Shown here: positions 1-64,000 of the stretch, in pieces
Numbering within the stretch: position 1 is the stretch's first letter
Layout of the letters: the number at the start of each line of letters is the position of its first letter
From: Thermus amyloliquefaciens
Lineage (GTDB): Bacteria; Deinococcota; Deinococci; Deinococcales; Thermaceae
NCBI RefSeq assembly: GCF_000744885.1
Contig: NZ_JQMV01000003.1
Span: 186,001-250,000, forward strand
Length of the DNA: 64,000 nt
Direction of reading: 5' to 3'
The notes under the pieces: generated by a model
What the model was told of the DNA's origin: nothing
What the model saw: the letters and a program-made list of their open reading frames with translations, nothing else
The model's database searches: none
Position numbers and translations under genes: made by a program

Positions 1-723
1 GGGTGGTGGGGTTTCCAGCTCCAGGAGGTAGTGCTCCCCAGCGAAGCGGGCGAGGAGGGCTTCCTTGCTTTCCTCCAGCACCACCTCCCCCCGGTGGATG
101 ATGGCCACCCGGTCGGCCAGGGCTTCGGCCACCTCCATCTGGTGGGTGGTGAGGAGGATGGCCTTGCCCCCCCTGGCCAGAGCGCGGATTTTGTCCTGCA
201 TCAGCAAGGCGGTTTCCACGTCCAGGCCCAGGGTGGGCTCGTCCAGAAGGAGCACCTCAGGGTCGTGGATCAGGGCTTGCAGGAGGGCCAGTTTCTGCTG
301 CATCCCCCGGGAGAGGTGGCGGACCTCCGTGTGGGCTTTTTCCAGGAGCGCATACTCCTCCAGGAGTTCCAAGGCCCGCTTCCTGGCGGCAACAGGGCGG
401 AGGCCCCGGGCCACCCCGAAGTAGACCAGGTTTTCCAGGGGAGTAAGCCGCCAGTAGGTGTTGCGGTTGCCCTCCAAGACCGCCCCCAGGTGCTTCAAGG
501 CCGCAGGCTCCCGAAAGGGATCTTTTCCCAAAAGGCGCACCTCTCCTCGGTCGGGGAGGAGGAGGCCCGAAAGCATCTTCACCGTGGTGCTCTTACCCGC
601 ACCGTTTTTACCCAAGAAGGCCAGGATTTCCCCAGGGCGTAGGGAGAGGTGGACGTTTTTTACCGCCTCGAGGGTCCCGAAGCGCTTGTGCAGGCCCTGG
701 GCCTCCAGGAAGGGGCGCGCCAC
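1..723 (-). CDS. ABC transporter ATP-binding protein (3' end outside window)
   Basis: Cytoplasmic ATPase subunit of an ABC transporter, probably an exporter of the CcmA/drug-export type; the substrate cannot be told. The frame is open to the window edge, giving 241 codons with the C-terminus missing. Visible motifs are the Walker A GKNGAGKST near residue 40, a signature-like LSRGMQQKLAL and the Walker B LLLDEP followed by TLGLD. The signature reads SRGM where SGGM/SGGQ is usual, a variation common in CcmA-type ATPases. The start is GTG at 723, one base after the stop of the MazG-like gene, so the two are probably cotranscribed. The membrane partner should lie beyond the left edge. Confidence 0.9.
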   Translation of the reverse strand, partial: MARPFLEAQGLHKRFGTLEAVKNVHLSLRPGEILAFLGKNGAGKSTTVKMLSGLLLPDRGEVRLLGKDPFREPAALKHLGAVLEGNRNTYWRLTPLENLVYFGVARGLRPVAARKRALELLEEYALLEKAHTEVRHLSRGMQQKLALLQALIHDPEVLLLDEPTLGLDVETALLMQDKIRALARGGKAILLTTHQMEVAEALADRVAIIHRGEVVLEESKEALLARFAGEHYLLELETPPP

Positions 724-724
724 C

Positions 725-1054
725 TTAGCCTCCCTTCTGGGTCCAACGGTTCTGGTCCCGTCCCCGGTACTTGGCCATGGCCTTGCGGAAGGCCGTTTCC
801 AGATCTATGCCCTCCCGGTTGGCCAAGGAGATGAGGACGAAGAGGAGGTCGGCGAGCTCCTCCGCCAGGTCCCCTTCTGCCTCCCCCGGCTTGGGCTTCT
901 TCCCGTGGCGGTGGGCCAGCACCCGGGCCACCTCCCCAAGCTCCTCCGCCAGGCGGGCCAGCATGAGGAGGGGGGGGAAGTACCCCTCCTGGAACTGGCC
1001 GATCCAGGCATCCACCTCCTTCTGGGCTTCCTTGAAGGTGAGGGGCGTCTCCAT
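725..1054 (-). CDS. MazG-like nucleotide pyrophosphohydrolase
   Basis: A 109-residue all-alpha NTP pyrophosphohydrolase of the MazG/dUTPase superfamily, which cleaves (d)NTPs to NMP and pyrophosphate, often as house-cleaning. The acidic metal-binding pattern is visible: EELGE at residues 37-41, then EELADLL around 65-71. Length fits a single-domain MazG protein and not the two-domain E. coli MazG. GGAGGAG lies just before ATG at 1054. It sits directly upstream of the ABC ATPase gene with a 1-base gap. The exact substrate is unknown. Confidence 0.85.
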   Translation of the reverse strand: METPLTFKEAQKEVDAWIGQFQEGYFPPLLMLARLAEELGEVARVLAHRHGKKPKPGEAEGDLAEELADLLFVLISLANREGIDLETAFRKAMAKYRGRDQNRWTQKGG

Positions 1055-1166
1055 GGCTCCTCCTTAGGAGAGGGCTTCTAGGAAAACCCCGCGGGCTTCC
1101 TCCGCAAACCCTGTGGAAAGGGTTGCCCAAAACTCCAGGTCGGGCGCGTGGTCCATGGGAAAAGCT

Positions 1167-1172
1167 TACAAT
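1167..1172 (+). promoter_or_regulatory. -10 element of leaderless mgsA promoter
   Basis: TACAAT followed by six bases (GCCCCC) and then the ATG of mgsA. No Shine-Dalgarno sequence fits, so the transcript probably starts at or next to the start codon. Confidence 0.6.
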
Positions 1173-1178
1173 GCCCCC

Positions 1179-1556
1179 ATGAAGGCCTTGGCCCTCATCG
1201 CTCACGATGCCAAGAAGGGGGAGATGGTGGCCTTCTGCCAACGGCACCGGGCCCTCCTTGCCCGCTTCCCCCTCCTGGCCACGGGCACCACGGGGGAGCG
1301 CATCGCCGAGGCCACGGGGCTTCCCGTGGAGCGGGTGCTCTCGGGGCCTTTGGGGGGGGACCAGCAGATCGGGGCCCGGGTGGCGGAGGGCAGGGTGCTG
1401 GCGGTCCTCTTCTTCCAAGACCCCCTCACCCCCAAGCCCCACGAGCCCGACATCCAGGCCCTCATGCGGGTTTGCAACGTGCACGGGGTGCCCTTGGCCA
1501 GCAACCCCCAGGCGGCGGAGGCCCTGGTCCCCTGGCTCCAGGCCCAGGTGGGCTAA
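1179..1556 (+). CDS. mgsA: Methylglyoxal synthase
   Basis: Converts dihydroxyacetone phosphate to methylglyoxal and phosphate, a glycolytic bypass. The 125-residue protein has the family motifs: LIAHD at residues 7-11, the phosphate-binding TGTTG at 36-40, GDQQIG with Asp61, DPL with Asp81, His88 and Asp91. It is shorter than the roughly 150-residue E. coli enzyme, chiefly at both ends. The ATG at 1179 was chosen over an upstream GTG because homology begins there and a -10 hexamer ends six bases before it. It runs convergent with comM, overlapping by 4 bases at the stops. Confidence 0.93.
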
Positions 1557-3037
1557 AGGTTCCTTCGGTAGGCCAGGGCCTCGGCCATGTGGTTTTCGTT
1601 CACCTCCTCCGAGCCCTGGAGATCGGCGATGGTGCGGGCCACCCGGAGGAGGCGGTCGTAGCTTCGGGCGGAAAGGAGCATCCGCTTGGCCGCGGCCTGC
1701 AGGAGGGCTTCCGCACCCGGGGCCAGGCGCACGTGCTCCCTCAGGGCCTTTCCCGCCAGTTCCCCGTTGGGCCTTCCCTGGCGGGAGAGCATCCGTTCCC
1801 GGGCCCTTAGGACCCGTTCCCGCACCGCCTCGGTGCTCTCCCCTTCGGGGGCGCGGGCCAACTCGGCCGGGGTTAAGCGGGGCACCTCCACCACCAGGTC
1901 AAACCGGTCCAAAAGAGGCCCGGAGATCTTCCCCGCGTAGCGCTGCCGGCTAGCAGGGGTGCAGGTGCAGGCCCTTTCGGGATCCCCGTACCAGCCGCAG
2001 GGGCAGGGGTTCATGGCCGCCACCAGGAGGAAGCGGGCGGGGAAGGTGAGGCTGGCCTTGGCCCGGGAGACGGTGACCACCCCGTCCTCCAGGGGCTGGC
2101 GGAGGGCTTCCAGGGCGTCCCGGGAGAACTCGGGGAACTCGTCCAGGAAAAGCACCCCCCGGTGGGCCAAGGAGACCTCCCCGGGCTTGGGGATGGCCCC
2201 GCCCCCGATGAGCCCGGCGTAGCTCACCGTGTGGTGGGGGGCGCGGAAAGGGGGGGTGCGCACCAGGCCCCTAAGGATTTGCCCGGCGGCGGAGTGGATG
2301 CGGCTCACCTCGAGGGCGGCCTCCTGGGAAAGGGGAGGGAGCAAAAAGGGGAGGCGCCTGGCCAGCATGGTCTTCCCCGAGCCGGGGCTTCCCACCATGA
2401 GGAGGTGGTGGTAGCCGGCGGCGGCGATCTCCAGGGCGCGCTTGGCCTTGGCCTGGCCCTTCACGTCCCGGAGGTCCAGGGCCTCCAAGGCGGCCACGGG
2501 GTCCTCGGGTGTCGCCCTCTTGGGCTCCTCTTCCCCCTTGAGGTAGGCCACCGCCTGCCGGAGGCTTTCCGCCCCCCAGACCTCCACCCCCTCCACCAAG
2601 GCGGCCTCCTTGGCGCTTTCCAGGGGAAGGAGGAGCTTTTTCCCCTCGGCCAGGGCCCCCAAGGCCAGGTTCACCGCCCCGGGCACCGGGCGTAGGCTCC
2701 CGTCCAGGCCCAGCTCCCCGGCCACCGCCAGCCCCGAAAGGCCCTCCAGGGGCACCACCCCCTGGGCGGCCAGGAGGCCCAGGGCGATGGGCAGGTCAAA
2801 GTGGCTTCCTTCCTTACGGAGTTCCGCCGGGGCCAGGTTCACCACCACCCGGGCCTGGGGGTAGGGGAAGCCCGAGTTCTTGAGGGCGGCCCTTACCCTT
2901 TCCCGGCTTTCCTCCACCGCCTTGTCCGGCAACCCCACCAGGGCGTAGCTGGGAAGCCCAGGGCTGACATCCACCTCCACGGTGACGGGAACCGCGTCCA
3001 GACCGAAGAGGGTGTAGCTTCTAACCTGGGCTAGCAT
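1553..3037 (-). CDS. comM: ComM/YifB-family Mg-chelatase-like AAA+ ATPase
   Basis: Hexameric AAA+ helicase of the ComM family, which promotes branch migration during natural transformation; Thermus is highly transformable. The 494-residue protein shows an N-terminal Lon-S5-like domain ([17 protein letters not shown]), Walker A GSPGSGKT at 216-223, Walker B LFLDEF, and the family's Cys cluster [15 protein letters not shown]. The C-terminal lid contains [20 protein letters not shown]. Start ATG at 3037 has a -10 hexamer six bases upstream, so it may be translated from a leaderless mRNA. It is divergent from the Fic gene. Confidence 0.93.
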
Positions 3038-3043
3038 GGAAGG

Positions 3044-3049
3044 AGTTTA
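3044..3049 (-). promoter_or_regulatory. -10 element of leaderless comM promoter
   Basis: Reading the minus strand, TAAACT is followed by CCTTCC and then the comM ATG, the same 6-base spacing seen elsewhere in this window. Confidence 0.6.
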
Positions 3050-3108
3050 TCACAGGGTTGTCAGTTTTGCGGGGGGGTACCGTTTGGTATACAGGGGGCC
3101 GGAGGCCC

Positions 3109-3114
3109 TATCAT
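3109..3114 (+). promoter_or_regulatory. -10 element of leaderless fic promoter
   Basis: TATCAT followed by AGGGCC and ATG. I see no clear -35 hexamer at 17 bases. Confidence 0.6.
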
Positions 3115-3120
3115 AGGGCC

Positions 3121-4215
3121 ATGTCTGGCCATGGGGCTTTGGGGTCGTATGACAAAGCTAAGGCGGCTTTGGCGGAACGCCAGGAGCTTTTGAAACGCTT
3201 GGGAGGCTTACCCCTGGCCTTGCTTCAGGTGGCCAACGAGGAGTGGCTGTACATGCTTCAGGAGGACACCCGTCACTCCCTGGCGATAGAAGGTTACTTC
3301 GCCACCGAAGGGGAGCTGGAGGCGGTGGTTCAGGGCCGGAGGGGTTCCCTGGAGGTGCTCAACTACTTCCGTACCGCCCAGTACACTTACGGCCTTGCCT
3401 TCCAGTACCACAAGGAGGGCCAGCTTCACCTAGACCTTCCTCTTATCAACAACATTCACGCCATGCTCTTCCAGGGCACCGCACAGGATCGCCACAGGGG
3501 CCAGCCCGCCGACGGGATCATACGGCAGATCGCTGGGGCACGGGTGCAACCGCCTTTGGAGGCCACAGATTACCTGCGGGCCTTTGTGAAGCTGGTGCCC
3601 AGATTGCTGCGGGAACGGGAAGTCCTGGAAGCCTTGGCTAAGGCTCATGTCCTTTTTGAGGCCATCCACCCCTACCGCGACGGCAACGGCCGGGTGGGGC
3701 GCATTCTCCTCAACTACTTGGCCCTTCTCCAAGGCCTTCCTCCTTTGGCCATTAAGGGCCTTACCCAAAAGGAACGGGAGCGCTACTATGCTGCCCTCCA
3801 GGAGGCAGATCGGGGTTTCCACCGCGGTTTCCCGCCTCCGGAGCCGGAGCACCTTTTGCAGGCCCTGGACCAGGGAGATTTTCGGCCCCTGGCCTTCTTG
3901 TTGGCAGAGACCCTACTGCCCCGGCTTGACAACCTGGTGGCCTTGGCCCTGATGCGCTTTGATAACCTGAAGCCTTTGGAGGAAGTAGCTCGGGATCTGG
4001 GCGTGAGCCGGGTTCTGGTCTACCAGTGGGTGAGCCGGGGGCGGTTGGTGGTCTACCGCCCTCGAGGTGGCAGACACCTCTTGTCCCACCCTTGGCTCTT
4101 TTTGGGGACGCGGAAACACCCTAAGCTTCTCCCGCCCGTCCTGCCGCCCGAGCGTCCCGATTGGGAAGGGAAAATCCGGGACCTCCAGCAAAGCCTATGG
4201 GCCCCTAGGGGTTAA
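3121..4215 (+). CDS. Fic-family protein (putative AMP transferase) with N-terminal inhibitory motif and C-terminal HTH
   Basis: Fic proteins transfer AMP, or another NMP, to hydroxyl side chains of target proteins. The 364-residue protein carries the full active-site motif HPYRDGNGR at 183-191 with catalytic His183. An N-terminal SLAIEG at 53-58 matches the (S/T)xxxE(G/N) inhibitory helix of class II Fic proteins, so it should be auto-inhibited through Glu57. Around 305-330 a helix-turn-helix-like segment (LEEVARDLGVSRVLVYQWV) suggests DNA binding. No antitoxin gene lies next to it, as expected for a self-inhibited Fic. A+T appears somewhat higher than in flanking genes, which hints at transfer. 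The target is unknown. Confidence 0.9.
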   Translation: MSGHGALGSYDKAKAALAERQELLKRLGGLPLALLQVANEEWLYMLQEDTRHSLAIEGYFATEGELEAVVQGRRGSLEVLNYFRTAQYTYGLAFQYHKEGQLHLDLPLINNIHAMLFQGTAQDRHRGQPADGIIRQIAGARVQPPLEATDYLRAFVKLVPRLLREREVLEALAKAHVLFEAIHPYRDGNGRVGRILLNYLALLQGLPPLAIKGLTQKERERYYAALQEADRGFHRGFPPPEPEHLLQALDQGDFRPLAFLLAETLLPRLDNLVALALMRFDNLKPLEEVARDLGVSRVLVYQWVSRGRLVVYRPRGGRHLLSHPWLFLGTRKHPKLLPPVLPPERPDWEGKIRDLQQSLWAPRG

Positions 4216-5330
4216 GAGGGGCAGGTAAAGGAAAAGGGCCAGGAGAAGGAGCCCCAGAAGCCCCCCAAAGGCCCACCCGTACCCCAAGCCCCCACCAACA
4301 CCCCTACCCCCCACTGCAGGAGGAAGGTCCCCCCGATGGCGAAGAGGTTCACCAGGGTGGTGCCCCGGCCCACCAGGTAAGGGGGCACCAGCTCCCGGGC
4401 CTGGGTGAGGGTGAGGATATTGAAGGCCCCAAAAAGGCCCATCAGGAAGTAGGCGGGCACCAGGGCCTTGAGGAGCAGGAGGACCAGGCCCAGGGCGAAG
4501 AGGAGGGCGGCGAAGACCAAGACCCTGGCGGTGCCCAAGCGGTCCGCCAGGTAGCCCGAGACCAGGAAGCCCAAGACCGCCGTTCCCGAGTAGAGGAGAA
4601 GGAGGTTGCCCACCCCTACCGCGGGAAGGCCCAGGCTATAGGCGTAGGTCCCAGCCCAAAGGGTCTGCAGGGCCAGGAAGCTCCCGCCGAAGGCCAGGCC
4701 CAAAAAGGCCACCCGCAGGAGGGGGAGGTTCTTGAGGACCGCCTCGAGGCCCCCGCCCCGCCCCCTTGGGCCAGGGCACCCCCGGGGGCGCATTCCGCAC
4801 CCCCAGGTAGAGGAGGAGGGCCACCAGGACCACCGCCCCCGCGCCCAGGAGGAAGACCCCCCGCCAGCCCAGGATCTCCTTCAAGAGGGCCAGGGGCGTG
4901 GCCGCCAGAAGCCCCCCCGTGGCCCCAGGCCCACCAGCAGGGTGGACACCGTGGCGTAGCTCTTCGGGAACCAAAGGCTAAAGGCCTTCAGGGCCCCCAT
5001 GAGGGCCGCAGCCATCCCCACGCCGATCAGGGCCCGGCCCAGGGCCAGGAGGGGGAAGTTTGGCGCCAAGGCGAACACCACGCTCCCCAGGGCCGCCACC
5101 AGCAGGAGGGCCGGGGTGATGCGCCGGGGGCCGTAGCGGTCCAGGAGGCTTCCCAGGGGAAGTTGCACCGCGGCGAAGGCCAGGTAGAAGAGGCTGGTCA
5201 TGAACCCGAGCTCCGCCGGGCCCAGGCCCAGGTCCTGGGAGAGGTCCTTGGAGAGCACCGCATTGGCCGAGCGGTAGAAGTAGGAGAGGAAATAGCCCAG
5301 CGTGAACAGGAAAAACACGCGCGCCGCCAT
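4212..5330 (-). pseudogene. MFS transporter, disrupted by two compensating frameshifts
   Basis: A 12-helix major facilitator protein read in three pieces. Residues from ATG at 5330 give the N-terminal half with the loop motif [11 protein letters not shown]. Near 4925 the reading shifts by one base, continuing as [12 protein letters not shown] and the helix VFLLGAGAVVLVALLLYLG. Near 4770 it shifts back to give the C-terminal helices with SGYLADRLGTAR. Both shifts fall at G/C runs and cancel, so a one-base loss and a one-base gain explain everything. It could be an intact gene with sequencing errors. It belongs to a run of three exporter genes; the substrate is unknown. The SD GGAGGTGA overlaps the end of the upstream gene. 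Confidence 0.75.
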
Positions 5331-5331
5331 A

Positions 5332-6143
5332 TCACCTCCGGTTGAGGGCCACCCCCACGAGGATCAGGGTGCCGCCCAGAAGGGCCCAAGGGCTTACGGG
5401 TTGCCCCGCCAGGGGCCAGGCGAAAAAGGCCCCTGCCACCGGCTCCAACATGGCCACCAGGGTGGCCGTGCGGGCGGGCACTGTGCGCACGCCCAGCAGG
5501 AAAAGCCCAAAGGGCACCACCGTGCCGAAGACCACCAGGTACGCCACCGCTCCCCATTGGCCCGGGCTCAGGGCCATGGCCTGGGGTAGGTGAAGAAGGA
5601 GGACCGGCAGGGAGAGGAGGCTTCCCACCCCCGTGGCCACCCCCAGGCTCACCAGAGGCGGGGTCTTGAGCCCGTGGGAAAGGGCGGCGTAGAGGGCGAA
5701 GGACACCGCGGACAGGAGGCCGTAGGCCACCCCCAAAGGCCCCCCACCAGCCCTCCGGGCCCCACCACCAAGGCGTAGGCCCCCAAAAGGGCCAGGGCCA
5801 CCCCCCACAGGGCCCTTGCGGGTAGCCTCTCCCTCCGCAGCAGGGCGTAAAGGGTGAGGAGGGCCGGGGCCAGGTACTGGAGGAAGATCCCCGTGGCCAC
5901 GGTGGTGGCGTGGATGGCCAGGTAGTAAAAGGCCTGGGCCCCGGATAGGGCAAGGCCCACCAGGAGGAGGCGGGGCCTTTCCTCGGGCCTCAAGGGGAAG
6001 CGCAGGGTGAGGGGGAGGAGGAGGCCGAAGCTCAGGAGGAAGCGCAAGGGGATGAGGACCGAGGGGGGGATCTCCCCCATGAACCGGCCCGCCAGGGCAC
6101 CCCCTAAGCCCCAAAGCAGGGCGGCCAGGGCCACATAGGTCAT
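5332..6143 (-). pseudogene. EamA/DMT-family transporter with one frameshift
   Basis: A drug/metabolite-transporter protein with ten predicted helices, formed by two EamA repeats. The first part from ATG at 6143 (MTYVALAALLWGLGGALAG) runs to LVGGLWG near 5740. The second part (GVAYGLLSAVSFALYAALS) continues in another frame to the stop at 5332. One extra C in the G/C run at about 5737-5750 would restore one open frame of about 270 residues, with GGPLGVAYG across the join. Either a recent loss-of-function mutation or a sequencing error. It overlaps the upstream EamA gene by 4 bases. Confidence 0.75.
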
Positions 6144-7027
6144 CGCCTACCCCCCACCACCGCAAGCCCCACCCCCAGGAGGAGGACCAAGGCCCCCAGG
6201 AGGACCTGGACCCCGGGGAGCTCCCCGAAGAGGAGGAAGGCCAGGAGGCTTGCCCCCACCGGTTCAAAGAGGATGGCCAGGGTGACCAGCACCGGGGGGA
6301 TATGCCGGGTGGCCCAGTTGAAGCTGGTGTGGCCCAAAAGCTGGGGCAGCAGGGCCATGAGGAGGATGTAGCCGTAGACCTCCAGGGGATAGCCCCCGTA
6401 GCCTCCGCCAAAGAGGTAGGGAAGGGGCAGGAGCACCATTGCGGCGGCGGTGTAGGCGATCCGCACGTACTCCAGGATGGAGAGGCCCCGCCTCTGGGCT
6501 TCCCGTCCCAGGAGGAAGTAAAGGGAGGCGGCCACCGCTCCCAAAAGGGCCAGGGCGTCTCCCAGAAGGGGCTGGCTCCCTGAGCCTCCCTGCGCATCCC
6601 CTAGGCCGATCAAGAGCCCTCCCAGCAGGGCCACCCCCACCCCCAGGAGGGTGAGGGGGGAGGGGGCCTCCCGGAAGAAAAGCCAGCCGAAGAGGGTGAC
6701 CCAAACCGGGTTGGTGGTGACCAGGGCGGTGCTGGCCGCCACGGAGGTGTAGGAGAGGGAGGTGATCCAGAAGGCGAAGTGGAGGGCCAAAAACGCCCCG
6801 GCGGCCAGGGCGTAGGGAACCCCGGCCCGGCTTTGGGGAAGGGTGCGCCAGCCTGGGGCCAGGAGGAGGGCGGCCAGGCCCATCCTCCCGGCACTCATCA
6901 CCAGGCTGAAGGCGAGGCTCTTGTCGCCGGAGACCGCGAGGGCCAGGCGCACCAGGATGGAGCCAAAGCTGATGGCCAGGATGCCCAGGAGGAGCACGGC
7001 GGCGATCTGGAGGCCGGAGGGCCGCAT
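6140..7027 (-). CDS. EamA/DMT-family membrane transporter
   Basis: A 295-residue inner-membrane protein with about ten hydrophobic helices arranged as two EamA repeats (the second begins near GDALALLGAVAASLYFLLG). Such proteins export amino acids, metabolites or drugs; the substrate cannot be assigned. It is the first and only unbroken gene of the three-gene exporter cluster, and it couples to the next gene through an ATGA overlap. Start ATG at 7027; AAGAAT lies six bases upstream on the minus strand and resembles a leaderless -10, but is weaker than others in the window. Confidence 0.88.
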   Translation of the reverse strand: MRPSGLQIAAVLLLGILAISFGSILVRLALAVSGDKSLAFSLVMSAGRMGLAALLLAPGWRTLPQSRAGVPYALAAGAFLALHFAFWITSLSYTSVAASTALVTTNPVWVTLFGWLFFREAPSPLTLLGVGVALLGGLLIGLGDAQGGSGSQPLLGDALALLGAVAASLYFLLGREAQRRGLSILEYVRIAYTAAAMVLLPLPYLFGGGYGGYPLEVYGYILLMALLPQLLGHTSFNWATRHIPPVLVTLAILFEPVGASLLAFLLFGELPGVQVLLGALVLLLGVGLAVVGGRR

Positions 7028-7081
7028 GGGGGCATTCTTTCATAAGTTCCAGGCCTCTGACCAGTAGGTCAGCGCTTCCCC

Positions 7082-7115
7082 ATGGGGCAAATGCCCATAC
7101 CGGGGTTGGTATACT
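7082..7115 (+). promoter_or_regulatory. Candidate pntAA promoter with small inverted repeat
   Basis: TATACT at 7110-7115 is a likely -10. Just upstream, ATGGGGCA and TGCCCAT (7082-7098) form an imperfect inverted repeat where a regulator could bind. Unlike many neighbours, pntAA has a real SD (GGAAGGAGG) between promoter and start. Confidence 0.45.
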
Positions 7116-7133
7116 GGCGCGGAAGGAGGTCCT

Positions 7134-8261
7134 ATGGTGACCATCGCGGTTCCTAAGGAAAGGGCCCCAGGGGAAAGAAGGGTGGCCCTGGTGCCCGAGG
7201 TGGTGGCCCGCCTGGTCAAGCAGGGGGCGCGGGTGCGGGTGGAAAAGGGTGCCGGTGAGGGCGCCTACTACCCGGATGCCGCCTACCTCGAGGCGGGGGC
7301 AGAGGCGGTGGAGCGAGGGGAGCTCCTAAAGGGCGCCCACCTTCTCTTCACCGTCCAGCCGCCGCCGGAAGACCTGATCGGGGCCCTGGAGCCTGGGGCC
7401 ATCGTGGTGGGTTTTGTCCAGGCCCACAAGAACCTGGACCTGGTGAAGGCCCTGGCCGCCAAAAAGGCCACGGTGATCGCCATGGAGCTCATCCCCCGCA
7501 TCACCCGGGCCCAGAGCATGGACGCCCTCTCCAGCCAGGCCACGGTGGCGGGGTATCTGGCGGCCCTGCACGCCGCCAGGCTTTCCCCCCGCTTCTTCCC
7601 CATGCTCACCACCGCCGCGGGCACCATCCGTCCCGCCAAGGTGATGGTCATGGGGGTGGGGGTGGCGGGCCTCATGGCCATCGCCACCGCCAAGCGCCTG
7701 GGGGCCCAGGTCTTCGCCTACGACGTGCGCAAGGCGGCGGTGGAGCAGGCCCTCTCCCTGGGGGCCAAGCCCATTGAGCTCCCCATCAGCGCGGAAGGGG
7801 AAGGCGGTTACGCCCGCGAGCTCACCGAGGAGGAGAAGCGCATCCAGCACGAGGCCCTCAGGGAGCACGTGGCGGGTATGGACGCCATCATCACCACCGC
7901 CCAGGTGCCGGGTCGCCGGGCCCCCATCCTCCTCACGGAGGACATGGTGGAGCGGCTGAAGCCGGGCACCGTGGTGGTGGACCTGGCCGCGGAGTCGGGG
8001 GGCAACTGCGTCCTCACCCGGCCGGGGGAGGTGGTGGAGGTGAAGGGGGTGCGGATCTTTGGCCCCTTGAACCTTCCCAGCGAGCTGGCCGTGCACGCCT
8101 CGGAGATGTACGCCAAAAACCTTCTGAACCTTTCCAGCCTCCTCTTGGAAAAGGGCGAGTTCGCCCCCAAGTGGGAGGATGAGATCATCCAGGGGGCGCT
8201 TCTCATGAAGGAAGGCGAGATCCTGCACGGGCCCACCAAGGCCCTCGTGGGAGGTGCGTGA
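7134..8261 (+). CDS. pntAA: NAD(P) transhydrogenase, NAD(H)-binding alpha-1 subunit
   Basis: Soluble domain I of proton-translocating transhydrogenase, which binds NAD(H) and exchanges hydride with the NADP(H) domain, coupled to proton entry. The 375-residue protein belongs to the alanine dehydrogenase/PntA family: N-terminal PKERAPGERRVALVPE, dinucleotide-binding VMGVGVAGLMAIATAKRLGA near 172-191 and the following Asp in YDVRKAA. It is a separate polypeptide and not fused to the membrane part as in E. coli PntA. A strong SD GGAAGGAGG precedes ATG at 7134. The stop overlaps the next start as TGATG. Confidence 0.93.
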   Translation: MVTIAVPKERAPGERRVALVPEVVARLVKQGARVRVEKGAGEGAYYPDAAYLEAGAEAVERGELLKGAHLLFTVQPPPEDLIGALEPGAIVVGFVQAHKNLDLVKALAAKKATVIAMELIPRITRAQSMDALSSQATVAGYLAALHAARLSPRFFPMLTTAAGTIRPAKVMVMGVGVAGLMAIATAKRLGAQVFAYDVRKAAVEQALSLGAKPIELPISAEGEGGYARELTEEEKRIQHEALREHVAGMDAIITTAQVPGRRAPILLTEDMVERLKPGTVVVDLAAESGGNCVLTRPGEVVEVKGVRIFGPLNLPSELAVHASEMYAKNLLNLSSLLLEKGEFAPKWEDEIIQGALLMKEGEILHGPTKALVGGA

Positions 8262-8563
8262 TGGAGTTTGGCTTCTGGTCTGCCCTTTACATCTTCGTGC
8301 TCACCGCCTTTTTGGGGTACGAGCTCATCACCCGGGTGCCCGTGATCCTGCACACGCCCCTGATGTCGGGGTCCAACTTCATCCACGGGGTGGTGGTGGT
8401 GGGGGCCATGGTGGTCCTGGGGCACGCGGAAACCGGCCTGGAGAAGCTCATCGGCTTCCTGGGGGTGATCCTGGGCGCGGCCAACGCCGCCGGGGGGTAT
8501 GCGGTCACGGTGCGCATGCTGGAGATGTTTGAGAAAAAGCCGGGCAAAGGGGGTGGTCAGTAA
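8261..8563 (+). CDS. pntAB: NAD(P) transhydrogenase, membrane alpha-2 subunit
   Basis: Small integral membrane subunit of about 100 residues that supplies three to four helices of the proton channel (domain II). MSGSNFIHGVVVVGAM and LGVILGAANAAGGYAVTVRML are typical of PntA C-terminal or alpha-2 sequences. ATG at 8261 shares its A with the upstream TGA; an in-frame GTG one codon earlier is possible but less likely, since GGAGGTG at 8250-8256 fits the ATG. The stop overlaps pntB as TAATG, so the three subunits are translated in sequence. Confidence 0.92.
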   Translation: MEFGFWSALYIFVLTAFLGYELITRVPVILHTPLMSGSNFIHGVVVVGAMVVLGHAETGLEKLIGFLGVILGAANAAGGYAVTVRMLEMFEKKPGKGGGQ

Positions 8564-9915
8564 TGGACCTCATCCAGGCAGCCTACTTCGTGGTGGCCAT
8601 CCTCTTCATCGTGGGTTTGAAGCGCATGGCCCACCCCACCACCGCCAAAAGCGGCATCGTGTGGGCGGGGTGGGGCATGGTGCTGGCGGTTTTGGCCACC
8701 TTCTTCTGGCCGGGGATGGGCAACTTCGCCCTCATGCTCCTGGCCCTGTTGGTGGGTTCGGCGGTGGCCTGGTGGGCAGCGGTCAAGGTGGCCATGACCG
8801 ACATGCCCCAGATGGTGGCCATCTACAACGGCATGGGCGGCGGCGCCGCCGCCACCATCGCCGCGGTGGAGCTCCTGAAGGGAGCCTTTGAGAACCCGGG
8901 CCTGATGGCCCTGGCCATCCTGGGTGGGCTTATCGGCAGCGTGGCCTTCACGGGAAGCCTCATCGCCTTTGCCAAGCTCCAGGGCATCATGAAAAGCCGC
9001 CCCATCCTCTTCCCCGGGCAGAAGGGGGTGAACGCCCTGGTCCTCCTGGTCACGGTGCTCTTGGGCTTCTCCCTCCTCTGGAACGACCCCACCCTGAGCA
9101 TCGTCCTCTTCTTCCTCCTGGCCCTCCTATTCGGCGTCCTCATGACCCTGCCCATCGGCGGTGGGGACATGCCGGTGGCCATCAGCTTTTACAACGCCTT
9201 CACCGGCATGGCCGTGGGCTTTGAGGGCTTCGCCGTGGGGAACCCCGCCCTGATGGTGGCGGGCACCCTGGTGGGGGCGGCGGGTACCCTCCTCACGGTG
9301 CTCATGGCCAAGGCCATGAACCGCTCGGTGTGGAGTGTCCTCATGGGGGGCTTCGGCGTGGAGCAGGAGGCAGGGGAGGTCAAGGGCTCCTTGAAGCCCA
9401 TCGACGTGGAGGACGCCGCCGTCATGCTGGCCTATGCGGGCAAGGTGGTCTTCGTGCCCGGCTACGGCATGGCCCTCTCCCAGGCCCAGCACAAGGTGAA
9501 GGAGCTGGCGGACCTCCTGGAGAACAAGGGGGTGGAGGTGAAGTTCGCCATCCACCCGGTGGCGGGGCGGATGCCGGGGCACATGAACGTGCTCCTGGCC
9601 GAGGCCGGGGTGGACTACGACAAGCTGAAGGACCTCGAGGAGATCAACCCCGAGTTCCCCACCGTGGACGTGGCGGTGGTCATCGGGGCCAACGACGTGG
9701 TGAACCCCGCCGCCCGCCGCCAGGGGAGTCCCCTTTACGGCATGCCCATCCTGGACGTGGACAAGGCCAAGAACGTGATCGTCATCAAGCGGGGCCAGGG
9801 CAAGGGCTTCGCCGGGGTGGAGAACGAGCTCTTCTACGCCGACAACACCCGCATGCTCTACGGGGACGCCCAGAACGTCCTCACCCAGCTCACCCAGGCC
9901 CTGAAGAAGCTCTAG
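8563..9915 (+). CDS. pntB: NAD(P) transhydrogenase, NADP(H)-binding beta subunit
   Basis: Beta subunit: an N-terminal membrane domain of eight or nine helices (to about residue 260) and a C-terminal Rossmann domain III binding NADP(H). Visible family motifs are YNGMGGGAAATIAAVELL, IGGGDMPVAISFYNAFTGMAVGFEG, GYGMALSQAQHKVKEL, HPVAGRMPGHMNVLLAEA and GANDVVNPAA. At 450 residues it is of normal length. Together with the two upstream subunits it uses the proton gradient to make NADPH from NADH. Confidence 0.95.
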   Translation: MDLIQAAYFVVAILFIVGLKRMAHPTTAKSGIVWAGWGMVLAVLATFFWPGMGNFALMLLALLVGSAVAWWAAVKVAMTDMPQMVAIYNGMGGGAAATIAAVELLKGAFENPGLMALAILGGLIGSVAFTGSLIAFAKLQGIMKSRPILFPGQKGVNALVLLVTVLLGFSLLWNDPTLSIVLFFLLALLFGVLMTLPIGGGDMPVAISFYNAFTGMAVGFEGFAVGNPALMVAGTLVGAAGTLLTVLMAKAMNRSVWSVLMGGFGVEQEAGEVKGSLKPIDVEDAAVMLAYAGKVVFVPGYGMALSQAQHKVKELADLLENKGVEVKFAIHPVAGRMPGHMNVLLAEAGVDYDKLKDLEEINPEFPTVDVAVVIGANDVVNPAARRQGSPLYGMPILDVDKAKNVIVIKRGQGKGFAGVENELFYADNTRMLYGDAQNVLTQLTQALKKL

Positions 9916-10035
9916 GTACCCTGGGCCGCCACGGGGTTGAACCCCGCCCTTCGCCCGCCTACTGGGCCCCCCCCGTGCGCCAGCCCTTAGCTGGCCCAAG
10001 CCTTGGACCCGGGGGTATCCCTGGGTCCTCGCTTC
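9916..10035 (+). terminator. Intergenic stretch with hairpins ending the pnt operon
   Basis: GCCAGC/GCTGGC (9979-9984 with 9990-9995) and GGACCC/GGGTCC (10005-10010 with 10023-10028) can form hairpins; the second is followed by a weak TCGCTTCTT tract. The second hairpin is the likelier terminator. No gene is seen here. Confidence 0.5.
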
Positions 10036-10064
10036 TTGACGGCTTGCTACGCCCCTGCTATAGT
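10036..10064 (+). promoter_or_regulatory. tRNA-Asn promoter
   Basis: TTGACG (10036-10041) and TATAGT (10059-10064) are separated by exactly 17 bases, a near-consensus sigma-A promoter. The start would fall about 10 bases before the mature tRNA. Confidence 0.85.
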
Positions 10065-10079
10065 GCCTAGTGCGGTCGG

Positions 10080-10155
10080 TCCGCGGTAGCTCAGCTGGTA
10101 GAGCGGCCGGCTGTTAACCGGTTGGTCGCAGGTTCGAGTCCTGCCCGCGGAGCCA
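10080..10155 (+). tRNA. tRNA-Asn (anticodon GTT)
   Basis: Complete cloverleaf with encoded CCA. The acceptor arms TCCGCGG (10080-10086) and CCGCGGA (10145-10151) pair over seven bases. D-loop AGCTCAGCTGGTAGAGC and T-arm GGTTCGAGTCC are canonical. The anticodon loop CTGTTAA gives GTT, hence asparagine. CCA is at 10153-10155. Confidence 0.97.
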
Positions 10156-10158
10156 GAT

Positions 10159-10189
10159 GGGGGCCTTAGGGCCCCCTGGGTCTTTTTTT
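10159..10189 (+). terminator. Rho-independent terminator after tRNA-Asn
   Basis: GGGGGCC pairs with GGCCCCC around a four-base loop, then a run of seven T. The T-run sits where the -35 of the following rpsF promoter would be. Confidence 0.8.
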
Positions 10190-10205
10190 GGGGGGGAAGA
10201 GAGGG

Positions 10206-10211
10206 TATAAT
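10206..10211 (+). promoter_or_regulatory. -10 element of the rpsF operon
   Basis: A perfect TATAAT, 41 bases before the rpsF ATG. No consensus -35 is visible 17 bases upstream, where the terminator T-run lies. Confidence 0.65.
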
Positions 10212-10252
10212 GCATCCTCGTGCGGCCTGCCGGGCCCGGAAAGGAGGTGTGG

Positions 10253-10558
10253 ATGCGCAAGTACGAGGTGAACATCATCCTGAGCCCCAACCTGGACCAG
10301 ACCCAGCTCGCCCTGGAGAAGGAGGTCATCGGTAAGGCCCTCGAGGCCCATGGGGCCCGGGTGGAGAAGGTGGAGGAGTGGGGGGTGCGCCGCCTGGCCT
10401 ACCCCATCGCCAAGGACACCCAGGGCTACTTCCTCTGGTACCAGGTGGAGATGCCTGAAGACCGGGTGAACGACCTGGCCCGGGAGCTCCGCCTGCGCGA
10501 CAACGTGCGCCGGGTCATGGTGGTGAAAACCCAGGAGCCCCTCCTCACCAAGGCGTAG
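10253..10558 (+). CDS. rpsF: 30S ribosomal protein S6
   Basis: Primary rRNA-binding protein of the 30S platform, which pairs with S18. The 101-residue length and MRKYEVNIILSPNLDQTQL match Thermus S6, a standard folding model. ATG at 10253 was chosen over an upstream GTG because AAGGAGGTG (10241-10249) lies at the right distance. First gene of the rpsF-ssb-rpsR-rplI operon. Confidence 0.97.
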   Translation: MRKYEVNIILSPNLDQTQLALEKEVIGKALEAHGARVEKVEEWGVRRLAYPIAKDTQGYFLWYQVEMPEDRVNDLARELRLRDNVRRVMVVKTQEPLLTKA

Positions 10559-10567
10559 ACTGTTCTC

Positions 10568-11380
10568 ATGGCACGAGGCCTGAACCGCGTTTTCCTCATC
10601 GGTACCCTTACCGCCCGCCCGGACATGCGCTATACCCCGGGGGGGATGGCCATTCTGGACCTGAGCCTGGCGGGCCAGGATACCCTTCTGGATGCCTCCG
10701 GCCAGGAGCGGGAGGTGGCCTGGTACCACCGGGTCCGCCTGTTGGGCCGGCAGGCGGAGATGTGGGGGGATATTCTGGAAAGGGGCCAGCTGGTCTTTGT
10801 GGAGGGCCGGCTGGAGTACCGGCAGTGGGAGCGGGAAGGGGAGAGGCGGAGCGAGATCCAGATCCGGGCGGACTTCATCGACCCCTTGGAGGGGCGGGGC
10901 CGCGAGACCCTGGAGGACGCCCGGGGCCAGCCCAGGCTCCGCCACGCCCTCAACCAGGTGATCCTCATGGGTAACCTCACCCGCGATCCCGATCTGCGCT
11001 ACACCCCCCAGGGGACGGCGGTGGTCAGGCTGGGCCTGGCGGTGAACGAGCGCCGCCCGGGCCAGGGGCCGGATGGGGAGAAGACCCACTTCGTGGAGGT
11101 TCAGGCCTGGCGCGACCTGGCCGAGTGGGCCTCCGAGCTTAGGCGGGGTGAGGGGCTTTTGGTGATCGGCCGTTTGGTGAACGACTCCTGGACGAGCTCC
11201 ACCGGGGAGAGGCGCTTCCAGACCCGTGTGGAAGCCCTCAGGTTGGAGCGACCCACCCGTGGGCCTGAAAGGACCGGCGGAAGCAGGCCCCAAGAGCCAG
11301 GGCGCTCTGTCCAGACGGGTGGGGTGGACATTGACGAAGGACTGGAAGACTTCCCGCCGGAGGAGGATTTGCCGTTTTGA
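10568..11380 (+). CDS. ssb: Single-stranded DNA-binding protein with two OB folds
   Basis: Binds ssDNA in replication, repair and recombination. At 270 residues it has two OB folds in tandem, the Deinococcus-Thermus form that works as a dimer and not a tetramer. Repeat 1 begins [19 protein letters not shown] and repeat 2 begins [19 protein letters not shown] near residue 128. The acidic C-terminal tail ends PPEEDLPF, the tip that recruits partner proteins. ATG at 10568. The TGA overlaps the TTG start of rpsR. Confidence 0.97.
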
Positions 11381-11643
11381 GCACGAAGAACGCTAAACCC
11401 AAGAAGGAGACGCCGAAGCGTCCTTCCAGGAAGGCCAAGGTGAAGGCCAGCCTGGGGGAGTTTGACCTTAGGGACTACCGCAACGTGGAGGTGCTGAAGC
11501 GGTTCCTGTCGGAGACGGGGAAGATCCTTCCCCGCCGCCGCACGGGGCTTTCCGCCAAGGAGCAAAGGATCCTCGCCCGCACCATCAAGCGGGCCAGGAT
11601 TCTGGGGCTTCTTCCCTTCACGGAGAAGCTGGTGCGCAAGTAG
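11377..11643 (+). CDS. rpsR: 30S ribosomal protein S18
   Basis: 88-residue 30S platform protein that binds next to S6. The basic N-terminal tail ([14 protein letters not shown]) and the core [14 protein letters not shown] are typical of Thermus. The start is an unusual TTG at 11377, overlapping the ssb stop as TTGA; it gives exactly the known length, and no other start would keep the tail. Translation is probably coupled to ssb. Confidence 0.96.
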
Positions 11644-11652
11644 GGGGTGGAC

Positions 11653-12096
11653 ATGAAGGTCATCCTGCTGGAACCCCTGGAGAACCTGGGCGACGTGGGC
11701 CAGGTGGTGAACGTGAAGCCCGGCTACGCCAAGAACTACCTCCTGCCCCGGGGCCTGGCGGTCTTGGCCACGGAGAGCAACCTGAAGGCCCTCGAGGCCA
11801 AGATCCGCGCCCAGGCCAAGCGCCTGGCAGAAAGGAAGGCGGAGGCGGAGAGGCTTAAGGAGATCCTGGAAAACCTCACCCTCACCATCCCGGTGCGGGC
11901 GGGGGAGACCAAGATCTACGGCTCCGTGACCGCCAAGGACATCGCCGAGGCCCTTTCCCGCCAGCACGGCATCACCATTGATCCCAAGCGCCTGGTGCTG
12001 GAAAAGCCCATCAAGGAACTGGGGGAGTACGTCCTCACCTACAAGCCCCACCCCGAGGTGCCCATCCAGGTGAAGGTGAGCGTGGTGGCCCAGTAG
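11653..12096 (+). CDS. rplI: 50S ribosomal protein L9
   Basis: Two-domain 50S protein of 147 residues: N-terminal rRNA-binding domain (MKVILLEPLENLGDVGQVV, PGYAKNYLLPRGLA), a long connecting helix at about 40-75, and a C-terminal globular domain. ATG at 11653 is preferred to an in-frame GTG two codons upstream because family members begin MKVILL. Last gene of the operon, followed by a terminator. Confidence 0.96.
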   Translation: MKVILLEPLENLGDVGQVVNVKPGYAKNYLLPRGLAVLATESNLKALEAKIRAQAKRLAERKAEAERLKEILENLTLTIPVRAGETKIYGSVTAKDIAEALSRQHGITIDPKRLVLEKPIKELGEYVLTYKPHPEVPIQVKVSVVAQ

Positions 12097-12122
12097 GGGC
12101 CATAGGTCCGGCAGGCCGCAAG

Positions 12123-12155
12123 GGGCTCCTGGAACCCAGGAGCCCTTAAGCTTTT
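12123..12155 (+). terminator. Rho-independent terminator of the rpsF-rplI operon
   Basis: GGGCTCCTGG (12123-12132) pairs perfectly with CCAGGAGCCC (12136-12145) around a three-base loop, followed by TTAAGCTTTT. The trailing tract also contains the putative -10 of the next gene. Confidence 0.9.
12147..12152 (+). promoter_or_regulatory. -10 element of leaderless SDR gene promoter
   Basis: TAAGCT followed by TTTCCC and ATG. It lies inside the T-rich tail of the preceding terminator. Confidence 0.5.
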
Positions 12156-12158
12156 CCC

Positions 12159-14884
<2,726 letters not shown>

Positions 14885-14888
<4 letters not shown>

Positions 14889-15235
14889 GCCCCCTTTTCC
14901 TCCTGGACCTCTTGGCCCTTCTCCTCTTCGCTGGGGTGGGCCTCCTCTCCCACGGCCAGGCGGTGAGCGCGGGGGGACTGGCCCGGAACGTCCTCCCCGT
15001 CCTCTTCGTGTGGCTCCTCCTTTCCCCCTTCCTCGGCACCTACCGCAGGCCCACCTGGGCCAACCTCCTCCTCACCTGGGCCATCGCCCTGCCCGCGGGG
15101 CTATGGCTTAGGCAGATGGTCTTCGGGGGAGCCTTCGGCACGGGCTTTTTCGTCTTCCTGGCCGTGGCCATGGGCTTTAGCCTCCTCTTCCTCCTCCTCC
15201 TTCGGGGCCTCGCCAAGCTCCTCAGGCTCTGGTAA
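14885..15235 (+). CDS. DUF3054-like small membrane protein
   Basis: A 116-residue protein with four hydrophobic helices: [17 protein letters not shown] at the start, then [32 protein letters not shown] and [19 protein letters not shown]. Arrangement and length fit the DUF3054 family, whose function is unknown. Translation is coupled to lipA through ATGA at 14885. A link to lipoate metabolism is only suggested by position. Confidence 0.75.
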
Positions 15236-15244
15236 AAAGGGGAC

Positions 15245-16114
15245 ATGGAAAAGGTGGCCTTCCTCGGTCTTGGGGCCATGGGCTACCCCATGGCCGCCCA
15301 TCTGGCCAAAAGGTTCCCCACCCTGGTCTGGAACCGGACCTTTGCCAAGGCCTTGAGGCACCAGGAGGAGTTTGGTTCCCAGGCCGTGCCCCTGGAAGGG
15401 GTGGCGGAGGCCCAGGTGCTCTTCACCTGCCTCCCCACCACCAAGGAGGTGACCGAGGTGGCGGAGGCCCTTTTGCCCCACCTAAGGCCCGGCACCTACT
15501 GGGTGGACGCCACCAGCGGCGAGCCCGAGGGGAGCCGCAGGCTGGCGGAGCGCCTTTTGGAAAGGGGCGTGGTCTATCTGGACGCCCCGGTTTCCGGCGG
15601 GACCGTCGGGGCGGAAAAGGGCACCCTCACGGTGATGGTGGGAGGGCCAGAGGAGGCGGTGGAGCGGGTGAGGCCCTACCTGGCCTACGCCAAGAAGGTG
15701 GTCCACGTGGGGCCCGTGGGGGCGGGGCATGCGGTGAAGGCCATCAACAACGCCTTTTTGGCGGTGAACCTCTGGGCGGCGGGGGAGGGGCTTTTGGCCC
15801 TGGTAACGCAGGGGGTTTCCGCGGAGAGGGCCCTGGAGGTGATCAACGCCTCCAGCGGCCGCTCCAACGCCACGGAGAACCTCATCCCCGAGCGCGTGGT
15901 AAGCCGCGCCTTCCCCAAGACCTTTGCCCTGGGCCTTTTGGTGAAGGACCTGGGGATCGCCATGGGGGTCCTGGATAGGCAAAAGGCTCCAAGCCCCCTC
16001 CTCCGCCTCACCCGGGAGGTCTACGAGATGGCCAAGCGGGAGTTGGGCGCGGAGGCCGACCACGTGGAGGCCCTGAAGCTCCTGGAGCGCTGGGGCGGGG
16101 TGGAGATCCGCTAG
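15245..16114 (+). CDS. 3-hydroxyisobutyrate dehydrogenase-like beta-hydroxyacid dehydrogenase
   Basis: NAD(P)-dependent dehydrogenase of 289 residues. [19 protein letters not shown] is the GxGxxG nucleotide motif; [22 protein letters not shown] is the substrate loop; [14 protein letters not shown] contains the catalytic Lys. 3-Hydroxyisobutyrate is a valine breakdown product, which fits the branched-chain dehydrogenase operon that converges on it, although relatives act on tartronate semialdehyde or related acids. RBS AAAAGGGGAC precedes ATG at 15245. Confidence 0.88.
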
Positions 16115-16129
16115 GGGAGCGCCCAAGTA

Positions 16130-16157
16130 CCCCGCCGTGGCTTGGGCCACGGCGGGG
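16130..16157. terminator. Hairpin between convergent genes
   Basis: CCCCGCCGTGG pairs perfectly with CCACGGCGGGG around CTTGGG. On the minus strand a second possible stem (AAAGCC/GGCTTT, about 16162-16192) ends in TTTT and would serve lpd. Together they probably terminate both units. Confidence 0.65.
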
Positions 16158-16189
16158 GCGAAAAGCCTTGGCTGGCCGCGGGCGGGGCT

Positions 16190-17575
16190 TTAGCGGTTCA
16201 GGATGTGGATGGCCTGCTTGTGAAGGGCCTCCGCCGCCTCCATGAGCCCCTCGGAGAGGGTGGGGTGGGGGTGGACCGTGAGGCCCAGGTCGGAGACCGT
16301 GGCCCCCATCTCCAGGGCCAAGGTGGCCTCGGCGATGAGCTCCCCCGCCTGGGGGCCCACCATGAAGACCCCAAGCAGCAGGTCGGTGGCCTCATCCCCC
16401 ACCACCTTGATCAGCCCCTCCGCGCCTCCCAGGGTCAGGGCCCGCCCGGAGGCGGAAAGGGGGAACTTCCCCACCTTCACCTTGTACCCCGCCTTCCTGG
16501 CCTCCTCCTCCGTGAGCCCTACCCCGGCCCACTCGGGGGAGGTGTAGACCACGCTGGGCACCTGGTAGTCAAAGGCGCTCGTCCTGCCCGCGGCGTTCTC
16601 CGCGGCCACCAGGCCCTCCCGCATGGCCTTGTGGGCAAGGAGGGGGGGCTTGGCCACGTCGCCGATGGCGTAGACGCCGGGGACGGAGGTTTCCATCCGG
16701 GCGTTCACCCGCACGAAGCCCCGCTCGTCCAGGGCCACCCCGGCCTTTTCCAGGCCAAGCCCCTCCGTGCGGGGCTTGCGGCCCACGGCCACCAGGATTT
16801 TGTCCACCACCAGGGTCTCCCCCTGGCCCCCCTGGGCGGGCTCCAGGACCACGTGGAGGCCGTCCTTTTTCTTCTCGTAGCCCACGGCCTTGGTGCCGGT
16901 GCGCACCCTAAGGCCTTCCCTCTCCAGGGCCTTGCGCAGGAGGGCGGCGGTCTCGGGATCGCCCGCGGGGAGGATCTCCGGCATGTACTCGATGAGGGTC
17001 ACCTGGGCGCCCAGGCGGTGGTAGACCTGGCCCAGCTCGAGGCCCACCGCCCCGCCCCCGATCACCAAAAGGCGCTTTGGGATGCCTTCCTCCACCCTAA
17101 GGGCCCGGGTGGAGTCCCAGACGTCCTCGCCGAAGGGGAAGCCCTTGAGGGTGGCGGGCTCGCTCCCCGTGGCCAGGATGACGCTCCTTGCCCCGTAGCG
17201 CTCCCCGTTGACCTCTATTTCCCTGGGCCCCACAAGGCGGGCGAAGCCCCGCAAAAGCTCCACCTTGTTGCCCTTTAAAAGCCCCGCCACCCCCCCGGTG
17301 AGCCGCTTCACCACCCCATCCCGCCAGGCGCCCAGCTTCTTCAAGTCCAGCTCGGGCGTGGCCTTGAGGCCAAAGCCCTCGGCCACCTCGAGGTGGTGGA
17401 GGGTTTCCGCCGCGTGCAACAGGGCCTTGGTGGGGATGCACCCCACGTTCAGGCACACCCCCCCCACCTCGGCGGCTTCCACCGCCAAAACCCTTAGGCC
17501 AAGCTGGGCGCCCCTTATGGCCGCATGGTAGCCGCCGGGTCCGGTGCCGATCACGATCAGGTCGTAGGTCTTCAT
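16190..17575 (-). CDS. lpdA: Dihydrolipoamide dehydrogenase (E3) of the branched-chain complex
   Basis: FAD flavoprotein that re-oxidises dihydrolipoyl groups with NAD+. The 461-residue protein has the FAD motif VIGTGPGGYHAAIRGAQLG, redox-active Cys pair CLNVGC, NAD motif VIGGGAVGLELGQVYHRLG, YAIGDVA, and C-terminal HPHPTLSE with the active-site His-Glu pair. Last gene of the operon, 9 bases after E2. A second E3 lies at 42246-43619. Confidence 0.95.
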   Translation of the reverse strand: MKTYDLIVIGTGPGGYHAAIRGAQLGLRVLAVEAAEVGGVCLNVGCIPTKALLHAAETLHHLEVAEGFGLKATPELDLKKLGAWRDGVVKRLTGGVAGLLKGNKVELLRGFARLVGPREIEVNGERYGARSVILATGSEPATLKGFPFGEDVWDSTRALRVEEGIPKRLLVIGGGAVGLELGQVYHRLGAQVTLIEYMPEILPAGDPETAALLRKALEREGLRVRTGTKAVGYEKKKDGLHVVLEPAQGGQGETLVVDKILVAVGRKPRTEGLGLEKAGVALDERGFVRVNARMETSVPGVYAIGDVAKPPLLAHKAMREGLVAAENAAGRTSAFDYQVPSVVYTSPEWAGVGLTEEEARKAGYKVKVGKFPLSASGRALTLGGAEGLIKVVGDEATDLLLGVFMVGPQAGELIAEATLALEMGATVSDLGLTVHPHPTLSEGLMEAAEALHKQAIHILNR

Positions 17576-17584
17576 GACGCCATC

Positions 17585-18970
17585 CTACATTTCCAGGAAG
17601 AGGAGCTCGGGGTTTTCCAAAAGCCGGATCACCTCCCGGGTGAACATGGCCGCCTCGGCCCCGTCCACCAGGCGGTGGTCAAAGGAGAGGGAGAGGTACA
17701 TGATCTCCCGCACCCCGATGGAGCCATCGGGCAGGACCCAGGGGCGCTTGCGGATGGAGTGCACCCCTAAAATGGCGGCGTCCGGGACGTTGATGATGGG
17801 GAAGCTCATGAGGGCCCCCACGGAGCCGATGTTGGTGACCGTGAAGGTGGACCCCGTGACCTCCTCGGGGGAAAGCCTCCCTTCCCGGGCCTTGGCGGAA
17901 AGCTCGGCGATCTCCCGGGCCAGCTCCAGGAGGCTTTTCCGGTCCACGTCCCGCACCACGGGCACGATCAGGCCCCTTTCCGTGGCCACCGCCAGGCCCA
18001 GGTGGTAGTAGCGCTTGTAGACCACCTCCTGCCGCTCCTCGTCCAGGCTGGTGTTCAGCATGGGGAACTTCTTCAGGGCCCGCACCACCGCCTTGAAGAT
18101 GAAGGGGAGGTAGGTGAGCCTCACCCCTTGGCGCTCGGCCTCGGGCTTCAAGCGCTCCCGGAGGGCCACCAGCTCCGTGAGGTCGGCCTCGTCCACGTTC
18201 AGGGTGCGCACGGTGTAGAGGTGGCTCTGCCAAAGCCCCTGGGCGATGGTGCGGCGGATGCCCCTAAGGGGAACGCGCTCCTCCAGCTCCTCGTAGCCCT
18301 TGGGGGGGAGGTAGCGGGGCGGGGGAGGGAAGCCGGGGGCTGGGGCGGGAGGGGCTTCCCGGGGAGCCTCGGGGACGGGGGTGGGGGAGGGCCTGGCCCG
18401 CTTCTCCGCGTAAGCCCGCACGTCCTCCACCCGGATGCGGCCCATGGGGCCGGAGCCGGGTACCTCCTCGAGGGGGATGCCCAGCTCCCGGGCCAGCTTC
18501 CTGGCGGCGGGTACCGCCAGCACCCGGCCTGGGGCTTTGCCTTCCTGGGGGACTTGTCCGGGCGGGGCGCTGAGGAAGGGGTTCTTCACCGCCACCTGGG
18601 TGGTGTCGGGCTTGAAGAGGGAGAGGTCCTCCTTTTCCTCCTTCGGGGGAAGCCCAGGCTCAACGATGGAGCGCTCTTCCACCGCTTGCACCGGCGGGGC
18701 TTCCGGTTCCTTTACCCCGGCCACCGCCTCCCCGGGCTCCGCCAGGAGGGCGATGGGGGCGTGGACCTTCACCACCTCCCCCTCCTTGGCCAGCTTCTTC
18801 AGGAGTACCCCCTCGTAGGGGGAGGGTAGCTCCACCGTGACCTTGTCGGTCATCACCTCCACGAAGGGCTGGTCCTTTTTGAGGTAGTCCCCTTCCTCCA
18901 CCAGCCACTTTAGGATCTCGCCTTCCACCACGCTTTCCGCCAGTTCGGGCATGAGGATTTCCTTGGGCAT
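17585..18970 (-). CDS. Branched-chain 2-oxoacid dehydrogenase E2 (dihydrolipoyl acyltransferase)
   Basis: Core acyltransferase of the complex, 461 residues. Lipoyl domain at 1-80 with the lipoylated Lys43 in EVMTDKVTVELPSP; a long Pro/Ala linker; an E1/E3-binding domain around 150-185 (VPAARKLARELGIPLEEVPGSGPMGRI); a second linker; and the catalytic domain from about 225 with DHRLVDGAEA near the C-terminus (His and Asp of HxxxD). The linker between the lipoyl and binding domains is unusually long (about 70 residues). ATG at 18970 is only 7 bases after hicA. Confidence 0.94.
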   Translation of the reverse strand: MPKEILMPELAESVVEGEILKWLVEEGDYLKKDQPFVEVMTDKVTVELPSPYEGVLLKKLAKEGEVVKVHAPIALLAEPGEAVAGVKEPEAPPVQAVEERSIVEPGLPPKEEKEDLSLFKPDTTQVAVKNPFLSAPPGQVPQEGKAPGRVLAVPAARKLARELGIPLEEVPGSGPMGRIRVEDVRAYAEKRARPSPTPVPEAPREAPPAPAPGFPPPPRYLPPKGYEELEERVPLRGIRRTIAQGLWQSHLYTVRTLNVDEADLTELVALRERLKPEAERQGVRLTYLPFIFKAVVRALKKFPMLNTSLDEERQEVVYKRYYHLGLAVATERGLIVPVVRDVDRKSLLELAREIAELSAKAREGRLSPEEVTGSTFTVTNIGSVGALMSFPIINVPDAAILGVHSIRKRPWVLPDGSIGVREIMYLSLSFDHRLVDGAEAAMFTREVIRLLENPELLFLEM

Positions 18971-18977
18971 AGGCCTC

Positions 18978-19202
18978 CTAGATTAGATCTAAAAACTCTT
19001 CGAGGGGAAGCTGGGCATCCTTAAGGATGTGGGCTAGAGTGGAGCGTTTGATGGGGATGTGCGCAGGTACGATGACGATGATCCGCTTTTCACCCACTTC
19101 CTTTTCCATCCGGATATGGCTTCCCCGTTGGCGTACCACCTGAAAGCCTGCTTTTTCCAAAGCCTTGACTACCCGCTTATAAGACAAGGAGGGAACCTTC
19201 AA
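18978..19202 (-). CDS. hicA: HicA-family mRNA interferase toxin
   Basis: 74-residue double-stranded-RNA-binding-like toxin that cleaves mRNA when free of HicB. KALEKAGFQVVRQRGSHIRM carries the catalytic His29 in the family GSH motif; IVIVPAHIPIKRSTLAHILKDAQL is the conserved second half. It overlaps hicB by 4 bases. The order is hicB then hicA, the reverse of E. coli. Both genes are visibly richer in A+T than the dehydrogenase genes on each side, which points to insertion into the operon. Confidence 0.9.
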   Translation of the reverse strand: MKVPSLSYKRVVKALEKAGFQVVRQRGSHIRMEKEVGEKRIIVIVPAHIPIKRSTLAHILKDAQLPLEEFLDLI

Positions 19203-19396
19203 ACCTCTACCTCGGCCAGTTCGGCGTTCTCCGGAAGTTTTTCCTCTAGCGGCTCCAGATAGAGGGCTATGGCCTCACGGATGTTGGCTAAGGCTTCCTC
19301 GAGGGTGTCCCCCTCGCTAATGCAACCGGGAAGAGCGGGTACATAGACGGTATACCCGCCTTCCTCGCTCTTTTCCAGGACTACCTTCAAACGCAT
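19199..19396 (-). CDS. hicB: HicB-family antitoxin
   Basis: 65-residue partner of the toxin, with the partial RNase-H-like fold of HicB: LKVVLEKSEEGGYTVYVPALPGCISEGDTLEEALANIREAIALYLE. It lacks the C-terminal DNA-binding domain of longer HicB proteins, so it may neutralise the toxin without acting as a strong repressor. It starts 14 bases after the E1-beta stop, with GGAGGGAG before the ATG. Its position suggests cotranscription with the dehydrogenase. Confidence 0.9.
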   Translation of the reverse strand: MRLKVVLEKSEEGGYTVYVPALPGCISEGDTLEEALANIREAIALYLEPLEEKLPENAELAEVEV

Positions 19397-19410
19397 ACTC
19401 CCTCCTCTGA

Positions 19411-20385
19411 TCAGTAGTCTAACGCCCGCTTGGCGGCGTTCAGGATGCGGGTGACGGTGGGCAGGTACAGCTTGTCCTGGGCGTAGGGGTAGGGGGTATC
19501 AAAGCCCGCCACCCGGATGGGAGGGGCGAGGAGCATGTCCAGGAGGTCCTCGGCGATGGTGGCCGCCACCTCGCTGATGAAGCTGGCGTGCCGGGGGGCA
19601 TCGGACACCAGCACCGCCCTTCCCGTTTTGGCCACGGACTCCATCACCGCCTCGTAATCCCAGGGCATGAGGGTGCGGAGGTCCAAAACCTCGGCGGAAA
19701 CGCCGGCTTTCTCCAGCTCCTCCGCCGCCTGGAGCACCTCGGGCATCACGGTGCCGTAGCCGATGAGGGTGAGGTCCTTGCCCTCCTTGCGCTTGGCCGC
19801 CTTGCCCAGGGGGAGGACGTAGTCCTCTTCGGGCACCTCCTCCTTCACCGAGCGGTAAAGCCTCTTGGGCTCCAGGAAGACCACGGGGTCCTCGTCGCGG
19901 ATGGCGGCCTTCAGGAGGCCCTTGGCGTCGTAGGGGGTGGAGACCGCCACCACCTTGAGCCCGGCGGTGTGCACGAAGTGGGCCTCGGGGCTTTGGGAGT
20001 GGTGGTGCCCCCCCTTCACCCCGCCCCCGGAGGGCATGCGCACCACCAGGGGGGCGGAAAACTGGCCGCCGGAGCGGTAGCGGAGCTTGGCCACCTGGCT
20101 CACCAGCTGGTCAAAGCCGGGGAAGATGTAGTCCGCGAACTGGATCTCGGCCACGGGCCTAAGGCCGTGGGCGGCCATGCCCAAGGCGGCCCCCACGATG
20201 GCCGCCTCGGAGAGGGGGGTGTCCATGACCCGGTCGGGGCCGTACTTCTGCAAAAGCCCCTCCGTCACCAAAAAGACCCCGCCACGCTTCCCCACATCCT
20301 CCCCCAGGACCACCACCCGGGGGTCTTTGGCCATCTCCTCGTCCAGGGCCCGGTTCAGGGCCTGCACCATGGTCATGAGGGCCAT
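19411..20385 (-). CDS. Branched-chain 2-oxoacid dehydrogenase E1 beta subunit
   Basis: 324 residues, the normal length for Thermus. Transketolase pyrimidine-binding domain with [40 protein letters not shown], and the C-terminal transketolase domain ([29 protein letters not shown]). With E1 alpha it forms the heterotetramer that decarboxylates branched-chain 2-oxoacids using thiamine diphosphate. Starts 10 bases after E1 alpha. Confidence 0.95.
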
Positions 20386-20395
20386 GGGGACCTCC

Positions 20396-21565
<1,170 letters not shown>

Positions 21566-21619
21566 CTATCGGGGTGGGTGAGGCCCCACTTTCCCTTCGC
21601 CCTGAGTATACCCCGGCCT

Positions 21620-21625
21620 TAGGAT
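21620..21625 (+). promoter_or_regulatory. -10-like element of rlmH
   Basis: TAGGAT followed by GGAGGC and GTG. The GGAGG could instead be an SD, with transcription from TATACC near 21608; the two readings cannot be separated by sight. Confidence 0.4.
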
Positions 21626-21631
21626 GGAGGC

Positions 21632-22045
21632 GTGCGCCTTAGGGTGGTGGCGGTGGGCAAACCCAGGCTGGCCTATGCCCGGCTGGGGGTGGAGGAGTAC
21701 GCGAGGCGTATACAAAAGTACGCCCCCCTCGAGGTCCAGTTCGTCAAGGAGGCTCGGGAGCTTCTCCCAAAGGCGGAGGGGCACCGCGCGGTGGTCCTGG
21801 ACGAAAGGGGGAGGCTTTTCACCACGGAGGGGCTTCTGGAGGCCCTGAGGCGCTGGGAGGGGGAGCGGGTGGCCTTTTTGGTGGGGGGTGCCGAGGGCTA
21901 CCCGGAAGGGGTGCGGGAGCGGGCCGACCTCCTCCTTGCCCTCTCCCCCCTTACCCTGCAGCACGAGCTGGCCCTTTTGGTCCTCATGGAACAGCTTTAC
22001 CGGATCCTGACCTTAAGGGCCGGGCATCCTTACCATCGGCCATGA
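21632..22045 (+). CDS. rlmH: 23S rRNA pseudouridine-1915 N3-methyltransferase
   Basis: SPOUT methyltransferase of 137 residues acting on the 70S ribosome at helix 69. Typical features are MRLRVVAVGKP, YARRIQKYAPLEV, the knot-forming VAFLVGGAEGYPEGVRERADLLLALSPLTL and the C-terminal EQLYRILTLRAGHPYHRP. GTG start at 21632. Ends with an ATGA overlap into the zincin gene. Confidence 0.94.
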   Translation: MRLRVVAVGKPRLAYARLGVEEYARRIQKYAPLEVQFVKEARELLPKAEGHRAVVLDERGRLFTTEGLLEALRRWEGERVAFLVGGAEGYPEGVRERADLLLALSPLTLQHELALLVLMEQLYRILTLRAGHPYHRP

Positions 22046-22440
22046 CCTACGAGGCCTTTGTGGCGCTGGTGGAGAGGCTTTGGGCGGAGGTTCCCGAGGC
22101 CTTCAAACGGGAGCTTCAGGGGGTGCACGTCCTGCCCCAGGCCAAGCCCGAGCCCGGGCTGGAGGGGGTCTGGCGGCTTGGGGAGTACCTGGACCCGGGG
22201 CCCCCCTCGGCCTTCCGCGGTTTTGAAGGGCTTGGGCGGCATATTGTCCTCTACCACGGCTCCTTCCAAAAGGTGGCGGGGCCGGGGTTTGACTGGGAGG
22301 GGGAGGTTTGGGAAACCCTCCTCCACGAGCTAAGGCACCACCTGGAGTCCCTTGCGGGCCGGGACGAGCTGGTCCAGGAGGACCTTAGGCGCCTGGCCGA
22401 GTTTCGCCGGGGCGGGGGGCCTGGGGGAGGAGGCCGTTAG
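22042..22440 (+). CDS. Zincin-like metallopeptidase-fold protein
   Basis: 132 residues. HELRHH at 95-100 provides an HExxH zinc site, preceded by RHIVLYHGSF and followed by Glu/Asp (ESLAGRDELVQEDL), as in the PF06262-type minimal zincins. Activity of this family is little studied. It is coupled to rlmH by ATGA. The last 56 bases overlap the convergent DUF2203 gene, and the tail GGGPGGGGR looks like a low-complexity extension. Confidence 0.8.
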   Translation: MTYEAFVALVERLWAEVPEAFKRELQGVHVLPQAKPEPGLEGVWRLGEYLDPGPPSAFRGFEGLGRHIVLYHGSFQKVAGPGFDWEGEVWETLLHELRHHLESLAGRDELVQEDLRRLAEFRRGGGPGGGGR

Positions 22441-22813
22441 CCCCCTCCCGCAAGGGGCGCCGCTCGGCAAACCCTCCCGCCAGGGGATGGTAATGGGCCA
22501 CCTCGGGCTCGCCTTCCTGCCAGCAGAGGAAGACCACCTCACCCCCGACCCGGGCGGGGAAGTCCACCAGGCCCCGGTCCAGGTCCTTGAGGAAGACGCC
22601 CAAGGAGGCCAGGTAGCGGGCGTCGGCCTCCAGGGAGCCCAGGAGGAAACGGGCCTCCTCCTCCAGGGCCCTTTTCTCCAGCCCGCGGGCCTCGGGAAGC
22701 CGGGCCTGCACCTCGGAAAGCTCCTTCCGGGCCTGCCGCATCTGGGAGAGGACCCGCCGGATCTCGGGCAAGAGGGCGTCGGCCTCTTCCTTGGTAAAGA
22801 TGCGGGCAAACAT
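22385..22813 (-). CDS. DUF2203-family protein
   Basis: 142 residues. FTKEEADALLPEIRRVLSQMRQARKEL begins a helical hairpin, followed by GVFLKDLDRGLVDFPARVGGEVVFLCWQEGEPEVAHYHPLAGGFAERRPL, the hallmark of DUF2203; its function is unknown. A -10-like TAGGAT lies on the minus strand at 22824-22829. It overlaps the zincin gene tail to tail by 56 bases. Confidence 0.82.
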   Translation of the reverse strand: MFARIFTKEEADALLPEIRRVLSQMRQARKELSEVQARLPEARGLEKRALEEEARFLLGSLEADARYLASLGVFLKDLDRGLVDFPARVGGEVVFLCWQEGEPEVAHYHPLAGGFAERRPLREGANGLLPQAPRPGETRPGA

Positions 22814-22864
22814 ACCTGAGCTTATCCTAGCACAAACGCTTTGGAAAATCTAAGCCTGGCTTAC

Positions 22865-23770
22865 TCAAGGTTCGGCCTCCCCGGCCGGGAAGGGGCCCAC
22901 GAGGGCCACCTCCCCCGCGCCTATCCTGATTCCCCCCACCAGGAGGCTTCCGTCGGATAGAAGCGCCTCCGCCACCCCCTCCACCACCCCCCGGGGGGTT
23001 TGGACCCGCACCCTGTGGCCCAGGGTGTAGGAGGCCTCCCGGTAGAGGGAGAGGAGGGTTTCCGGGCTTTCCAGAAGGGGCAACAGGTTCTCCAGGTGGA
23101 GGAGAAAGCCCAAGAGCACCTCCTTTCGGGAAAGGGGGGCGAACTCCCTTAAGGCGGCGGCCCCCTCGGGGGCCCAGTCCACGTTCACCCCCACCCCCAG
23201 GAGGACGTAGGCCACCTCCTCCCCCTCGGTCTTGGCCTCGAGGAGCACCCCGGCCAGCTTCCTGCGGTCGGGGGAGAGGAGGTCGTTGGGCCACTTCAGC
23301 CCCCCTACCCCCACCGCCCGCCAAAGGGCCAGGCCGGCGAGGAGGGGAAGGAGGCCCAAGGAGGCCAGGGGAAGGGTGGGGCGGAGGAGGAGGGAGAAGG
23401 TGAGGCTTTCCCCCGGGCGGCTTTCCCAGCGCCTCCCCCGCCTTCCCCGGCCCCTTTCCTGGACCTCCGCCAGGACCAGGGCCCCCTCCTCCGCCCCCGC
23501 CTCCGCCCAGGCCCGGAGCGCATCCTGGGTGCTCCCCACCCGCCCCAGGTACCGGTAGGGCCGGCCAAGCCGCCCCAGGGGGTGAAAGAGGTGGGGCAAA
23601 GGGGTTCCCGGCCGGATGCGGTAGCCCTTCCGGCCCATTTCCACGGGGAAGCCCTCGGCGAGAAGCCTTCTCGCTTCCTTGGAAACCGCTTGGCGGCTCA
23701 CCCCGAGCCTTTGGGCCAAGGCTTCGCCGCTTTGGTACGCCTCGGTGAGGAGGTCCAGAAGCCGGGCCAT
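22865..23770 (-). CDS. birA: Bifunctional biotin-[acetyl-CoA-carboxylase] ligase / repressor
   Basis: 301 residues. An N-terminal winged helix (residues 1-60; QRLGVSRQAVSKEARRLLAEG) suggests it also represses biotin genes. The ligase domain has GSTQDALRAWAE, the biotinyl-AMP loop GRGRRGRRW, KWPNDLL and KLAGVLLEA, with an SH3-like C-terminal domain. No biotin genes are nearby. It starts 10 bases after the nucleotidyltransferase gene, so the two are likely cotranscribed. Confidence 0.94.
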   Translation of the reverse strand: MARLLDLLTEAYQSGEALAQRLGVSRQAVSKEARRLLAEGFPVEMGRKGYRIRPGTPLPHLFHPLGRLGRPYRYLGRVGSTQDALRAWAEAGAEEGALVLAEVQERGRGRRGRRWESRPGESLTFSLLLRPTLPLASLGLLPLLAGLALWRAVGVGGLKWPNDLLSPDRRKLAGVLLEAKTEGEEVAYVLLGVGVNVDWAPEGAAALREFAPLSRKEVLLGFLLHLENLLPLLESPETLLSLYREASYTLGHRVRVQTPRGVVEGVAEALLSDGSLLVGGIRIGAGEVALVGPFPAGEAEP

Positions 23771-23780
23771 GGGGCGGGGA

Positions 23781-24827
23781 TCAGGCCAGTTCCACCTGGG
23801 AGAGGTCCCCCAGGATCAGGCGGTGGGCCCGGGGGAGGCCGTTCCGGCTTTTCACCCCGGCCCCCACCCCCAGGATGCTTTCCTGCAGGCGCAGGGTCAC
23901 GTTCTCCAAGACGGCGTGGTCCTCGAGGATGGAGTACTCCACCTCCGAGCCCACCACCTTGGCCCCCGGTCCCAAGGAGGTGAAGGGCCCGATGTAGGCC
24001 CCCTCCACCACCGCACCCTCCCCGATGAAGGCGGGGCCGATCACCGTGCTTTTCCGGACCCTGGCCCCCTTCGCCACCACCACCCGGCCGGTGAGCTGGC
24101 TTTCCGCCACCTCCCCCTCCACCCGGGGTAAGAGTTCTTCCAGAAGGAGGCGGTTGGCGTCCAGGAGGTCCTGGGGGCGGCCGGTATCCTTCCACCAACC
24201 CTCCACCTCCACCCCCACCACCCTCTTCCCCCGGTCGATGAGGCCCTGGATGGCGTCGGTGATCTCGTACTCCCCTCGGGCGGAGGGCTGGAGCCCCTCT
24301 ATGACCTCCAGGACCTCCGGGGTGAAGACGTAAACCCCCGCCACCGCCAGGTCCGAGGGGGGCTCCTTGGGCTTTTCCAGAAGGCGCACGATCCTTTCCC
24401 CCTCCAGCACCGCCACCCCGAACTGGCTGGGGTTTTCCACCCGCACCAGGGCGATCACCGCGCTCACCCCTGGGGTGAAGGCCTGGAGGAAGCGGGTGAT
24501 CCCCTTCTGGAAGAGGTTATCCCCCAGGTAGAGGACGAAGGGGCTTTGGCCCAGGAAGTCCCGGGCCACGGCCACCGCATGGGCCAGCCCCTGGGGCTCC
24601 TCTTGCAGGATGTACCGCACCGGGTAGCCCGAAAGGGCTTCCCGGATGTCCTTCTCCGTTTCCGGGGAGACCACCACCCCGATCTCCCTTATGCCCGCCT
24701 GCAGGAGGTTCTCCAGGCCGTAGTGCAGGATGGGCCTTCCCGCCACCCGGATCACCGGCTTGGGCCTCGTGTGGGTGAGGGGACGGAGCCGGGTGCCCCG
24801 TCCGGCAGCCAGAATGAGTCCTTTCAC
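23781..24827 (-). CDS. Sugar-1-phosphate nucleotidyltransferase (long RmlA-like, with left-handed beta-helix)
   Basis: 348 residues. The N-terminal nucleotidyltransferase domain starts KGLILAAGRGTRLRPLTHTRPKP, with YILQEEPQGLAHAV, YLGDNLFQKG and GWWKDTGRPQDLLDANR. The C-terminal hexapeptide repeats (VVVAKGARVRKSTVIGPAFIGEGAVVEG) form a left-handed beta-helix. This is the long glucose-1-phosphate thymidylyltransferase type, probably making dTDP-glucose or a related donor; the exact sugar is not certain. GTG start at 24827; the -10 TATACT lies seven bases upstream. Confidence 0.88.
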   Translation of the reverse strand: MKGLILAAGRGTRLRPLTHTRPKPVIRVAGRPILHYGLENLLQAGIREIGVVVSPETEKDIREALSGYPVRYILQEEPQGLAHAVAVARDFLGQSPFVLYLGDNLFQKGITRFLQAFTPGVSAVIALVRVENPSQFGVAVLEGERIVRLLEKPKEPPSDLAVAGVYVFTPEVLEVIEGLQPSARGEYEITDAIQGLIDRGKRVVGVEVEGWWKDTGRPQDLLDANRLLLEELLPRVEGEVAESQLTGRVVVAKGARVRKSTVIGPAFIGEGAVVEGAYIGPFTSLGPGAKVVGSEVEYSILEDHAVLENVTLRLQESILGVGAGVKSRNGLPRAHRLILGDLSQVELA

Positions 24828-24834
24828 GCAAGGG

Positions 24835-24840
24835 AGTATA
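24835..24840 (-). promoter_or_regulatory. -10 element of leaderless nucleotidyltransferase promoter
   Basis: TATACT on the minus strand, then seven bases, then GTG. The embedded GTATAC is its own reverse complement and also provides TATACC six bases before the divergent methyltransferase ATG. Confidence 0.55.
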
Positions 24841-24848
24841 CCCGTAAA

Positions 24849-25652
24849 ATGAGGGAAAGGATGCTCAGGGCCTCCGTGCGCATGGCTTACGCTTACGACC
24901 GCCTCCGGGCCTATCCGCCGGAGGTGGCGGGCCGCATCGCCACCGCCATAGGGAACGCCCTTGGGGTGCGGGGGGAGGAGGCGGTGCTCCTGGAGCTTGG
25001 GGTGGGGACCGGGCGCATCGCCTTGCCCCTCATCGCCCGGGGCTACCGCTACCTGGCCCTGGACAAGGACCCGGCCATGCTGGAGGTCTTCCGCCAGAAG
25101 GTGGCCGGGGTCATGCGCAAGGTGCGCCTCCTGGAGGCCGATGCCCGGGCCATTCCCCTGCCCGATGAGAGCGTGCACGGGGTCATCGTGGTCCACCTCT
25201 GGCACCTCCTCCCCGACTGGCCCAAGGCCCTGGCCGAGGCCCTAAGGGTGCTGAAGCCGGGGGGGGTGCTCCTGGAGGGCTGGGACGAGATGGCGGCCGA
25301 GGAGGAGCTCAGGATCCAGGAGAGGTGGCGGGCCTTGGTGGAGGCGGAGGGGGTGCGGGTGGTGCGGGGCCTGCACAAAAGGCGGCTGGAAGAGGTGGAG
25401 GAGGCCTTGAAACGGCTTGGCCTCAGGCCCAAGGCGAAACAGGTGGTCCAGTGGCGGGAGGAGCGCACCCTGCGCCAGGCCCTCGAGGCCCTGGAGGAAA
25501 GGCTTTACTCCTTCACCCAGGCGGTTCCCGAGGAGGTGCACGAGCGCGTCATGCCCGGGCTCTGGGCCTGGGCGGAAAGGGAGTTCGGCCACCTGGACCG
25601 CCCCTTTACCCTGGAAAGGAGCTTCACCCTGCGCACCACCCGCATGGCCTAG
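24849..25652 (+). CDS. SAM-dependent methyltransferase (class I)
   Basis: 267 residues. The Rossmann motif VLLELGVGTGRIALPLIARGYRYLALDKD is motif I with the acidic SAM-ribose residue after it; LEADARAIPLPDESVHGVIVVHLWHLLPD and ALRVLKPGGVLLEGWDE follow as motifs II-IV. The substrate is unknown. ATG at 24849 was chosen; ATG at 24861 is a close alternative. It is divergent from the nucleotidyltransferase, with only 21 bases between start codons. Confidence 0.87.
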   Translation: MRERMLRASVRMAYAYDRLRAYPPEVAGRIATAIGNALGVRGEEAVLLELGVGTGRIALPLIARGYRYLALDKDPAMLEVFRQKVAGVMRKVRLLEADARAIPLPDESVHGVIVVHLWHLLPDWPKALAEALRVLKPGGVLLEGWDEMAAEEELRIQERWRALVEAEGVRVVRGLHKRRLEEVEEALKRLGLRPKAKQVVQWREERTLRQALEALEERLYSFTQAVPEEVHERVMPGLWAWAEREFGHLDRPFTLERSFTLRTTRMA

Positions 25653-25719
25653 CGCCCCCCAAAGCCCTTTCCCAAACCCCATCTGGGGGCGCCTGGGGCC
25701 GCTGGGGCGGGAAGGGGCC

Positions 25720-25725
25720 TATGCT
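25720..25725 (+). promoter_or_regulatory. -10 element of leaderless yjbQ promoter
   Basis: TATGCT, then GAGGGG, then ATG. A loose hairpin (GCGCCCCCA/TGGGGGCGC, 25652-25692) just upstream may end the methyltransferase transcript. Confidence 0.55.
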
Positions 25726-25731
25726 GAGGGG

Positions 25732-26112
25732 ATGAAGACCATCCGGATCCCCACGCCCAAGGAGGGTTTGGTGAACATCACCCGCCAGGTGGAAGAGGTC
25801 TTGGCTGGGCATACCGGCTTGGTCTACCTCTTCGTTCCCCACACCACCTGCGGCCTTACCGTGCAGGAGGGGGCGGACCCCGACGTGGCCCACGACCTCC
25901 TGGTCCGCCTCGAGGAGCTGGCCCCCAGGGTGCACCCCAAGGACCGGCATGCGGAGGGGAACTCCCACGCCCACCTGAAAAGCCTCCTCACGGGGGTCCA
26001 CCTCCTCCTTCCCGCCGAAGGGGGGAGGCTTCGGCTTGGCCGTTGGCAACAGGTTTTCCTGGCGGAGTTTGACGGGCCCAGGGTGCGGGAGGTGTGGGTA
26101 AAGCCCCTCTAG
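25732..26112 (+). CDS. yjbQ: YjbQ/UPF0047-family protein
   Basis: 126 residues with the family pattern FVPHTTCGLTVQEGADPDVAHDLL, HAEGNSHAHLKSLLTG and LRLGRWQQVFLAEFDGPR. Members show weak thiamine-phosphate synthase activity and several structures exist, but the physiological role is uncertain. ATG at 25732 marks the start of homology. Convergent with the relA/spoT gene, 5 bases apart. Confidence 0.9.
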   Translation: MKTIRIPTPKEGLVNITRQVEEVLAGHTGLVYLFVPHTTCGLTVQEGADPDVAHDLLVRLEELAPRVHPKDRHAEGNSHAHLKSLLTGVHLLLPAEGGRLRLGRWQQVFLAEFDGPRVREVWVKPL

Positions 26113-26117
26113 CCCCC

Positions 26118-28301
26118 TTACACCCACCGCACCTCCTGCACGCTTTTCACCCCCTTGAGGGCCTGGACCAGGAACTCCCGCTCCCCGTCCTGCACGATGA
26201 GGCGGAGGCGGATGCGGGCCATGGGGCCCAGGATGCGGGTCTCCGAGCCCAGGGCGCTTTTGCCCGCCTCGGCCACCACCTGCATCACGTCCCGCAGGAG
26301 GCCGGCGCGGTCCTGGGCCAGGACCTCGAGGGTGGCCACCTTGCCCCCCACCCCCTCCCAGTGGGCCCCGATGATCCGCTCGGCCTCCGGTCCCTGGAGG
26401 ATGCGGCGCAGGTTGGGGCAGTCCGCCCGGTGGACCGTGACCCCCCTTCCCCGGGTGACGAAGCCCAGGATGCTGTCCCCCTTCATGGGCTCGCAACAGG
26501 AGGCCAGGCGGATGGGGGCCTGCAGGTCCTGCTCCAGGCGGATCCCCCACTCGTTCTTGGGGGGCGCCTTGGGCTTTTCCGGCTTGAGGAGGACCTTGGG
26601 GTAGAGCTTCTCCGCCACCTGCTTGGGGGTGAGGCGGTTCAGGGCCAAGGCCAGGTAGAGCTCCTCCGGGGAAGGGGTGAGGCCCAGCTTTCTGGCGGCC
26701 TCCTCCAGCTGGCTGTCGCTGGGCTTGGGGAGGCCCCGGCGCTTCAGGTAACGCTCCAGGAGGGCCTGGCCCCTCTCCAGGGTCTCCTGCCGCTCCTGGG
26801 CGCGGAAGTACTGGCGGATCTTGCTCTTGGCGCTGCGGGTCTTGGCGAACTCCAGCCAGTCCTTGGAGGGATGGGCGCTTTTGCTGGTGAGGATCTCCAC
26901 GATCTCCCCGTTTTGCAACTCGTAGGAGAGGGGAACGATCCGCCCGTTCACCTTGGCCCCCACCATGTGGTGCCCCACCTCGGTGTGGATGTGGTAGGCG
27001 AAGTCCACGGGGGTGGCCCCCTTGGGCAGGTTGATGATCCGCCCCTTGGGGGTGAAGACGAAGACCCTGCCCCCCAGAAGGTCCCGGGTCACCGCCTCCA
27101 CGAACTCCCGGGAGCTAGAAAACTCCTGCTGCCACTCCTGGATGCTTTTCAGCCAGGAAACCCGCCTTTTTAGCTCCTCGGGGTCGGTGAGGCCCTCCTT
27201 GTAAAGCCAGTGGGCGGCGATCCCGTACTCGGCCACGCGGTGCATCTCCCGGGTGCGGATCTGCACCTCCAAGGGGAGCCCCTCCAGGGCGATGACCGTG
27301 GTGTGGAGGCTTTGGTAGCCGTTCGGCTTGGGCACGGCGATGTAGTCCTTGACCCGTCCGGGGATGGGTTGCCAAAGGGCGTGGACCAGGCCCAGGACGT
27401 GGTAGCAAACCTGCTTTTCCCTCAAGGCCCTGCCCTCCTCCGTGGGGGCGGGCTTGGGGTCCAGGATGACCCGGACCGCAAGCAGGTCGTAGATCTGCTC
27501 CAGGGCCTTGCCCTCCCGCTCCATCTTCTTCCAGATGGAGTAGAGGTGTTTGGGGCGGCCCGTCACCTCAAAGCCCTGAAGCTGGGCCTGGAGGAGCTCA
27601 TCTTTCCGCAAGGTTTCCTCCAGGGCAGCCATGGCCCTTTGCACGATGCGCTCCCGGGCCTCCTGGGTCTCCTGGATGCGGGAGAGAAGGGCGTGGTAGG
27701 CCTCGGGGTGGAGGTAGCGGAAGGAGAGGTCCTCCAGCTCCCACTTCAGCTGCCCCATCCCCAGGCGGTGGGCCAGGGGGGCGTAGATCTCCAAGGTTTC
27801 CTGGGCGATGCGCCTTTGCTTCTCGGGGGGCATGTGCTCCAGGGTGCGCAGGTTGTGCAGGCGGTCCGCCAGCTTCACGATGATGATGCGCACGTCCTCC
27901 GCCATGGCGATGAACATCTGGCGGAGGTCCTCGGCCCTCTTCTCCTCCCCCTCGAGGTTGGCCAGCTTGTAGAGCTTGCTGACCTTGGTCTCCCCCTCCA
28001 CCAGCCTGCGCACCCCTGGGCCAAAGCGCCTTTCCAGCTCCTCGGGGGCCACCCCGCAGTCCTCCAGGGTGTCGTGGAGGAGACCCGCCATCACGGTATC
28101 CGCGTCCATGCGCAAGGAGGCCAGGATCTCCGCCACCGCCACCGGGTGGGTGATGTAGGGCTCCCCGCTTCTTCGGAGCTGGCCCCGGTGGGCCTCCTCC
28201 GCGAAGCGGTAGGCCTCCCGCACCCTTTCCCGTTCCCCCAACGGCAGGTAGTCTAGAAGAGGTGCAAGTTTATCCCAAAGGGCCGAGACAGGTACCACCA
28301 T
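26118..28301 (-). CDS. (p)ppGpp synthetase/hydrolase, RelA/SpoT family
   Basis: Bifunctional stringent-response enzyme of 727 residues. The N-terminal HD hydrolase domain (AHRGQLRRSGEPYITHP, LLHDTLEDCG, KLADRLHNLRTLEHM) appears intact. The synthetase domain has GRVKDYIAVPKPNGYQSLHTTV. A TGS domain (VFVFTPKGRIINLPKGATPVDFAYHIHTEVG) and C-terminal zinc-finger and ACT domains (CCEPMKGDSILGFVTRGRGVTVHRADC) follow. It is the only RelA/SpoT enzyme in this window, so a dual role is likely. ATG at 28301 has TACACT five bases upstream. Confidence 0.95.
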   Translation of the reverse strand: MVVPVSALWDKLAPLLDYLPLGERERVREAYRFAEEAHRGQLRRSGEPYITHPVAVAEILASLRMDADTVMAGLLHDTLEDCGVAPEELERRFGPGVRRLVEGETKVSKLYKLANLEGEEKRAEDLRQMFIAMAEDVRIIIVKLADRLHNLRTLEHMPPEKQRRIAQETLEIYAPLAHRLGMGQLKWELEDLSFRYLHPEAYHALLSRIQETQEARERIVQRAMAALEETLRKDELLQAQLQGFEVTGRPKHLYSIWKKMEREGKALEQIYDLLAVRVILDPKPAPTEEGRALREKQVCYHVLGLVHALWQPIPGRVKDYIAVPKPNGYQSLHTTVIALEGLPLEVQIRTREMHRVAEYGIAAHWLYKEGLTDPEELKRRVSWLKSIQEWQQEFSSSREFVEAVTRDLLGGRVFVFTPKGRIINLPKGATPVDFAYHIHTEVGHHMVGAKVNGRIVPLSYELQNGEIVEILTSKSAHPSKDWLEFAKTRSAKSKIRQYFRAQERQETLERGQALLERYLKRRGLPKPSDSQLEEAARKLGLTPSPEELYLALALNRLTPKQVAEKLYPKVLLKPEKPKAPPKNEWGIRLEQDLQAPIRLASCCEPMKGDSILGFVTRGRGVTVHRADCPNLRRILQGPEAERIIGAHWEGVGGKVATLEVLAQDRAGLLRDVMQVVAEAGKSALGSETRILGPMARIRLRLIVQDGEREFLVQALKGVKSVQEVRWV

Positions 28302-28306
28302 TCTTC

Positions 28307-28312
28307 AGTGTA
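28307..28312 (-). promoter_or_regulatory. -10 element of leaderless relA/spoT promoter
   Basis: TACACT, five bases (GAAGA), then ATG on the minus strand. The rest of the gap to 28434 holds GC-rich inverted repeats (CTTGG/CCAAG near 28410-28425) that may terminate the upstream operon, but no gene. Confidence 0.5.
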
Positions 28313-28434
28313 GCACCCCCAAGGCCCGGTGCAGGGGGGTGCCGCAGGGGGCAGGCTTCGCCCGTGACCAAGGGGCGGGGGATAAGGGGCTTGAAGGCCT
28401 TTTGGGGCCCCTCTTGGGGCGCCAAGATGGGGTC

Positions 28435-30738
28435 TTAGGAGGCGAGTTCCAGGAGGAAGGCGGAAAGGCTGGTTTTTTCCAGCAAGGCCACCAGGGTGCG
28501 GCCTTGGCGCGGGGCTAGGACCAAGGCCTTCTCCCCCAGGAGGATGGCCGCAGGCCCCCGGGTCTGGCGGAGGCTTTTATCCAGCTGGTCCAGGGCCTGG
28601 ACCAGGGCCTCCAGGGGCTCCCTGGGCAGGGGCAAGGCCTCCCCCAGGTAGCCCAGCACCTCCACCCCGGGAAGGCGCAAGGGGGCAAGGTCCGCCTCCA
28701 AGGAGGCCACCTGGGGGCCGGAGGGCACGGCCTGGGCCCTTTCCTGGTCAAAGACCTTCAAGAGGGCCTCCAGGTCCTCGCCCTTGATCTCCCGGAGCAC
28801 GGCCTTGGCGGCCTCCTGTTCCCTTTCCAGCTCCCGCAGGAGGGCCTCCGCCTGGCCCAGGGTCTTCTCCACCTGGAGGAGGCCCTGGGGCCCAAGACGG
28901 GGAAGCTTTTCCTGGGCGCTTTTCAGCACCGGCAGCAGGGACCTTAGGCGGCGGTTCGTTTCGCTCTGGAACCCCTCGAGGCGGGCGTGGGTCTGGAAAA
29001 AGGCGGTGAGGCGGGTGGTGAGCTCCTCCCGCTTGGCCTCCATCCGCCGCTTCAGGGCCTCCAGGGCCCGGGCGATGGGGGTGGGATCGGGGAGGGGCTT
29101 GCCCTTTTCCTCGGCGATGGCCCGCAAGACCCCTTCCCCTCCGAAGCCGCGGAACCGCTCCGCCAGGGCCTGGAGGCGGCCCAGCTCCAAAAGGGCCTCC
29201 TGCCGAGCCTTGGCCCTGGCCTCCTCCAGGCTGGTTTGCAGGGCTCCAAGATCGGGGAGGCTTCCTTGGGCCAAAAGGGCCTCCGCCTCGGCCACCTTTT
29301 CCTTCAGGCCCAGGGCCAGGGCCTCGGGCTTTAGGGCCTCCAGGGCCCTGGCCGCCTCGCCGAGCTTGGCCCTTAGGGCGGCCTCCTCCCCTTGGGCCCT
29401 AAGGAGCTCGGCGTACCGGGCCCGCACCTCGGGAAGCCTTTGGGGAAGGGCTTCCAGGGGGAGGGCCTGCAGTTCTTCCAAAAGCGGGCGGAAGGCCTCC
29501 CCCTTGGCCCTCAGCTCCTCCACCAGGGCCTCCTTCTCCTGGAGGAGGCGCTTTGCCTCCTCCGCCCTGCGCCGGGCCTCCGCCTCGAGGCCCCTGAGCT
29601 CCTCCTCCAGGGGCAAAAGGTCAGGGTAGCCCCCCTCCTCCAGGGTTTCCTCCGCCAGCCCTAGGGCCCGTTGCAGGGGGAGCTTGGCCTCCTCGGGCAG
29701 GGGGAGGAGGCGCAAGGCCTCCTGGAGCTGGATCAGGCGGGCCCGCTTTTCCGCCCGCAGGTTTTTCTCGGCCTCCTGGAAGGCCTCCTCCAGGGCCTTG
29801 AGCTTCTCCCCCACGGGGGTGCCCGCATCCAAGAGGGCCTGGACCTCCGCCAGGAGGGGGCTTACCGTGGCCCTTTCCACCAGGGGGGCATAGCGGCTTA
29901 AGAGCTCCTCCAGCCTGCGCCTCTCCTCCTCCACCTCCAGGGCCAGGATCCGCTGGCTGGCCTCCTGGGACAGGGCCTCGAGGTCCACCACCAGCTCCCC
30001 TTCCAGCTCGGAGGCTTCCTCCACGGTGAGGAAGACGTCGGTGGGGGGGGAGGAAGGGGTTTCCGCCCGGGGTGGGGTTTCCTGGGTTTCAAAGACGATC
30101 TCCGGCAGGGTGTGGGCCTTGACGGCGCTGGACTCCAGGAACTTTCGGAGTTCCAGGGCCAGGTTCCTGGCCCGCTCCACCTCCGCCGGGGCAAAAACCC
30201 CCTCTTTATGGGCCCGTTGGATGGTCTCCACCAGGGTTTCCAGCCGCCGCACCTTGGGCCCTCCCAGGTGGCGCACCCTTTCCAGGGCCTCCTCCAGGTG
30301 GGCCAGGTCCTTGGCCTGGCGCAGGAGGGCCTCCTCCAGCCTCTCCTCCAGGGCCTCCAAAAGCTCCTCCCCCTCCGCCAGGAGGCCGGGATCCGGGGCT
30401 TGCCGCAGGCGGTTGACCAGGGCCCGCAGGCGTCCCACCTCCGGCCAGTCCACATAGAGCCCGAAGCGCTTCAAGCCCTCTTCCAGCTTGGCCAGCCTGG
30501 CCCCTTGGCCCTCGAGCTGGGCCAGCACCCCCTCCACCAGCCGCCGGGCCTCCTCCGGGCGCATGCGGGCCTGGAGCTCGCGGTACACCAGGCCCTTCAG
30601 GAGATGGGCCCCATCCGCCGGGGTGAGCTCGGAAGGCCGCTTGCCCAGCCGCTTTAGCCCCTCCTGCAACACCGCCTCGGCCCGGGTGCCCAGGTGGGGC
30701 CCTATGGCCTCCAGGATGGTTCCGTACACGTCCGGCAT
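28435..30738 (-). CDS. Large coiled-coil protein with possible C-terminal Roadblock-like domain
   Basis: 767 residues of unknown function. A helical N-terminal domain (MPDVYGTILEAIGPHLGTRAEAVLQEGLKRLG) is followed by about 550 residues of heptad-rich helix dominated by Leu, Glu, Ala and Arg, with a Pro-rich break near 215-235. The last 90 residues (LPGVEVLGYLGEALPLPREPLEALVQALDQLDKSL to VALLEKTSLSAFLLELAS) alternate strands and helices and end like Roadblock/LC7 (MglB-type) domains. No ATPase head is present, so it is not an SMC. It is cotranscribed with MscS (2-base gap). Heavy base bias gives long antisense open frames that are not genes. Confidence 0.82.
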   Translation of the reverse strand: MPDVYGTILEAIGPHLGTRAEAVLQEGLKRLGKRPSELTPADGAHLLKGLVYRELQARMRPEEARRLVEGVLAQLEGQGARLAKLEEGLKRFGLYVDWPEVGRLRALVNRLRQAPDPGLLAEGEELLEALEERLEEALLRQAKDLAHLEEALERVRHLGGPKVRRLETLVETIQRAHKEGVFAPAEVERARNLALELRKFLESSAVKAHTLPEIVFETQETPPRAETPSSPPTDVFLTVEEASELEGELVVDLEALSQEASQRILALEVEEERRRLEELLSRYAPLVERATVSPLLAEVQALLDAGTPVGEKLKALEEAFQEAEKNLRAEKRARLIQLQEALRLLPLPEEAKLPLQRALGLAEETLEEGGYPDLLPLEEELRGLEAEARRRAEEAKRLLQEKEALVEELRAKGEAFRPLLEELQALPLEALPQRLPEVRARYAELLRAQGEEAALRAKLGEAARALEALKPEALALGLKEKVAEAEALLAQGSLPDLGALQTSLEEARAKARQEALLELGRLQALAERFRGFGGEGVLRAIAEEKGKPLPDPTPIARALEALKRRMEAKREELTTRLTAFFQTHARLEGFQSETNRRLRSLLPVLKSAQEKLPRLGPQGLLQVEKTLGQAEALLRELEREQEAAKAVLREIKGEDLEALLKVFDQERAQAVPSGPQVASLEADLAPLRLPGVEVLGYLGEALPLPREPLEALVQALDQLDKSLRQTRGPAAILLGEKALVLAPRQGRTLVALLEKTSLSAFLLELAS

Positions 30739-30740
30739 CC

Positions 30741-31796
30741 TTACGCTCCCCCTTCCAGCTTAAGGGGTTCGCCGAAGTAGAGCTTCTGGTGGGGGTAGGG
30801 GATCTCGATCCCCTCCCGGTCCAGGCGGTTTTTTATGCGGCGGCGGAACTCCCGGGCCACCGCCCACTGCTGGGCGGGCTTGGTGTTGAAGAGGACCCGG
30901 ATCAGCACGGCGCTTTGCCCCAGGTCCTGCACCCCCAGGACCTCCGGGGCCTCCGTGAACCGCTCCCGCCACTCCGGGTCCCTGTAGAAGCGCTCCACCT
31001 CGTCGCGGAAGACGGCCAGCACCCGGTCCAGATCCTCCTTGTAGGCCACCCCCACGTCCACCACCGCCCGGCTCCACTCCTGGGTGAGGACCGTCACCTG
31101 GCGCACCTCGGAGTTGGGGAGGAAGTGGACCCGGCCTTCCAGGTCCCGGAGGACGGTAAGGCGCAGGTTGAAGCGCTCCACCTGCCCCCCCACCCCGTTG
31201 ATGAGCACGATATCCCCCACCCCGTACTGGTCCTCCAGGAGGATGAAGAAGCCGTTGATGAAGTCCCGGATCAGGTTCTGGGCGGCGAAGCTCACCGCCA
31301 GGCCCACCACCCCGGCCCCCGCCAGGAGGGCGGTGACGTTGAAGCCCAGGTTGGAAAGGAGGAAAAGCCCGCCCAGGGTGAGGATGGCCATCTTCAGCAC
31401 CGAGTCGGCCACCGCCCTCAGGGTTTTGCGGCGCACCGCCTCCCGGGTGAGCTCCCCTTCGGGCTCGGGGAGGCGGGCAAGGAGGAGGGGGATGAGGCGG
31501 TAGCCCAAAAAGGTGAGGCCCACCACCGCCAAAACCGCCAGGCCCCGGCTTCCCAGCCACTGGGTGAGGGCCCTGCCCCAGGTGGCCAGGGGTTCTAGGG
31601 GCCAGGCCAGGGCGTGGGCCAGGTAGCTTAGGGCCAGGAGGGCCACCACCCCCCACCAGAGGAGGCCCAGGGCCTGGAAGAAGCGGTCGTCCCGCTCCGT
31701 GGGGGTGAGGCGCCCCAGGGCGTTCAGGGCCTTGGCGCCGTAGCGGCCCAGGAGCCAGGCCAGGAGAAGGGCAAGGGCTACGTGTAGGGCCACCAT
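30741..31796 (-). CDS. Mechanosensitive ion channel, MscS family
   Basis: 351-residue inner-membrane channel. Four or so transmembrane helices end in the pore helix TALLAGAGVVGLAVSFAAQNLIRDFINGFFILLEDQY, then the cytoplasmic beta domain VGDIVLINGVGGQVERFNLRLTVLRDLEGRVHFLPNSEV and the alpha/beta vestibule ending IEIPYPHQKLYFG. It releases solutes under osmotic downshock. First gene of a two-gene unit with the coiled-coil protein, divergent from hemQ. Confidence 0.94.
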   Translation of the reverse strand: MVALHVALALLLAWLLGRYGAKALNALGRLTPTERDDRFFQALGLLWWGVVALLALSYLAHALAWPLEPLATWGRALTQWLGSRGLAVLAVVGLTFLGYRLIPLLLARLPEPEGELTREAVRRKTLRAVADSVLKMAILTLGGLFLLSNLGFNVTALLAGAGVVGLAVSFAAQNLIRDFINGFFILLEDQYGVGDIVLINGVGGQVERFNLRLTVLRDLEGRVHFLPNSEVRQVTVLTQEWSRAVVDVGVAYKEDLDRVLAVFRDEVERFYRDPEWRERFTEAPEVLGVQDLGQSAVLIRVLFNTKPAQQWAVAREFRRRIKNRLDREGIEIPYPHQKLYFGEPLKLEGGA

Positions 31797-31802
31797 GCCG
31801 GG

Positions 31803-31808
31803 AGTATA
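31803..31808 (-). promoter_or_regulatory. -10 element of leaderless mscS promoter
   Basis: TATACT, six bases (CCCGGC), ATG on the minus strand. It lies only nine bases from the opposite-facing hemQ -10. Confidence 0.65.
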
Positions 31809-31816
31809 TCCCCGGG

Positions 31817-31822
31817 TATATT
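31817..31822 (+). promoter_or_regulatory. -10 element of leaderless hemQ promoter
   Basis: TATATT, six bases (GGGGGC), ATG. Confidence 0.65.
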
Positions 31823-31828
31823 GGGGGC

Positions 31829-32581
31829 ATGGGAGGTTACATTCCCGAGCCCACCTTCACCCTCGAGGGCTGGCACATCCTCCACGACTTCCGCCGCTTG
31901 GACTATCCCGCTTGGTTTGCCGCTTCCCCCGAGGAGCGCCAGGCGGCCTGGGCGGAGCTGAGGGAGGTCCTGAAGGGGTGGGAGGAGGTGGAGGCGGAGG
32001 GCAGGGGGTCCTTTGGCGTGTACCAGGTGGTCACCCCCAAGGCCGACCTCCTCTTCTTAAACCTGCGGGAGAGCCTGGACGCCCTTTTGGAGGTGGAGGC
32101 CAGGCTCAACAAGAGCCTGTTCGTCCGCTACCTAAGCCCTGCCTACGGGTTTTACTCCGTGGTGGAGCTGGGAAGCCAGACCGGGCCCCTGGACCCCGAG
32201 GCGCCTTACATCAAGCCCCGCCTCACCCCCCGGGTGCCCAAGGGGGGGTATGTCTGCTTCTACCCCATGAACAAAAGGCGGCAGGGGCAGGACAACTGGT
32301 ACCTGCTTCCCGCCCGGGAGCGGGCCGAGCTCATGAAGGCCCACGGGGAGACGGGGAGGAAGTACCAGGGCAAGGTCCTGCAGGTGATCAGCGGGGCCCA
32401 GGGCCTGGACGACTGGGAGTGGGGGGTGGACCTCTTCAGCGAGGACCCCATCCAGTTCAAAAAGATCGTCTACGAGATGCGCTTTGACGAGGTCTCCGCC
32501 CGCTTTGGCGAGTTCGGGCCCTTCTACGTGGGCAAGTACCTGGGGGAGGAGGCCTTGGGCCGCCTCCTGGGGGTGCTATGA
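31829..32581 (+). CDS. hemQ: Coproheme decarboxylase (HemQ, chlorite-dismutase family)
   Basis: Last enzyme of the coproporphyrin-dependent haem pathway; it converts coproheme to haem b. The 250-residue pentamer-type sequence has the catalytic Tyr145 in YPMNKRR and a likely proximal haem ligand His172 in KAHGETGRKYQGKV, followed by ISGAQGLDDWEWGVDLFSEDP. The distal position, near SGAQGLDDW, carries Gln and not the Arg of true chlorite dismutases, supporting the HemQ assignment. The next gene overlaps by ATGA. Confidence 0.93.
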   Translation: MGGYIPEPTFTLEGWHILHDFRRLDYPAWFAASPEERQAAWAELREVLKGWEEVEAEGRGSFGVYQVVTPKADLLFLNLRESLDALLEVEARLNKSLFVRYLSPAYGFYSVVELGSQTGPLDPEAPYIKPRLTPRVPKGGYVCFYPMNKRRQGQDNWYLLPARERAELMKAHGETGRKYQGKVLQVISGAQGLDDWEWGVDLFSEDPIQFKKIVYEMRFDEVSARFGEFGPFYVGKYLGEEALGRLLGVL

Positions 32582-33066
32582 GGCTTTGGGCCTTCAGCCT
32601 CTTCCGGGTTCTGCCGGAGTTCCGCCGCCTCGAGGCCGAGGGGCAGGAGCACCTGAAGGAGGAGTTCGCCCTCCTCCTAAGCCGCTGGCAGGCCAGGGAG
32701 GGTTTTTTGGCGGTCCACAGCCTGGTGGGGTTTTCCGCGGAGGCCGACTTCCTCCTGTGGCAGGGGGTGGAGGACCCTAGGGCCCTCCAGGCCTTCCGCC
32801 GGGAGCTCCACCGCACCCGGCTCATGGGCTACCTGGAGCCCGTGGCCCTTTACCTGGACCGGGGGGAGGGGGAGCCGGGGGAGGGGTTTTTGGCCCTCCT
32901 CCCCTACGGCCTGGAGGGGGCCTTGCCCGGGGGCGTGCGGGCCTTCCGGGGGGAGAACCTCCTGGCCTTGGAAGGCCCGTGGGAGGTCCTCTTTCCCCTC
33001 ACCCTGCGGGAAGGGGGCCACCTGGCGGTGCGCCGCACCCCCAGGGAGCTTTTGGACGAGCTCTGA
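32578..33066 (+). CDS. Half-size chlorite-dismutase-like protein
   Basis: 162 residues. The first 100 (FSLFRVLPEFRRL, EEFALLLSRWQAREGFLAVHSLVGFSAEADFLLW, ALQAFRRELHRTRLMGYLEPVALYL) look like the first ferredoxin-like half of the HemQ/Cld fold. The haem-binding half is missing and is replaced by about 60 residues with no recognised motif. It is translated from an ATGA overlap with hemQ, so a role with HemQ, such as a partner or coproheme-handling subunit, is plausible but unproven. Not expected to bind haem by itself. Confidence 0.7.
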   Translation: MRLWAFSLFRVLPEFRRLEAEGQEHLKEEFALLLSRWQAREGFLAVHSLVGFSAEADFLLWQGVEDPRALQAFRRELHRTRLMGYLEPVALYLDRGEGEPGEGFLALLPYGLEGALPGGVRAFRGENLLALEGPWEVLFPLTLREGGHLAVRRTPRELLDEL

Positions 33067-33090
33067 TCCTGCCCCCGTGGGGGAGCTTCC

Positions 33091-33675
33091 CTAGAGGCTT
33101 GCCCAGAGGGCAACCCCCCCGAAAAGGAGAAGGCCCAGGGCCAGGGTGAGGAGGGCCGCCCGCCGGGTCTTGCGCAGGAGAAGGCCCAGGAGGAGCCCGG
33201 TGAGGCTCACCAGGGCCAGGAAGAGGGCGGAGGCGTCCAGGACCCACCTCCAGGCCCCGGGGGTGTCCCGGCCCTTGTGCAGGTCGTTCAAGGCGGCCAC
33301 CAGGCCCGCCTCCGTGAGGGTCAGGGTGTAGGCCCCGGTCTTGGGCTCCACTTGGGCATCGGCCCCGTAGCCGGGGGCGCGGAAGGAAAGCCATACCGTT
33401 CCTCCGCTTTCCCCGTGTTCCGCCACCCGGCCCCGCAGGCCCAGGGCCCGGAGGTCCTCCGCCAGGCGGAGCCAGTCCACCGCCTCCCCCTGCAGGTAGG
33501 GGGCCCCGGGAAGGGTGCCCGATGCCTTTCGCACCTCTCCCGCCCCAAACCACTCCGGGTGGTTCAGGGTGAGGCCGGTGAGGGCGAAGAAGAGGAGGGA
33601 GAGGAGGGCCAGCATGGAGAGGTAGAGGTGGAGGGTCCGGGCCCAGGCGTAGAGCCGGGCCCGCAGGAGGCCCAC
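33091..33675 (-). CDS. PepSY-associated membrane protein
   Basis: 194 residues from GTG at 33675. An N-terminal helix (LHLYLSMLALLSLLFFALTGLTLNHPEWF) matches PepSY_TM proteins, followed by an extracytoplasmic domain with a PepSY-like stretch (GADAQVEPKTGAYTLTLTEAGLVAALNDLHKGRDTPGAWRWVLD) and two C-terminal helices. Such proteins often belong to flavin-based extracytoplasmic electron transfer systems with ApbE. Last gene of the three-gene unit; it starts 7 bases after DUF2271. Confidence 0.8.
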   Translation of the reverse strand: MGLLRARLYAWARTLHLYLSMLALLSLLFFALTGLTLNHPEWFGAGEVRKASGTLPGAPYLQGEAVDWLRLAEDLRALGLRGRVAEHGESGGTVWLSFRAPGYGADAQVEPKTGAYTLTLTEAGLVAALNDLHKGRDTPGAWRWVLDASALFLALVSLTGLLLGLLLRKTRRAALLTLALGLLLFGGVALWASL

Positions 33676-33682
33676 CCCACCC

Positions 33683-34222
33683 CTAGGCCTTCCGGCCGTA
33701 ATCAAGGACCACCTCCTTGAGCTCCCCCTGGAGGGGGTAGGCCCTTTGGAAGGGCTTGTCCCCGATCTCCACCCTTTCGCGGAAGAGCTCGTAGGGGCCG
33801 TGCTCCCGGGCGTACTCCACGCACACGTGGTAGGCCCCCTGGACCACCGGCTTTCCCCTTTCGTCCCGCCCGTCCCAGGCCACGGCGTACCGGCCCGGGG
33901 GACGGGTGGGGCCGGAGAGGGTGCGCATCCTCTCCAGGTCGGAAAGGCCAAAGTACCGCCTGAGTGAGTTCCACCAGCGCTCCCCCTTTCCCGGCATGAG
34001 GAAAAGCCCCAAGGTGCGGACGAGGTTGCCCCTTTCGTCCTCCACGTAGACGGCCACATAGGGGGCCCGGTAGCGGAACCCTCCGCCCTCGTAGGCGAAG
34101 CTCACCCGGAGCTCCATCCCCTGGGGCCAGGGCTTCCCTTGCCCCCGGGCCAGGCCCAAGGCTAAGGCCCCGCCCATTACCCGTCTAAAGAAGCTTCGCC
34201 GGCTGTAGTAGCGTTTGAGCAT
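33683..34222 (-). CDS. DUF2271-family exported protein with Tat-like signal
   Basis: 179 residues. The N-terminus YYSRRSFFRRVMGGALALGLA is a twin-arginine-type signal, so export in folded form, perhaps with cofactor, is expected. The rest is an Ig-like beta domain with SGPTRPPGRYAVAWDGRDERGKPVVQGAYHVCVEYAREHG, the DUF2271 signature. SGPT (103-106) resembles the SGAT site to which ApbE attaches FMN, but has Pro for Ala and lacks the upstream Asp. AGGAGGAAGGG precedes ATG. It overlaps apbE by 38 bases. Confidence 0.82.
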   Translation of the reverse strand: MLKRYYSRRSFFRRVMGGALALGLARGQGKPWPQGMELRVSFAYEGGGFRYRAPYVAVYVEDERGNLVRTLGLFLMPGKGERWWNSLRRYFGLSDLERMRTLSGPTRPPGRYAVAWDGRDERGKPVVQGAYHVCVEYAREHGPYELFRERVEIGDKPFQRAYPLQGELKEVVLDYGRKA

Positions 34223-34988
34223 CCCTTCCTCCTTCTGGGCCGGACACGGGGCCTTCCGGGGTGAAGAGGACCCCCCTGGCCCCGAAGGCCGCCAGCAGGG
34301 GAAACCCTTCCCTTCCCAGAACGAAAAGCGCCTTGGCCAGGCCGTCCGCCAGGGCGGCGGAGGGGCCTAGGACCGTGGCCTGGAGGCCGGGGGCGGGCCG
34401 CTTGGTGCGGGGGTCTAGGAGGTGGGGGCCCTTATGCCGCAGGCCGCTGGTGGCCACCCCGCCTTCCCCCAGGGGGAGGACCAGGGCGGGCGGGGCGTTG
34501 TCCGGGCCCAGGGGGTTTTCCACCGCCACCTCTGCCCGCCCCGGCCCCTTGCGGGCCAGGTCGCCGCCCAGGTTCACCAGGGCCGCCCTGGCCCCCGCCC
34601 TAAGGGCGGCCTCCGCCGCCCGGTCGGCGATGTAGCCCTTGGCCAGGCCGTCCAGGTCCAAGGGGGCCAGGACCTCCACCTCCTCTCCCCGGAAGCGCAG
34701 GGCCTCCCCCCCGTGCCGGGGGGCGGGGTGGAAGGCCCCCCCCGTGGCCTCCTGGAGCCTTGCGGCCAGGGCCAGCACCTCCCGCATCTCGGGGCTTGGC
34801 CGGCCGCCCCCTTGGCGCACCAGGCGGGTGAGCTCGCTCTCCCGGTGGCGGCTGAAGACCGCCTCCAGGCGCTCCACCTCCGCCAGGACTGCCCGGAAGG
34901 CCCTGCCCGCCCGCCAGGGTGCGGCCAGGATCTGGACCTCCAGGAAGCTTCCCAAGACCCCTTCCCACCTGGCCCCGTACCGGCCCAT
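34185..34988 (-). CDS. apbE: FAD:protein FMN transferase
   Basis: ApbE attaches FMN covalently to Thr or Ser of exported redox proteins. The 267-residue protein shows RHRESELTRL, LDLDGLAKGYIADRAAEAAL, VNLGGDLARKG, GGVATSGLRHKGPHLLDPRTKRP and a final helical part. No lipobox or signal peptide is evident, unlike many ApbE proteins, so it may act in the cytoplasm before Tat export. First gene of the apbE-DUF2271-PepSY unit, divergent from the response regulator. Confidence 0.92.
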   Translation of the reverse strand: MGRYGARWEGVLGSFLEVQILAAPWRAGRAFRAVLAEVERLEAVFSRHRESELTRLVRQGGGRPSPEMREVLALAARLQEATGGAFHPAPRHGGEALRFRGEEVEVLAPLDLDGLAKGYIADRAAEAALRAGARAALVNLGGDLARKGPGRAEVAVENPLGPDNAPPALVLPLGEGGVATSGLRHKGPHLLDPRTKRPAPGLQATVLGPSAALADGLAKALFVLGREGFPLLAAFGARGVLFTPEGPVSGPEGGRDAQTLLQPAKLL

Positions 34989-34995
34989 GCCCTAG

Positions 34996-35001
34996 AGGGT
35001 A
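34996..35001 (-). promoter_or_regulatory. -10 element of leaderless apbE promoter
   Basis: TACCCT on the minus strand, seven bases, then ATG. Confidence 0.5.
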
Positions 35002-35010
35002 GGGGCCGGC

Positions 35011-35054
35011 GGTTAGGCGGGGGTTAGGGCTTGGGCATAACCCTGGTCTAACCC
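35011..35054. promoter_or_regulatory. Operator: two oppositely oriented pairs of GGTTA repeats
   Basis: GGTTAG occurs at 35011-35016 and 35022-35027, starts 11 bases apart. On the opposite strand GGGTTA occurs twice, also 11 bases apart (35054-35049 and 35043-35038). One helical turn between direct repeats is the usual layout for OmpR/PhoB-type regulators. The block lies between the two divergent -10 elements and covers the -35 region of the response regulator, so it likely controls both units. Confidence 0.65.
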
Positions 35055-35062
35055 GCAGGCGG

Positions 35063-35068
35063 CATACT
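35063..35068 (+). promoter_or_regulatory. -10 element of leaderless response-regulator promoter
   Basis: CATACT, six bases, then GTG at 35075. Confidence 0.5.
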
Positions 35069-35074
35069 AAAGCC

Positions 35075-35734
35075 GTGCAGGTGCTCCTGTTGGAGGACGA
35101 GCCCCGCCTGGGCCGGGCGGTGGAGGGGGCGCTTTTGGCCCAGGGGTACGGGGTGCGCTGGGCCCAGGGTCTGGAGGAGGCCCGGGGGATTTTCTTGGAG
35201 TTGGAGCCGGACCTCATGGTCTTGGATGTGCGCCTGCCTGAGGACCCCGACGGGGGCTTCCGCTTTGCGGAGGAGGTCCGGGGGGCGGGCTACCGGGGGC
35301 CCATCCTCTTCCTCACGGCCCGGGACGCCCTGGAGGATAGGGTCCTGGGCCTGGACCTGGGCGGGGACGATTACCTGGTGAAGCCCTTCCACCTGGAGGA
35401 GCTTTTGGCCCGGGTGCGGGCCCTTTTGCGCCGGGGGGCGGAGCTCAAGGCCAGCCGGGTGCGCCTGGGGCCTTTGGAGGTGGACCTGGCGGGGCGGGCG
35501 GTCTTCCAGGAGGGGCGGCGGGTGGACCTCTCCTTGAAGGAGTTTGCCCTCCTGGAGGCTTTTGTCCTCCACCCGGGCCGGGTCTTTGCCCCGGAGGAGC
35601 TGGCGGAGAAGGTCTTTGGGGACGGGGAAAAGGTGGGGGCGGTGAAGGTCTACGTGCACTACCTGCGGCAGAAGCTCCACCCCGGGGTGGTGCGCACCGT
35701 GCCCGGGGGGTACCGTTTTGGCCATGAGCCTTAG
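35075..35734 (+). CDS. OmpR-family response regulator
   Basis: 219 residues. The receiver domain has acidic LLEDEP at 5-10, the phospho-acceptor Asp51 in LDVRLPE, Thr in LFLTARD and Lys in YLVKPFHLEELLARV. The winged-helix output domain (VDLSLKEFALLEAFVLHPGRVFAPEELAEKVF, VKVYVHYLRQKL, VRTVPGGYRFG) binds DNA. Likely target: the repeat block directly upstream. Overlaps the histidine kinase by 11 bases. Confidence 0.94.
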   Translation: MQVLLLEDEPRLGRAVEGALLAQGYGVRWAQGLEEARGIFLELEPDLMVLDVRLPEDPDGGFRFAEEVRGAGYRGPILFLTARDALEDRVLGLDLGGDDYLVKPFHLEELLARVRALLRRGAELKASRVRLGPLEVDLAGRAVFQEGRRVDLSLKEFALLEAFVLHPGRVFAPEELAEKVFGDGEKVGAVKVYVHYLRQKLHPGVVRTVPGGYRFGHEP

Positions 35735-36944
35735 GGCCCGCCTGGCCCTTTTCCTGGCCCTTTCCATAGGGCTTGCCCTCCTCTTCCAGGGGGGCTTGAG
35801 CTACCTGGCCTTCCGGCGCCTCCTCGAGGCGGACCTGGACCGCTCCCTCCGCTTCTACGTGGAGGCCCTCGCCGAGGGCAGGAGGCCCCCAAGGGGGGAG
35901 TTCGCCTTCCGGCTCGTGCAGGGCGAGGCGGTGCACAAAAGCGAGAACTTCCCCGACCTTCCCAGGCTTTCCCCAGGGGCTTACTGGCGGGGAGGGTGGC
36001 GGGTTTTGGTCCTCGAGGTGCCGGGGGGTACCCTCAGCGTGGCCCGGTACGACCCGGGGGCGGCGGGGGCCTTGGCGCGCTTCCGCTTGGCCCTTTTGGC
36101 AAGCGGGGCCCTCCTTACCCTCTTGGCGGTGCTCTTGGCCTCGAGGCTGGCCGGGGCCGCCTTGGCCCCCCTTTCCCGCCTCACGGAGGTGGCCCGGCGG
36201 GTGGCGGACTCCGGGGACCTCTCCCACCGGGTGGACCCGGGAGGGGGCGGGGAGCTCCAGGCCCTGGCGGAGAGCTTCAACCACATGTTGGAGCGGCTTG
36301 AGGCCTTTTTGGAGAGGGAGCGCCGCTTTACCCGGGATGCCGCCCACGAGCTAAGAACCCCAGTGGCCGCCGCCTTGGCCCAAGTGGAAGGCGCAGAAGC
36401 GGGCTACCTACCCAAGGAGGAGGCCCTCCAGGCGGCCAAGGAGGAGCTTCTGCGCATGAAGCGCCTGGTGGAGGCCCTTTTGGTCCTGGCCCGGGAGGGG
36501 CGGGTGGAGAGGATTCCCCTGGACCTGGCCCAGCTGGCCCGCCAGGAGGCCGAGGCCTTCGGGGTGCCCTACCGGGGCCCGGAAAGCCTTCCCTTTCTGG
36601 GGGATCCCCTCCTCCTGGCCCAGGCCCTGGGGAACCTGTTGCGGAATGCCTTTGTGCACGGGGAGGGGAAGGGGGTGGAGGTGGGGCTAGGGGTGGAAGG
36701 GGAGGAGGCGGTTTTGGAGGTGCAGGACCAGGGGCCGGGGATGCCCGAGGAGGCCTTGAAGGAGGCGGGAAGGCCCTTTTTCCGGGCCTCGAGGAAGCCC
36801 GGGGAGGGGCTTGGCCTCTCCGTGGCCAAGAAGGTGGCCGAGGCCCACGGGGGGCGGCTGGAGCTTCAGCCCAACCGCCCTTCCGGCCTCCTCGCCCGCC
36901 TCCGGCTTCCCCTCCCTAGCGAAGCCGCTTCAGGGCCTCCTTGA
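35724..36944 (+). CDS. Sensor histidine kinase
   Basis: 406 residues. Two transmembrane helices (about 5-30 and 122-148) flank a roughly 90-residue extracytoplasmic sensor, then a HAMP domain, the dimerisation helix with phospho-acceptor His208 in FTRDAAHELRTPVAAAL, and the ATPase domain: N box GNLLRNAFVHG, G1 DQGPGMPEEA, F box and G2 GEGLGLSVAKKVAEAHGG. The small sensor has no recognised fold. Partner of the upstream regulator. The 3' end overlaps ruvA tail to tail by 29 bases. Confidence 0.94.
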   Translation: MSLRARLALFLALSIGLALLFQGGLSYLAFRRLLEADLDRSLRFYVEALAEGRRPPRGEFAFRLVQGEAVHKSENFPDLPRLSPGAYWRGGWRVLVLEVPGGTLSVARYDPGAAGALARFRLALLASGALLTLLAVLLASRLAGAALAPLSRLTEVARRVADSGDLSHRVDPGGGGELQALAESFNHMLERLEAFLERERRFTRDAAHELRTPVAAALAQVEGAEAGYLPKEEALQAAKEELLRMKRLVEALLVLAREGRVERIPLDLAQLARQEAEAFGVPYRGPESLPFLGDPLLLAQALGNLLRNAFVHGEGKGVEVGLGVEGEEAVLEVQDQGPGMPEEALKEAGRPFFRASRKPGEGLGLSVAKKVAEAHGGRLELQPNRPSGLLARLRLPLPSEAASGPP

Positions 36945-37488
36945 TCAGCTCCTGGGCCTTGGCCTTGGGGTTCTTGGCCAGGAGGTCTAGGACCACCGCC
37001 CGGGCCTGGCCTTCCCGGAAGCCCAGGGCGGCCAGGGCCAAGACCGCCTCCTCCGCCGCCTCCCCCGCCGCCGCTTCCCCCACCAGCTGGGCGGGCACCT
37101 TCCCCTTGAGTTCCAAGGCGATGCGCTCGGCCAGCTTCCGTCCCACCCCGCTCGCCGAGGTGAGGAGCCTCAGGTCCCCCTCCGCCAGGGCCCGGGCCAG
37201 GAGCTTAGGCCCCAGGGCGGAGAGGAGGGCGAGGGCCACCTTGGGCCCCACCCCGCTCACGGAGAGGAGGAGCTCAAAGAGGGCCAGGCTTTCCTCGTCG
37301 GGGAAGCCGTAGAGGAAAAGCCCGTCCTCCCGGAGTTGGAGGTGGGTGTAGGCCTCGGCCTCCTGCCCCTCCTGGAGGGTTTGCAGGAAGGTCAGGGGGG
37401 CTTGCAGGAGGAAGCCCACCCCTCCCACCCCGAGGAGGAAGCGGTCCTCCTCCTTGCGCAACACGGTGCCCTTCAGGTAGCGGATCAT
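36916..37488 (-). CDS. ruvA: Holliday junction branch-migration protein RuvA
   Basis: 190 residues. An OB-fold N-terminal domain (MIRYLKGTVLRKEEDRFLLGVGGVGFLLQ), two helix-hairpin-helix motifs (LLSVSGVGPKVALALLSALG and LLTSASGVGRKLAERIALELKGKV), a flexible linker of Ala/Glu residues and the C-terminal UBA-like domain III that binds RuvB (LALAALGFREGQARAVV). ATG at 37488 overlaps the stop of the enoyl-CoA hydratase gene. ruvB and ruvC are not in the window. Confidence 0.95.
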   Translation of the reverse strand: MIRYLKGTVLRKEEDRFLLGVGGVGFLLQAPLTFLQTLQEGQEAEAYTHLQLREDGLFLYGFPDEESLALFELLLSVSGVGPKVALALLSALGPKLLARALAEGDLRLLTSASGVGRKLAERIALELKGKVPAQLVGEAAAGEAAEEAVLALAALGFREGQARAVVLDLLAKNPKAKAQELIKEALKRLR

Positions 37489-38249
37489 CGGCCCTGGAAG
37501 CGGGGCGGGCGTTTTTCCCTAAAGGCCTTTACCCCCTCCTCATGGTCCTGGGTGCGGCCCGCCTCCCCCTGCAGGATGGCCTCGAGGGCCAAGGCCTCCG
37601 TGAGGGAAAGCCGGAAGCTCTCCAGGAGGAGCTTCCGGGTGAGGGCGTAGGCCCGGGTGGGCCCTTGGGCGAGCTCCTTGGCCAGCGCCAGGGCCTCCTC
37701 CAAAAGCCTTTCCCCCGGCACCACCCGGTGCACCAGCCCCAGGGCCAGGGCCTCCTCCGCGGAAAGCCTGGGGGAGAGGAGGAGGAGTTCCTGGGCCTTG
37801 GCGAGGCCCACCAGGCGGGGCAGGAGGAAGCTCATGCCCGAGTCCGGCACCAGGCCGATGCGCACGAAGGCGGTGGCGAAGGTGGCCTCCTGGGCGGCCA
37901 GGCGCAGGTCCCCCCAAAGCGCCAGGCTCATCCCCGCCCCCGCCGCCGCCCCGTTCACCGCCACCACCAGGGGCTTCTCCAGGGCGCTCATGGCCTCCAC
38001 CACCCGGTTGTAGCGGCGGAGGTGGGCCTCGTAGTCGGGCTTTTTCTCGCCGAACTCCCCCAGGTCCTGCCCGGCGGAGAAGGCCCGGCCCGCCCCCGTG
38101 AGGAGGAGGGCCCGGACCCCGGGGTCTTCCTGGGCCTCCTTTAGGGCCCGGTGGAGTTCCTCCAGCAGGGCTCCGGTGATGGCGTTCAGCTTTTCCGGCC
38201 GGTTCAGGGTGAGGAGCAGGACCCCCTCGTGCCTTTCCTTCAGGACCAT
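37485..38249 (-). CDS. paaG: Enoyl-CoA hydratase/isomerase, PaaG-like
   Basis: 254-residue crotonase-fold enzyme. LTLNRPEKLNAITGALLEELHRAL, the oxyanion-hole segments GAGRAFSAGQDLGEFG and NGAAAGAGMSLALWGDLRLA, and the catalytic region FVRIGLVPDSGMSFLLPRLVG place it nearest PaaG/PaaB isomerases of phenylacetate or fatty-acid breakdown. No other paa genes are adjacent, so the pathway is uncertain. ATG at 38249 chosen because homology and a leaderless -10 both point there. Confidence 0.87.
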   Translation of the reverse strand: MVLKERHEGVLLLTLNRPEKLNAITGALLEELHRALKEAQEDPGVRALLLTGAGRAFSAGQDLGEFGEKKPDYEAHLRRYNRVVEAMSALEKPLVVAVNGAAAGAGMSLALWGDLRLAAQEATFATAFVRIGLVPDSGMSFLLPRLVGLAKAQELLLLSPRLSAEEALALGLVHRVVPGERLLEEALALAKELAQGPTRAYALTRKLLLESFRLSLTEALALEAILQGEAGRTQDHEEGVKAFREKRPPRFQGR

Positions 38250-38255
38250 GGCCCC

Positions 38256-38261
38256 ATTGTA
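38256..38261 (-). promoter_or_regulatory. -10 element of leaderless paaG promoter
   Basis: TACAAT on the minus strand, six bases (GGGGCC), then ATG. Confidence 0.6.
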
Positions 38262-38274
38262 AGGGTTTGGGCAC

Positions 38275-38324
38275 CTACACCGCCTTTTGGTGTAGCGTAG
38301 ATGAAGGGGGTATACCGCCCCCTT
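38275..38324 (+). promoter_or_regulatory. Two consecutive inverted repeats before sucA
   Basis: CTACACC (38275-38281) pairs with GGTGTAG (38289-38295); AAGGGGG (38304-38310) pairs with CCCCCTT (38318-38324) around TATACCG, a possible -10. Such nested symmetry over a promoter suggests operators controlling the 2-oxoglutarate dehydrogenase operon, or paaG on the other side. No known regulator motif is recognised. Confidence 0.5.
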
Positions 38325-38334
38325 GGGAGGCAGG

Positions 38335-41034
38335 ATGGAGCTCACGCTGGAAAGCCAAGGCTACCTGGAGGCCCTCTACCGGGCCTATCTGGAGGATCCC
38401 TTCTCCTTGCCGGAAGAGTGGCGCCGCTACTTTTCCGCCCTCACCCTGGAGACTTCCCGACGAGAGCCCCTCGAGGACGGCCGAAGAGCCACCCCCGCTC
38501 CCCTGGCGGAGGCGGTGGACCTCGCCTTCCTGCTCAAGGTGGAGCGCTTGCTCCAGGCCTACCGGGAGCTGGGCCACCTGGCGGCCCGGATCGACCCCTT
38601 GGGAAGGGAACGGCCCAGGCCCAAGGAGCTTTCCCTGGAGGCCCACGGCCTCACCCCCAAGGACCTGGAGAAGCCCCTGCCCCCCCTCTTCGGGGCCCCC
38701 ACCCTGGGTGCCCTCCTGGAGGGGTTGGAGCGGACCTACCTGGGCCCCGTGGGCTTTGAGGTGGCCCACGTGGAGCCCGAGGAGCGCGCCTGGCTTCTTT
38801 CCCGCATAGAAGCCCCTTGGGAAAGGCCCCCCAAGGAGGTGCGCCGCCGCATGCTGGAGCACCTCATGCAGGCGAGCCTCTTTGAGGCCTTCCTGCAGCG
38901 GAAGTACCTGGGGGCCAAGACCTTCAGCCTCGAGGGCCTGGAGAGCCTGGTCCCCCTTCTCCTCTTGGCGGTGGAGGAGGCCGCCCGGCTGGGGGTGAGG
39001 GAGGTGGTTTTGGGCATGGCCCACCGCGGGCGGCTCAACGTCCTGGCCAACGTGGTGGGCAAGCCCTTTGAGCGCATCTTCCGCGAGTTTGAGGAGATCT
39101 TCCCCGAGGGGTACTCCGGGGACGTGAAGTACCACCTGGGCTTTTCCAACGACCTGGCCACCCCCCACGGCCAGGTGCACGTCTCCCTCAACTTCAACCC
39201 CAGCCACCTGGAGTTCGTGAACCCCGTGACCCTGGGGAGGCTTCGCGCCAAGCAGGACCGCTTCGGGGACCGGGAGCGGAAGAGGGGCCTGGCCCTTTTG
39301 GTCCACGGGGACTCGGCCTTCATCGGCGAGGGGATCGTGCAGGAGACCCTCAACCTCTCCCGCCTTCCCGGCTACCGGGTGGGGGGAACCCTCCACGTGG
39401 TGGCCAACAACCAGCTGGGCTTCACCACCAACCCGGAGGAGTACACCTCCTGCCGCTACCCCACGGACATCGCCAAGATGGTGGGGGCCCCCGTCTTCCA
39501 CGTGAACGCCGAGGCGTTGGACGAGCTTTGGTTCGTCCTGCGCCTGGCCCTGGCGTACCGCCAGCGCTACGGCAAGGACGTGGTGATTGACCTGGTGGGC
39601 TACCGCCGCCGGGGGCACAACGAGACGGACGAGCCCACCTTCACCCAGGCCCCCATGTACGCCCTCATCGCCAAGCGCCCCGAGCCCTGGAAGGTGTATG
39701 GGGAGAGGCTTCTTGCCGAGGGGGTGGTGGCGGAGGGGGAGGTGAAGGCCTGGGAGGAGGCCTATTTGGCCAGGCTGGAAAGCGAGTTTGCCCGGGTCAA
39801 GGCGGAGCCGGGCCCCGTGGTGCCCCACGGGCTTTCCGGCCTCTGGCAGGGGTATGTGGGGGGGCCCGATGCCTCGGTGCCCGAGGTGGACACCGGGGTG
39901 CCCCGGGAGGTGCTAAAGGGGCTTCTCCTTCGCTTGAGCACCGTGCCCGAGGGCTTCGTGGTGCACCCCAAGCTGAAGCGCTTCCTGGAGGCCAGGAGGG
40001 AGATGGCCGAGGAAGCCCGCCCCCTGGACTGGGCCGCCGCCGAGGCCTTGGCCTTTGCCTCCTTGGCGGTGGAGGGGCATCGGGTGCGCCTCACGGGCCA
40101 AGACGCCCTAAGGGGCACCTTCACCCAGCGCCACGCCGCCCTCTACGACTACCAGACGGGGAGGCCCTACCTCCCCCTGCAGCACCTGGCGGAGGGGCAG
40201 GCGGAGGTGGAGATCCACAACTCCCCCCTCTCCGAGGCCGGGGTCCTGGGCTTTGAGTACGGCTACAGCCTGGACTACCCCGAGGGGCTCATCCTCTGGG
40301 AGGCCCAGTTCGGGGACTTCGTCAACGTGGCCCAGGTCTACATCGACCAGTTCCTGGCCAGCGCCGAGGCCAAGTGGAACCGGCTTTCCGGCCTGGTCCT
40401 CCTCCTGCCCCACGGCCTCGAGGGCCAGGGGCCCGAGCACTCCTCGGCGAGGCTGGAGCGCTTCTTGCAGCTTGGGGCCCAGGACAACCTGCAGGTGGCC
40501 TACCCCACCACCCCCGCCCAGTTCTTCCACCTCCTGCGCCGCCAGGTGAAGCGCAAAATCCGCAAGCCCCTCGTGGTCATGACCCCCAAGAGCCTCCTCC
40601 GCCACCCGGAGGTGGTCTCCCCCCTGGAGGAGCTCGCCCAGGGGCGCTTCCAGAAGGTGATCCCCGAGCGGGTGAAGGGGGCCCGGAAGGTCCTCCTCAC
40701 CTCGGGCAAGGTCTACTACGACCTCCTGCAGAAGCGCCGGGAGCTGGGGGCGGAGGATGTGGCCATCCTAAGGCTGGAACTCCTCTACCCCTTCCCCGAG
40801 GCGGACCTGAAGGAGGCCCTGAGCCCCTACCCCAAGAAGACCCCCGTGGTCTACGTCCAGGAGGAGCCCGTGAACCAGGGGGCCTGGTGGTACCTCTCCG
40901 CCCGCTTCTGCGGGGAGATCTACGGCCACCCCTTCCGCGTGGTGGCCCGGCCCGAGTCCCCAAGCCCCGCGGTGGGTTCCTCCAAGGTGCACAAGGAAGA
41001 ACAGGGAAAACTGCTTGAGGAAGCCTTTAAGTGA
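38335..41034 (+). CDS. sucA: 2-oxoglutarate dehydrogenase E1 component
   Basis: Thiamine-dependent decarboxylase of the TCA cycle, 899 residues. N-terminal ESQGYLEALYRAYLEDPFSLPEEWRRYF, then LGMAHRGRLNVLANVVGKP, HLGFSND, the thiamine-diphosphate motif GDSAFIGEGIVQETLNLS, HVVANNQLGFTT, YRRRGHNETDEPTFTQAPMY and the C-terminal HEYGYSLDYPEGL-like pyrimidine-binding region (here FEYGYSLDYPEGLILWEAQFGDF). ATG at 38335 follows GGGAGGCAGG. First gene of sucA-sucB-lpd. Confidence 0.96.
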   Translation: MELTLESQGYLEALYRAYLEDPFSLPEEWRRYFSALTLETSRREPLEDGRRATPAPLAEAVDLAFLLKVERLLQAYRELGHLAARIDPLGRERPRPKELSLEAHGLTPKDLEKPLPPLFGAPTLGALLEGLERTYLGPVGFEVAHVEPEERAWLLSRIEAPWERPPKEVRRRMLEHLMQASLFEAFLQRKYLGAKTFSLEGLESLVPLLLLAVEEAARLGVREVVLGMAHRGRLNVLANVVGKPFERIFREFEEIFPEGYSGDVKYHLGFSNDLATPHGQVHVSLNFNPSHLEFVNPVTLGRLRAKQDRFGDRERKRGLALLVHGDSAFIGEGIVQETLNLSRLPGYRVGGTLHVVANNQLGFTTNPEEYTSCRYPTDIAKMVGAPVFHVNAEALDELWFVLRLALAYRQRYGKDVVIDLVGYRRRGHNETDEPTFTQAPMYALIAKRPEPWKVYGERLLAEGVVAEGEVKAWEEAYLARLESEFARVKAEPGPVVPHGLSGLWQGYVGGPDASVPEVDTGVPREVLKGLLLRLSTVPEGFVVHPKLKRFLEARREMAEEARPLDWAAAEALAFASLAVEGHRVRLTGQDALRGTFTQRHAALYDYQTGRPYLPLQHLAEGQAEVEIHNSPLSEAGVLGFEYGYSLDYPEGLILWEAQFGDFVNVAQVYIDQFLASAEAKWNRLSGLVLLLPHGLEGQGPEHSSARLERFLQLGAQDNLQVAYPTTPAQFFHLLRRQVKRKIRKPLVVMTPKSLLRHPEVVSPLEELAQGRFQKVIPERVKGARKVLLTSGKVYYDLLQKRRELGAEDVAILRLELLYPFPEADLKEALSPYPKKTPVVYVQEEPVNQGAWWYLSARFCGEIYGHPFRVVARPESPSPAVGSSKVHKEEQGKLLEEAFK

Positions 41035-41045
41035 GGAGGTAGACG

Positions 41046-41552
41046 GTGCAGGAACTGAAAGTGCCCTCCGTGGGCGAGTCCATCGTGGAAGTGGAGATCG
41101 GCGCCTGGTTGAAGAAGGAAGGGGAGGGCTTTGCCCAGGACGAACCCCTGGTGGAGCTCATCACCGACAAGGCCACCCTGGAGCTCCCCGCCCCCTTTGC
41201 GGGCACCCTGGCCAAGATCCTAAAGCGCACCGGGGAAACCGCCAGGGTGGGGGAGGCCATCGCCCTCTTGGAGGCGGGGGCCCAGGCCGCCGCCCAAGCC
41301 CCCCAGGCCCCAGCCGAGGCCGCGCCGCCGGAGCCGCCCCTGGCCATGCCCGCGGCGGAGCGCCTCCTGCGGGAGGCCGGGGTGGCCCCTGAGGAGGTCC
41401 AGGGCACGGGCCTGGGCGGGCGCATCCTCAAGGAGGACGTGCTCCGCCACCTGGAGGCCCAGGTGCCCCCTCCTCCCGCCCCCACGCCCCCTACCCCTGC
41501 CCCCACGCCTGCCCCGGTGGCCCAGCCCCCGCCGACCGCCCCTGGCGGGTGA
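41046..41552 (+). CDS. sucB: 2-oxoglutarate dehydrogenase E2, N-terminal piece (lipoyl and E3-binding domains)
   Basis: 168 codons with a TGA at 41550. Lipoyl domain 1-77 with Lys42 in [14 protein letters not shown], an Ala/Pro linker, the peripheral-subunit-binding domain ([37 protein letters not shown]) and a second Pro-rich linker where the frame ends. Normally this continues into the catalytic domain. One extra C in the CCCC run near 41539-41543 would join the two, reading [21 protein letters not shown] and GTG start at 41046. Confidence 0.88.
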
Positions 41553-42244
41553 GCGAGGCGGTGCCCATGAGCCCCTTGCGCCGCCGCATCGCGGAGAGGC
41601 TCCTTTTGGCCCGGCAGACCACCGCCATGCTCACCACCTTTAACGAGGCGGACATGTCCCAGGTGATCGCCCTCAGGAAGGAGCTGGGGGAGGCCTTCCA
41701 GAAGAAGCATGGGGTGAAGCTGGGCTTCATGAGCTTCTTCGTGAAGGCGGTGGTCCAGGCCCTGAAGGAGATCCCCGAGCTGAACGCCGAGATCCGGGAC
41801 AACGTCATCGTTTACCACCGCTACTACGACATCGGGGTGGCCGTGGGGGGTGGGGAGGGCCTCGTGGTCCCGGTCCTGCGGGATGCCGACCGGCTTTCCT
41901 TCGCCGAGATCGAGCGCCAGATCGCCGACTTCGCCGAAAGGGCCCGGAGCAAAAAGCTCAAGCCCGAGGAGCTCATGGGGGGTACCTTCACCATCACCAA
42001 CGGCGGGGTCTACGGCTCCCTGAACTCCACCCCCCTCCTCAACCCGCCCCAGGTGGGCATCCTGGGCATGCACGCCATCCAGGAACGCCCCGTGGCCCGG
42101 GACGGCCAGGTGGTGATAAGGCCCATGATGTACCTGGCCCTCTCCTACGACCACCGCATCGTGGACGGGCGGGAGGCGGTCACCTTCCTGAGGCGGGTCA
42201 AGGAGCTGGTGGAAAACCCGGTGCGTCTCCTGCTGGAGGTCTAG
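41549..42244 (+). CDS. sucB: 2-oxoglutarate dehydrogenase E2, C-terminal catalytic piece
   Basis: 231 residues from a GTG that overlaps the upstream TGA as GTGA. It begins [35 protein letters not shown] and ends with the catalytic [14 protein letters not shown], so the succinyltransferase domain is complete. If the frameshift is real, the core would assemble without attached lipoyl arms and would rely on the separate N-terminal piece. If it is a sequencing error, this is simply the second half of a 400-residue SucB. Confidence 0.88.
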
Positions 42245-42245
42245 C

Positions 42246-43619
42246 GTGTACACCTACGACCTTTTGGTGATCGGGGCAGGGCCTGGGGGATACGTGGCCG
42301 CCATCCGCGCCGCCCAGCTGGGGATGCGGGTGGGGGTGGTGGAGAAGGAAAAGGCCCTGGGGGGCACCTGCCTGCGGGTGGGGTGCATCCCCTCCAAGGC
42401 GCTTTTGGAGACCACGGAGCGCATCTACGAGGTCCGAAAGGGCCTCATCGGGGCCAAGGTGGAGGGCCTAACCCTGGACCTCCCCGCCCTCATGGCCCAC
42501 AAGGACAAGGTGGTCGGGGCCAACACCCAGGGGATTGAGTTCCTCTTCAAGAAAAACGGCATCGCCCGCCACCAGGGCACGGCCCGCTTCCTCTCCGAGC
42601 GCAAGGTCTTGGTGGAGGAGACGGGGGAGGAGCTTTCCGCCCGCTTTATCCTCATCGCCACGGGAAGCGCCCCCCTCATCCCCCCCTGGGCGGAGGTGGA
42701 CGGAAAGCGGGTGGTCACCTCCACCGAGGCCCTAAGCTTCCCCGAGGTCCCGGAAAGGCTCATCGTGGTGGGGGGCGGGGTGATCGGGCTGGAGCTTGGG
42801 GTGGTCTGGCACCGCCTGGGGGCCGAGGTCATCGTCCTGGAATACCTGGACCGCATCCTCCCCACCATGGACGCCGAGCTCTCCCGGGCGGCGGAAAAGG
42901 TCTTCCGGAAGGAGGGCCTGGGGATCCGCACCGGGGTCAGGGTGCTCTCGGTGCGCCCCCAAGGCAAGGGGGCCCGGGTGGAGCTTGAGGGGGGGGAGGT
43001 CCTCGAGGCGGACCGGGTGCTCCTTGCGGTGGGCCGCAGGCCCTACACGGAAGGCTTGGGCTTGGAAAACGCTGGGCTTGCCACCGACGAGCGGGGCCGC
43101 ATCCCCGTGGACGAGCACCTCCGCACCCGGGTGCCCCACATCTACGCCATCGGGGACGTGGTCCGGGGCCCCATGCTGGCCCACAAGGCGAGCGAGGAAG
43201 GCATCGCCGCGGTGGAGCACATGGCGAGGGGCTTCGGCCACGTGGACTATTTGGCCATCCCCAGCGTGGTCTACACCCACCCCGAGGTGGCGGGGGTGGG
43301 GTACACGGAGGAGGAGCTGAAAGCCCAGGGCATCCCCTACAAGGTGGGCAAGTTCCCCTACTCAGCCTCGGGCCGCGCCCGGGCCATGGGGGAGACCGAG
43401 GGGTTCGTCAAGGTTCTGGCCCATGCCAGGACCGACCGCATCCTGGGGGTCCACGGGATCGGGGCCCGGGTGGGGGACGTTTTGGCCGAGGCCGCCCTGG
43501 CCCTCTTCTTCAAGGCCAGCGCCGAGGACCTGGGCCGGGCCCCCCACGCCCACCCCTCCCTCTCGGAGATCCTCAAGGAGGCCGCCTTGGCGGCTTGGGA
43601 GAAGCCCGTTCACCTTTAG
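42246..43619 (+). CDS. lpd: Dihydrolipoamide dehydrogenase (E3) of the 2-oxoglutarate complex
   Basis: 457 residues. FAD motif VIGAGPGGYVAAIRAAQLG, redox Cys pair CLRVGC in GGTCLRVGCIPSKALLETTE, NAD motif VVGGGVIGLELGVVWHRLG, YAIGDVV and active-site HAHPSLSE. It starts with GTG one base after the sucB stop. Clearly different in sequence from the E3 at 16190-17575, so each complex has its own E3. Confidence 0.95.
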   Translation: MYTYDLLVIGAGPGGYVAAIRAAQLGMRVGVVEKEKALGGTCLRVGCIPSKALLETTERIYEVRKGLIGAKVEGLTLDLPALMAHKDKVVGANTQGIEFLFKKNGIARHQGTARFLSERKVLVEETGEELSARFILIATGSAPLIPPWAEVDGKRVVTSTEALSFPEVPERLIVVGGGVIGLELGVVWHRLGAEVIVLEYLDRILPTMDAELSRAAEKVFRKEGLGIRTGVRVLSVRPQGKGARVELEGGEVLEADRVLLAVGRRPYTEGLGLENAGLATDERGRIPVDEHLRTRVPHIYAIGDVVRGPMLAHKASEEGIAAVEHMARGFGHVDYLAIPSVVYTHPEVAGVGYTEEELKAQGIPYKVGKFPYSASGRARAMGETEGFVKVLAHARTDRILGVHGIGARVGDVLAEAALALFFKASAEDLGRAPHAHPSLSEILKEAALAAWEKPVHL

Positions 43620-43631
43620 GGCAAGGTACTA

Positions 43632-43667
43632 CCCCGGCCAGGCACGCCTGGCCGGGGCTTGGTTTTT
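43632..43667 (+). terminator. Rho-independent terminator of the sucAB-lpd operon
   Basis: CCCCGGCCAGG (43632-43642) and CCTGGCCGGGG (43647-43657) form an 11-base stem with a 4-base loop, followed by CTTGGTTTTT. Confidence 0.92.
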
Positions 43668-43669
43668 GC

Positions 43670-45742
43670 CTAGTTGGTCTTCGCCAGCTCCAGGCGGTAC
43701 TTGTTGAAGGGGCTGTTATCCGAGGCCGCGGGATCCGAGGCGATGGTGTAGCTGGTCACCACCAGGTAGTAGGTGCCGCTTGCGGGCAGGGTAAAGGTGA
43801 TTTCCGAGTCGGTGATCTGCCCCGGCACCAGGTCGTCGTTTTCCGCCAAGACGTTCCCCGAGGCATCCAGGAGGAAGAGGTAGGAGTCCAAGGTGCCACC
43901 AAGGCTGGACTTGGCATAGACCCGTGCCCGGATCTCGTCACCCGCGGTCCCGGTGAAGGCGAAGAAGTCAAAGTCCCTAGGCTGGCCGAAGATGTAGGCC
44001 AGCTGGGTGGTGGTTCCATAGGCGATGGGCGTGGCCTGGGATGGGTTGTCGTTGGGCTCGTAGGGGTCGGTGGGGTTGAGGTTGACCTCGGCGGCGTTCA
44101 GGCGCACCAGCTTAAAGTCTGGGCTGCCCGCATGGGAACCGGAGGTGGCCACGAGGGTGCCCACGAAGGTGCCCCGCTCCTCAGGGAGCCCGCCGGTAAG
44201 GGAGAGGTCAGCCCCGGCCACGTAGATGTCGTACTCTCCAGGGGCGATCTCGTAGAACCAGGCCTCCCCGTTCAGGTCGGTGCGGGCCCAGTAGACGGGG
44301 GTGGGGTCGGTGGCGTCCCCGGGCCGCAAGCCTTTCCCGCGCAGGATCACGTCCGCCAGGAGGCCGGGGAAGAGCCCGTTTTCGTTGAAGTACTCCACCT
44401 TCACCTGCACCACCGAGCCCTTGGGGGGCAAAGCGGCGCAGCCCCGGCGGAGCAGGTCGGCCAGGTTGCCGGCGTTCAGGTGGCCCCAGCCCTTTTCCCG
44501 GGAGAAGGTCCTTTCCCAGGTGGTGCTTTCCAGTGCCCGGCGCACCTGGTAGGGGGTAGCCCCCGGGCAGGCGGCTTTGACCAGAGCGGCAGCGGCGGCG
44601 GTGTAGGGCCCAGAGAAGGAGGTGCCGGAGATGAGGCCGTAGCCCCCTCCCAACCAGGTGGGGTTGGCGAGAAGCACATCCAAGCCGGGAGCGGCGCTGG
44701 ACACGTGGCGGCCGAAGGTGGAGAAGTCGGTTTTGTTACGGTTGCCGTCTGCCGCTACCGAGGCGATGATGCCGGGATACCCAGCAGGAGTGCGCACCTC
44801 GTCCTTGGAGGAGTTGCCCGCGCTGGCCACCACCACCACGCCGTTGGCCAGGGCGTAGTCAAAGGCTTCCTTCACCAGGTTCCCGTAGCCAAGGCCCCCC
44901 CAGGAGTTGTTGAGCACCTGGGCCCCATTGTTCACCGCCCAAACGATGCCCCGAGCCACGTAGAAGTCGCCCACGTAGTTCGGCTGGAAGATGGCCACGG
45001 GGAGGAACTTGGTCTTGGGGGCGAGGCCGGCGATGCCCTGGCCATCGCGGGGGGCGCTCACGGTGGAGGCCACGAAGGTGCCGTGGTAGGTATTGGCAGG
45101 GTCGTTGGCGGTGGCGAAGGTCACCCAGGCGGCAGGGTCTGTGAAGACGGTGTCGTTCACGGGGTCGTAAGCCTTGCCCGCCCAGTTGGCGGCCAGGTCA
45201 GGGTGCGTCACATCCGCGGGGTCGTCAATGATGGCCACCGTGACCCCTTCCCCTTCAAAGCCCAGGTCCCAGGCCCGCTTGGCGTTTAGGTGGCGGGGGT
45301 CCAGGGCGTACTGAGGGAGGGCATCCAGGATTTGATCCGAGGGGTTTGCCAAGGGCAAAAGGCTATCGGCACGGCCTCGAGGGGCCTCCACAGGTTCGTC
45401 CTTAGGCGGGGTGACTTGGGCGAAATGGGGTTCGGCGTAGCGCACCCCCCGCGCACCCTTTAGGGCCCGGCTGGCCTTGAGGGCGTCCCCTGGGACTTGT
45501 AGCAAGGCCGCCTTGAGTTCGGGGATGCGGGCTAGCTCCTTGGCGCCGAGCTTCCTTACGGCTTCTTGAAGGGCGGCCTCATCCTGGTAGCCCACCACCA
45601 CCTGCCCCTGGAAGTGGCGGACGCCCTCGGAGGTAACCATCACCCCGGGTTCCTTCGGGGAGCGGGTCTGGGCAGGGGGTTGGGAGCAAGCGCCCAGCAG
45701 GGCGGCGAGGCCGAGAGCAAGGGTCAAGTGTAACGCCTTCAT
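43670..45742 (-). CDS. Subtilisin-like serine protease lipoprotein with C-terminal PPC domain
   Basis: 690 residues. The signal peptide ends in a lipobox LLGAC with Cys19, so it is a lipid-anchored envelope protein. A propeptide-like region (50-110) precedes the S8 domain with Asp173 in AIIDDPADVTHPDLA, His220 in YHGTFVAST, Asn310 in AGN and Ser375 in GTSFSGPY. The region around 420-540 looks like a carboxypeptidase-regulatory-type beta domain, and 550-690 (NPTDPYEPNDNPSQATPI, FDFFAFTGTAGDEIRARVY) is a bacterial pre-peptidase C-terminal domain. Likely cotranscribed with the lipoprotein upstream (9-base gap). Confidence 0.92.
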   Translation of the reverse strand: MKALHLTLALGLAALLGACSQPPAQTRSPKEPGVMVTSEGVRHFQGQVVVGYQDEAALQEAVRKLGAKELARIPELKAALLQVPGDALKASRALKGARGVRYAEPHFAQVTPPKDEPVEAPRGRADSLLPLANPSDQILDALPQYALDPRHLNAKRAWDLGFEGEGVTVAIIDDPADVTHPDLAANWAGKAYDPVNDTVFTDPAAWVTFATANDPANTYHGTFVASTVSAPRDGQGIAGLAPKTKFLPVAIFQPNYVGDFYVARGIVWAVNNGAQVLNNSWGGLGYGNLVKEAFDYALANGVVVVASAGNSSKDEVRTPAGYPGIIASVAADGNRNKTDFSTFGRHVSSAAPGLDVLLANPTWLGGGYGLISGTSFSGPYTAAAAALVKAACPGATPYQVRRALESTTWERTFSREKGWGHLNAGNLADLLRRGCAALPPKGSVVQVKVEYFNENGLFPGLLADVILRGKGLRPGDATDPTPVYWARTDLNGEAWFYEIAPGEYDIYVAGADLSLTGGLPEERGTFVGTLVATSGSHAGSPDFKLVRLNAAEVNLNPTDPYEPNDNPSQATPIAYGTTTQLAYIFGQPRDFDFFAFTGTAGDEIRARVYAKSSLGGTLDSYLFLLDASGNVLAENDDLVPGQITDSEITFTLPASGTYYLVVTSYTIASDPAASDNSPFNKYRLELAKTN

Positions 45743-45751
45743 CTTCCCTCC

Positions 45752-47488
45752 TTACTGCCCCGTGGTGAAGTCAAAGACCTGGGTTTCGGGGCGGCTGATG
45801 CGGATGAAGGATGTGGAGCTGGGCCAGGTCTGGACGCTGTAGGCCGAGATGCGGTAGCCCTCTTGGGGGTTGTACTTGTAGGCGTAGCTGACATAAAGTT
45901 GCCAAGCGTAGGTGCGGAGGGCTTGCAGGGTGGGGAGCTGGGCCAGGCCGTCAAAGTTGTAGGGCAGGGTGACGGTGCCCTGGGTCACGTCCACAGGGAT
46001 GAGATTGGGCTTGCTGGGATCGTACACGCCTGCAGTGTCGGTGAAGATCACCAAGTCATCCACAACGGGGTGGTACCCGTAGACCACCGCTTCCCCGTCC
46101 GGGATGTCGTTGTCCGGGGTACCGAACTCCACCAGGAGGTTGTACCCGGCCAGGGTCTGCCAGGCCACGCTGTCCCCGGTGAGGTTGTCCCAGAGGACCA
46201 GGTTGTAGGCCGCTCCGTCCGCGCCGATGCTGAGCTGGGGGTGGCCGAAGGTGAAGTCGGGCGTCAGGGAAACCCCCGTGCTTTCGTCCTCCGGGCTCAT
46301 GAGGGGGGCGAAGAAGGGAGGCAAGGGCGTGGTGGCGCTGGGGGTGCTTTCCGCCCGGTTGGCCCCCCGGGCCACCACCCGGTAGTAGTAGGTTTGCCCG
46401 GGCGTGAGGTCGGGGGAAGCGTCGCGGAAGAAGAAGGGGCGGTTGAAGGGATTGCTGGGGCAGCTGGCGCTCTGGCCTCCTCCCACGGAGCCCACCCTTT
46501 CCCAGTTCGCGCCATCCGTGGAGCGTTCGATGTCAAAGGCAAAGGGGGTGGGGTTGGCGCTGGAGTAGCACCAGCGCACCTCCACGTAGAGGTTGCTCCC
46601 CGCTGGCGCTGCCTCGGGGTCTAGGGTGAGCTCGCCCATCGTTCCCTTAGCCACCGGCACGGTGAGCTTGGCTGGGGCTTTGGCCTCGTAGAAACCCACG
46701 GCACGGGTGAGGGTAATGGCGGTGGCGGCTACGTTCGTGGGGGCACTCACGGCGTTGCCCTGAGCGGGGTTGGTGTTCACGAAGGTGAGGGGGATGAGGT
46801 AGTGGCTCCGGTTTTGGTTGAAGTCATAGGCCACCACCTCCAGGTACACCATCTCCCCGCTGGCGCTGCCGAAGCCGGCCACGTTGCTTCCAGAGAGGGT
46901 CTGGTTTCCCGTGTCCTCCGTATCCGTGAAAATGCGGCGGCTCCAGGTGGCGCTGTTGGTGATAAAGGCGGAACCCGGGGTGCGGCCTAGGGCCACGTAG
47001 ATGTAGCGCATGGGCCGGACGTAGTCCTTGGAGGTGTCCACTTGGACCCGGAAGGGGATGGTGTTGGTGAAGGTCTGGCCCGTGAGGGGCTGGGTGCCGT
47101 CTTGGGTGATGATCAGGGTGGGAGGCGTGGTGGTGGCGGTGGCGTCAAAGGCAGGCTTCTGGATGAGGGTCACCGAGGCCATTTCCGGCACCCGGATGCC
47201 CTCCATGACGCTGCCCGCCATGCCGGGCTTCTGGGCCTCGAGGCGGTAGGTGTCCGGGGCTAACCCGCTGAATGAGAAGGACCCGTTGGCGTCTGATTGG
47301 GTGGTGGCTACTAGGGTTCCTGCCCGGTACAACTTGATGGTGCTACCCGCAACCGGGGCCCCCGCGTACTCGCTCACCACGATGCCAGAAAGGGTATGAA
47401 TGGCTGAGGGGTCGCTTTCGGGGGAGCAGCCAGTCAGGGCTAAAAGGGTGGCGGCAAGCAAGGTACTAAGAGCGCGAGCAAGCCTCAT
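45752..47488 (-). CDS. Secreted lipoprotein with carboxypeptidase-regulatory-like and fibronectin-III-like domains
   Basis: 578 residues. Lipobox LALTGC with Cys21. Residues about 32-105 (LSGIVVSEYAGAPVAGSTIKLYRAGTLVATTQSDANGSFSFSGLAPDTYRLEA) form a CarboxypepD_reg-like beta sandwich. The middle has fibronectin-III-like signs (YYYRVVARGANRAESTPSATTPLPP near 350-375). The C-terminal 190 residues are beta-rich with no named family. Role unknown; it may be a surface adhesin or a partner of the adjacent protease. ATG at 47488 overlaps the stop of a short upstream ORF. Confidence 0.82.
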   Translation of the reverse strand: MRLARALSTLLAATLLALTGCSPESDPSAIHTLSGIVVSEYAGAPVAGSTIKLYRAGTLVATTQSDANGSFSFSGLAPDTYRLEAQKPGMAGSVMEGIRVPEMASVTLIQKPAFDATATTTPPTLIITQDGTQPLTGQTFTNTIPFRVQVDTSKDYVRPMRYIYVALGRTPGSAFITNSATWSRRIFTDTEDTGNQTLSGSNVAGFGSASGEMVYLEVVAYDFNQNRSHYLIPLTFVNTNPAQGNAVSAPTNVAATAITLTRAVGFYEAKAPAKLTVPVAKGTMGELTLDPEAAPAGSNLYVEVRWCYSSANPTPFAFDIERSTDGANWERVGSVGGGQSASCPSNPFNRPFFFRDASPDLTPGQTYYYRVVARGANRAESTPSATTPLPPFFAPLMSPEDESTGVSLTPDFTFGHPQLSIGADGAAYNLVLWDNLTGDSVAWQTLAGYNLLVEFGTPDNDIPDGEAVVYGYHPVVDDLVIFTDTAGVYDPSKPNLIPVDVTQGTVTLPYNFDGLAQLPTLQALRTYAWQLYVSYAYKYNPQEGYRISAYSVQTWPSSTSFIRISRPETQVFDFTTGQ

Positions 47489-47553
47489 AGGGCCTCCTTT
47501 ATGGGGTTTTTCAAGTATGTTGCCTGTGGTCCGGATGGCCGATGCCTTTCCAT
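47485..47553 (-). CDS. Possible 22-residue leader ORF coupled to the lipoprotein gene
   Basis: ATG at 47553 is preceded by GGAGGTG with a 9-base spacer, the best SD in the region. The frame (MERHRPSGPQATYLK, then seven more residues) ends in a TGA that overlaps the lipoprotein ATG as ATGA. It starts about 38 bases after the predicted transcription start. It could be a regulatory leader or a translational-coupling device. It does not resemble a known attenuator peptide. It may also be a chance frame. Confidence 0.45.
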   Translation of the reverse strand: MERHRPSGPQATYLKNPIKEAL

Positions 47554-47597
47554 ACAGCTTTGCACCTCCTCAGCTGGGGTAACTTCTACATGCAAAC

Positions 47598-47626
47598 TAT
47601 ATAGGGAACACACCCGGGGGCGTCAA
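47598..47626 (-). promoter_or_regulatory. Promoter of the lipoprotein-protease operon
   Basis: On the minus strand TTGACG (47626-47621) and TATATA (47603-47598) are separated by exactly 17 bases, one of the strongest promoters in the window. The surrounding 200 bases are noticeably A+T rich for this genome. The argG side carries TATACT at 47641-47646 and a C5-TTCG-G hairpin (47655-47668). Confidence 0.8.
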
Positions 47627-47684
47627 CACCCGAAGGGGCGTATACTTATACACACCCCCCTTCGGGGGTAGACTAGAGGTCGGC

Positions 47685-48893
47685 ATGAAGATCGTCCTGG
47701 CATACTCCGGCGGGTTGGACACCAGCATCATCCTCAAGTGGCTCAAGGAGACCTACGGGGCCGAGGTCATCGCCTTCACCGCGGACATCGGCCAAGGGGA
47801 GGAGGTGGAGGAGGCCCGGGAGAAGGCCCTAAGGACCGGGGCCTCCAAGGCCATCGCCCTGGACCTCAAGGAGGAGTTCGTGCGGGACTTCGTCTTCCCC
47901 ATGTTCCGCGCGGGGGCGGTGTACGAGGGGTACTACCTCCTGGGCACCGCCATCGCCCGTCCCCTCATCGCCAAGCACCTGGTGCGGATTGCGGAGGAGG
48001 AGGGGGCCGAGGCCATCGCCCACGGGGCCACGGGCAAGGGCAACGACCAGGTGCGCTTTGAGCTCACCGCCTACGCCCTGAAGCCTGATATCCGGGTCAT
48101 CGCCCCCTGGCGGGAGTGGAGCTTCCGGGGGCGGCAGGAGATGATTGCCTATGCCGAGGCCCACGGCATCCCCGTGCCCGTGACCCAGGAGAAGCCCTAC
48201 TCCATGGACGCCAACCTCCTGCATATTTCCTACGAAGGGGGGGTCCTGGAGGACCCCTGGGCCGAGCCCCCCAAGGGGATGTTCCGCATGACCGTGGACC
48301 CCGAGGAAGCCCCCGACACCCCCGAGTACGTGGAGGTGGAGTTCTTTGAAGGCGACCCGGTGGCGGTGAACGGGGAGCGCCTTTCCCCCGCCGCCCTCCT
48401 CCAGAGGCTCAACGAGATGGGCGGGCGGCACGGGGTGGGCCGGGTGGACATCGTGGAGAACCGTTTTGTAGGCATGAAGTCCCGGGGGGTCTACGAGACC
48501 CCGGGGGGGACGATCCTCTACCACGCAAGGCGGGCGGTGGAAAGCCTCACCCTGGACCGGGAGGTCCTGCACCAAAGGGACACGCTCTCCCCCAAGTACG
48601 CCGAGCTGGTCTACTACGGCTTCTGGTACGCCCCGGAGCGGGAGGCCCTCCAGGCCTACTTTGACCACGTGGCCCAGGCGGTCACCGGGGTGGCCCGGCT
48701 CAAGCTCTACAAGGGGAACGTGTACGTGGTGGGGCGGAAGGCCCCCAAGAGCCTTTACCAGAAGGACCTGGTCTCCTTTGACGAGCTTGGGGGCTACGAC
48801 CAGAAGGACGCGGAGGGCTTCATCCGCATCCAGGCCCTGCGCCTAAGGGTGCGGGCCATGGCGGAGAGGGGAAAGGGGGAGCATGGCGCATAG
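47685..48893 (+). CDS. argG: Argininosuccinate synthase
   Basis: 402 residues. Joins citrulline and aspartate using ATP. The N-type ATP-pyrophosphatase loop [16 protein letters not shown] is at 5-20; [25 protein letters not shown] and [10 protein letters not shown]-like [18 protein letters not shown] are conserved. ATG at 47685 has AGAGG seven bases upstream. Overlaps argH by 11 bases. Confidence 0.96.
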
Positions 48894-50271
48894 GACCTGG
48901 GGCGGCCGCTTCGCGGAGGGGCCGGATGTGCTTGCGGCCCGCTTCAACGCCTCCTTGGCCTTTGACCGGGCCCTTTGGCGGGAGGACCTTTGGCAGAACC
49001 GGGTGCACGCCCGGATGCTCCAGGAGGTGGGGCTTCTTACCAAGGAGGAGCTAGCGGCCATCCTCGAGGGCCTGGACCGCATCGAGGGGGAGATCCTGGC
49101 GGGCACCTTCCCCTGGCGGGAGGAGCTGGAGGACGTGCACATGAACCTGGAGGCCCGCCTCATCGAGCTGGTGGGCCCCCCGGGGGGCAAGCTCCACACC
49201 GCCCGGAGCCGCAACGACCAGGTGGCCACCGATCTCCGGCTCTTCCTCCGGGGGGCCTTGGACGAGCTTCTGGCCCTCCTCCACCACCTGCGCCGGGTGC
49301 TGGTGGGCGAGGCGGAGAAGCACCTGGAGCCCCTTTACGTCCTCCCCGGCTACACCCACCTGCAAAGGGCCCAGCCCATCTTGCTCTCCCACTGGTTTTT
49401 GGCCTACTACGAGATGCTTTCCCGGGATGCCGGAAGGCTAAAGGACGCCCGGGAGCGCCTGAACGAAAGCCCCTTAGGGGCAGCGGCCCTGGCGGGGACG
49501 GGCTTTCCCATTGACCGCCACTACACCGCCCGGGAGCTGGGCTTCCATAGGCCCATGCGCAACTCCTTGGATGCGGTGGGAAGCCGCGACTTTGCCCTCG
49601 AGGTCCTCTCCGCCCTCAACATCGGCATGCTCCACCTCTCCCGCCTGGCGGAGGAGCTCATCCTCTACAGCACCGAGGAGTTCGGCTTCGTGGAGGTGCC
49701 GGACGCCTTCGCCACGGGGAGCTCCATCATGCCCCAGAAGAAGAACCCGGACATCCTGGAGCTCATCCGGGCCAAGGCGGGCCGGGTCTTGGGGGCTTTG
49801 GTGGGGCTTTCCACCGTGGTGAAGGGCCTTCCCCTGGCCTACAACAAGGACCTGCAGGAGGACAAGGAGCCCCTTTTGGACGCCCTGGCCACCTACCGGG
49901 ATAGCCTTAAGCTCCTGGCGGCCCTTCTCCCCGGCCTCAAGTGGCGGCGGGAGAGGATGTGGCAGGCGGCGGAGGAGGGGTATGCCCTGGCCACGGAGCT
50001 CGCCGACTACTTGGCGGAGAAGGGGCTTCCCTTCCGGGAGGCCCACCACGTGGTGGGGCGGTTGGTGCGGAGGCTGGTGCAGGAGGGAAGGGCCCTGAAG
50101 GACCTGAGCCTGGAGGAGCTCCAGGCCCACCACCCCCTCTTCGCCGAGGACGCCCTGCCCCTCCTCCGCCTGGAGACCGCCATCCACCGCCGGAGGTCCT
50201 ATGGCGGCACCGCCCCCGAGGCGGTGCGGGAGAGGCTTCTTGAGGCCAAGAAGGAGGTGGGCCTTGACTGA
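48883..50271 (+). CDS. argH: Argininosuccinate lyase
   Basis: 462 residues. Fumarase/aspartase superfamily enzyme that splits argininosuccinate into arginine and fumarate. [34 protein letters not shown], the catalytic-serine loop [18 protein letters not shown] and [18 protein letters not shown] are all present. Follows argG with an 11-base overlap and overlaps the acetyltransferase gene by 8 bases. Confidence 0.96.
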
Positions 50272-50806
50272 GGCGAAGGGACTGGAGTTTTCCCCGGTGG
50301 TCCTGCCGGAGGTGCGCCCCCAGGCGGCGGTGGAGCTCAGGAAGGCCAGGCTTGCCGATGTGGACGCCATCTACTGGCTCATCCGCTACTGGGCGGAGAA
50401 GGGGCTCATGCTGGTCCGGAGCCACAGCCACCTCTACGAGAACATCCGCGACTTCCAGGTGCTGGAGGACGAGGACGGGCGGATCGTGGGCACCGTGGCC
50501 CTGCACGTGCTCTGGCGGGACCTGGCGGAGATTAGGGGCCTGGCGGTGCACCCCCAGAGGCAGGGCCAGGGCCTCGGGCGCTGGCTGGTCCTGGGGGCGG
50601 AGCGGGAGGCCCGGGACCTGGGGCTTCCCCGGGTCTTCGCCTGGACCCTCCAGGTGGGTTTCTTCCGCTCCTTGGGCTACCAGGTCACCACCCGGGAGGC
50701 CCTGCCCCCCAAGGTGTGGAGCGAGTGCAACGCCTGCCCCTTCTACGAGAACTGCCGGGAGATTGCCGTCATCAAGGGGCTTTCCCCGGGGCCCTTCGGG
50801 GGCTAG
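50264..50806 (+). CDS. GNAT acetyltransferase, probably short-form N-acetylglutamate synthase
   Basis: 180 residues. GNAT core with acetyl-CoA loop [15 protein letters not shown] and FFRSLGYQ; the C-terminal [19 protein letters not shown] resembles the Cys-containing end of ArgA-type enzymes. Its position right behind argH supports a role in making N-acetylglutamate for arginine synthesis, as in genomes with argH-argA fusions. TTG at 50264 was chosen because AAGGAGGTGG precedes it; this is unusual, and a later start is possible. Confidence 0.75.
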
Positions 50807-50809
50807 AAT
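50804..50809 (+). promoter_or_regulatory. -10 element of leaderless carA promoter
   Basis: TAGAAT, seven bases, then ATG at 50817. The hexamer starts in the stop codon of the acetyltransferase gene. Transcription of carA may thus be independent of the arginine genes. Confidence 0.5.
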
Positions 50810-50816
50810 GGGTGGG

Positions 50817-51986
50817 ATGGTGAGGGAGCGCGCGGTTTTGGTCCTGGAGGACGGCACCGTCTACCACGGCTACGCCTTTGGGGCCCGGGGGAAGACGGTG
50901 GGGGAGGTGGTCTTCAACACCGCCCAGACCGGCTACCAGGAGATCATGACCGACCCCAGCTACCATGGGCAGATCGTGGTCATGACCTACCCCCACCAGG
51001 GCAACTACGGGGTGAACGTCTACGACATGCAGTCCAACCGCCCCTGGGTGAAGGGCTTCGTGGCCAAGGAGTTCAGCCGCGTGGCTTCCAACCCCAGGGC
51101 CCAGCAGACCCTGGGGGAGTTCATGGAGTTCTACGGGGTGGTGGGGATTGAGGGCATCGACACCCGGGCCCTGGTGCGCAAGATCCGCGAAGGTGGGGTG
51201 CTCAAGGGCACCATCGCCCATGCCAGCCTTTTCGGGGATCCCAAGCACGCCTTCACCCCGGAGGAGCTGGAGGCCCTGCGCCAGGAGGCCAAGGCCTGGA
51301 CGGACATTGACGGGCGGGACATGACCCCCGAGGTCTCCACCCCCCTGCCCTACGCCTGGCCCACCCTGAAGTCGGGGCGGCGCATCGTGGTGATGGACTT
51401 CGGCATCAAGCACGCCATCGTGGAGAACCTGGCGGCCCAAGGCTTTGAGATCCTGGTGGTGCCGGGCAAGACCCCGGCCAGCCAGATCATGGCCCTCGAG
51501 CCCCACGGCCTTTTCATCTCCAACGGCCCCGGGGACCCCTCCATGCCCCGTTACGCCCACGAGACCATCTGGAAGCTCATGGGGCTACTTCCCACCTTCG
51601 GCATCTGCCTGGGGCACCAGCTTTTGGCCCTGGCGGCGGGGGGGCGCACCTACAAGATGAAGTTCGGCCACCGCGGGGCCAACCACCCGGTGAAAAACCT
51701 CCTCACGGGGAAGATTGAGATCACCAGCCAGAACCACGGCTACGCGGTGGACATCGACTCCCTGAAGGAGTTCAGGCCCACCCACATCAACCTGAACGAC
51801 GGGACCCTGGAGGGCATGGCCCACGCCCGCTACCCCGTCTTCTCCGTGCAGTACCACCCCGAGGCGGCCCCCGGCCCCCACGACGCCCTCTACCTCTTCC
51901 GCCGCTTCCTGGAGGAGGTGGAGGCCTTCCACGGGGTCACGGGGCTTCCCGTGGAGAAGCAAAGGGCGGACGGGCACGGGATCTAA
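50817..51986 (+). CDS. carA: Carbamoyl-phosphate synthase small subunit
   Basis: 389-residue glutaminase subunit that feeds ammonia to CarB for arginine and pyrimidine synthesis. N-terminal [52 protein letters not shown]; class I glutaminase with nucleophile Cys in [17 protein letters not shown] and [15 protein letters not shown]. carB is not adjacent. ATG at 50817; another in-frame ATG three codons earlier is less likely because it overlaps the -10. Confidence 0.95.
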
Positions 51987-51996
51987 GCCCTAAAAG

Positions 51997-52051
51997 GGGG
52001 GGCCCAGCTTCCCTGGGCGGTTCTTGGGCCCCCGTGGTGGCCACCACGGGG
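51997..52051. terminator. Hairpins between carA and fhs, including a 22-base perfect palindrome
   Basis: A GGGGGCCCA/TGGGCCCCC stem lies just after carA. Next to it, CCCCGTGGTGG (52030-52040) is followed directly by its reverse complement CCACCACGGGG (52041-52051). The convergent genes probably share these as a bidirectional terminator, though no T-run follows on the plus strand. Confidence 0.6.
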
Positions 52052-52054
52052 TAC

Positions 52055-53686
52055 TCAGTAGTCCATCCCGCGGATGTTTCCCTCCTCGTCCACGTCGATG
52101 GAGAGGGCCTGGGGCACCTTGGGCAGGCCGGGGAGGGTCTCAATCCCCCCCATGTAGACCACCACGAAGCCTGCCCCGAAGCGGCACTTGAGGTCCGTGA
52201 CCCGCACCCTGAAGCCCTGGGGCCTTCCCCGGAGCTTGGGGTTGTCGGAGAGGGAGGTGGCCGCCTTGGCCATCACCACGGGGAGGGCCTCGCACCCCTC
52301 CTTCTTGGCGGCCTTGAGGGCCTTTTTGGCCTCCTCGCTCCACTCCACCCCCTCCGCCCCGTAGACCTTTCGGGCGATGGTTTCCACCTTCTCCTCCAGG
52401 GGGGCCTCGAGGGGGTAGAGGGGGCGGTAGGCGTGGGGGAGCTCCAGGGCGCGGAGGACCTGCTCCGCCAGCTCCAAACCCCCCTCCCCGCCCCTGGCGT
52501 AGACCTCGCTCACGGCAAAGGGCAGGCCCCGCTCCTCGGCGAAGGCCCGCAGGAGGGCGATCTCCTCGGGGGCGTCCGTGGGGAAGCGGTTTAGGGCGAT
52601 CACGGGCTTAAAGCCGAAGAGCTCCACGTTTTCCACGTGCTTTTCCAGGTTGGCCAGGCCCCGCTTCAGGGCCTCGAGGTCCGGCATCTCGTAGGCGTCC
52701 TGGCCCCCGTGGTAGCGGAGGGCCCGCGCCGTGGCCACCAGCACCACCGCTTCCGGAACCAGGCCCCCTGTGCGGGCCACCACGTTCATGAACTTCTCCA
52801 TGCCCAAATCCGTGGCGAAGCCCGCCTCCTGCACCACGTAGTCCGCCAGGCCCAGGGCGAAGAGGCTCGCCCTTAGGGAGTTGGTGCCGTGGGCGATGTT
52901 GCCAAAAGGCCCCATGTGGACAAAGGCGGGGTTCCCCTCCGCCGTCTGCACCAGGTTGGGGAGGAAGGCCTGCTTTAGGAGGGCGGCCATGGCCCCCACC
53001 GCCCCCAGGTCCTCGGCGTAGACGGGCTTGCCCTCGTGGGTGAAGCCCACGCGGATCCTGCCCAGGCGCCGCTTCAGGTCCTTGAAGTCCCGGGCCAGGC
53101 TCATGAGGGCCATGACCTCGCTGGCCACGGTGAGCTCAAACCCTCCCTCCCGCGGCACCCCGTGGGCCTTCCCCCCCAGGCCCAGGACGATGTGCCTTAG
53201 GGCCCGGTCGTTCATGTCAATCGCCCGCTTGAGCTCAATGCGCCTGGGATCAATCCCCAGGGCGTTTCCCTGGTGGAGGTGGTTGTCCAAGAGGGCGTTC
53301 AGGAGGTTCACCGCGCTGGTCACCGCATGGAAGTCCCCGGTGAAGTGGAGGTTGATCTCGTGCCGGGGCTCCACCCGGGCCTTTCCGCCCCCCGTGGCCC
53401 CGCCCTTCACCCCGAAGACCGGGCCCAAGGAGGGTTCCCTTAGGGCCAAGGCCGCCTTTTTCCCAAGCCGCCAGAGGGCGTCCACCAGCCCGATGGCCGT
53501 GGTGGTCTTGCCCTCCCCCGCCGGGGTGGGGGTGATGGCCGTGACCAGGATCAGCTTGCCCTTGGCCTTGGGGGGTTCCCCCAGGACCTTGGCCATATGG
53601 GGGCCGTAGGGGTAGAGCCGGTCCCTGCCTAGGCCCAGCTTCGCCGCCACTTCCTCAATGGGTAAAAGCGCTTCCTTGACGATCAC
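52055..53686 (-). CDS. fhs: Formate-tetrahydrofolate ligase
   Basis: 543 residues. Makes 10-formyl-THF from formate, THF and ATP. The P-loop ITPTPAGEGKTTTAIGLVDAL, REPSLGPVFGVKGGATGGG, EINLHFTGDFHAVTSA, NLVQTAEGNPAFVHMGPFGNIAHG and AGFATDLGMEKFMN are hallmark segments. Slightly shorter than the usual 555-560 residues. GTG start at 53686 with a leaderless-type -10 six bases upstream. Confidence 0.96.
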   Translation of the reverse strand: MIVKEALLPIEEVAAKLGLGRDRLYPYGPHMAKVLGEPPKAKGKLILVTAITPTPAGEGKTTTAIGLVDALWRLGKKAALALREPSLGPVFGVKGGATGGGKARVEPRHEINLHFTGDFHAVTSAVNLLNALLDNHLHQGNALGIDPRRIELKRAIDMNDRALRHIVLGLGGKAHGVPREGGFELTVASEVMALMSLARDFKDLKRRLGRIRVGFTHEGKPVYAEDLGAVGAMAALLKQAFLPNLVQTAEGNPAFVHMGPFGNIAHGTNSLRASLFALGLADYVVQEAGFATDLGMEKFMNVVARTGGLVPEAVVLVATARALRYHGGQDAYEMPDLEALKRGLANLEKHVENVELFGFKPVIALNRFPTDAPEEIALLRAFAEERGLPFAVSEVYARGGEGGLELAEQVLRALELPHAYRPLYPLEAPLEEKVETIARKVYGAEGVEWSEEAKKALKAAKKEGCEALPVVMAKAATSLSDNPKLRGRPQGFRVRVTDLKCRFGAGFVVVYMGGIETLPGLPKVPQALSIDVDEEGNIRGMDY

Positions 53687-53692
53687 GGGCTA

Positions 53693-53698
53693 AGCTTA
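53693..53698 (-). promoter_or_regulatory. -10 element of leaderless fhs promoter
   Basis: TAAGCT on the minus strand, six bases (TAGCCC), then GTG. The TnpB-related gene ends only 14 bases upstream, so its insertion may have replaced the original -35 region. Confidence 0.5.
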
Positions 53699-53711
53699 CC
53701 CCTGGTCAACT

Positions 53712-55292
53712 CTAGCCACCACTACCCACCTCTTCACGAGGAGATGCCTTCGTGATGGCCGGCCCACCACCAGGATGTGGACCTAAGCCTCCCTTCCACC
53801 CCTCCCACGATCCCATGAGGATGGGCTTGAGCGGTGAGAGATCCCTCGGCACTCTTCGCCCGAGAAGGGGAAGGAAGGTGCCTACCCTCAGGGCTCGCCA
53901 GGGATTATTGCCCTGGGGGTTCCTTCCATTGGTTGACCCCGTTGGGCTCCCTAGCTCACCCTGTGAGCTCAAAATCATGGCGAGAGCCCCCTTGGTCTCC
54001 TTAAGCTCCCGCCCAAGTCTGCGCTTCAGGTAGGGGTTCCTCTCCCGGCGGTATTTGTCTTGAAGCTGCGCTATCCGCTCCCCGTAGAAATGCTGGGCGT
54101 GTTGGTGGAAGGAAGTGTCTTGCAAAAGAACCTTTAGACCCTTGGGTATCTCCTCCTTGAACCCCAAGGCCCTCCTGCCAATGACGTAAGCTGCGGCCAC
54201 GTCCTTGGACAGGGAAAGGAGAGGCGCGTACTTCAGCATCCCGATGGTGGAGGTGTCGCTGGGATTGACCTGTAGGGATTGGACCCCTCTTTTCCTCGCC
54301 AGGGTGTGCACCTTCCTGAGGAGGGAGCGGTAGGCGAAGCGATGGGCTTTGCGGCGGAAGTCTTTGCCAGAGCCGTCTCCTCGTCTTCCCTTGGGGAGAT
54401 ACTTGAGCCTCTCCGTGGCGATGGCGACTTCCTCTTCCACGGCAATACCCACCACCTGGTGGGCGATGTTCCAAAGGAGGATTTCCTTGGCTCCTCGGTT
54501 AGGAGCTTTATCAACTTCCTCAAGAGAGAGGGTCAGGTACCGCCTCAGGTTCCCATCGGGGTTCACCACCGCTAGGGCTATATGGTATGGGTCTGAGTTG
54601 ATGTCTAATGCCAAGACGCCTCGGCCCTTGTTAATACTCAAAGGAGGAAGCTCCTCTTCCCATGAGAACGAAGCATAAACCTTTCCCTTTCTCAAGTTGA
54701 GCTCCACATTGTAAGGTTCCCCCGCGTATACCCTCCCCAGAAGCTCCTGGAGCCTAGGGTGGGAGGTCTTGACCAGGGCCCAAGCATAACGGTCCACCAG
54801 GTTGATACGTAACCAAAGGGCTCCGTCTTGTATTACCAGGCGCAGGTTGAGGTTGCCGCTCTTGGTCTTGTCCCCCCGGGCGTAGAGGTTGCCCTGACGC
54901 TTTTCCTTCCATTCCGCCTTCTTCTCCCTGTAAAGGGGCCGGTTGCTCCTTGAGAAACGGGAGAGCTCCCCGTGGAGCTTCCTGCCCCCGAAGACCACCT
55001 TGCGGGGGTCTTCCCCCCGTTCCTTCAGGGAGGAGATGAGGCTTTGCGCTTTGAGAAGGGCATCGTCCGCGTAGCGGGTGTTGAGGCCAAACCAGGTGCA
55101 CAAGAAACCCTCTTCCCGCTTCAAGGTTTTGCGGTCCCAGCCCTCCAACAGGCGGTGGTACGCAGTGCGAAAGGCTGAGGAAAACCGGCGCATGAGGTCT
55201 ACGGTGTCCTTGTGGTCCTCATGCTTTGGGAAGACCAGGAGGGCTTCTAGGCCGGTGTAGGTCTTGGGTTGCCTCTCAGCTGCTCTACCCAT
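53712..55292 (-). CDS. TnpB-related RuvC-like protein (IS605 OrfB superfamily) without zinc ribbon
   Basis: 526 residues from ATG at 55292 (a start further upstream, to 55340, would cross the promoter). RuvC-like acidic residues are visible: Asp230 in GVLALDINSDPYHIALAVV, Glu294 in AIATERLKYLP and Asp364 in LSKDVAAAYVIGRRALGF. The usual CxxC zinc-ribbon pairs between NPSDTSTIG and the third acidic residue are absent, which marks the TnpB-related accessory family and not a classic TnpB. No TnpA is nearby. The last ~80 residues are Gly/Pro-rich with no match I know. A+T is higher than in flanking genes. Confidence 0.85.
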   Translation of the reverse strand: MGRAAERQPKTYTGLEALLVFPKHEDHKDTVDLMRRFSSAFRTAYHRLLEGWDRKTLKREEGFLCTWFGLNTRYADDALLKAQSLISSLKERGEDPRKVVFGGRKLHGELSRFSRSNRPLYREKKAEWKEKRQGNLYARGDKTKSGNLNLRLVIQDGALWLRINLVDRYAWALVKTSHPRLQELLGRVYAGEPYNVELNLRKGKVYASFSWEEELPPLSINKGRGVLALDINSDPYHIALAVVNPDGNLRRYLTLSLEEVDKAPNRGAKEILLWNIAHQVVGIAVEEEVAIATERLKYLPKGRRGDGSGKDFRRKAHRFAYRSLLRKVHTLARKRGVQSLQVNPSDTSTIGMLKYAPLLSLSKDVAAAYVIGRRALGFKEEIPKGLKVLLQDTSFHQHAQHFYGERIAQLQDKYRRERNPYLKRRLGRELKETKGALAMILSSQGELGSPTGSTNGRNPQGNNPWRALRVGTFLPLLGRRVPRDLSPLKPILMGSWEGWKGGLGPHPGGGPAITKASPREEVGSGG

Positions 55293-55319
55293 GGGTGTAT
55301 TGGCTCCAAAACCAAGCTT

Positions 55320-55348
55320 AGTGTAGCTTGATGGTGGCAAGGGGTCAA
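55320..55348 (-). promoter_or_regulatory. Promoter of the TnpB-related gene
   Basis: TTGACC (55348-55343) and TACACT (55325-55320) on the minus strand, 17 bases apart. About 30 bases of leader follow before ATG. Confidence 0.75.
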
Positions 55349-55455
55349 CGGTTCAGAACCTCCTTCCCAGGGAAGGAAGTCCCGCCCTGGAGGCCCAGGT
55401 TCCAAAGCCTTTGCATCAGCTGGGGCAGGGGGATGACCTTGGTCCGCGGGGAAAG

Positions 55456-55493
55456 CCTTGAAAATACCGCATCGCGATGCCTGATTTTCAAGG
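55456..55493. repeat. 38-base hairpin upstream of the TnpB-related gene
   Basis: CCTTGAAAAT (55456-55465) pairs with ATTTTCAAGG (55484-55493); inside, after 3-base mismatches, GCATCGCGATGC is itself palindromic. It may terminate the threonine dehydratase transcript, though it lacks a T-run, or mark the left end of the element. A second small palindrome (CCTTCCCAGGGAAGG) lies at about 55366-55380. The rest of the 55349-55506 gap holds no gene. Confidence 0.7.
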
Positions 55494-55506
55494 GTAAGGC
55501 CTTACC

Positions 55507-56445
55507 TCAAGGCCAGGGGTCAAACGGGCGGTTACCCCCCGAAAGGAGGAGGGCGAGCGTCCCAGGAAGCCTCTCCCCATGCTCCAGCACCGCCGCCAGG
55601 GGTAGGGCCCCCGTGGGCTCCACCACCTGCTTGGTGCGGGTGAAAAGAAGGCTTTCGGCTTCCAGGATGGCCTCCTCGCTCACGGTGAGGATGCCGTCCA
55701 CCTTTTCCCGCAACACGGGAAAGGTGTGCCGCCCCAGGGCCAGGGTCCTGACCCCATCCGCCCGGGTTTTGGGGGCTTCTTTGAGGCGCACGATCTCCCC
55801 CTGCTCCAGGCTCCTTCGGGCGTCGTCCGCCCCTTTAGGCTCCACCCCCAGGACCAGGGTGCTGGGCGAGAGGGCCTTCACCGCGGTGGCCACCCCGGCG
55901 ATGAGTCCGCCCCCACCCACGGGGACCAAGACCGCCTCGGGGAAAACCCCAAGCTTCCCCGCCTGGGCCATGAGCTCGAGGCCCGCCGTTCCCTGCCCGG
56001 CCATCACCAGGGGATCGTCGAAGGGATGCACGAAGGCGTAGCCGGTCTCCGCCAGCAAGGCCTTCGCCACCTCCTCCCGGTTTTCCACCCGTACGCCCTG
56101 GTCCACCACCTCGGCCCCGTAGGCCCGGGCGGCGGCCTTCTTGTAGGGGCTTGCCTCCTCGGGCATGACGATGAGGGCCTTTACCCCCAGGATCCGGGCG
56201 GCGTAGGCCACCCCTTGGGCGTGGTTGCCGCTGCTGACCGCCAGGAGCCCCTTGGGGCTTTCCAGGGCAAGGGCCTTGGAAAGGGCTCCCCGGGCCTTGA
56301 AGCTCCCCGTCTTCTGCAGGTGCTCCGCCTTGAGGAGGAGGCGCTTCCCCAAAAGCGCATCCAGGAGCTGGGAGGTGAGGAGAGGGGTGCGGTGGACATA
56401 GGGGCGGATGCGCCGGTAGGCGGCGTAGATCTCAGCAAGCTCCAC
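55507..56445 (-). CDS. Threonine/serine dehydratase-like PLP enzyme
   Basis: 312 residues, fold-type II PLP enzyme. The PLP Lys is in LQKTGSFKARGA, SSGNHAQGVAYAARILG binds the phosphate/carboxylate region, and VPVGGGGLIAGVA is the glycine-rich PLP-phosphate loop. It lacks the C-terminal ACT regulatory domain of biosynthetic IlvA, so it is a catabolic-type threonine dehydratase or a serine racemase-like enzyme. GTG start at 56445; TATAAA lies five bases upstream on the minus strand. Confidence 0.88.
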   Translation of the reverse strand: MELAEIYAAYRRIRPYVHRTPLLTSQLLDALLGKRLLLKAEHLQKTGSFKARGALSKALALESPKGLLAVSSGNHAQGVAYAARILGVKALIVMPEEASPYKKAAARAYGAEVVDQGVRVENREEVAKALLAETGYAFVHPFDDPLVMAGQGTAGLELMAQAGKLGVFPEAVLVPVGGGGLIAGVATAVKALSPSTLVLGVEPKGADDARRSLEQGEIVRLKEAPKTRADGVRTLALGRHTFPVLREKVDGILTVSEEAILEAESLLFTRTKQVVEPTGALPLAAVLEHGERLPGTLALLLSGGNRPFDPWP

Positions 56446-56526
56446 GCCTCTTTATACCCCCCTTGGGGGCCGAGGCATGGGGAAGGGGCCCCCTGGGGGC
56501 CTTCGGGCTGGCGCAGGCCGCAAGGG

Positions 56527-56551
56527 GGTGTCCGGGCCAGGGGTGGACACC
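56527..56551 (+). promoter_or_regulatory. Inverted repeat upstream of secG
   Basis: GGTGTCC (56527-56533) and GGACACC (56545-56551) flank an 11-base loop. TAAAGT at 56567-56572 is a possible -10, nine bases before the secG ATG. No gene lies in 56446-56581. Confidence 0.4.
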
Positions 56552-56581
56552 CTGCCCTTCCGGGGCTAAAGTGGTAGGGGT

Positions 56582-56809
56582 ATGGACTTTCTCTACACCT
56601 TGGTCATCCTCCTTTACTTGGGCGTGGCGGGGCTTTTGGTCTACCTGGTGCTGGTGCAGGAGCCCAAGCAGGGCGCGGGGGACCTCATGGGCGCCTCCGC
56701 TGACCTCTTCTCCGCCCGGGGCGTCACCGGCGGGCTTTACCGCATCACCGTGATCCTCGGGGCGGTCTTCGCCGCCTTGGCCCTCTTGATCGGCCTCTGG
56801 CCCCGTTGA
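56582..56809 (+). CDS. secG: Preprotein translocase subunit SecG
   Basis: 75-residue membrane subunit of SecYEG. Two transmembrane helices (LYTLVILLYLGVAGLLVYLVLVQ and ITVILGAVFAALALLIGLW) connected by the conserved QEPKQGAGDLMGASADLF loop. ATG at 56582. The -35 of the following tRNA promoter overlaps its stop codon. Confidence 0.95.
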   Translation: MDFLYTLVILLYLGVAGLLVYLVLVQEPKQGAGDLMGASADLFSARGVTGGLYRITVILGAVFAALALLIGLWPR

Positions 56810-56834
56810 CAAAACCCTTCCCCCTCGGTACCAT
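56806..56834 (+). promoter_or_regulatory. tRNA-Ala promoter
   Basis: Perfect TTGACA (56806-56811), 17-base spacer, TACCAT (56829-56834). Start is expected a few bases before the tRNA. Confidence 0.85.
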
Positions 56835-56845
56835 AGGCGTTGCCT

Positions 56846-56921
56846 GGGGCCGTGGCGCAGTTGGGAGCGCGCCTCAATGGCATTGAGGAGGTCAGGGGTT
56901 CGAATCCCCTCGGCTCCACCA
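56846..56921 (+). tRNA. tRNA-Ala (anticodon GGC)
   Basis: Acceptor GGGGCCG (56846-56852) pairs with CGGCTCC (56911-56917) with one G-U pair. The anticodon stem CCTCA/TGAGG surrounds loop ATGGCAT, so the anticodon is GGC, alanine. T-arm GGGGTTCGAATCCCC is canonical. CCA is encoded at 56919-56921. Confidence 0.96.
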
Positions 56922-56925
56922 GAAG

Positions 56926-56950
56926 CCCCCTGGGGAAACCCAGGGGGAAA
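56926..56950. terminator. Bidirectional terminator after tRNA-Ala
   Basis: CCCCCTGGG (56926-56934) and CCCAGGGGG (56939-56947) form a 9-base stem with a 4-base loop. Downstream AAAAGCTTTT supplies T-rich sequence in both directions, so it probably also ends the convergent lptF unit. Confidence 0.8.
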
Positions 56951-56955
56951 AGCTT

Positions 56956-58062
56956 TTAGCGCAGGGCCCTGATCCCCAGAAGGAGGAAGAGGAGGTTGGC
57001 TCCCCAGGCTCCCACCTCCGGCGGCAAGGCCCCAATCCCCGCCAGGGAGCGTCCCAGGAAGAAGGTTCCGTAATAGCCCAAGGCCAGCACCACGCTTAGG
57101 CCCAGGGCGAGCCCAGTGCTTCGGCCGTACCTCAGGGCCATGGCTGTGGCCAGGAGGACCAGGACCAGGTTGGCCAGGGGCAGGGCCAGCTTGGAGTGGA
57201 ACTCCAGCCGGGCCCGCCACCTTTCCAGGGGGGCCAAGAAGGGGTCCCGCACCTTGGCCCAAGCCTGGGAGAGGCTATCCTGGCCAAAGCTGAAGGTGTC
57301 GGCGTAGTCGGCGATGGCCCGGGCCCGGGAAAGGTCGGACTCCACCTCCAAAACCTCCCCCCGGCTCACCACCCGGAAGACCCTTCGGATCTGGGCCAAA
57401 AGGTCCCGGGCGGTCTCCAGGCGCGGCACCTCCTGGAAGTCCACCCGGTAGAAGCGGTAGCCCCTCAGGGTGATCACCCGGTCCTCCCAGCTTCCTCGCT
57501 CGGCAAAGAGAAAAGTACCCTCTTCCCCCCGGAAGGAGGCGATGCGCACCCCCACCATCTCCTTGCGCTCCATATCGAAGTCCTCAAAGTAGAGGCTCCG
57601 CCCCTGGCCGATGGGGATCTGCAGGCCTTTCAGGCGGAAGAGCCCCGCCCCTTGGGTGTGGATCTCGTCCCACCAGGCGACCCGGACCCTTTCGTTGTAG
57701 TGGGGGACCAGCCTCTCCTGGAGGTAGAGGGCAAAAAGGCTCAGCAAGACCCCCACCCAAAGCAGGGGAAGGGCTGCCCGCCAGAGGGGTATCCCACCGG
57801 AGAGCAGGGCGAACTGGGCCCCTTCCGCGGAGAGCCTGCCAAAGACCAGGACGGTGGTGGTGACCAAGGCGATGGGGAAGACCTGGACCAGCACCCCGGG
57901 CACGTGGTAGGCGAGCCAACGGGCCACCTTGAGGAGGGGCACCCCTTCCAGCCAGCGGGCCCCGGCGTAGAAGAAACCGAAGAGGTAGACGGCGGTGAGG
58001 AAGAGGAGGGCTAGGAGGAGGACGGGCAGGCTTTCTTTCAGGATGTGCCGGTAAAGGACCAT
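56956..58062 (-). CDS. LptF/LptG-family permease
   Basis: 368-residue YjgP/YjgQ membrane protein, which in LPS-producing bacteria is the permease of the LptB2FG extractor. Hydrophobic helices lie at both ends (YRHILKESLPVLLLALLFLTAVYLFGFF; LALPLANLVLVLLATAMALRYG to the end) around a beta-rich periplasmic domain. Upstream genes (58066, 58860) follow within a few bases, so the three form one unit. Confidence 0.9.
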   Translation of the reverse strand: MVLYRHILKESLPVLLLALLFLTAVYLFGFFYAGARWLEGVPLLKVARWLAYHVPGVLVQVFPIALVTTTVLVFGRLSAEGAQFALLSGGIPLWRAALPLLWVGVLLSLFALYLQERLVPHYNERVRVAWWDEIHTQGAGLFRLKGLQIPIGQGRSLYFEDFDMERKEMVGVRIASFRGEEGTFLFAERGSWEDRVITLRGYRFYRVDFQEVPRLETARDLLAQIRRVFRVVSRGEVLEVESDLSRARAIADYADTFSFGQDSLSQAWAKVRDPFLAPLERWRARLEFHSKLALPLANLVLVLLATAMALRYGRSTGLALGLSVVLALGYYGTFFLGRSLAGIGALPPEVGAWGANLLFLLLGIRALR

Positions 58063-58065
58063 GGC

Positions 58066-58863
58066 CTAATAGCGGTAGGACACGAGTTCCCAAGAGCAAC
58101 CGTTGTGGCGAAACTCTGCTGCTCCCTGGCCCGAGTAGGAGTGGCGAACCCGCGTGAGACGATGGGTTGCCTCCACCGCGTACCGTCCTCGGATGCTTCC
58201 GCGGTTTCCCTCCACGAGGACTTCTAAATCGCTCAGCTGGTATTGGAAGTCGGTGTAGAGGGCACTCAAAGAGGAGATGACTGCGGATCTGGTGCTCTCG
58301 ACCAGGGCGTTGAAAAAGGCCATTAGGGTTTCAGGGGTGGGCGGAACACAGGCGGTATCTGATGTATCACCAACCCCTATTTCTCCCATAGCCCTGTTCG
58401 TGGGGGGATTCAGGGTCACGGGAAAGCGGGCTTCCCATGAGAGTACAAGGCGTATCCCTGGCAAGAGCTGTCCTATAGGCAGGTGGGTCCAGCCCAAACC
58501 TGCGGCAGCGTGGAGAACCAGCCGCCAACCCTCGTCAGTGGAAGCCATGGGGAGCCAGCTTCCTACCAAAAAGCCCCAGCTGGGTAGCCCTCCTAGGACC
58601 CCACCGTAGGCGCCCACTTCCAGGGGAAAAATCGGAAGGGGTTGCCAAGACAAGCGAAAGGAAGTCCGGGAAGCGCCCTGGCATGCGTAGTATTCTGCCC
58701 CGTAAGAAAAAGCACCGTTTCGCAGACCAAGGTCGCCACCCCAACCTTGGCATCCCAGGTCGTGTCCTGCCCGCAGGTAGAAGATGGTTTCCGATTGCCC
58801 TAGCCCAGGGGAGAACAGAGAGAATCCTAGGATAGCCCATAAGAGTAGCCCATACGGTTTCAT
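58066..58863 (-). CDS. Exported protein of unknown function (envelope operon)
   Basis: 265 residues with a cleavable signal peptide (MKPYGLLLWAILGFSLFSPGLGQS). The mature part has alternating strands with aromatic and glycine residues (FYLRAGHDLGCQGWGGDLGLRNGAFSYGAEYYAC), reminiscent of an outer-membrane or periplasmic beta protein, and five cysteines, which is many for an exported Thermus protein. No family recognised. It sits between lptF (3 bases downstream) and an LptC/A-like gene (4-base overlap). Its A+T content is visibly higher than its neighbours. Confidence 0.7.
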   Translation of the reverse strand: MKPYGLLLWAILGFSLFSPGLGQSETIFYLRAGHDLGCQGWGGDLGLRNGAFSYGAEYYACQGASRTSFRLSWQPLPIFPLEVGAYGGVLGGLPSWGFLVGSWLPMASTDEGWRLVLHAAAGLGWTHLPIGQLLPGIRLVLSWEARFPVTLNPPTNRAMGEIGVGDTSDTACVPPTPETLMAFFNALVESTRSAVISSLSALYTDFQYQLSDLEVLVEGNRGSIRGRYAVEATHRLTRVRHSYSGQGAAEFRHNGCSWELVSYRY

Positions 58864-59495
58864 GGAGCCCTCCTGATCCAGGCCTCGAGGACCGTCGCAT
58901 GGGGAGGCAGACGCGTGCTACCCCGCACGTTGTTGCCTGCCAGGTAGAGGTAGAGGCGAGCCTCTTTCCCCTTTCCGCGCAACGTGCCTCTACCGTCGGA
59001 GAAAGTAAACTCCCCGAGGACAAGCCCCTGTTTGGTCTTGAGGTTCACCACCATGAGGCTGGCTTCCAATAAGGGCTTTTCTACCCGCACCTCCTCCCGG
59101 GCTACCAGGATGTCCTCCTCCAGAAAGAGGAGGCCCTTTTTTACCCACAACCGGGAAAAGAGGGGGTGGTGCAAGGACAGCCCAGAAATGGATACCGTCT
59201 GGCGGGGTATGTCCAAGCGCAACTCTTGAGCGTCTAGACGAAATGCATCCGTGAGAAACTCGGCTCGTTTCACAAAAATAAAGCTGTTTTCTTTGTACTC
59301 TACAAAGCTGCCTTTGAGCTTCCAAGCTTGCTCGTTGTCGGTGAGGATCCCTCCCTGGGGCAGGGTGGTGACCCCCGTGTCCAGGTTCACCCGCTGGGGG
59401 CCGAAGGGCTCCACGCTGAAGGCGGCGAAGCGGGCCCCCAGGGCGGAGGCGAGAAGCAACGCCAAGGCTAGGAACAGTCGGCCATACCCGTTCAT
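58860..59495 (-). CDS. LptC/LptA-like exported protein
   Basis: 211 residues. Signal or membrane-anchor helix (LFLALALLLASALGARFAAFS) followed by repeated short beta strands typical of OstA/LptC jelly rolls (RVNLDTGVTTLPQGGILTDNEQAWKLKGSFVEYKENSFIFVKRAEFLTDAFRLDAQELRLDI). Position in an operon with lptF supports a part in the Lpt bridge. Assignment rests on pattern and context only. Confidence 0.6.
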   Translation of the reverse strand: MNGYGRLFLALALLLASALGARFAAFSVEPFGPQRVNLDTGVTTLPQGGILTDNEQAWKLKGSFVEYKENSFIFVKRAEFLTDAFRLDAQELRLDIPRQTVSISGLSLHHPLFSRLWVKKGLLFLEEDILVAREEVRVEKPLLEASLMVVNLKTKQGLVLGEFTFSDGRGTLRGKGKEARLYLYLAGNNVRGSTRLPPHATVLEAWIRRAP

Positions 59496-59502
59496 GAAGG
59501 GT

Positions 59503-59508
59503 ACTTTA
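59503..59508 (-). promoter_or_regulatory. -10 element of leaderless LptC-like gene promoter
   Basis: TAAAGT on the minus strand, seven bases, then ATG. Confidence 0.5.
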
Positions 59509-59547
59509 CCCGATGCTCCTGAGGAGCGGCTTAGGGCTTCCTTGGCG

Positions 59548-59553
59548 TATAGT
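59548..59553 (+). promoter_or_regulatory. -10 element of leaderless O-antigen-ligase-like gene promoter
   Basis: TATAGT, six bases (GTCCCC), then GTG at 59560. Confidence 0.6.
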
Positions 59554-59559
59554 GTCCCC

Positions 59560-60999
59560 GTGCGTTTTTGGCCCCCGGCCTTGGTTCTGGCTCCCCTCTT
59601 TCCCCCCTTAGCCCTCTTGGCCCCGCTCTTTCTGGGCCACCTAAGGCGGCTTTCCCCTTGGGCGCTTGGCTTTTTGGGGATCTATGCCCTGTCCGTGATC
59701 CTCCCGGCCCTTGGGGCCCCGGAACCCCTCGCCTTCCCCCTGGCCCTGGGCCGGGTCCTCTATGTCCTGGGGCTGGTGGGGGCGGGGGTGGCCCTTTCCC
59801 GGCAGGCCGCCACCCCTTCCCAAGCCCTTGGGCCCTTGGGGTATGGGCTTTTCCTCGTCTATGGGAGCGCCTTTTTGGCCTCCTACCTCACCTTCGGGGA
59901 CAAGGTGGTCCACGAAAGGCTTATGCACCCCTTCCACAACCCCGTGGGCCTGGGGTTCCTGGGGGCTTTAGGGGTGCTTCTTGCCATCTATACCCGCTAC
60001 CCCTGGCCCTTCCGTCTCCTTCTGGGGCTTTTGGGGGGTGCGGTCTTGTTGCTCACGGGAAGCCGCGGGGGGATGGCGGCCCTCCTCCTGGGGGGATCTG
60101 GGGGGCTTCTTTTCCGCGGGCGGGGGCTTTGGGCCCTGGGGCTTGCCGGGTTCCTCCTCTTCGCCGCCGCCTCCCTGGACACCCCCATCTCCGAGCGCTT
60201 TTTCCAGGCCCACCTCTCGGGGCGGGAGGGGCTTTGGCTTCGGGCTTATGAGGTCTTCCAGGCCCACCCCTGGACGGGGGTGGGGCCTTATGTGCTGGGG
60301 GACTACCTGAAGGGCATCCTTTTCGGGGATTGCTTTCTCTTTACCCTCCTCGAGGCCCGCGGCCTTACCTGCCCCGAGGGGCTTAAGCCCCTGGGGGGGC
60401 TTTGGAGCTTTGCCCACAACCACCTCCTCCAGGCCCTGGGGGAAAGCGGCGCCATGGGTGCCGTGGGGCTTCTCCTCCTGGTGGGGGGGTTCCTGGCCGG
60501 GGCCTGGGGGGAGGGGCTTCTCTTCTCCCTGATCCTGGCCTTCGTGGCCCTGGGCGTCACGGATAACCCCTTCAGCGTCCCAAGCCCCTTCCGGGGCGAG
60601 ATCTTCTTCCTCCTGGGGGGGGTGGCCTTGGCCCGGGGAGCCCCGCCCTCCCGCACCCTGGCCTTCGCCGGAGGGGTGGCCCTCCTTTGGGCCTTACCCT
60701 TCCTCTACCTGGCCACCCGTCCTCCTGCCCCTCCCCCCAAGCTGGCTTACCTGGCCCTGCCTCGGGAAGGGGTGGGTTTCTTGCGCCTGGTGGGAGGGGA
60801 GGGGTATAGGGTCCAGGTGTGGCTTTGCCGGAAGGGTTGCCAGCGCCTGGGGTGGGAGGGGCCTGGGGATAGGCCCATCGCTTTCCCCCTACCCCAAGAC
60901 CTCCCCCCGGGGGAGTACCGGCTTAAAGTTCTCCTCTTTAGCCAACACCGGCTGGCCCTAAAGCCCCGTTACTCCTTGGAGAAGGAGGTGAGGCGGTGA
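59560..60999 (+). CDS. O-antigen ligase/polymerase-like membrane protein
   Basis: 479 residues with about ten to twelve transmembrane helices. The large loop contains SGREGLWLRAYEVFQAHPWTGVGPYVLGDYL and FAHNHLLQALGESGAMGAVGLLLLV, the WaaL/Wzy pattern with an Asn-His motif. The C-terminal 90 residues (YLALPREGVGFLRLVGGEGYRVQVWLCRKGCQRLGWEGPG) form a soluble beta domain beyond the usual fold. Probably joins or polymerises surface glycans. GTG at 59560 was chosen from the -10 spacing and onset of the hydrophobic sequence. Confidence 0.83.
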   Translation: MRFWPPALVLAPLFPPLALLAPLFLGHLRRLSPWALGFLGIYALSVILPALGAPEPLAFPLALGRVLYVLGLVGAGVALSRQAATPSQALGPLGYGLFLVYGSAFLASYLTFGDKVVHERLMHPFHNPVGLGFLGALGVLLAIYTRYPWPFRLLLGLLGGAVLLLTGSRGGMAALLLGGSGGLLFRGRGLWALGLAGFLLFAAASLDTPISERFFQAHLSGREGLWLRAYEVFQAHPWTGVGPYVLGDYLKGILFGDCFLFTLLEARGLTCPEGLKPLGGLWSFAHNHLLQALGESGAMGAVGLLLLVGGFLAGAWGEGLLFSLILAFVALGVTDNPFSVPSPFRGEIFFLLGGVALARGAPPSRTLAFAGGVALLWALPFLYLATRPPAPPPKLAYLALPREGVGFLRLVGGEGYRVQVWLCRKGCQRLGWEGPGDRPIAFPLPQDLPPGEYRLKVLLFSQHRLALKPRYSLEKEVRR

Positions 61000-61409
61000 A
61001 GGGGTGGGCCTGGCTTTGGGGCCTGGGGCTTTTTGCCTTAGGGGTTGGCGGGGCCCTTTGGTCCTTGAACCAGGCCTTCCGCTTAGCCCCCCTCACCCAG
61101 GAGGCCTGCACCCCAGGGCCCCTTCCCCAGAGGGCCGAGCTATGGGCCAACGGGGTGGTGGAGATCCCCTTGTGCCGGGAGGCGGAGGTGGGGCTCCTCC
61201 TGGAGGGCACCCTGGCCCAGGGGAAGGGGCCCTATGCCCTGGTGGTGGAGGGAGGCCGGGTGCTTTGGCAGGGGGAGGTGCGGGGGGTAAGGGAGGTCTG
61301 GGTGAGGACCAAGGGGAATGGCACCCTGGTTCTCGCCTTCACCAACGACCTTTACCAGCCCCCCGAGGACCGCAACCTTTTCCTCCGGGCCTTGCGGGTG
61401 GTCTATTAG
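60996..61409 (+). CDS. Membrane-anchored protein with carbohydrate-binding-like domain
   Basis: 137 residues. An N-terminal helix (AWLWGLGLFALGVGGALWSL) is probably an anchor. The C-terminal half has LVLAFTNDLYQPPEDRNLFLRALRV, which resembles the calcium-binding signature of CBM36/60 xylan-binding modules (ND-Y...DRNL). It overlaps the ligase-like gene by GTGA, so it may present or recognise the glycan handled there. The family assignment is by motif only. Confidence 0.65.
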   Translation: MKGWAWLWGLGLFALGVGGALWSLNQAFRLAPLTQEACTPGPLPQRAELWANGVVEIPLCREAEVGLLLEGTLAQGKGPYALVVEGGRVLWQGEVRGVREVWVRTKGNGTLVLAFTNDLYQPPEDRNLFLRALRVVY

Positions 61410-61824
61410 AGGAAGACCAGGGCCAGCACCACCTCGAGGGCGGTGAAGGCCAGCATGGCCTTGTTCAAAGCGGTGTGGATCTCCCTTCGCGTCTCTTTCT
61501 GGACGGCCTCCCTCTTTTCCTCAGACCTTCCCTTGCGGGCTCCCGGCTCGGTGTGGGTTTAGCCCGTCAGGAGAGCCTGCACTTACTGATAGGGTCTAGC
61601 CTGCTCTCCGCCGGGCGCTCCTCCAGGGAGCCGATGCGGTTTTCCCAATAGGCCCGGGTTTCTCTTAGCTCCCCTTTCACCTCTTCCCGCGAGGCGTCCA
61701 TACGCCGGGAGAGGTTTTTCACCCAGGGGGGAAGGACCCGGATGGTGGTCTCCACCGCCCCTGCCAGCTTCTCCACCCTCTCCGCGAACCGCTTCTGCTT
61801 TGGCTTAGCGGAGGGAAAGGCCAA
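61406..61824 (-). pseudogene. Broken gene for a coiled-coil protein with C-terminal membrane anchor
   Basis: Two fragments in different frames. The first, from about 61824 to TGA at 61567, gives VEKLAGAVETTIRVLPPWVKNLSRRMDASREEV, then a charged helix. The second, about 61562 to TAA at 61406, gives RSEEKREAVQKETRREIHTALNK followed by the hydrophobic tail AMLAFTALEVVLALVFL. Together they resemble small Thermus coiled-coil proteins with a tail anchor. The frames differ by one base class and a stop separates them. It overlaps the end of the LptD-like gene. Confidence 0.55.
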
Positions 61825-63424
61825 AGGAAAGGCTTTGCCCCGTGGCCTCGTCGTACTGCCCCTTCAGGATGTTCTGCCACCGCACCTCGTAGGCCAAGCA
61901 GCCATCGTAGAGGCGGAGGGTGAGGCCCAGGCGGGTGAGGCCCTCCTGGTTTAGCCCCACCTCGGGGGCGAGCCAGAGGGCCTGGCAGCAGGTGCGGTCG
62001 GGGAGGGGCATGGCGTAGGAGAGGCGCACCTCCTCGAGGCTTCCCCGCAGATAGGCCAGGCGGAAGCTCCCCAGAGCCTCGTCCCGGTAGCTTCCCTCCA
62101 GGCGGTCCAGGCGCTGGCCCAAGGGGTTTTCCAGGGTGTAGCCCAGGCCCCAGGGGCCCAGGGTCCCCTCCAGCTGGAGGCGCTGGAACTCGTCCCGGTG
62201 TTCCCAGGTGAAGGGGGGGGTGGGGGAAAGGGCCTCGAGCCTCCCCGCATAGGAGGCCCTTAAGGTGAGGTCCCCTTCCCGGAAGGTGCCCTCCAGGCTT
62301 CCCCCTAAGGCCAGGTAGGGCTCGTAGCCGGCGAAGGGATAGGTGGCCAGGAGGAGGGCCGGGCTCAGGGTGAGGCCGAGGGGCCCCTCCCTGAAGGCGT
62401 GGCGGTAGGCGCCCTCCAAGCCCAAGGTGAGGCCCCGGCTCCTTCCCGTTTCCGCGTAGCGCAGGAAGGGCCTCAGGGTGAGGTTCTCCAGGCGGAGGGT
62501 GGGGGTGTAGCGGGCCTCTAGCCTCGGGGTGTCCAGGTCGGGGGGAAGGGGGCTTGCGGCGAAGAAGAAGTCCTCCCACTGGGCCTGCACCCCTGGGGCG
62601 TACCCAAACCGCACCTCAGCCCCCCGGTTTCCCTCCCTTAGGCCCAGGCGCAGGGCCTCTTCAGGGGTCCCGAGCCCCGTGGCCAGGAGGGTGAGGCTTC
62701 GCTCCCAGCGGCCGATCTCCTCCCCGGGCTTGGGCAAGGGGAAGTCTTGGAGCCCCAGGGTCCAGCCCCCGGTGTCGGAGCTTGCCAAGACCAGGGGGCT
62801 TCTGAGCTCCGGCCGCCGGTTGGCGTTGGCCCGGGCCTCCCCCAGGGGCACCTCGAGGCCCCAAAGCCCCAAGGTGGCCTCCCCCTTGAGCTCCCCGGTA
62901 CCCACCAGGAAGGTGGCCTCGTCCATGGCCAGGCGCACGTCCTCCCCGCAGGGGCAGGGGGTGGCCAGGAACCCCTTGAGCCGGGCCTCCTCCCGGGTGA
63001 AGGTGGCCTCCTTGGCCCGCACCCGGTAGGCGGGGCTTTCCAGGAGGATCCCTTCCCCCTGGAGGGGGGCCTCGAGGCTAAGCCGCTCCACCTGGGCCTT
63101 CAGCCTTCCCCGGCTCAGGCGCACCCCCTGAAGCGCCTTCCCCAAAAGGGCCTCCGCCTCCACCCGCCAACCCTGGGCCTCCCCCCGGAGGTTTTCCGCC
63201 CGGAAGGTCCCCTCGGCCTCCAGGTACCGGATGGCGGGGGCTTCCAGGTAAAGCCCCTCCCTTTCCAAGCAGGCCCGGCCCTCAAAGACCAGGACCTCCC
63301 CGTCGTAGGCCATCTCCTCCCCGCCCAAAAGGCCCTCCTCCGTTTCCAGGGTGTAGGGCCTTTGCCCGCAAGGGCCCGCCAGAGCCAACCCCAAGAGGGT
63401 CCCCAAGACCAAGAGCCGCTTCAT
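61805..63424 (-). CDS. LptD/OstA-like outer-membrane protein
   Basis: 539 residues. Signal peptide (MKRLLVLGTLLGLALAGPC), an OstA-like beta domain (about 25-160: YDGEVLVFEGRACLEREGLYLEAPAIRYLEAEGTFRAENL), then a C-terminal barrel of amphipathic strands rich in Tyr, Leu and Arg ending LSFGLSLR. It is shorter than E. coli LptD (about 780 residues). Cysteines near 156-158 and 480 could pair. Likely the outer-membrane exit of an Lpt-type bridge together with the LptF and LptC-like genes. Confidence 0.82.
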   Translation of the reverse strand: MKRLLVLGTLLGLALAGPCGQRPYTLETEEGLLGGEEMAYDGEVLVFEGRACLEREGLYLEAPAIRYLEAEGTFRAENLRGEAQGWRVEAEALLGKALQGVRLSRGRLKAQVERLSLEAPLQGEGILLESPAYRVRAKEATFTREEARLKGFLATPCPCGEDVRLAMDEATFLVGTGELKGEATLGLWGLEVPLGEARANANRRPELRSPLVLASSDTGGWTLGLQDFPLPKPGEEIGRWERSLTLLATGLGTPEEALRLGLREGNRGAEVRFGYAPGVQAQWEDFFFAASPLPPDLDTPRLEARYTPTLRLENLTLRPFLRYAETGRSRGLTLGLEGAYRHAFREGPLGLTLSPALLLATYPFAGYEPYLALGGSLEGTFREGDLTLRASYAGRLEALSPTPPFTWEHRDEFQRLQLEGTLGPWGLGYTLENPLGQRLDRLEGSYRDEALGSFRLAYLRGSLEEVRLSYAMPLPDRTCCQALWLAPEVGLNQEGLTRLGLTLRLYDGCLAYEVRWQNILKGQYDEATGQSLSFGLSLR

Positions 63425-63431
63425 GTTGGGG

Positions 63432-63437
63432 ATTCTA
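63432..63437 (-). promoter_or_regulatory. -10 element of leaderless lptD-like gene promoter
   Basis: TAGAAT on the minus strand, seven bases, then ATG at 63424. Confidence 0.5.
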
Positions 63438-63500
63438 CATAAGGGGACTTAAACCTGGAAGGAGGGAAGGGCATGGTATTCTCGGCTAGGAGAGGGGATC

Positions 63501-63785
63501 ATGTTGGAGCGCTCCGCAACAATCTTAGAAGAGCTTAAGCTCAAGATCGCCACCCGGCAGGCGGTGGTGGGGGTGGTGGGCCTAGGGTATGTGGGCCTGC
63601 CCTTCGCCGTGGAGAAGGCCAAGGTGGGCTTCCGGGTGATCGGGGTGGAGCAGAACCCGAGGCGGGCGGAGAAGGTGAACCGGGGGGAAAACTACATTCC
63701 CGACGTGCACGATGAGGAGCTTAGGGAACTGGTGGCCCAAGGGCTACTCCGGGCAGAGACTAACTTCCTTGAAGGAAAGGCATGA
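63501..63785 (+). pseudogene. Truncated nucleotide-sugar dehydrogenase (N-terminal 94 residues)
   Basis: UDP-glucose/UDP-N-acetylmannosamine dehydrogenases are about 430 residues. Here only the NAD-binding start remains: VVGVVGLGYVGLPFAVEKAKVGFRVIGVEQNPRRAEKVNRGENYIPDVHDEEL, then the frame ends NFLEGKA-stop. The catalytic Cys and the sugar-binding half are missing, and the next gene begins within the stop. A deletion fusing this gene to the flippase region explains it better than a frameshift, since no dehydrogenase remnant follows. Confidence 0.85.
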
Positions 63786-64000
63786 CAAGTCACTTATCCC
63801 GCTTCCTTCGCCACGGCCTGGTTCAGAACATCCTGGCCCTCTATGGGGTCCACTTTGCCAACTACCTGTTCCCTCTCGTCACCGTTCCCTATCTGGCCAG
63901 GGTCCTGGGGCCCAAGGAATGGGGGCTTCTGGCCTTCACCCAGGCCTTTGGGGGGTACCTCAACCTCCTGGTGGAGTATGGCTTTGGTCTTTCCGCTACC
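63782..64000 (+). CDS. Polysaccharide flippase, Wzx-like (3' end outside window)
   Basis: The first 73 codons of a membrane protein: MTSHLSRFLRHGLVQNILALYG, then VHFANYLFPLVTVPYLARVLGPKEWGLLAFTQAFGGYLNLLVEYGFGLSAT, the typical start of polysaccharide-biosynthesis flippases (PF01943). ATG overlaps the truncated dehydrogenase stop as ATGA. Marks the beginning of a surface-polysaccharide locus continuing to the right. Confidence 0.88.
   Translation, partial: MTSHLSRFLRHGLVQNILALYGVHFANYLFPLVTVPYLARVLGPKEWGLLAFTQAFGGYLNLLVEYGFGLSAT

Follow-up and report, generated by a model that had tools for sequence, protein, structure and literature searches.

Putative direct-repeat operators of an OmpR-type response regulator at the divergent leaderless promoters of apbE and the regulator gene in Thermus

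Results

The 86-bp intergene between apbE and a response regulator (RR) gene (34989-35074) in the window, i.e., the whole 64,000-nt stretch of Thermus amyloliquefaciens DNA analyzed here, houses four short half-sites which, with a probability that we put at roughly 0.8, constitute two operators of the adjacent OmpR-family RR, a protein that would activate its own gene and an envelope redox/efflux regulon. This reading is supported by the position, spacing, and conservation of the half-sites, their rarity genome-wide, the shared architecture of the promoters, and gene linkage in other genera; counting against it are a pair kept upstream of yceI in four genomes with no RR ortholog and a similar word at the gene of another regulator, RR3.

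The RR gene (35075-35734, plus strand, GTG start) encodes a 219-aa protein with a receiver domain (PF00072, 70.3 bits; cut-off, 30.2) and a winged-helix Trans_reg_C domain (PF00486, 53.8 bits; cut-off, 26.2). It is overlapped by the gene of its cognate HisKA-type sensor histidine kinase (35724-36944, plus strand; HAMP, HisKA, and HATPase_c domains), whose ATG at 35724 was placed by ortholog alignment. The minus strand carries, in divergent orientation to the RR gene, apbE of the FMN transferase family (34185-34988; PF02424, E value of 7e-35), a gene for a DUF2271 protein, the predicted ApbE substrate (33683-34222; PF10029), and one for a PepSY-like membrane protein (33091-33717; PF16357 and PF03929). 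The three are adjacent, as in PepSY-like flavinylation clusters, and their products are predicted to form an extracytosolic flavin electron-transfer module. Flavinylation of DUF2271 has been shown (PMC8238504). Whereas the published target motif of ApbE is [S/T]GA[S/T], all the Thermus DUF2271 orthologs examined have SGPT (within LSGPTRPPG), with P in the place of A and the T kept. Since the DUF2271 protein has a Tat-like N-terminus (RRSFFRR) and ApbE has no obvious signal peptide, the flavin may be attached to DUF2271 before export. Two adjacent chlorite-dismutase-family proteins, the second of them a weak match, are encoded at 31829-33066 (plus strand) and end beside the PepSY gene.

Within the intergene, GGTTAG starts at 35011 and 35022 (35011-35016 and 35022-35027), and TAACCC, which is GGGTTA on the minus strand, is found at 35038-35043 and 35049-35054, so that both pairs have an 11-bp phase; the positions and spacing reported in the initial annotation are thus correct. 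A repeat search of the region recovered the same GGTTAG/TAACCC families. GGTTA-N6-GGTTA has two matches in the 64-kb window, both in this block, against 0.05 expected from dinucleotide shuffles. Two opposed pairs of a single 5-mer, both phased at 11 bp, arose in 55 of 20,000 shuffles of the 86-bp intergene, and in 210 of 20,000 when spacings of 9 to 12 were permitted. For a single sequence this evidence is modest (p of ~0.003 to 0.01), suggestive and short of conclusive; what decides against chance is that the pairs are kept in 18 Thermus genomes.

The RR ortholog (77 to 100% identity) was present in 18 of the 27 Thermus genomes sampled. TAACC-N5-CTAACC was found in the RR promoters of all 18, with half-site starts at -37 and -26 relative to the RR start codon (in G015, -38 and -27), so the pair passes the test of conservation in related Thermus on which the initial annotation had staked its proposal. 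In the alignment of these promoters (54 columns, 18 promoters, 17 distinct sequences), the sole invariant columns are the 11 half-site bases, and the -10 (CATACT) is nearly invariant. An 11-bp direct repeat near -35 in 18/18 promoters is what is expected of an OmpR/PhoB-family operator, with its repeat of ~10 to 11 bp. On the apbE side the word reads YTAACN-N5-CTAACC, followed by TACCCT at a 14-nt offset and then by the start codon, the distal half-site being looser than the promoter-proximal one. The apbE gene itself was found in 17 of the 18 genomes with the RR and in none of the 9 others, an association partly expected from linkage. The exception is G016, in which apbE and DUF2271 were not found and the PepSY match was partial; its RR-side pair is intact.

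In the window, the apbE-side operator, CTAACC-N5-CTAACC, would span 35011-35027 on the minus strand, with the promoter-proximal half-site at 35011-35016 and the distal one at 35022-35027; it is conserved beside apbE with a fixed phase and a fixed offset to the -10. The proposed -10 of the leaderless apbE promoter, TACCCT (34996-35001, minus strand), is conserved in the aligned apbE promoters and lies 14 nt from the start of the proximal TAACC. The RR-side operator, TAACC-N5-CTAACC, would span 35038-35053 on the plus strand, with the distal half-site at 35038-35042 and the proximal CTAACC at 35048-35053, as delimited by the ortholog alignment. The proposed -10 of the leaderless RR promoter, CATACT (35063-35068, plus strand; ATACT is conserved across orthologs and the first base varies), is likewise at a 14-nt offset from the start of its proximal TAACC and lies six bases ahead of the GTG start. 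A promoter scan of the intergene found no -35/-10 pair at either divergent promoter. Each predicted operator occupies the -35 position of its own divergent leaderless promoter, and -10s placed a few bases ahead of the start codons fit the divergent leaderless promoters of the initial annotation.

The RR-side pair is separated from the apbE-side pair by 6 to 11 bp in most genomes, by 21 to 25 bp in three, and by 51 bp in two; in G009 the gap reaches ~720 bp, yet both pairs survive and the apbE-side pair adjoins a partial apbE match. Since neither the phase of 11 bp nor the offset of 14 nt to each -10 changes although the gap spans 6 to ~720 bp, the pairs are best taken as two separate operators, one per divergent promoter. 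The direct-repeat operators proposed earlier are supported, as two independent sites and not as a single block of four half-sites. The same variation bears on a reading of the inverted repeats as a hairpin in RNA or DNA (an attenuator, terminator, or cruciform) in place of a protein site. The arms (35011-35026 and 35038-35053) are 81% complementary and the region folds better than its shuffles (z = -3.2), but the loop length would vary with the gap, so neither a hairpin nor a single palindrome is the conserved element; moreover, the apbE/RR intergene contains no terminator-like site, the predicted starts of the two transcripts lie outside the hairpin, and the yceI promoters described below have one pair only, with no inverted partner. 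We rejected the hairpin, despite the good folding, as highly improbable.

A strict scan for the promoter architecture gave 90 matches in the 27 genomes, not all of them attributable to this RR; the reversed pattern gave 4. When one mismatch was tolerated, five genomes gave 30 matches and the control none; the genome studied here had five such sites, again against no control match. They precede apbE, rr, a yceI-dioxygenase gene pair (G000:C3:1764764; PF04264 and PF00775), a SHOCT gene followed by that of a second OmpR-type regulator, RR3 (C3:329710), and htrA, which encodes an HtrA-type protease with trypsin-like and PDZ domains (C3:452180). The SHOCT-RR3 and htrA sites are possible targets, less surely so than yceI-dioxygenase. 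The search for 11-phased repeats elsewhere in the genome and at orthologous loci that the initial annotation had recommended yielded rare further sites as well as orthologous ones; the targets it had named, apbE-DUF2271-PepSY and the RR, are retained, and the regulon is likely wider than it predicted, taking in yceI-dioxygenase and efflux operons.

These efflux operons come from other Thermus genomes. An extra pair is found 3' of the kinase gene in G006, G010, G011, G016, G021, G023, and G026; the one in G010 lies ahead of an operon that includes TolC-type, membrane-fusion, ABC, and MacB-type genes. Pairs also stand ahead of other TolC-type genes in G007 and G009, followed in G007 by membrane-fusion and RND pump genes. 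The presence of the module before yceI-dioxygenase and, in other Thermus, before efflux operons gives the regulon the look of a redox/efflux stress response of the envelope; with flavinylated electron transfer, YceI, a dioxygenase, and efflux among its functions, its likely context is redox stress at the envelope or stress from toxic compounds.

Both half-sites of the yceI site are present in 19 of 21 orthologs. Four genomes with no RR ortholog also have the site: it is intact in G013, altered in G004, and weakened or partly decayed in G003 and G025. This persistence and the similar word at the RR3 promoters (CTTAAC-N5-CTTAACC or CTTACC-N5-CTAACC, with the same 14-nt offset) make an overlap with a paralog conceivable, and the pairs could be operators of a paralogous OmpR-type regulator of overlapping specificity, such as RR3, or of both proteins. 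Three of the four genomes (G003, G013, and G025) do have RR3. G004, in contrast, keeps two such sites and RR3 is not among its six OmpR-type regulators, and the rr and apbE sites accompany the gene of the present RR in every genome that has it, rearranged ones included. We regard a paralog as a decidedly unlikely owner of the pairs and retain the adjacent RR in that role.

Several other elements were seen in the course of these scans. The yceI promoter contains a conserved palindrome, GCTAYG-N5-YRTAGC, over its -10/start region (L132:2788-2808, corresponding to G000:C3 ~1764787-1764807), which is possibly a second operator, that of another regulator. GTGTAAC direct repeats with a 14-nt offset to the -10 precede a ketoacyl-synthase-III-like gene in many Thermus genomes (L227:1515, plus strand; L228:1184, minus strand; L229:1507, minus strand; L233:1946, plus strand); having the same geometry and a different word, they presumably serve another regulator and were set aside from this regulon. 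Also set aside as a target was TAACCTGTGGATAACC, present in nearly every genome, which contains the DnaA-box-like TGTGGATAA. The gene of another OmpR-type RR of this genome (L232; G000:C3:575500-579500, minus strand) has a leaderless promoter with CTGACC-N5-CTGACA in an 11-bp phase, at an offset of 15 to TAGACT, so the promoter layout recurs among Thermus OmpR-type regulators.

Outside Thermus, three genomes of other Thermaceae genera (G035, G043, and G028) carry an RR ortholog of 63 to 64% identity, divergent from a cluster coding for a small secreted-looking protein, a SHOCT protein, a dioxygenase sharing 40% identity with that of Thermus, ApbE, DUF2271, and PepSY. All three have 11-bp TAAC pairs before the RR gene, and such a pair is also present on the opposite side in G028 (GTAACCCCTCGGTAACC) and, on a reading of the sequence, in G035 (GTAACTGCTCCGTAACC). 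The dioxygenase and SHOCT genes, which in Thermus are located away from apbE behind promoter words of a similar kind, thus adjoin it in these genera. The linkage is independent support, as the adjacency of the dioxygenase and SHOCT genes to apbE played no part in finding the sites. In G049 (RR identity of 72%) the region between the divergent apbE and RR genes (L259:7530-7575) has a single palindromic pair, GTTAAC-N5-GTTAAC, with a -10 at the 14-nt offset in either direction; the two promoters apparently share this operator. At about even odds, we suggest a Thermaceae-wide envelope redox/efflux regulon under one uncharacterized two-component system, in which the operon genes of the relatives (SHOCT, dioxygenase, apbE, DUF2271, and PepSY) would be dispersed in Thermus, each piece with a copy of the promoter bearing the operator at -35.

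Discussion

We propose that the sensor kinase phosphorylates the RR, a dimer of which would bind each CTAACC direct repeat head-to-tail in its 11-bp phase. On each leaderless promoter, with its weak -10, the operator would stand in for the -35 element, and the phosphorylated RR would contact and recruit RNA polymerase in both directions, raising expression of both the rr-hk operon and apbE-DUF2271-PepSY. The sign of the effect is deduced from the operator position and the absence of a -35 alone. The RR could instead bind and repress one or both promoters (negative autoregulation), as an operator in the -35 region could equally block RNA polymerase and leaderless promoters with a -10 only have been reported to be active in Deinococcus-Thermus (PMC12340547). 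Repression is nonetheless unlikely in our view: the distance to the -10 is exactly 14 nt at all the targets, suggesting contact with the polymerase, of which a repressor acting by blockage would have no need, and BqsR activates from the same position (PMC4682146).

The literature searched, largely without subscription journals, yielded no report of a Thermus regulator of this kind; the mechanism is textbook, while the operator, the spacing rule, and the regulon appear to be new. For this two-component system, with no report in that literature, the analysis supplies a precisely defined operator open to testing together with a short list of targets, and it yields a simple rule for OmpR-type targets on Thermus promoters: TAAC-N7-TAAC, with 14 nt to the -10. 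By linking YceI, efflux pumps, and a secreted-type dioxygenase with a flavinylated electron-transfer module, it also hints at what the module does apart from iron uptake.

Among known systems, BqsR/CarR of Pseudomonas aeruginosa resembles the present one in being an OmpR-type RR with an 11-bp phased repeat (TTAAG-N6-TTAAG), whose downstream pentamer overlaps the -35 of the bqs promoter, and in its autoregulation, which is predicted here (PMC4682146). The Thermus system differs in its word (CTAACC-N5-CTAACC), its leaderless promoters, and its gene set. A BqsRS identity, considered for its iron link, was ruled out by the operator word, and the Fe2+ sensing of BqsS should not be transferred to the Thermus kinase. 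A genome contig search yielded distant regulators only, at no more than 45% identity; their loci were not used, save for one check in P. aeruginosa, where the PA7 locus, on a reading of its sequence only, appears CopR-like and lies beside a cupredoxin-like gene. The nearest solved regulators by sequence, Mycobacterium tuberculosis PhoP and BasR/PmrA, are moderately similar OmpR-family members with other repeat sequences and other regulons; PhoP binds 7-bp direct repeats separated by 4 bp, which gives the 11-bp phase seen in Thermus (PMC4832192). PepSY-like flavinylation clusters share the grouping of apbE, DUF2271, and PepSY and the predicted transmembrane flavin electron transfer, but in Shewanella and Caulobacter they are regulated by Fur (PMC8238504), whereas a dedicated two-component system would serve here. 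Leaderless promoters with the -10 adjacent to the start codon and no canonical -35 are reported to be common in Deinococcus-Thermus (PMC12340547); the predicted promoters of the Thermus RR and apbE genes are of this type, with the difference that the direct repeat of a regulator would fill the -35 position.
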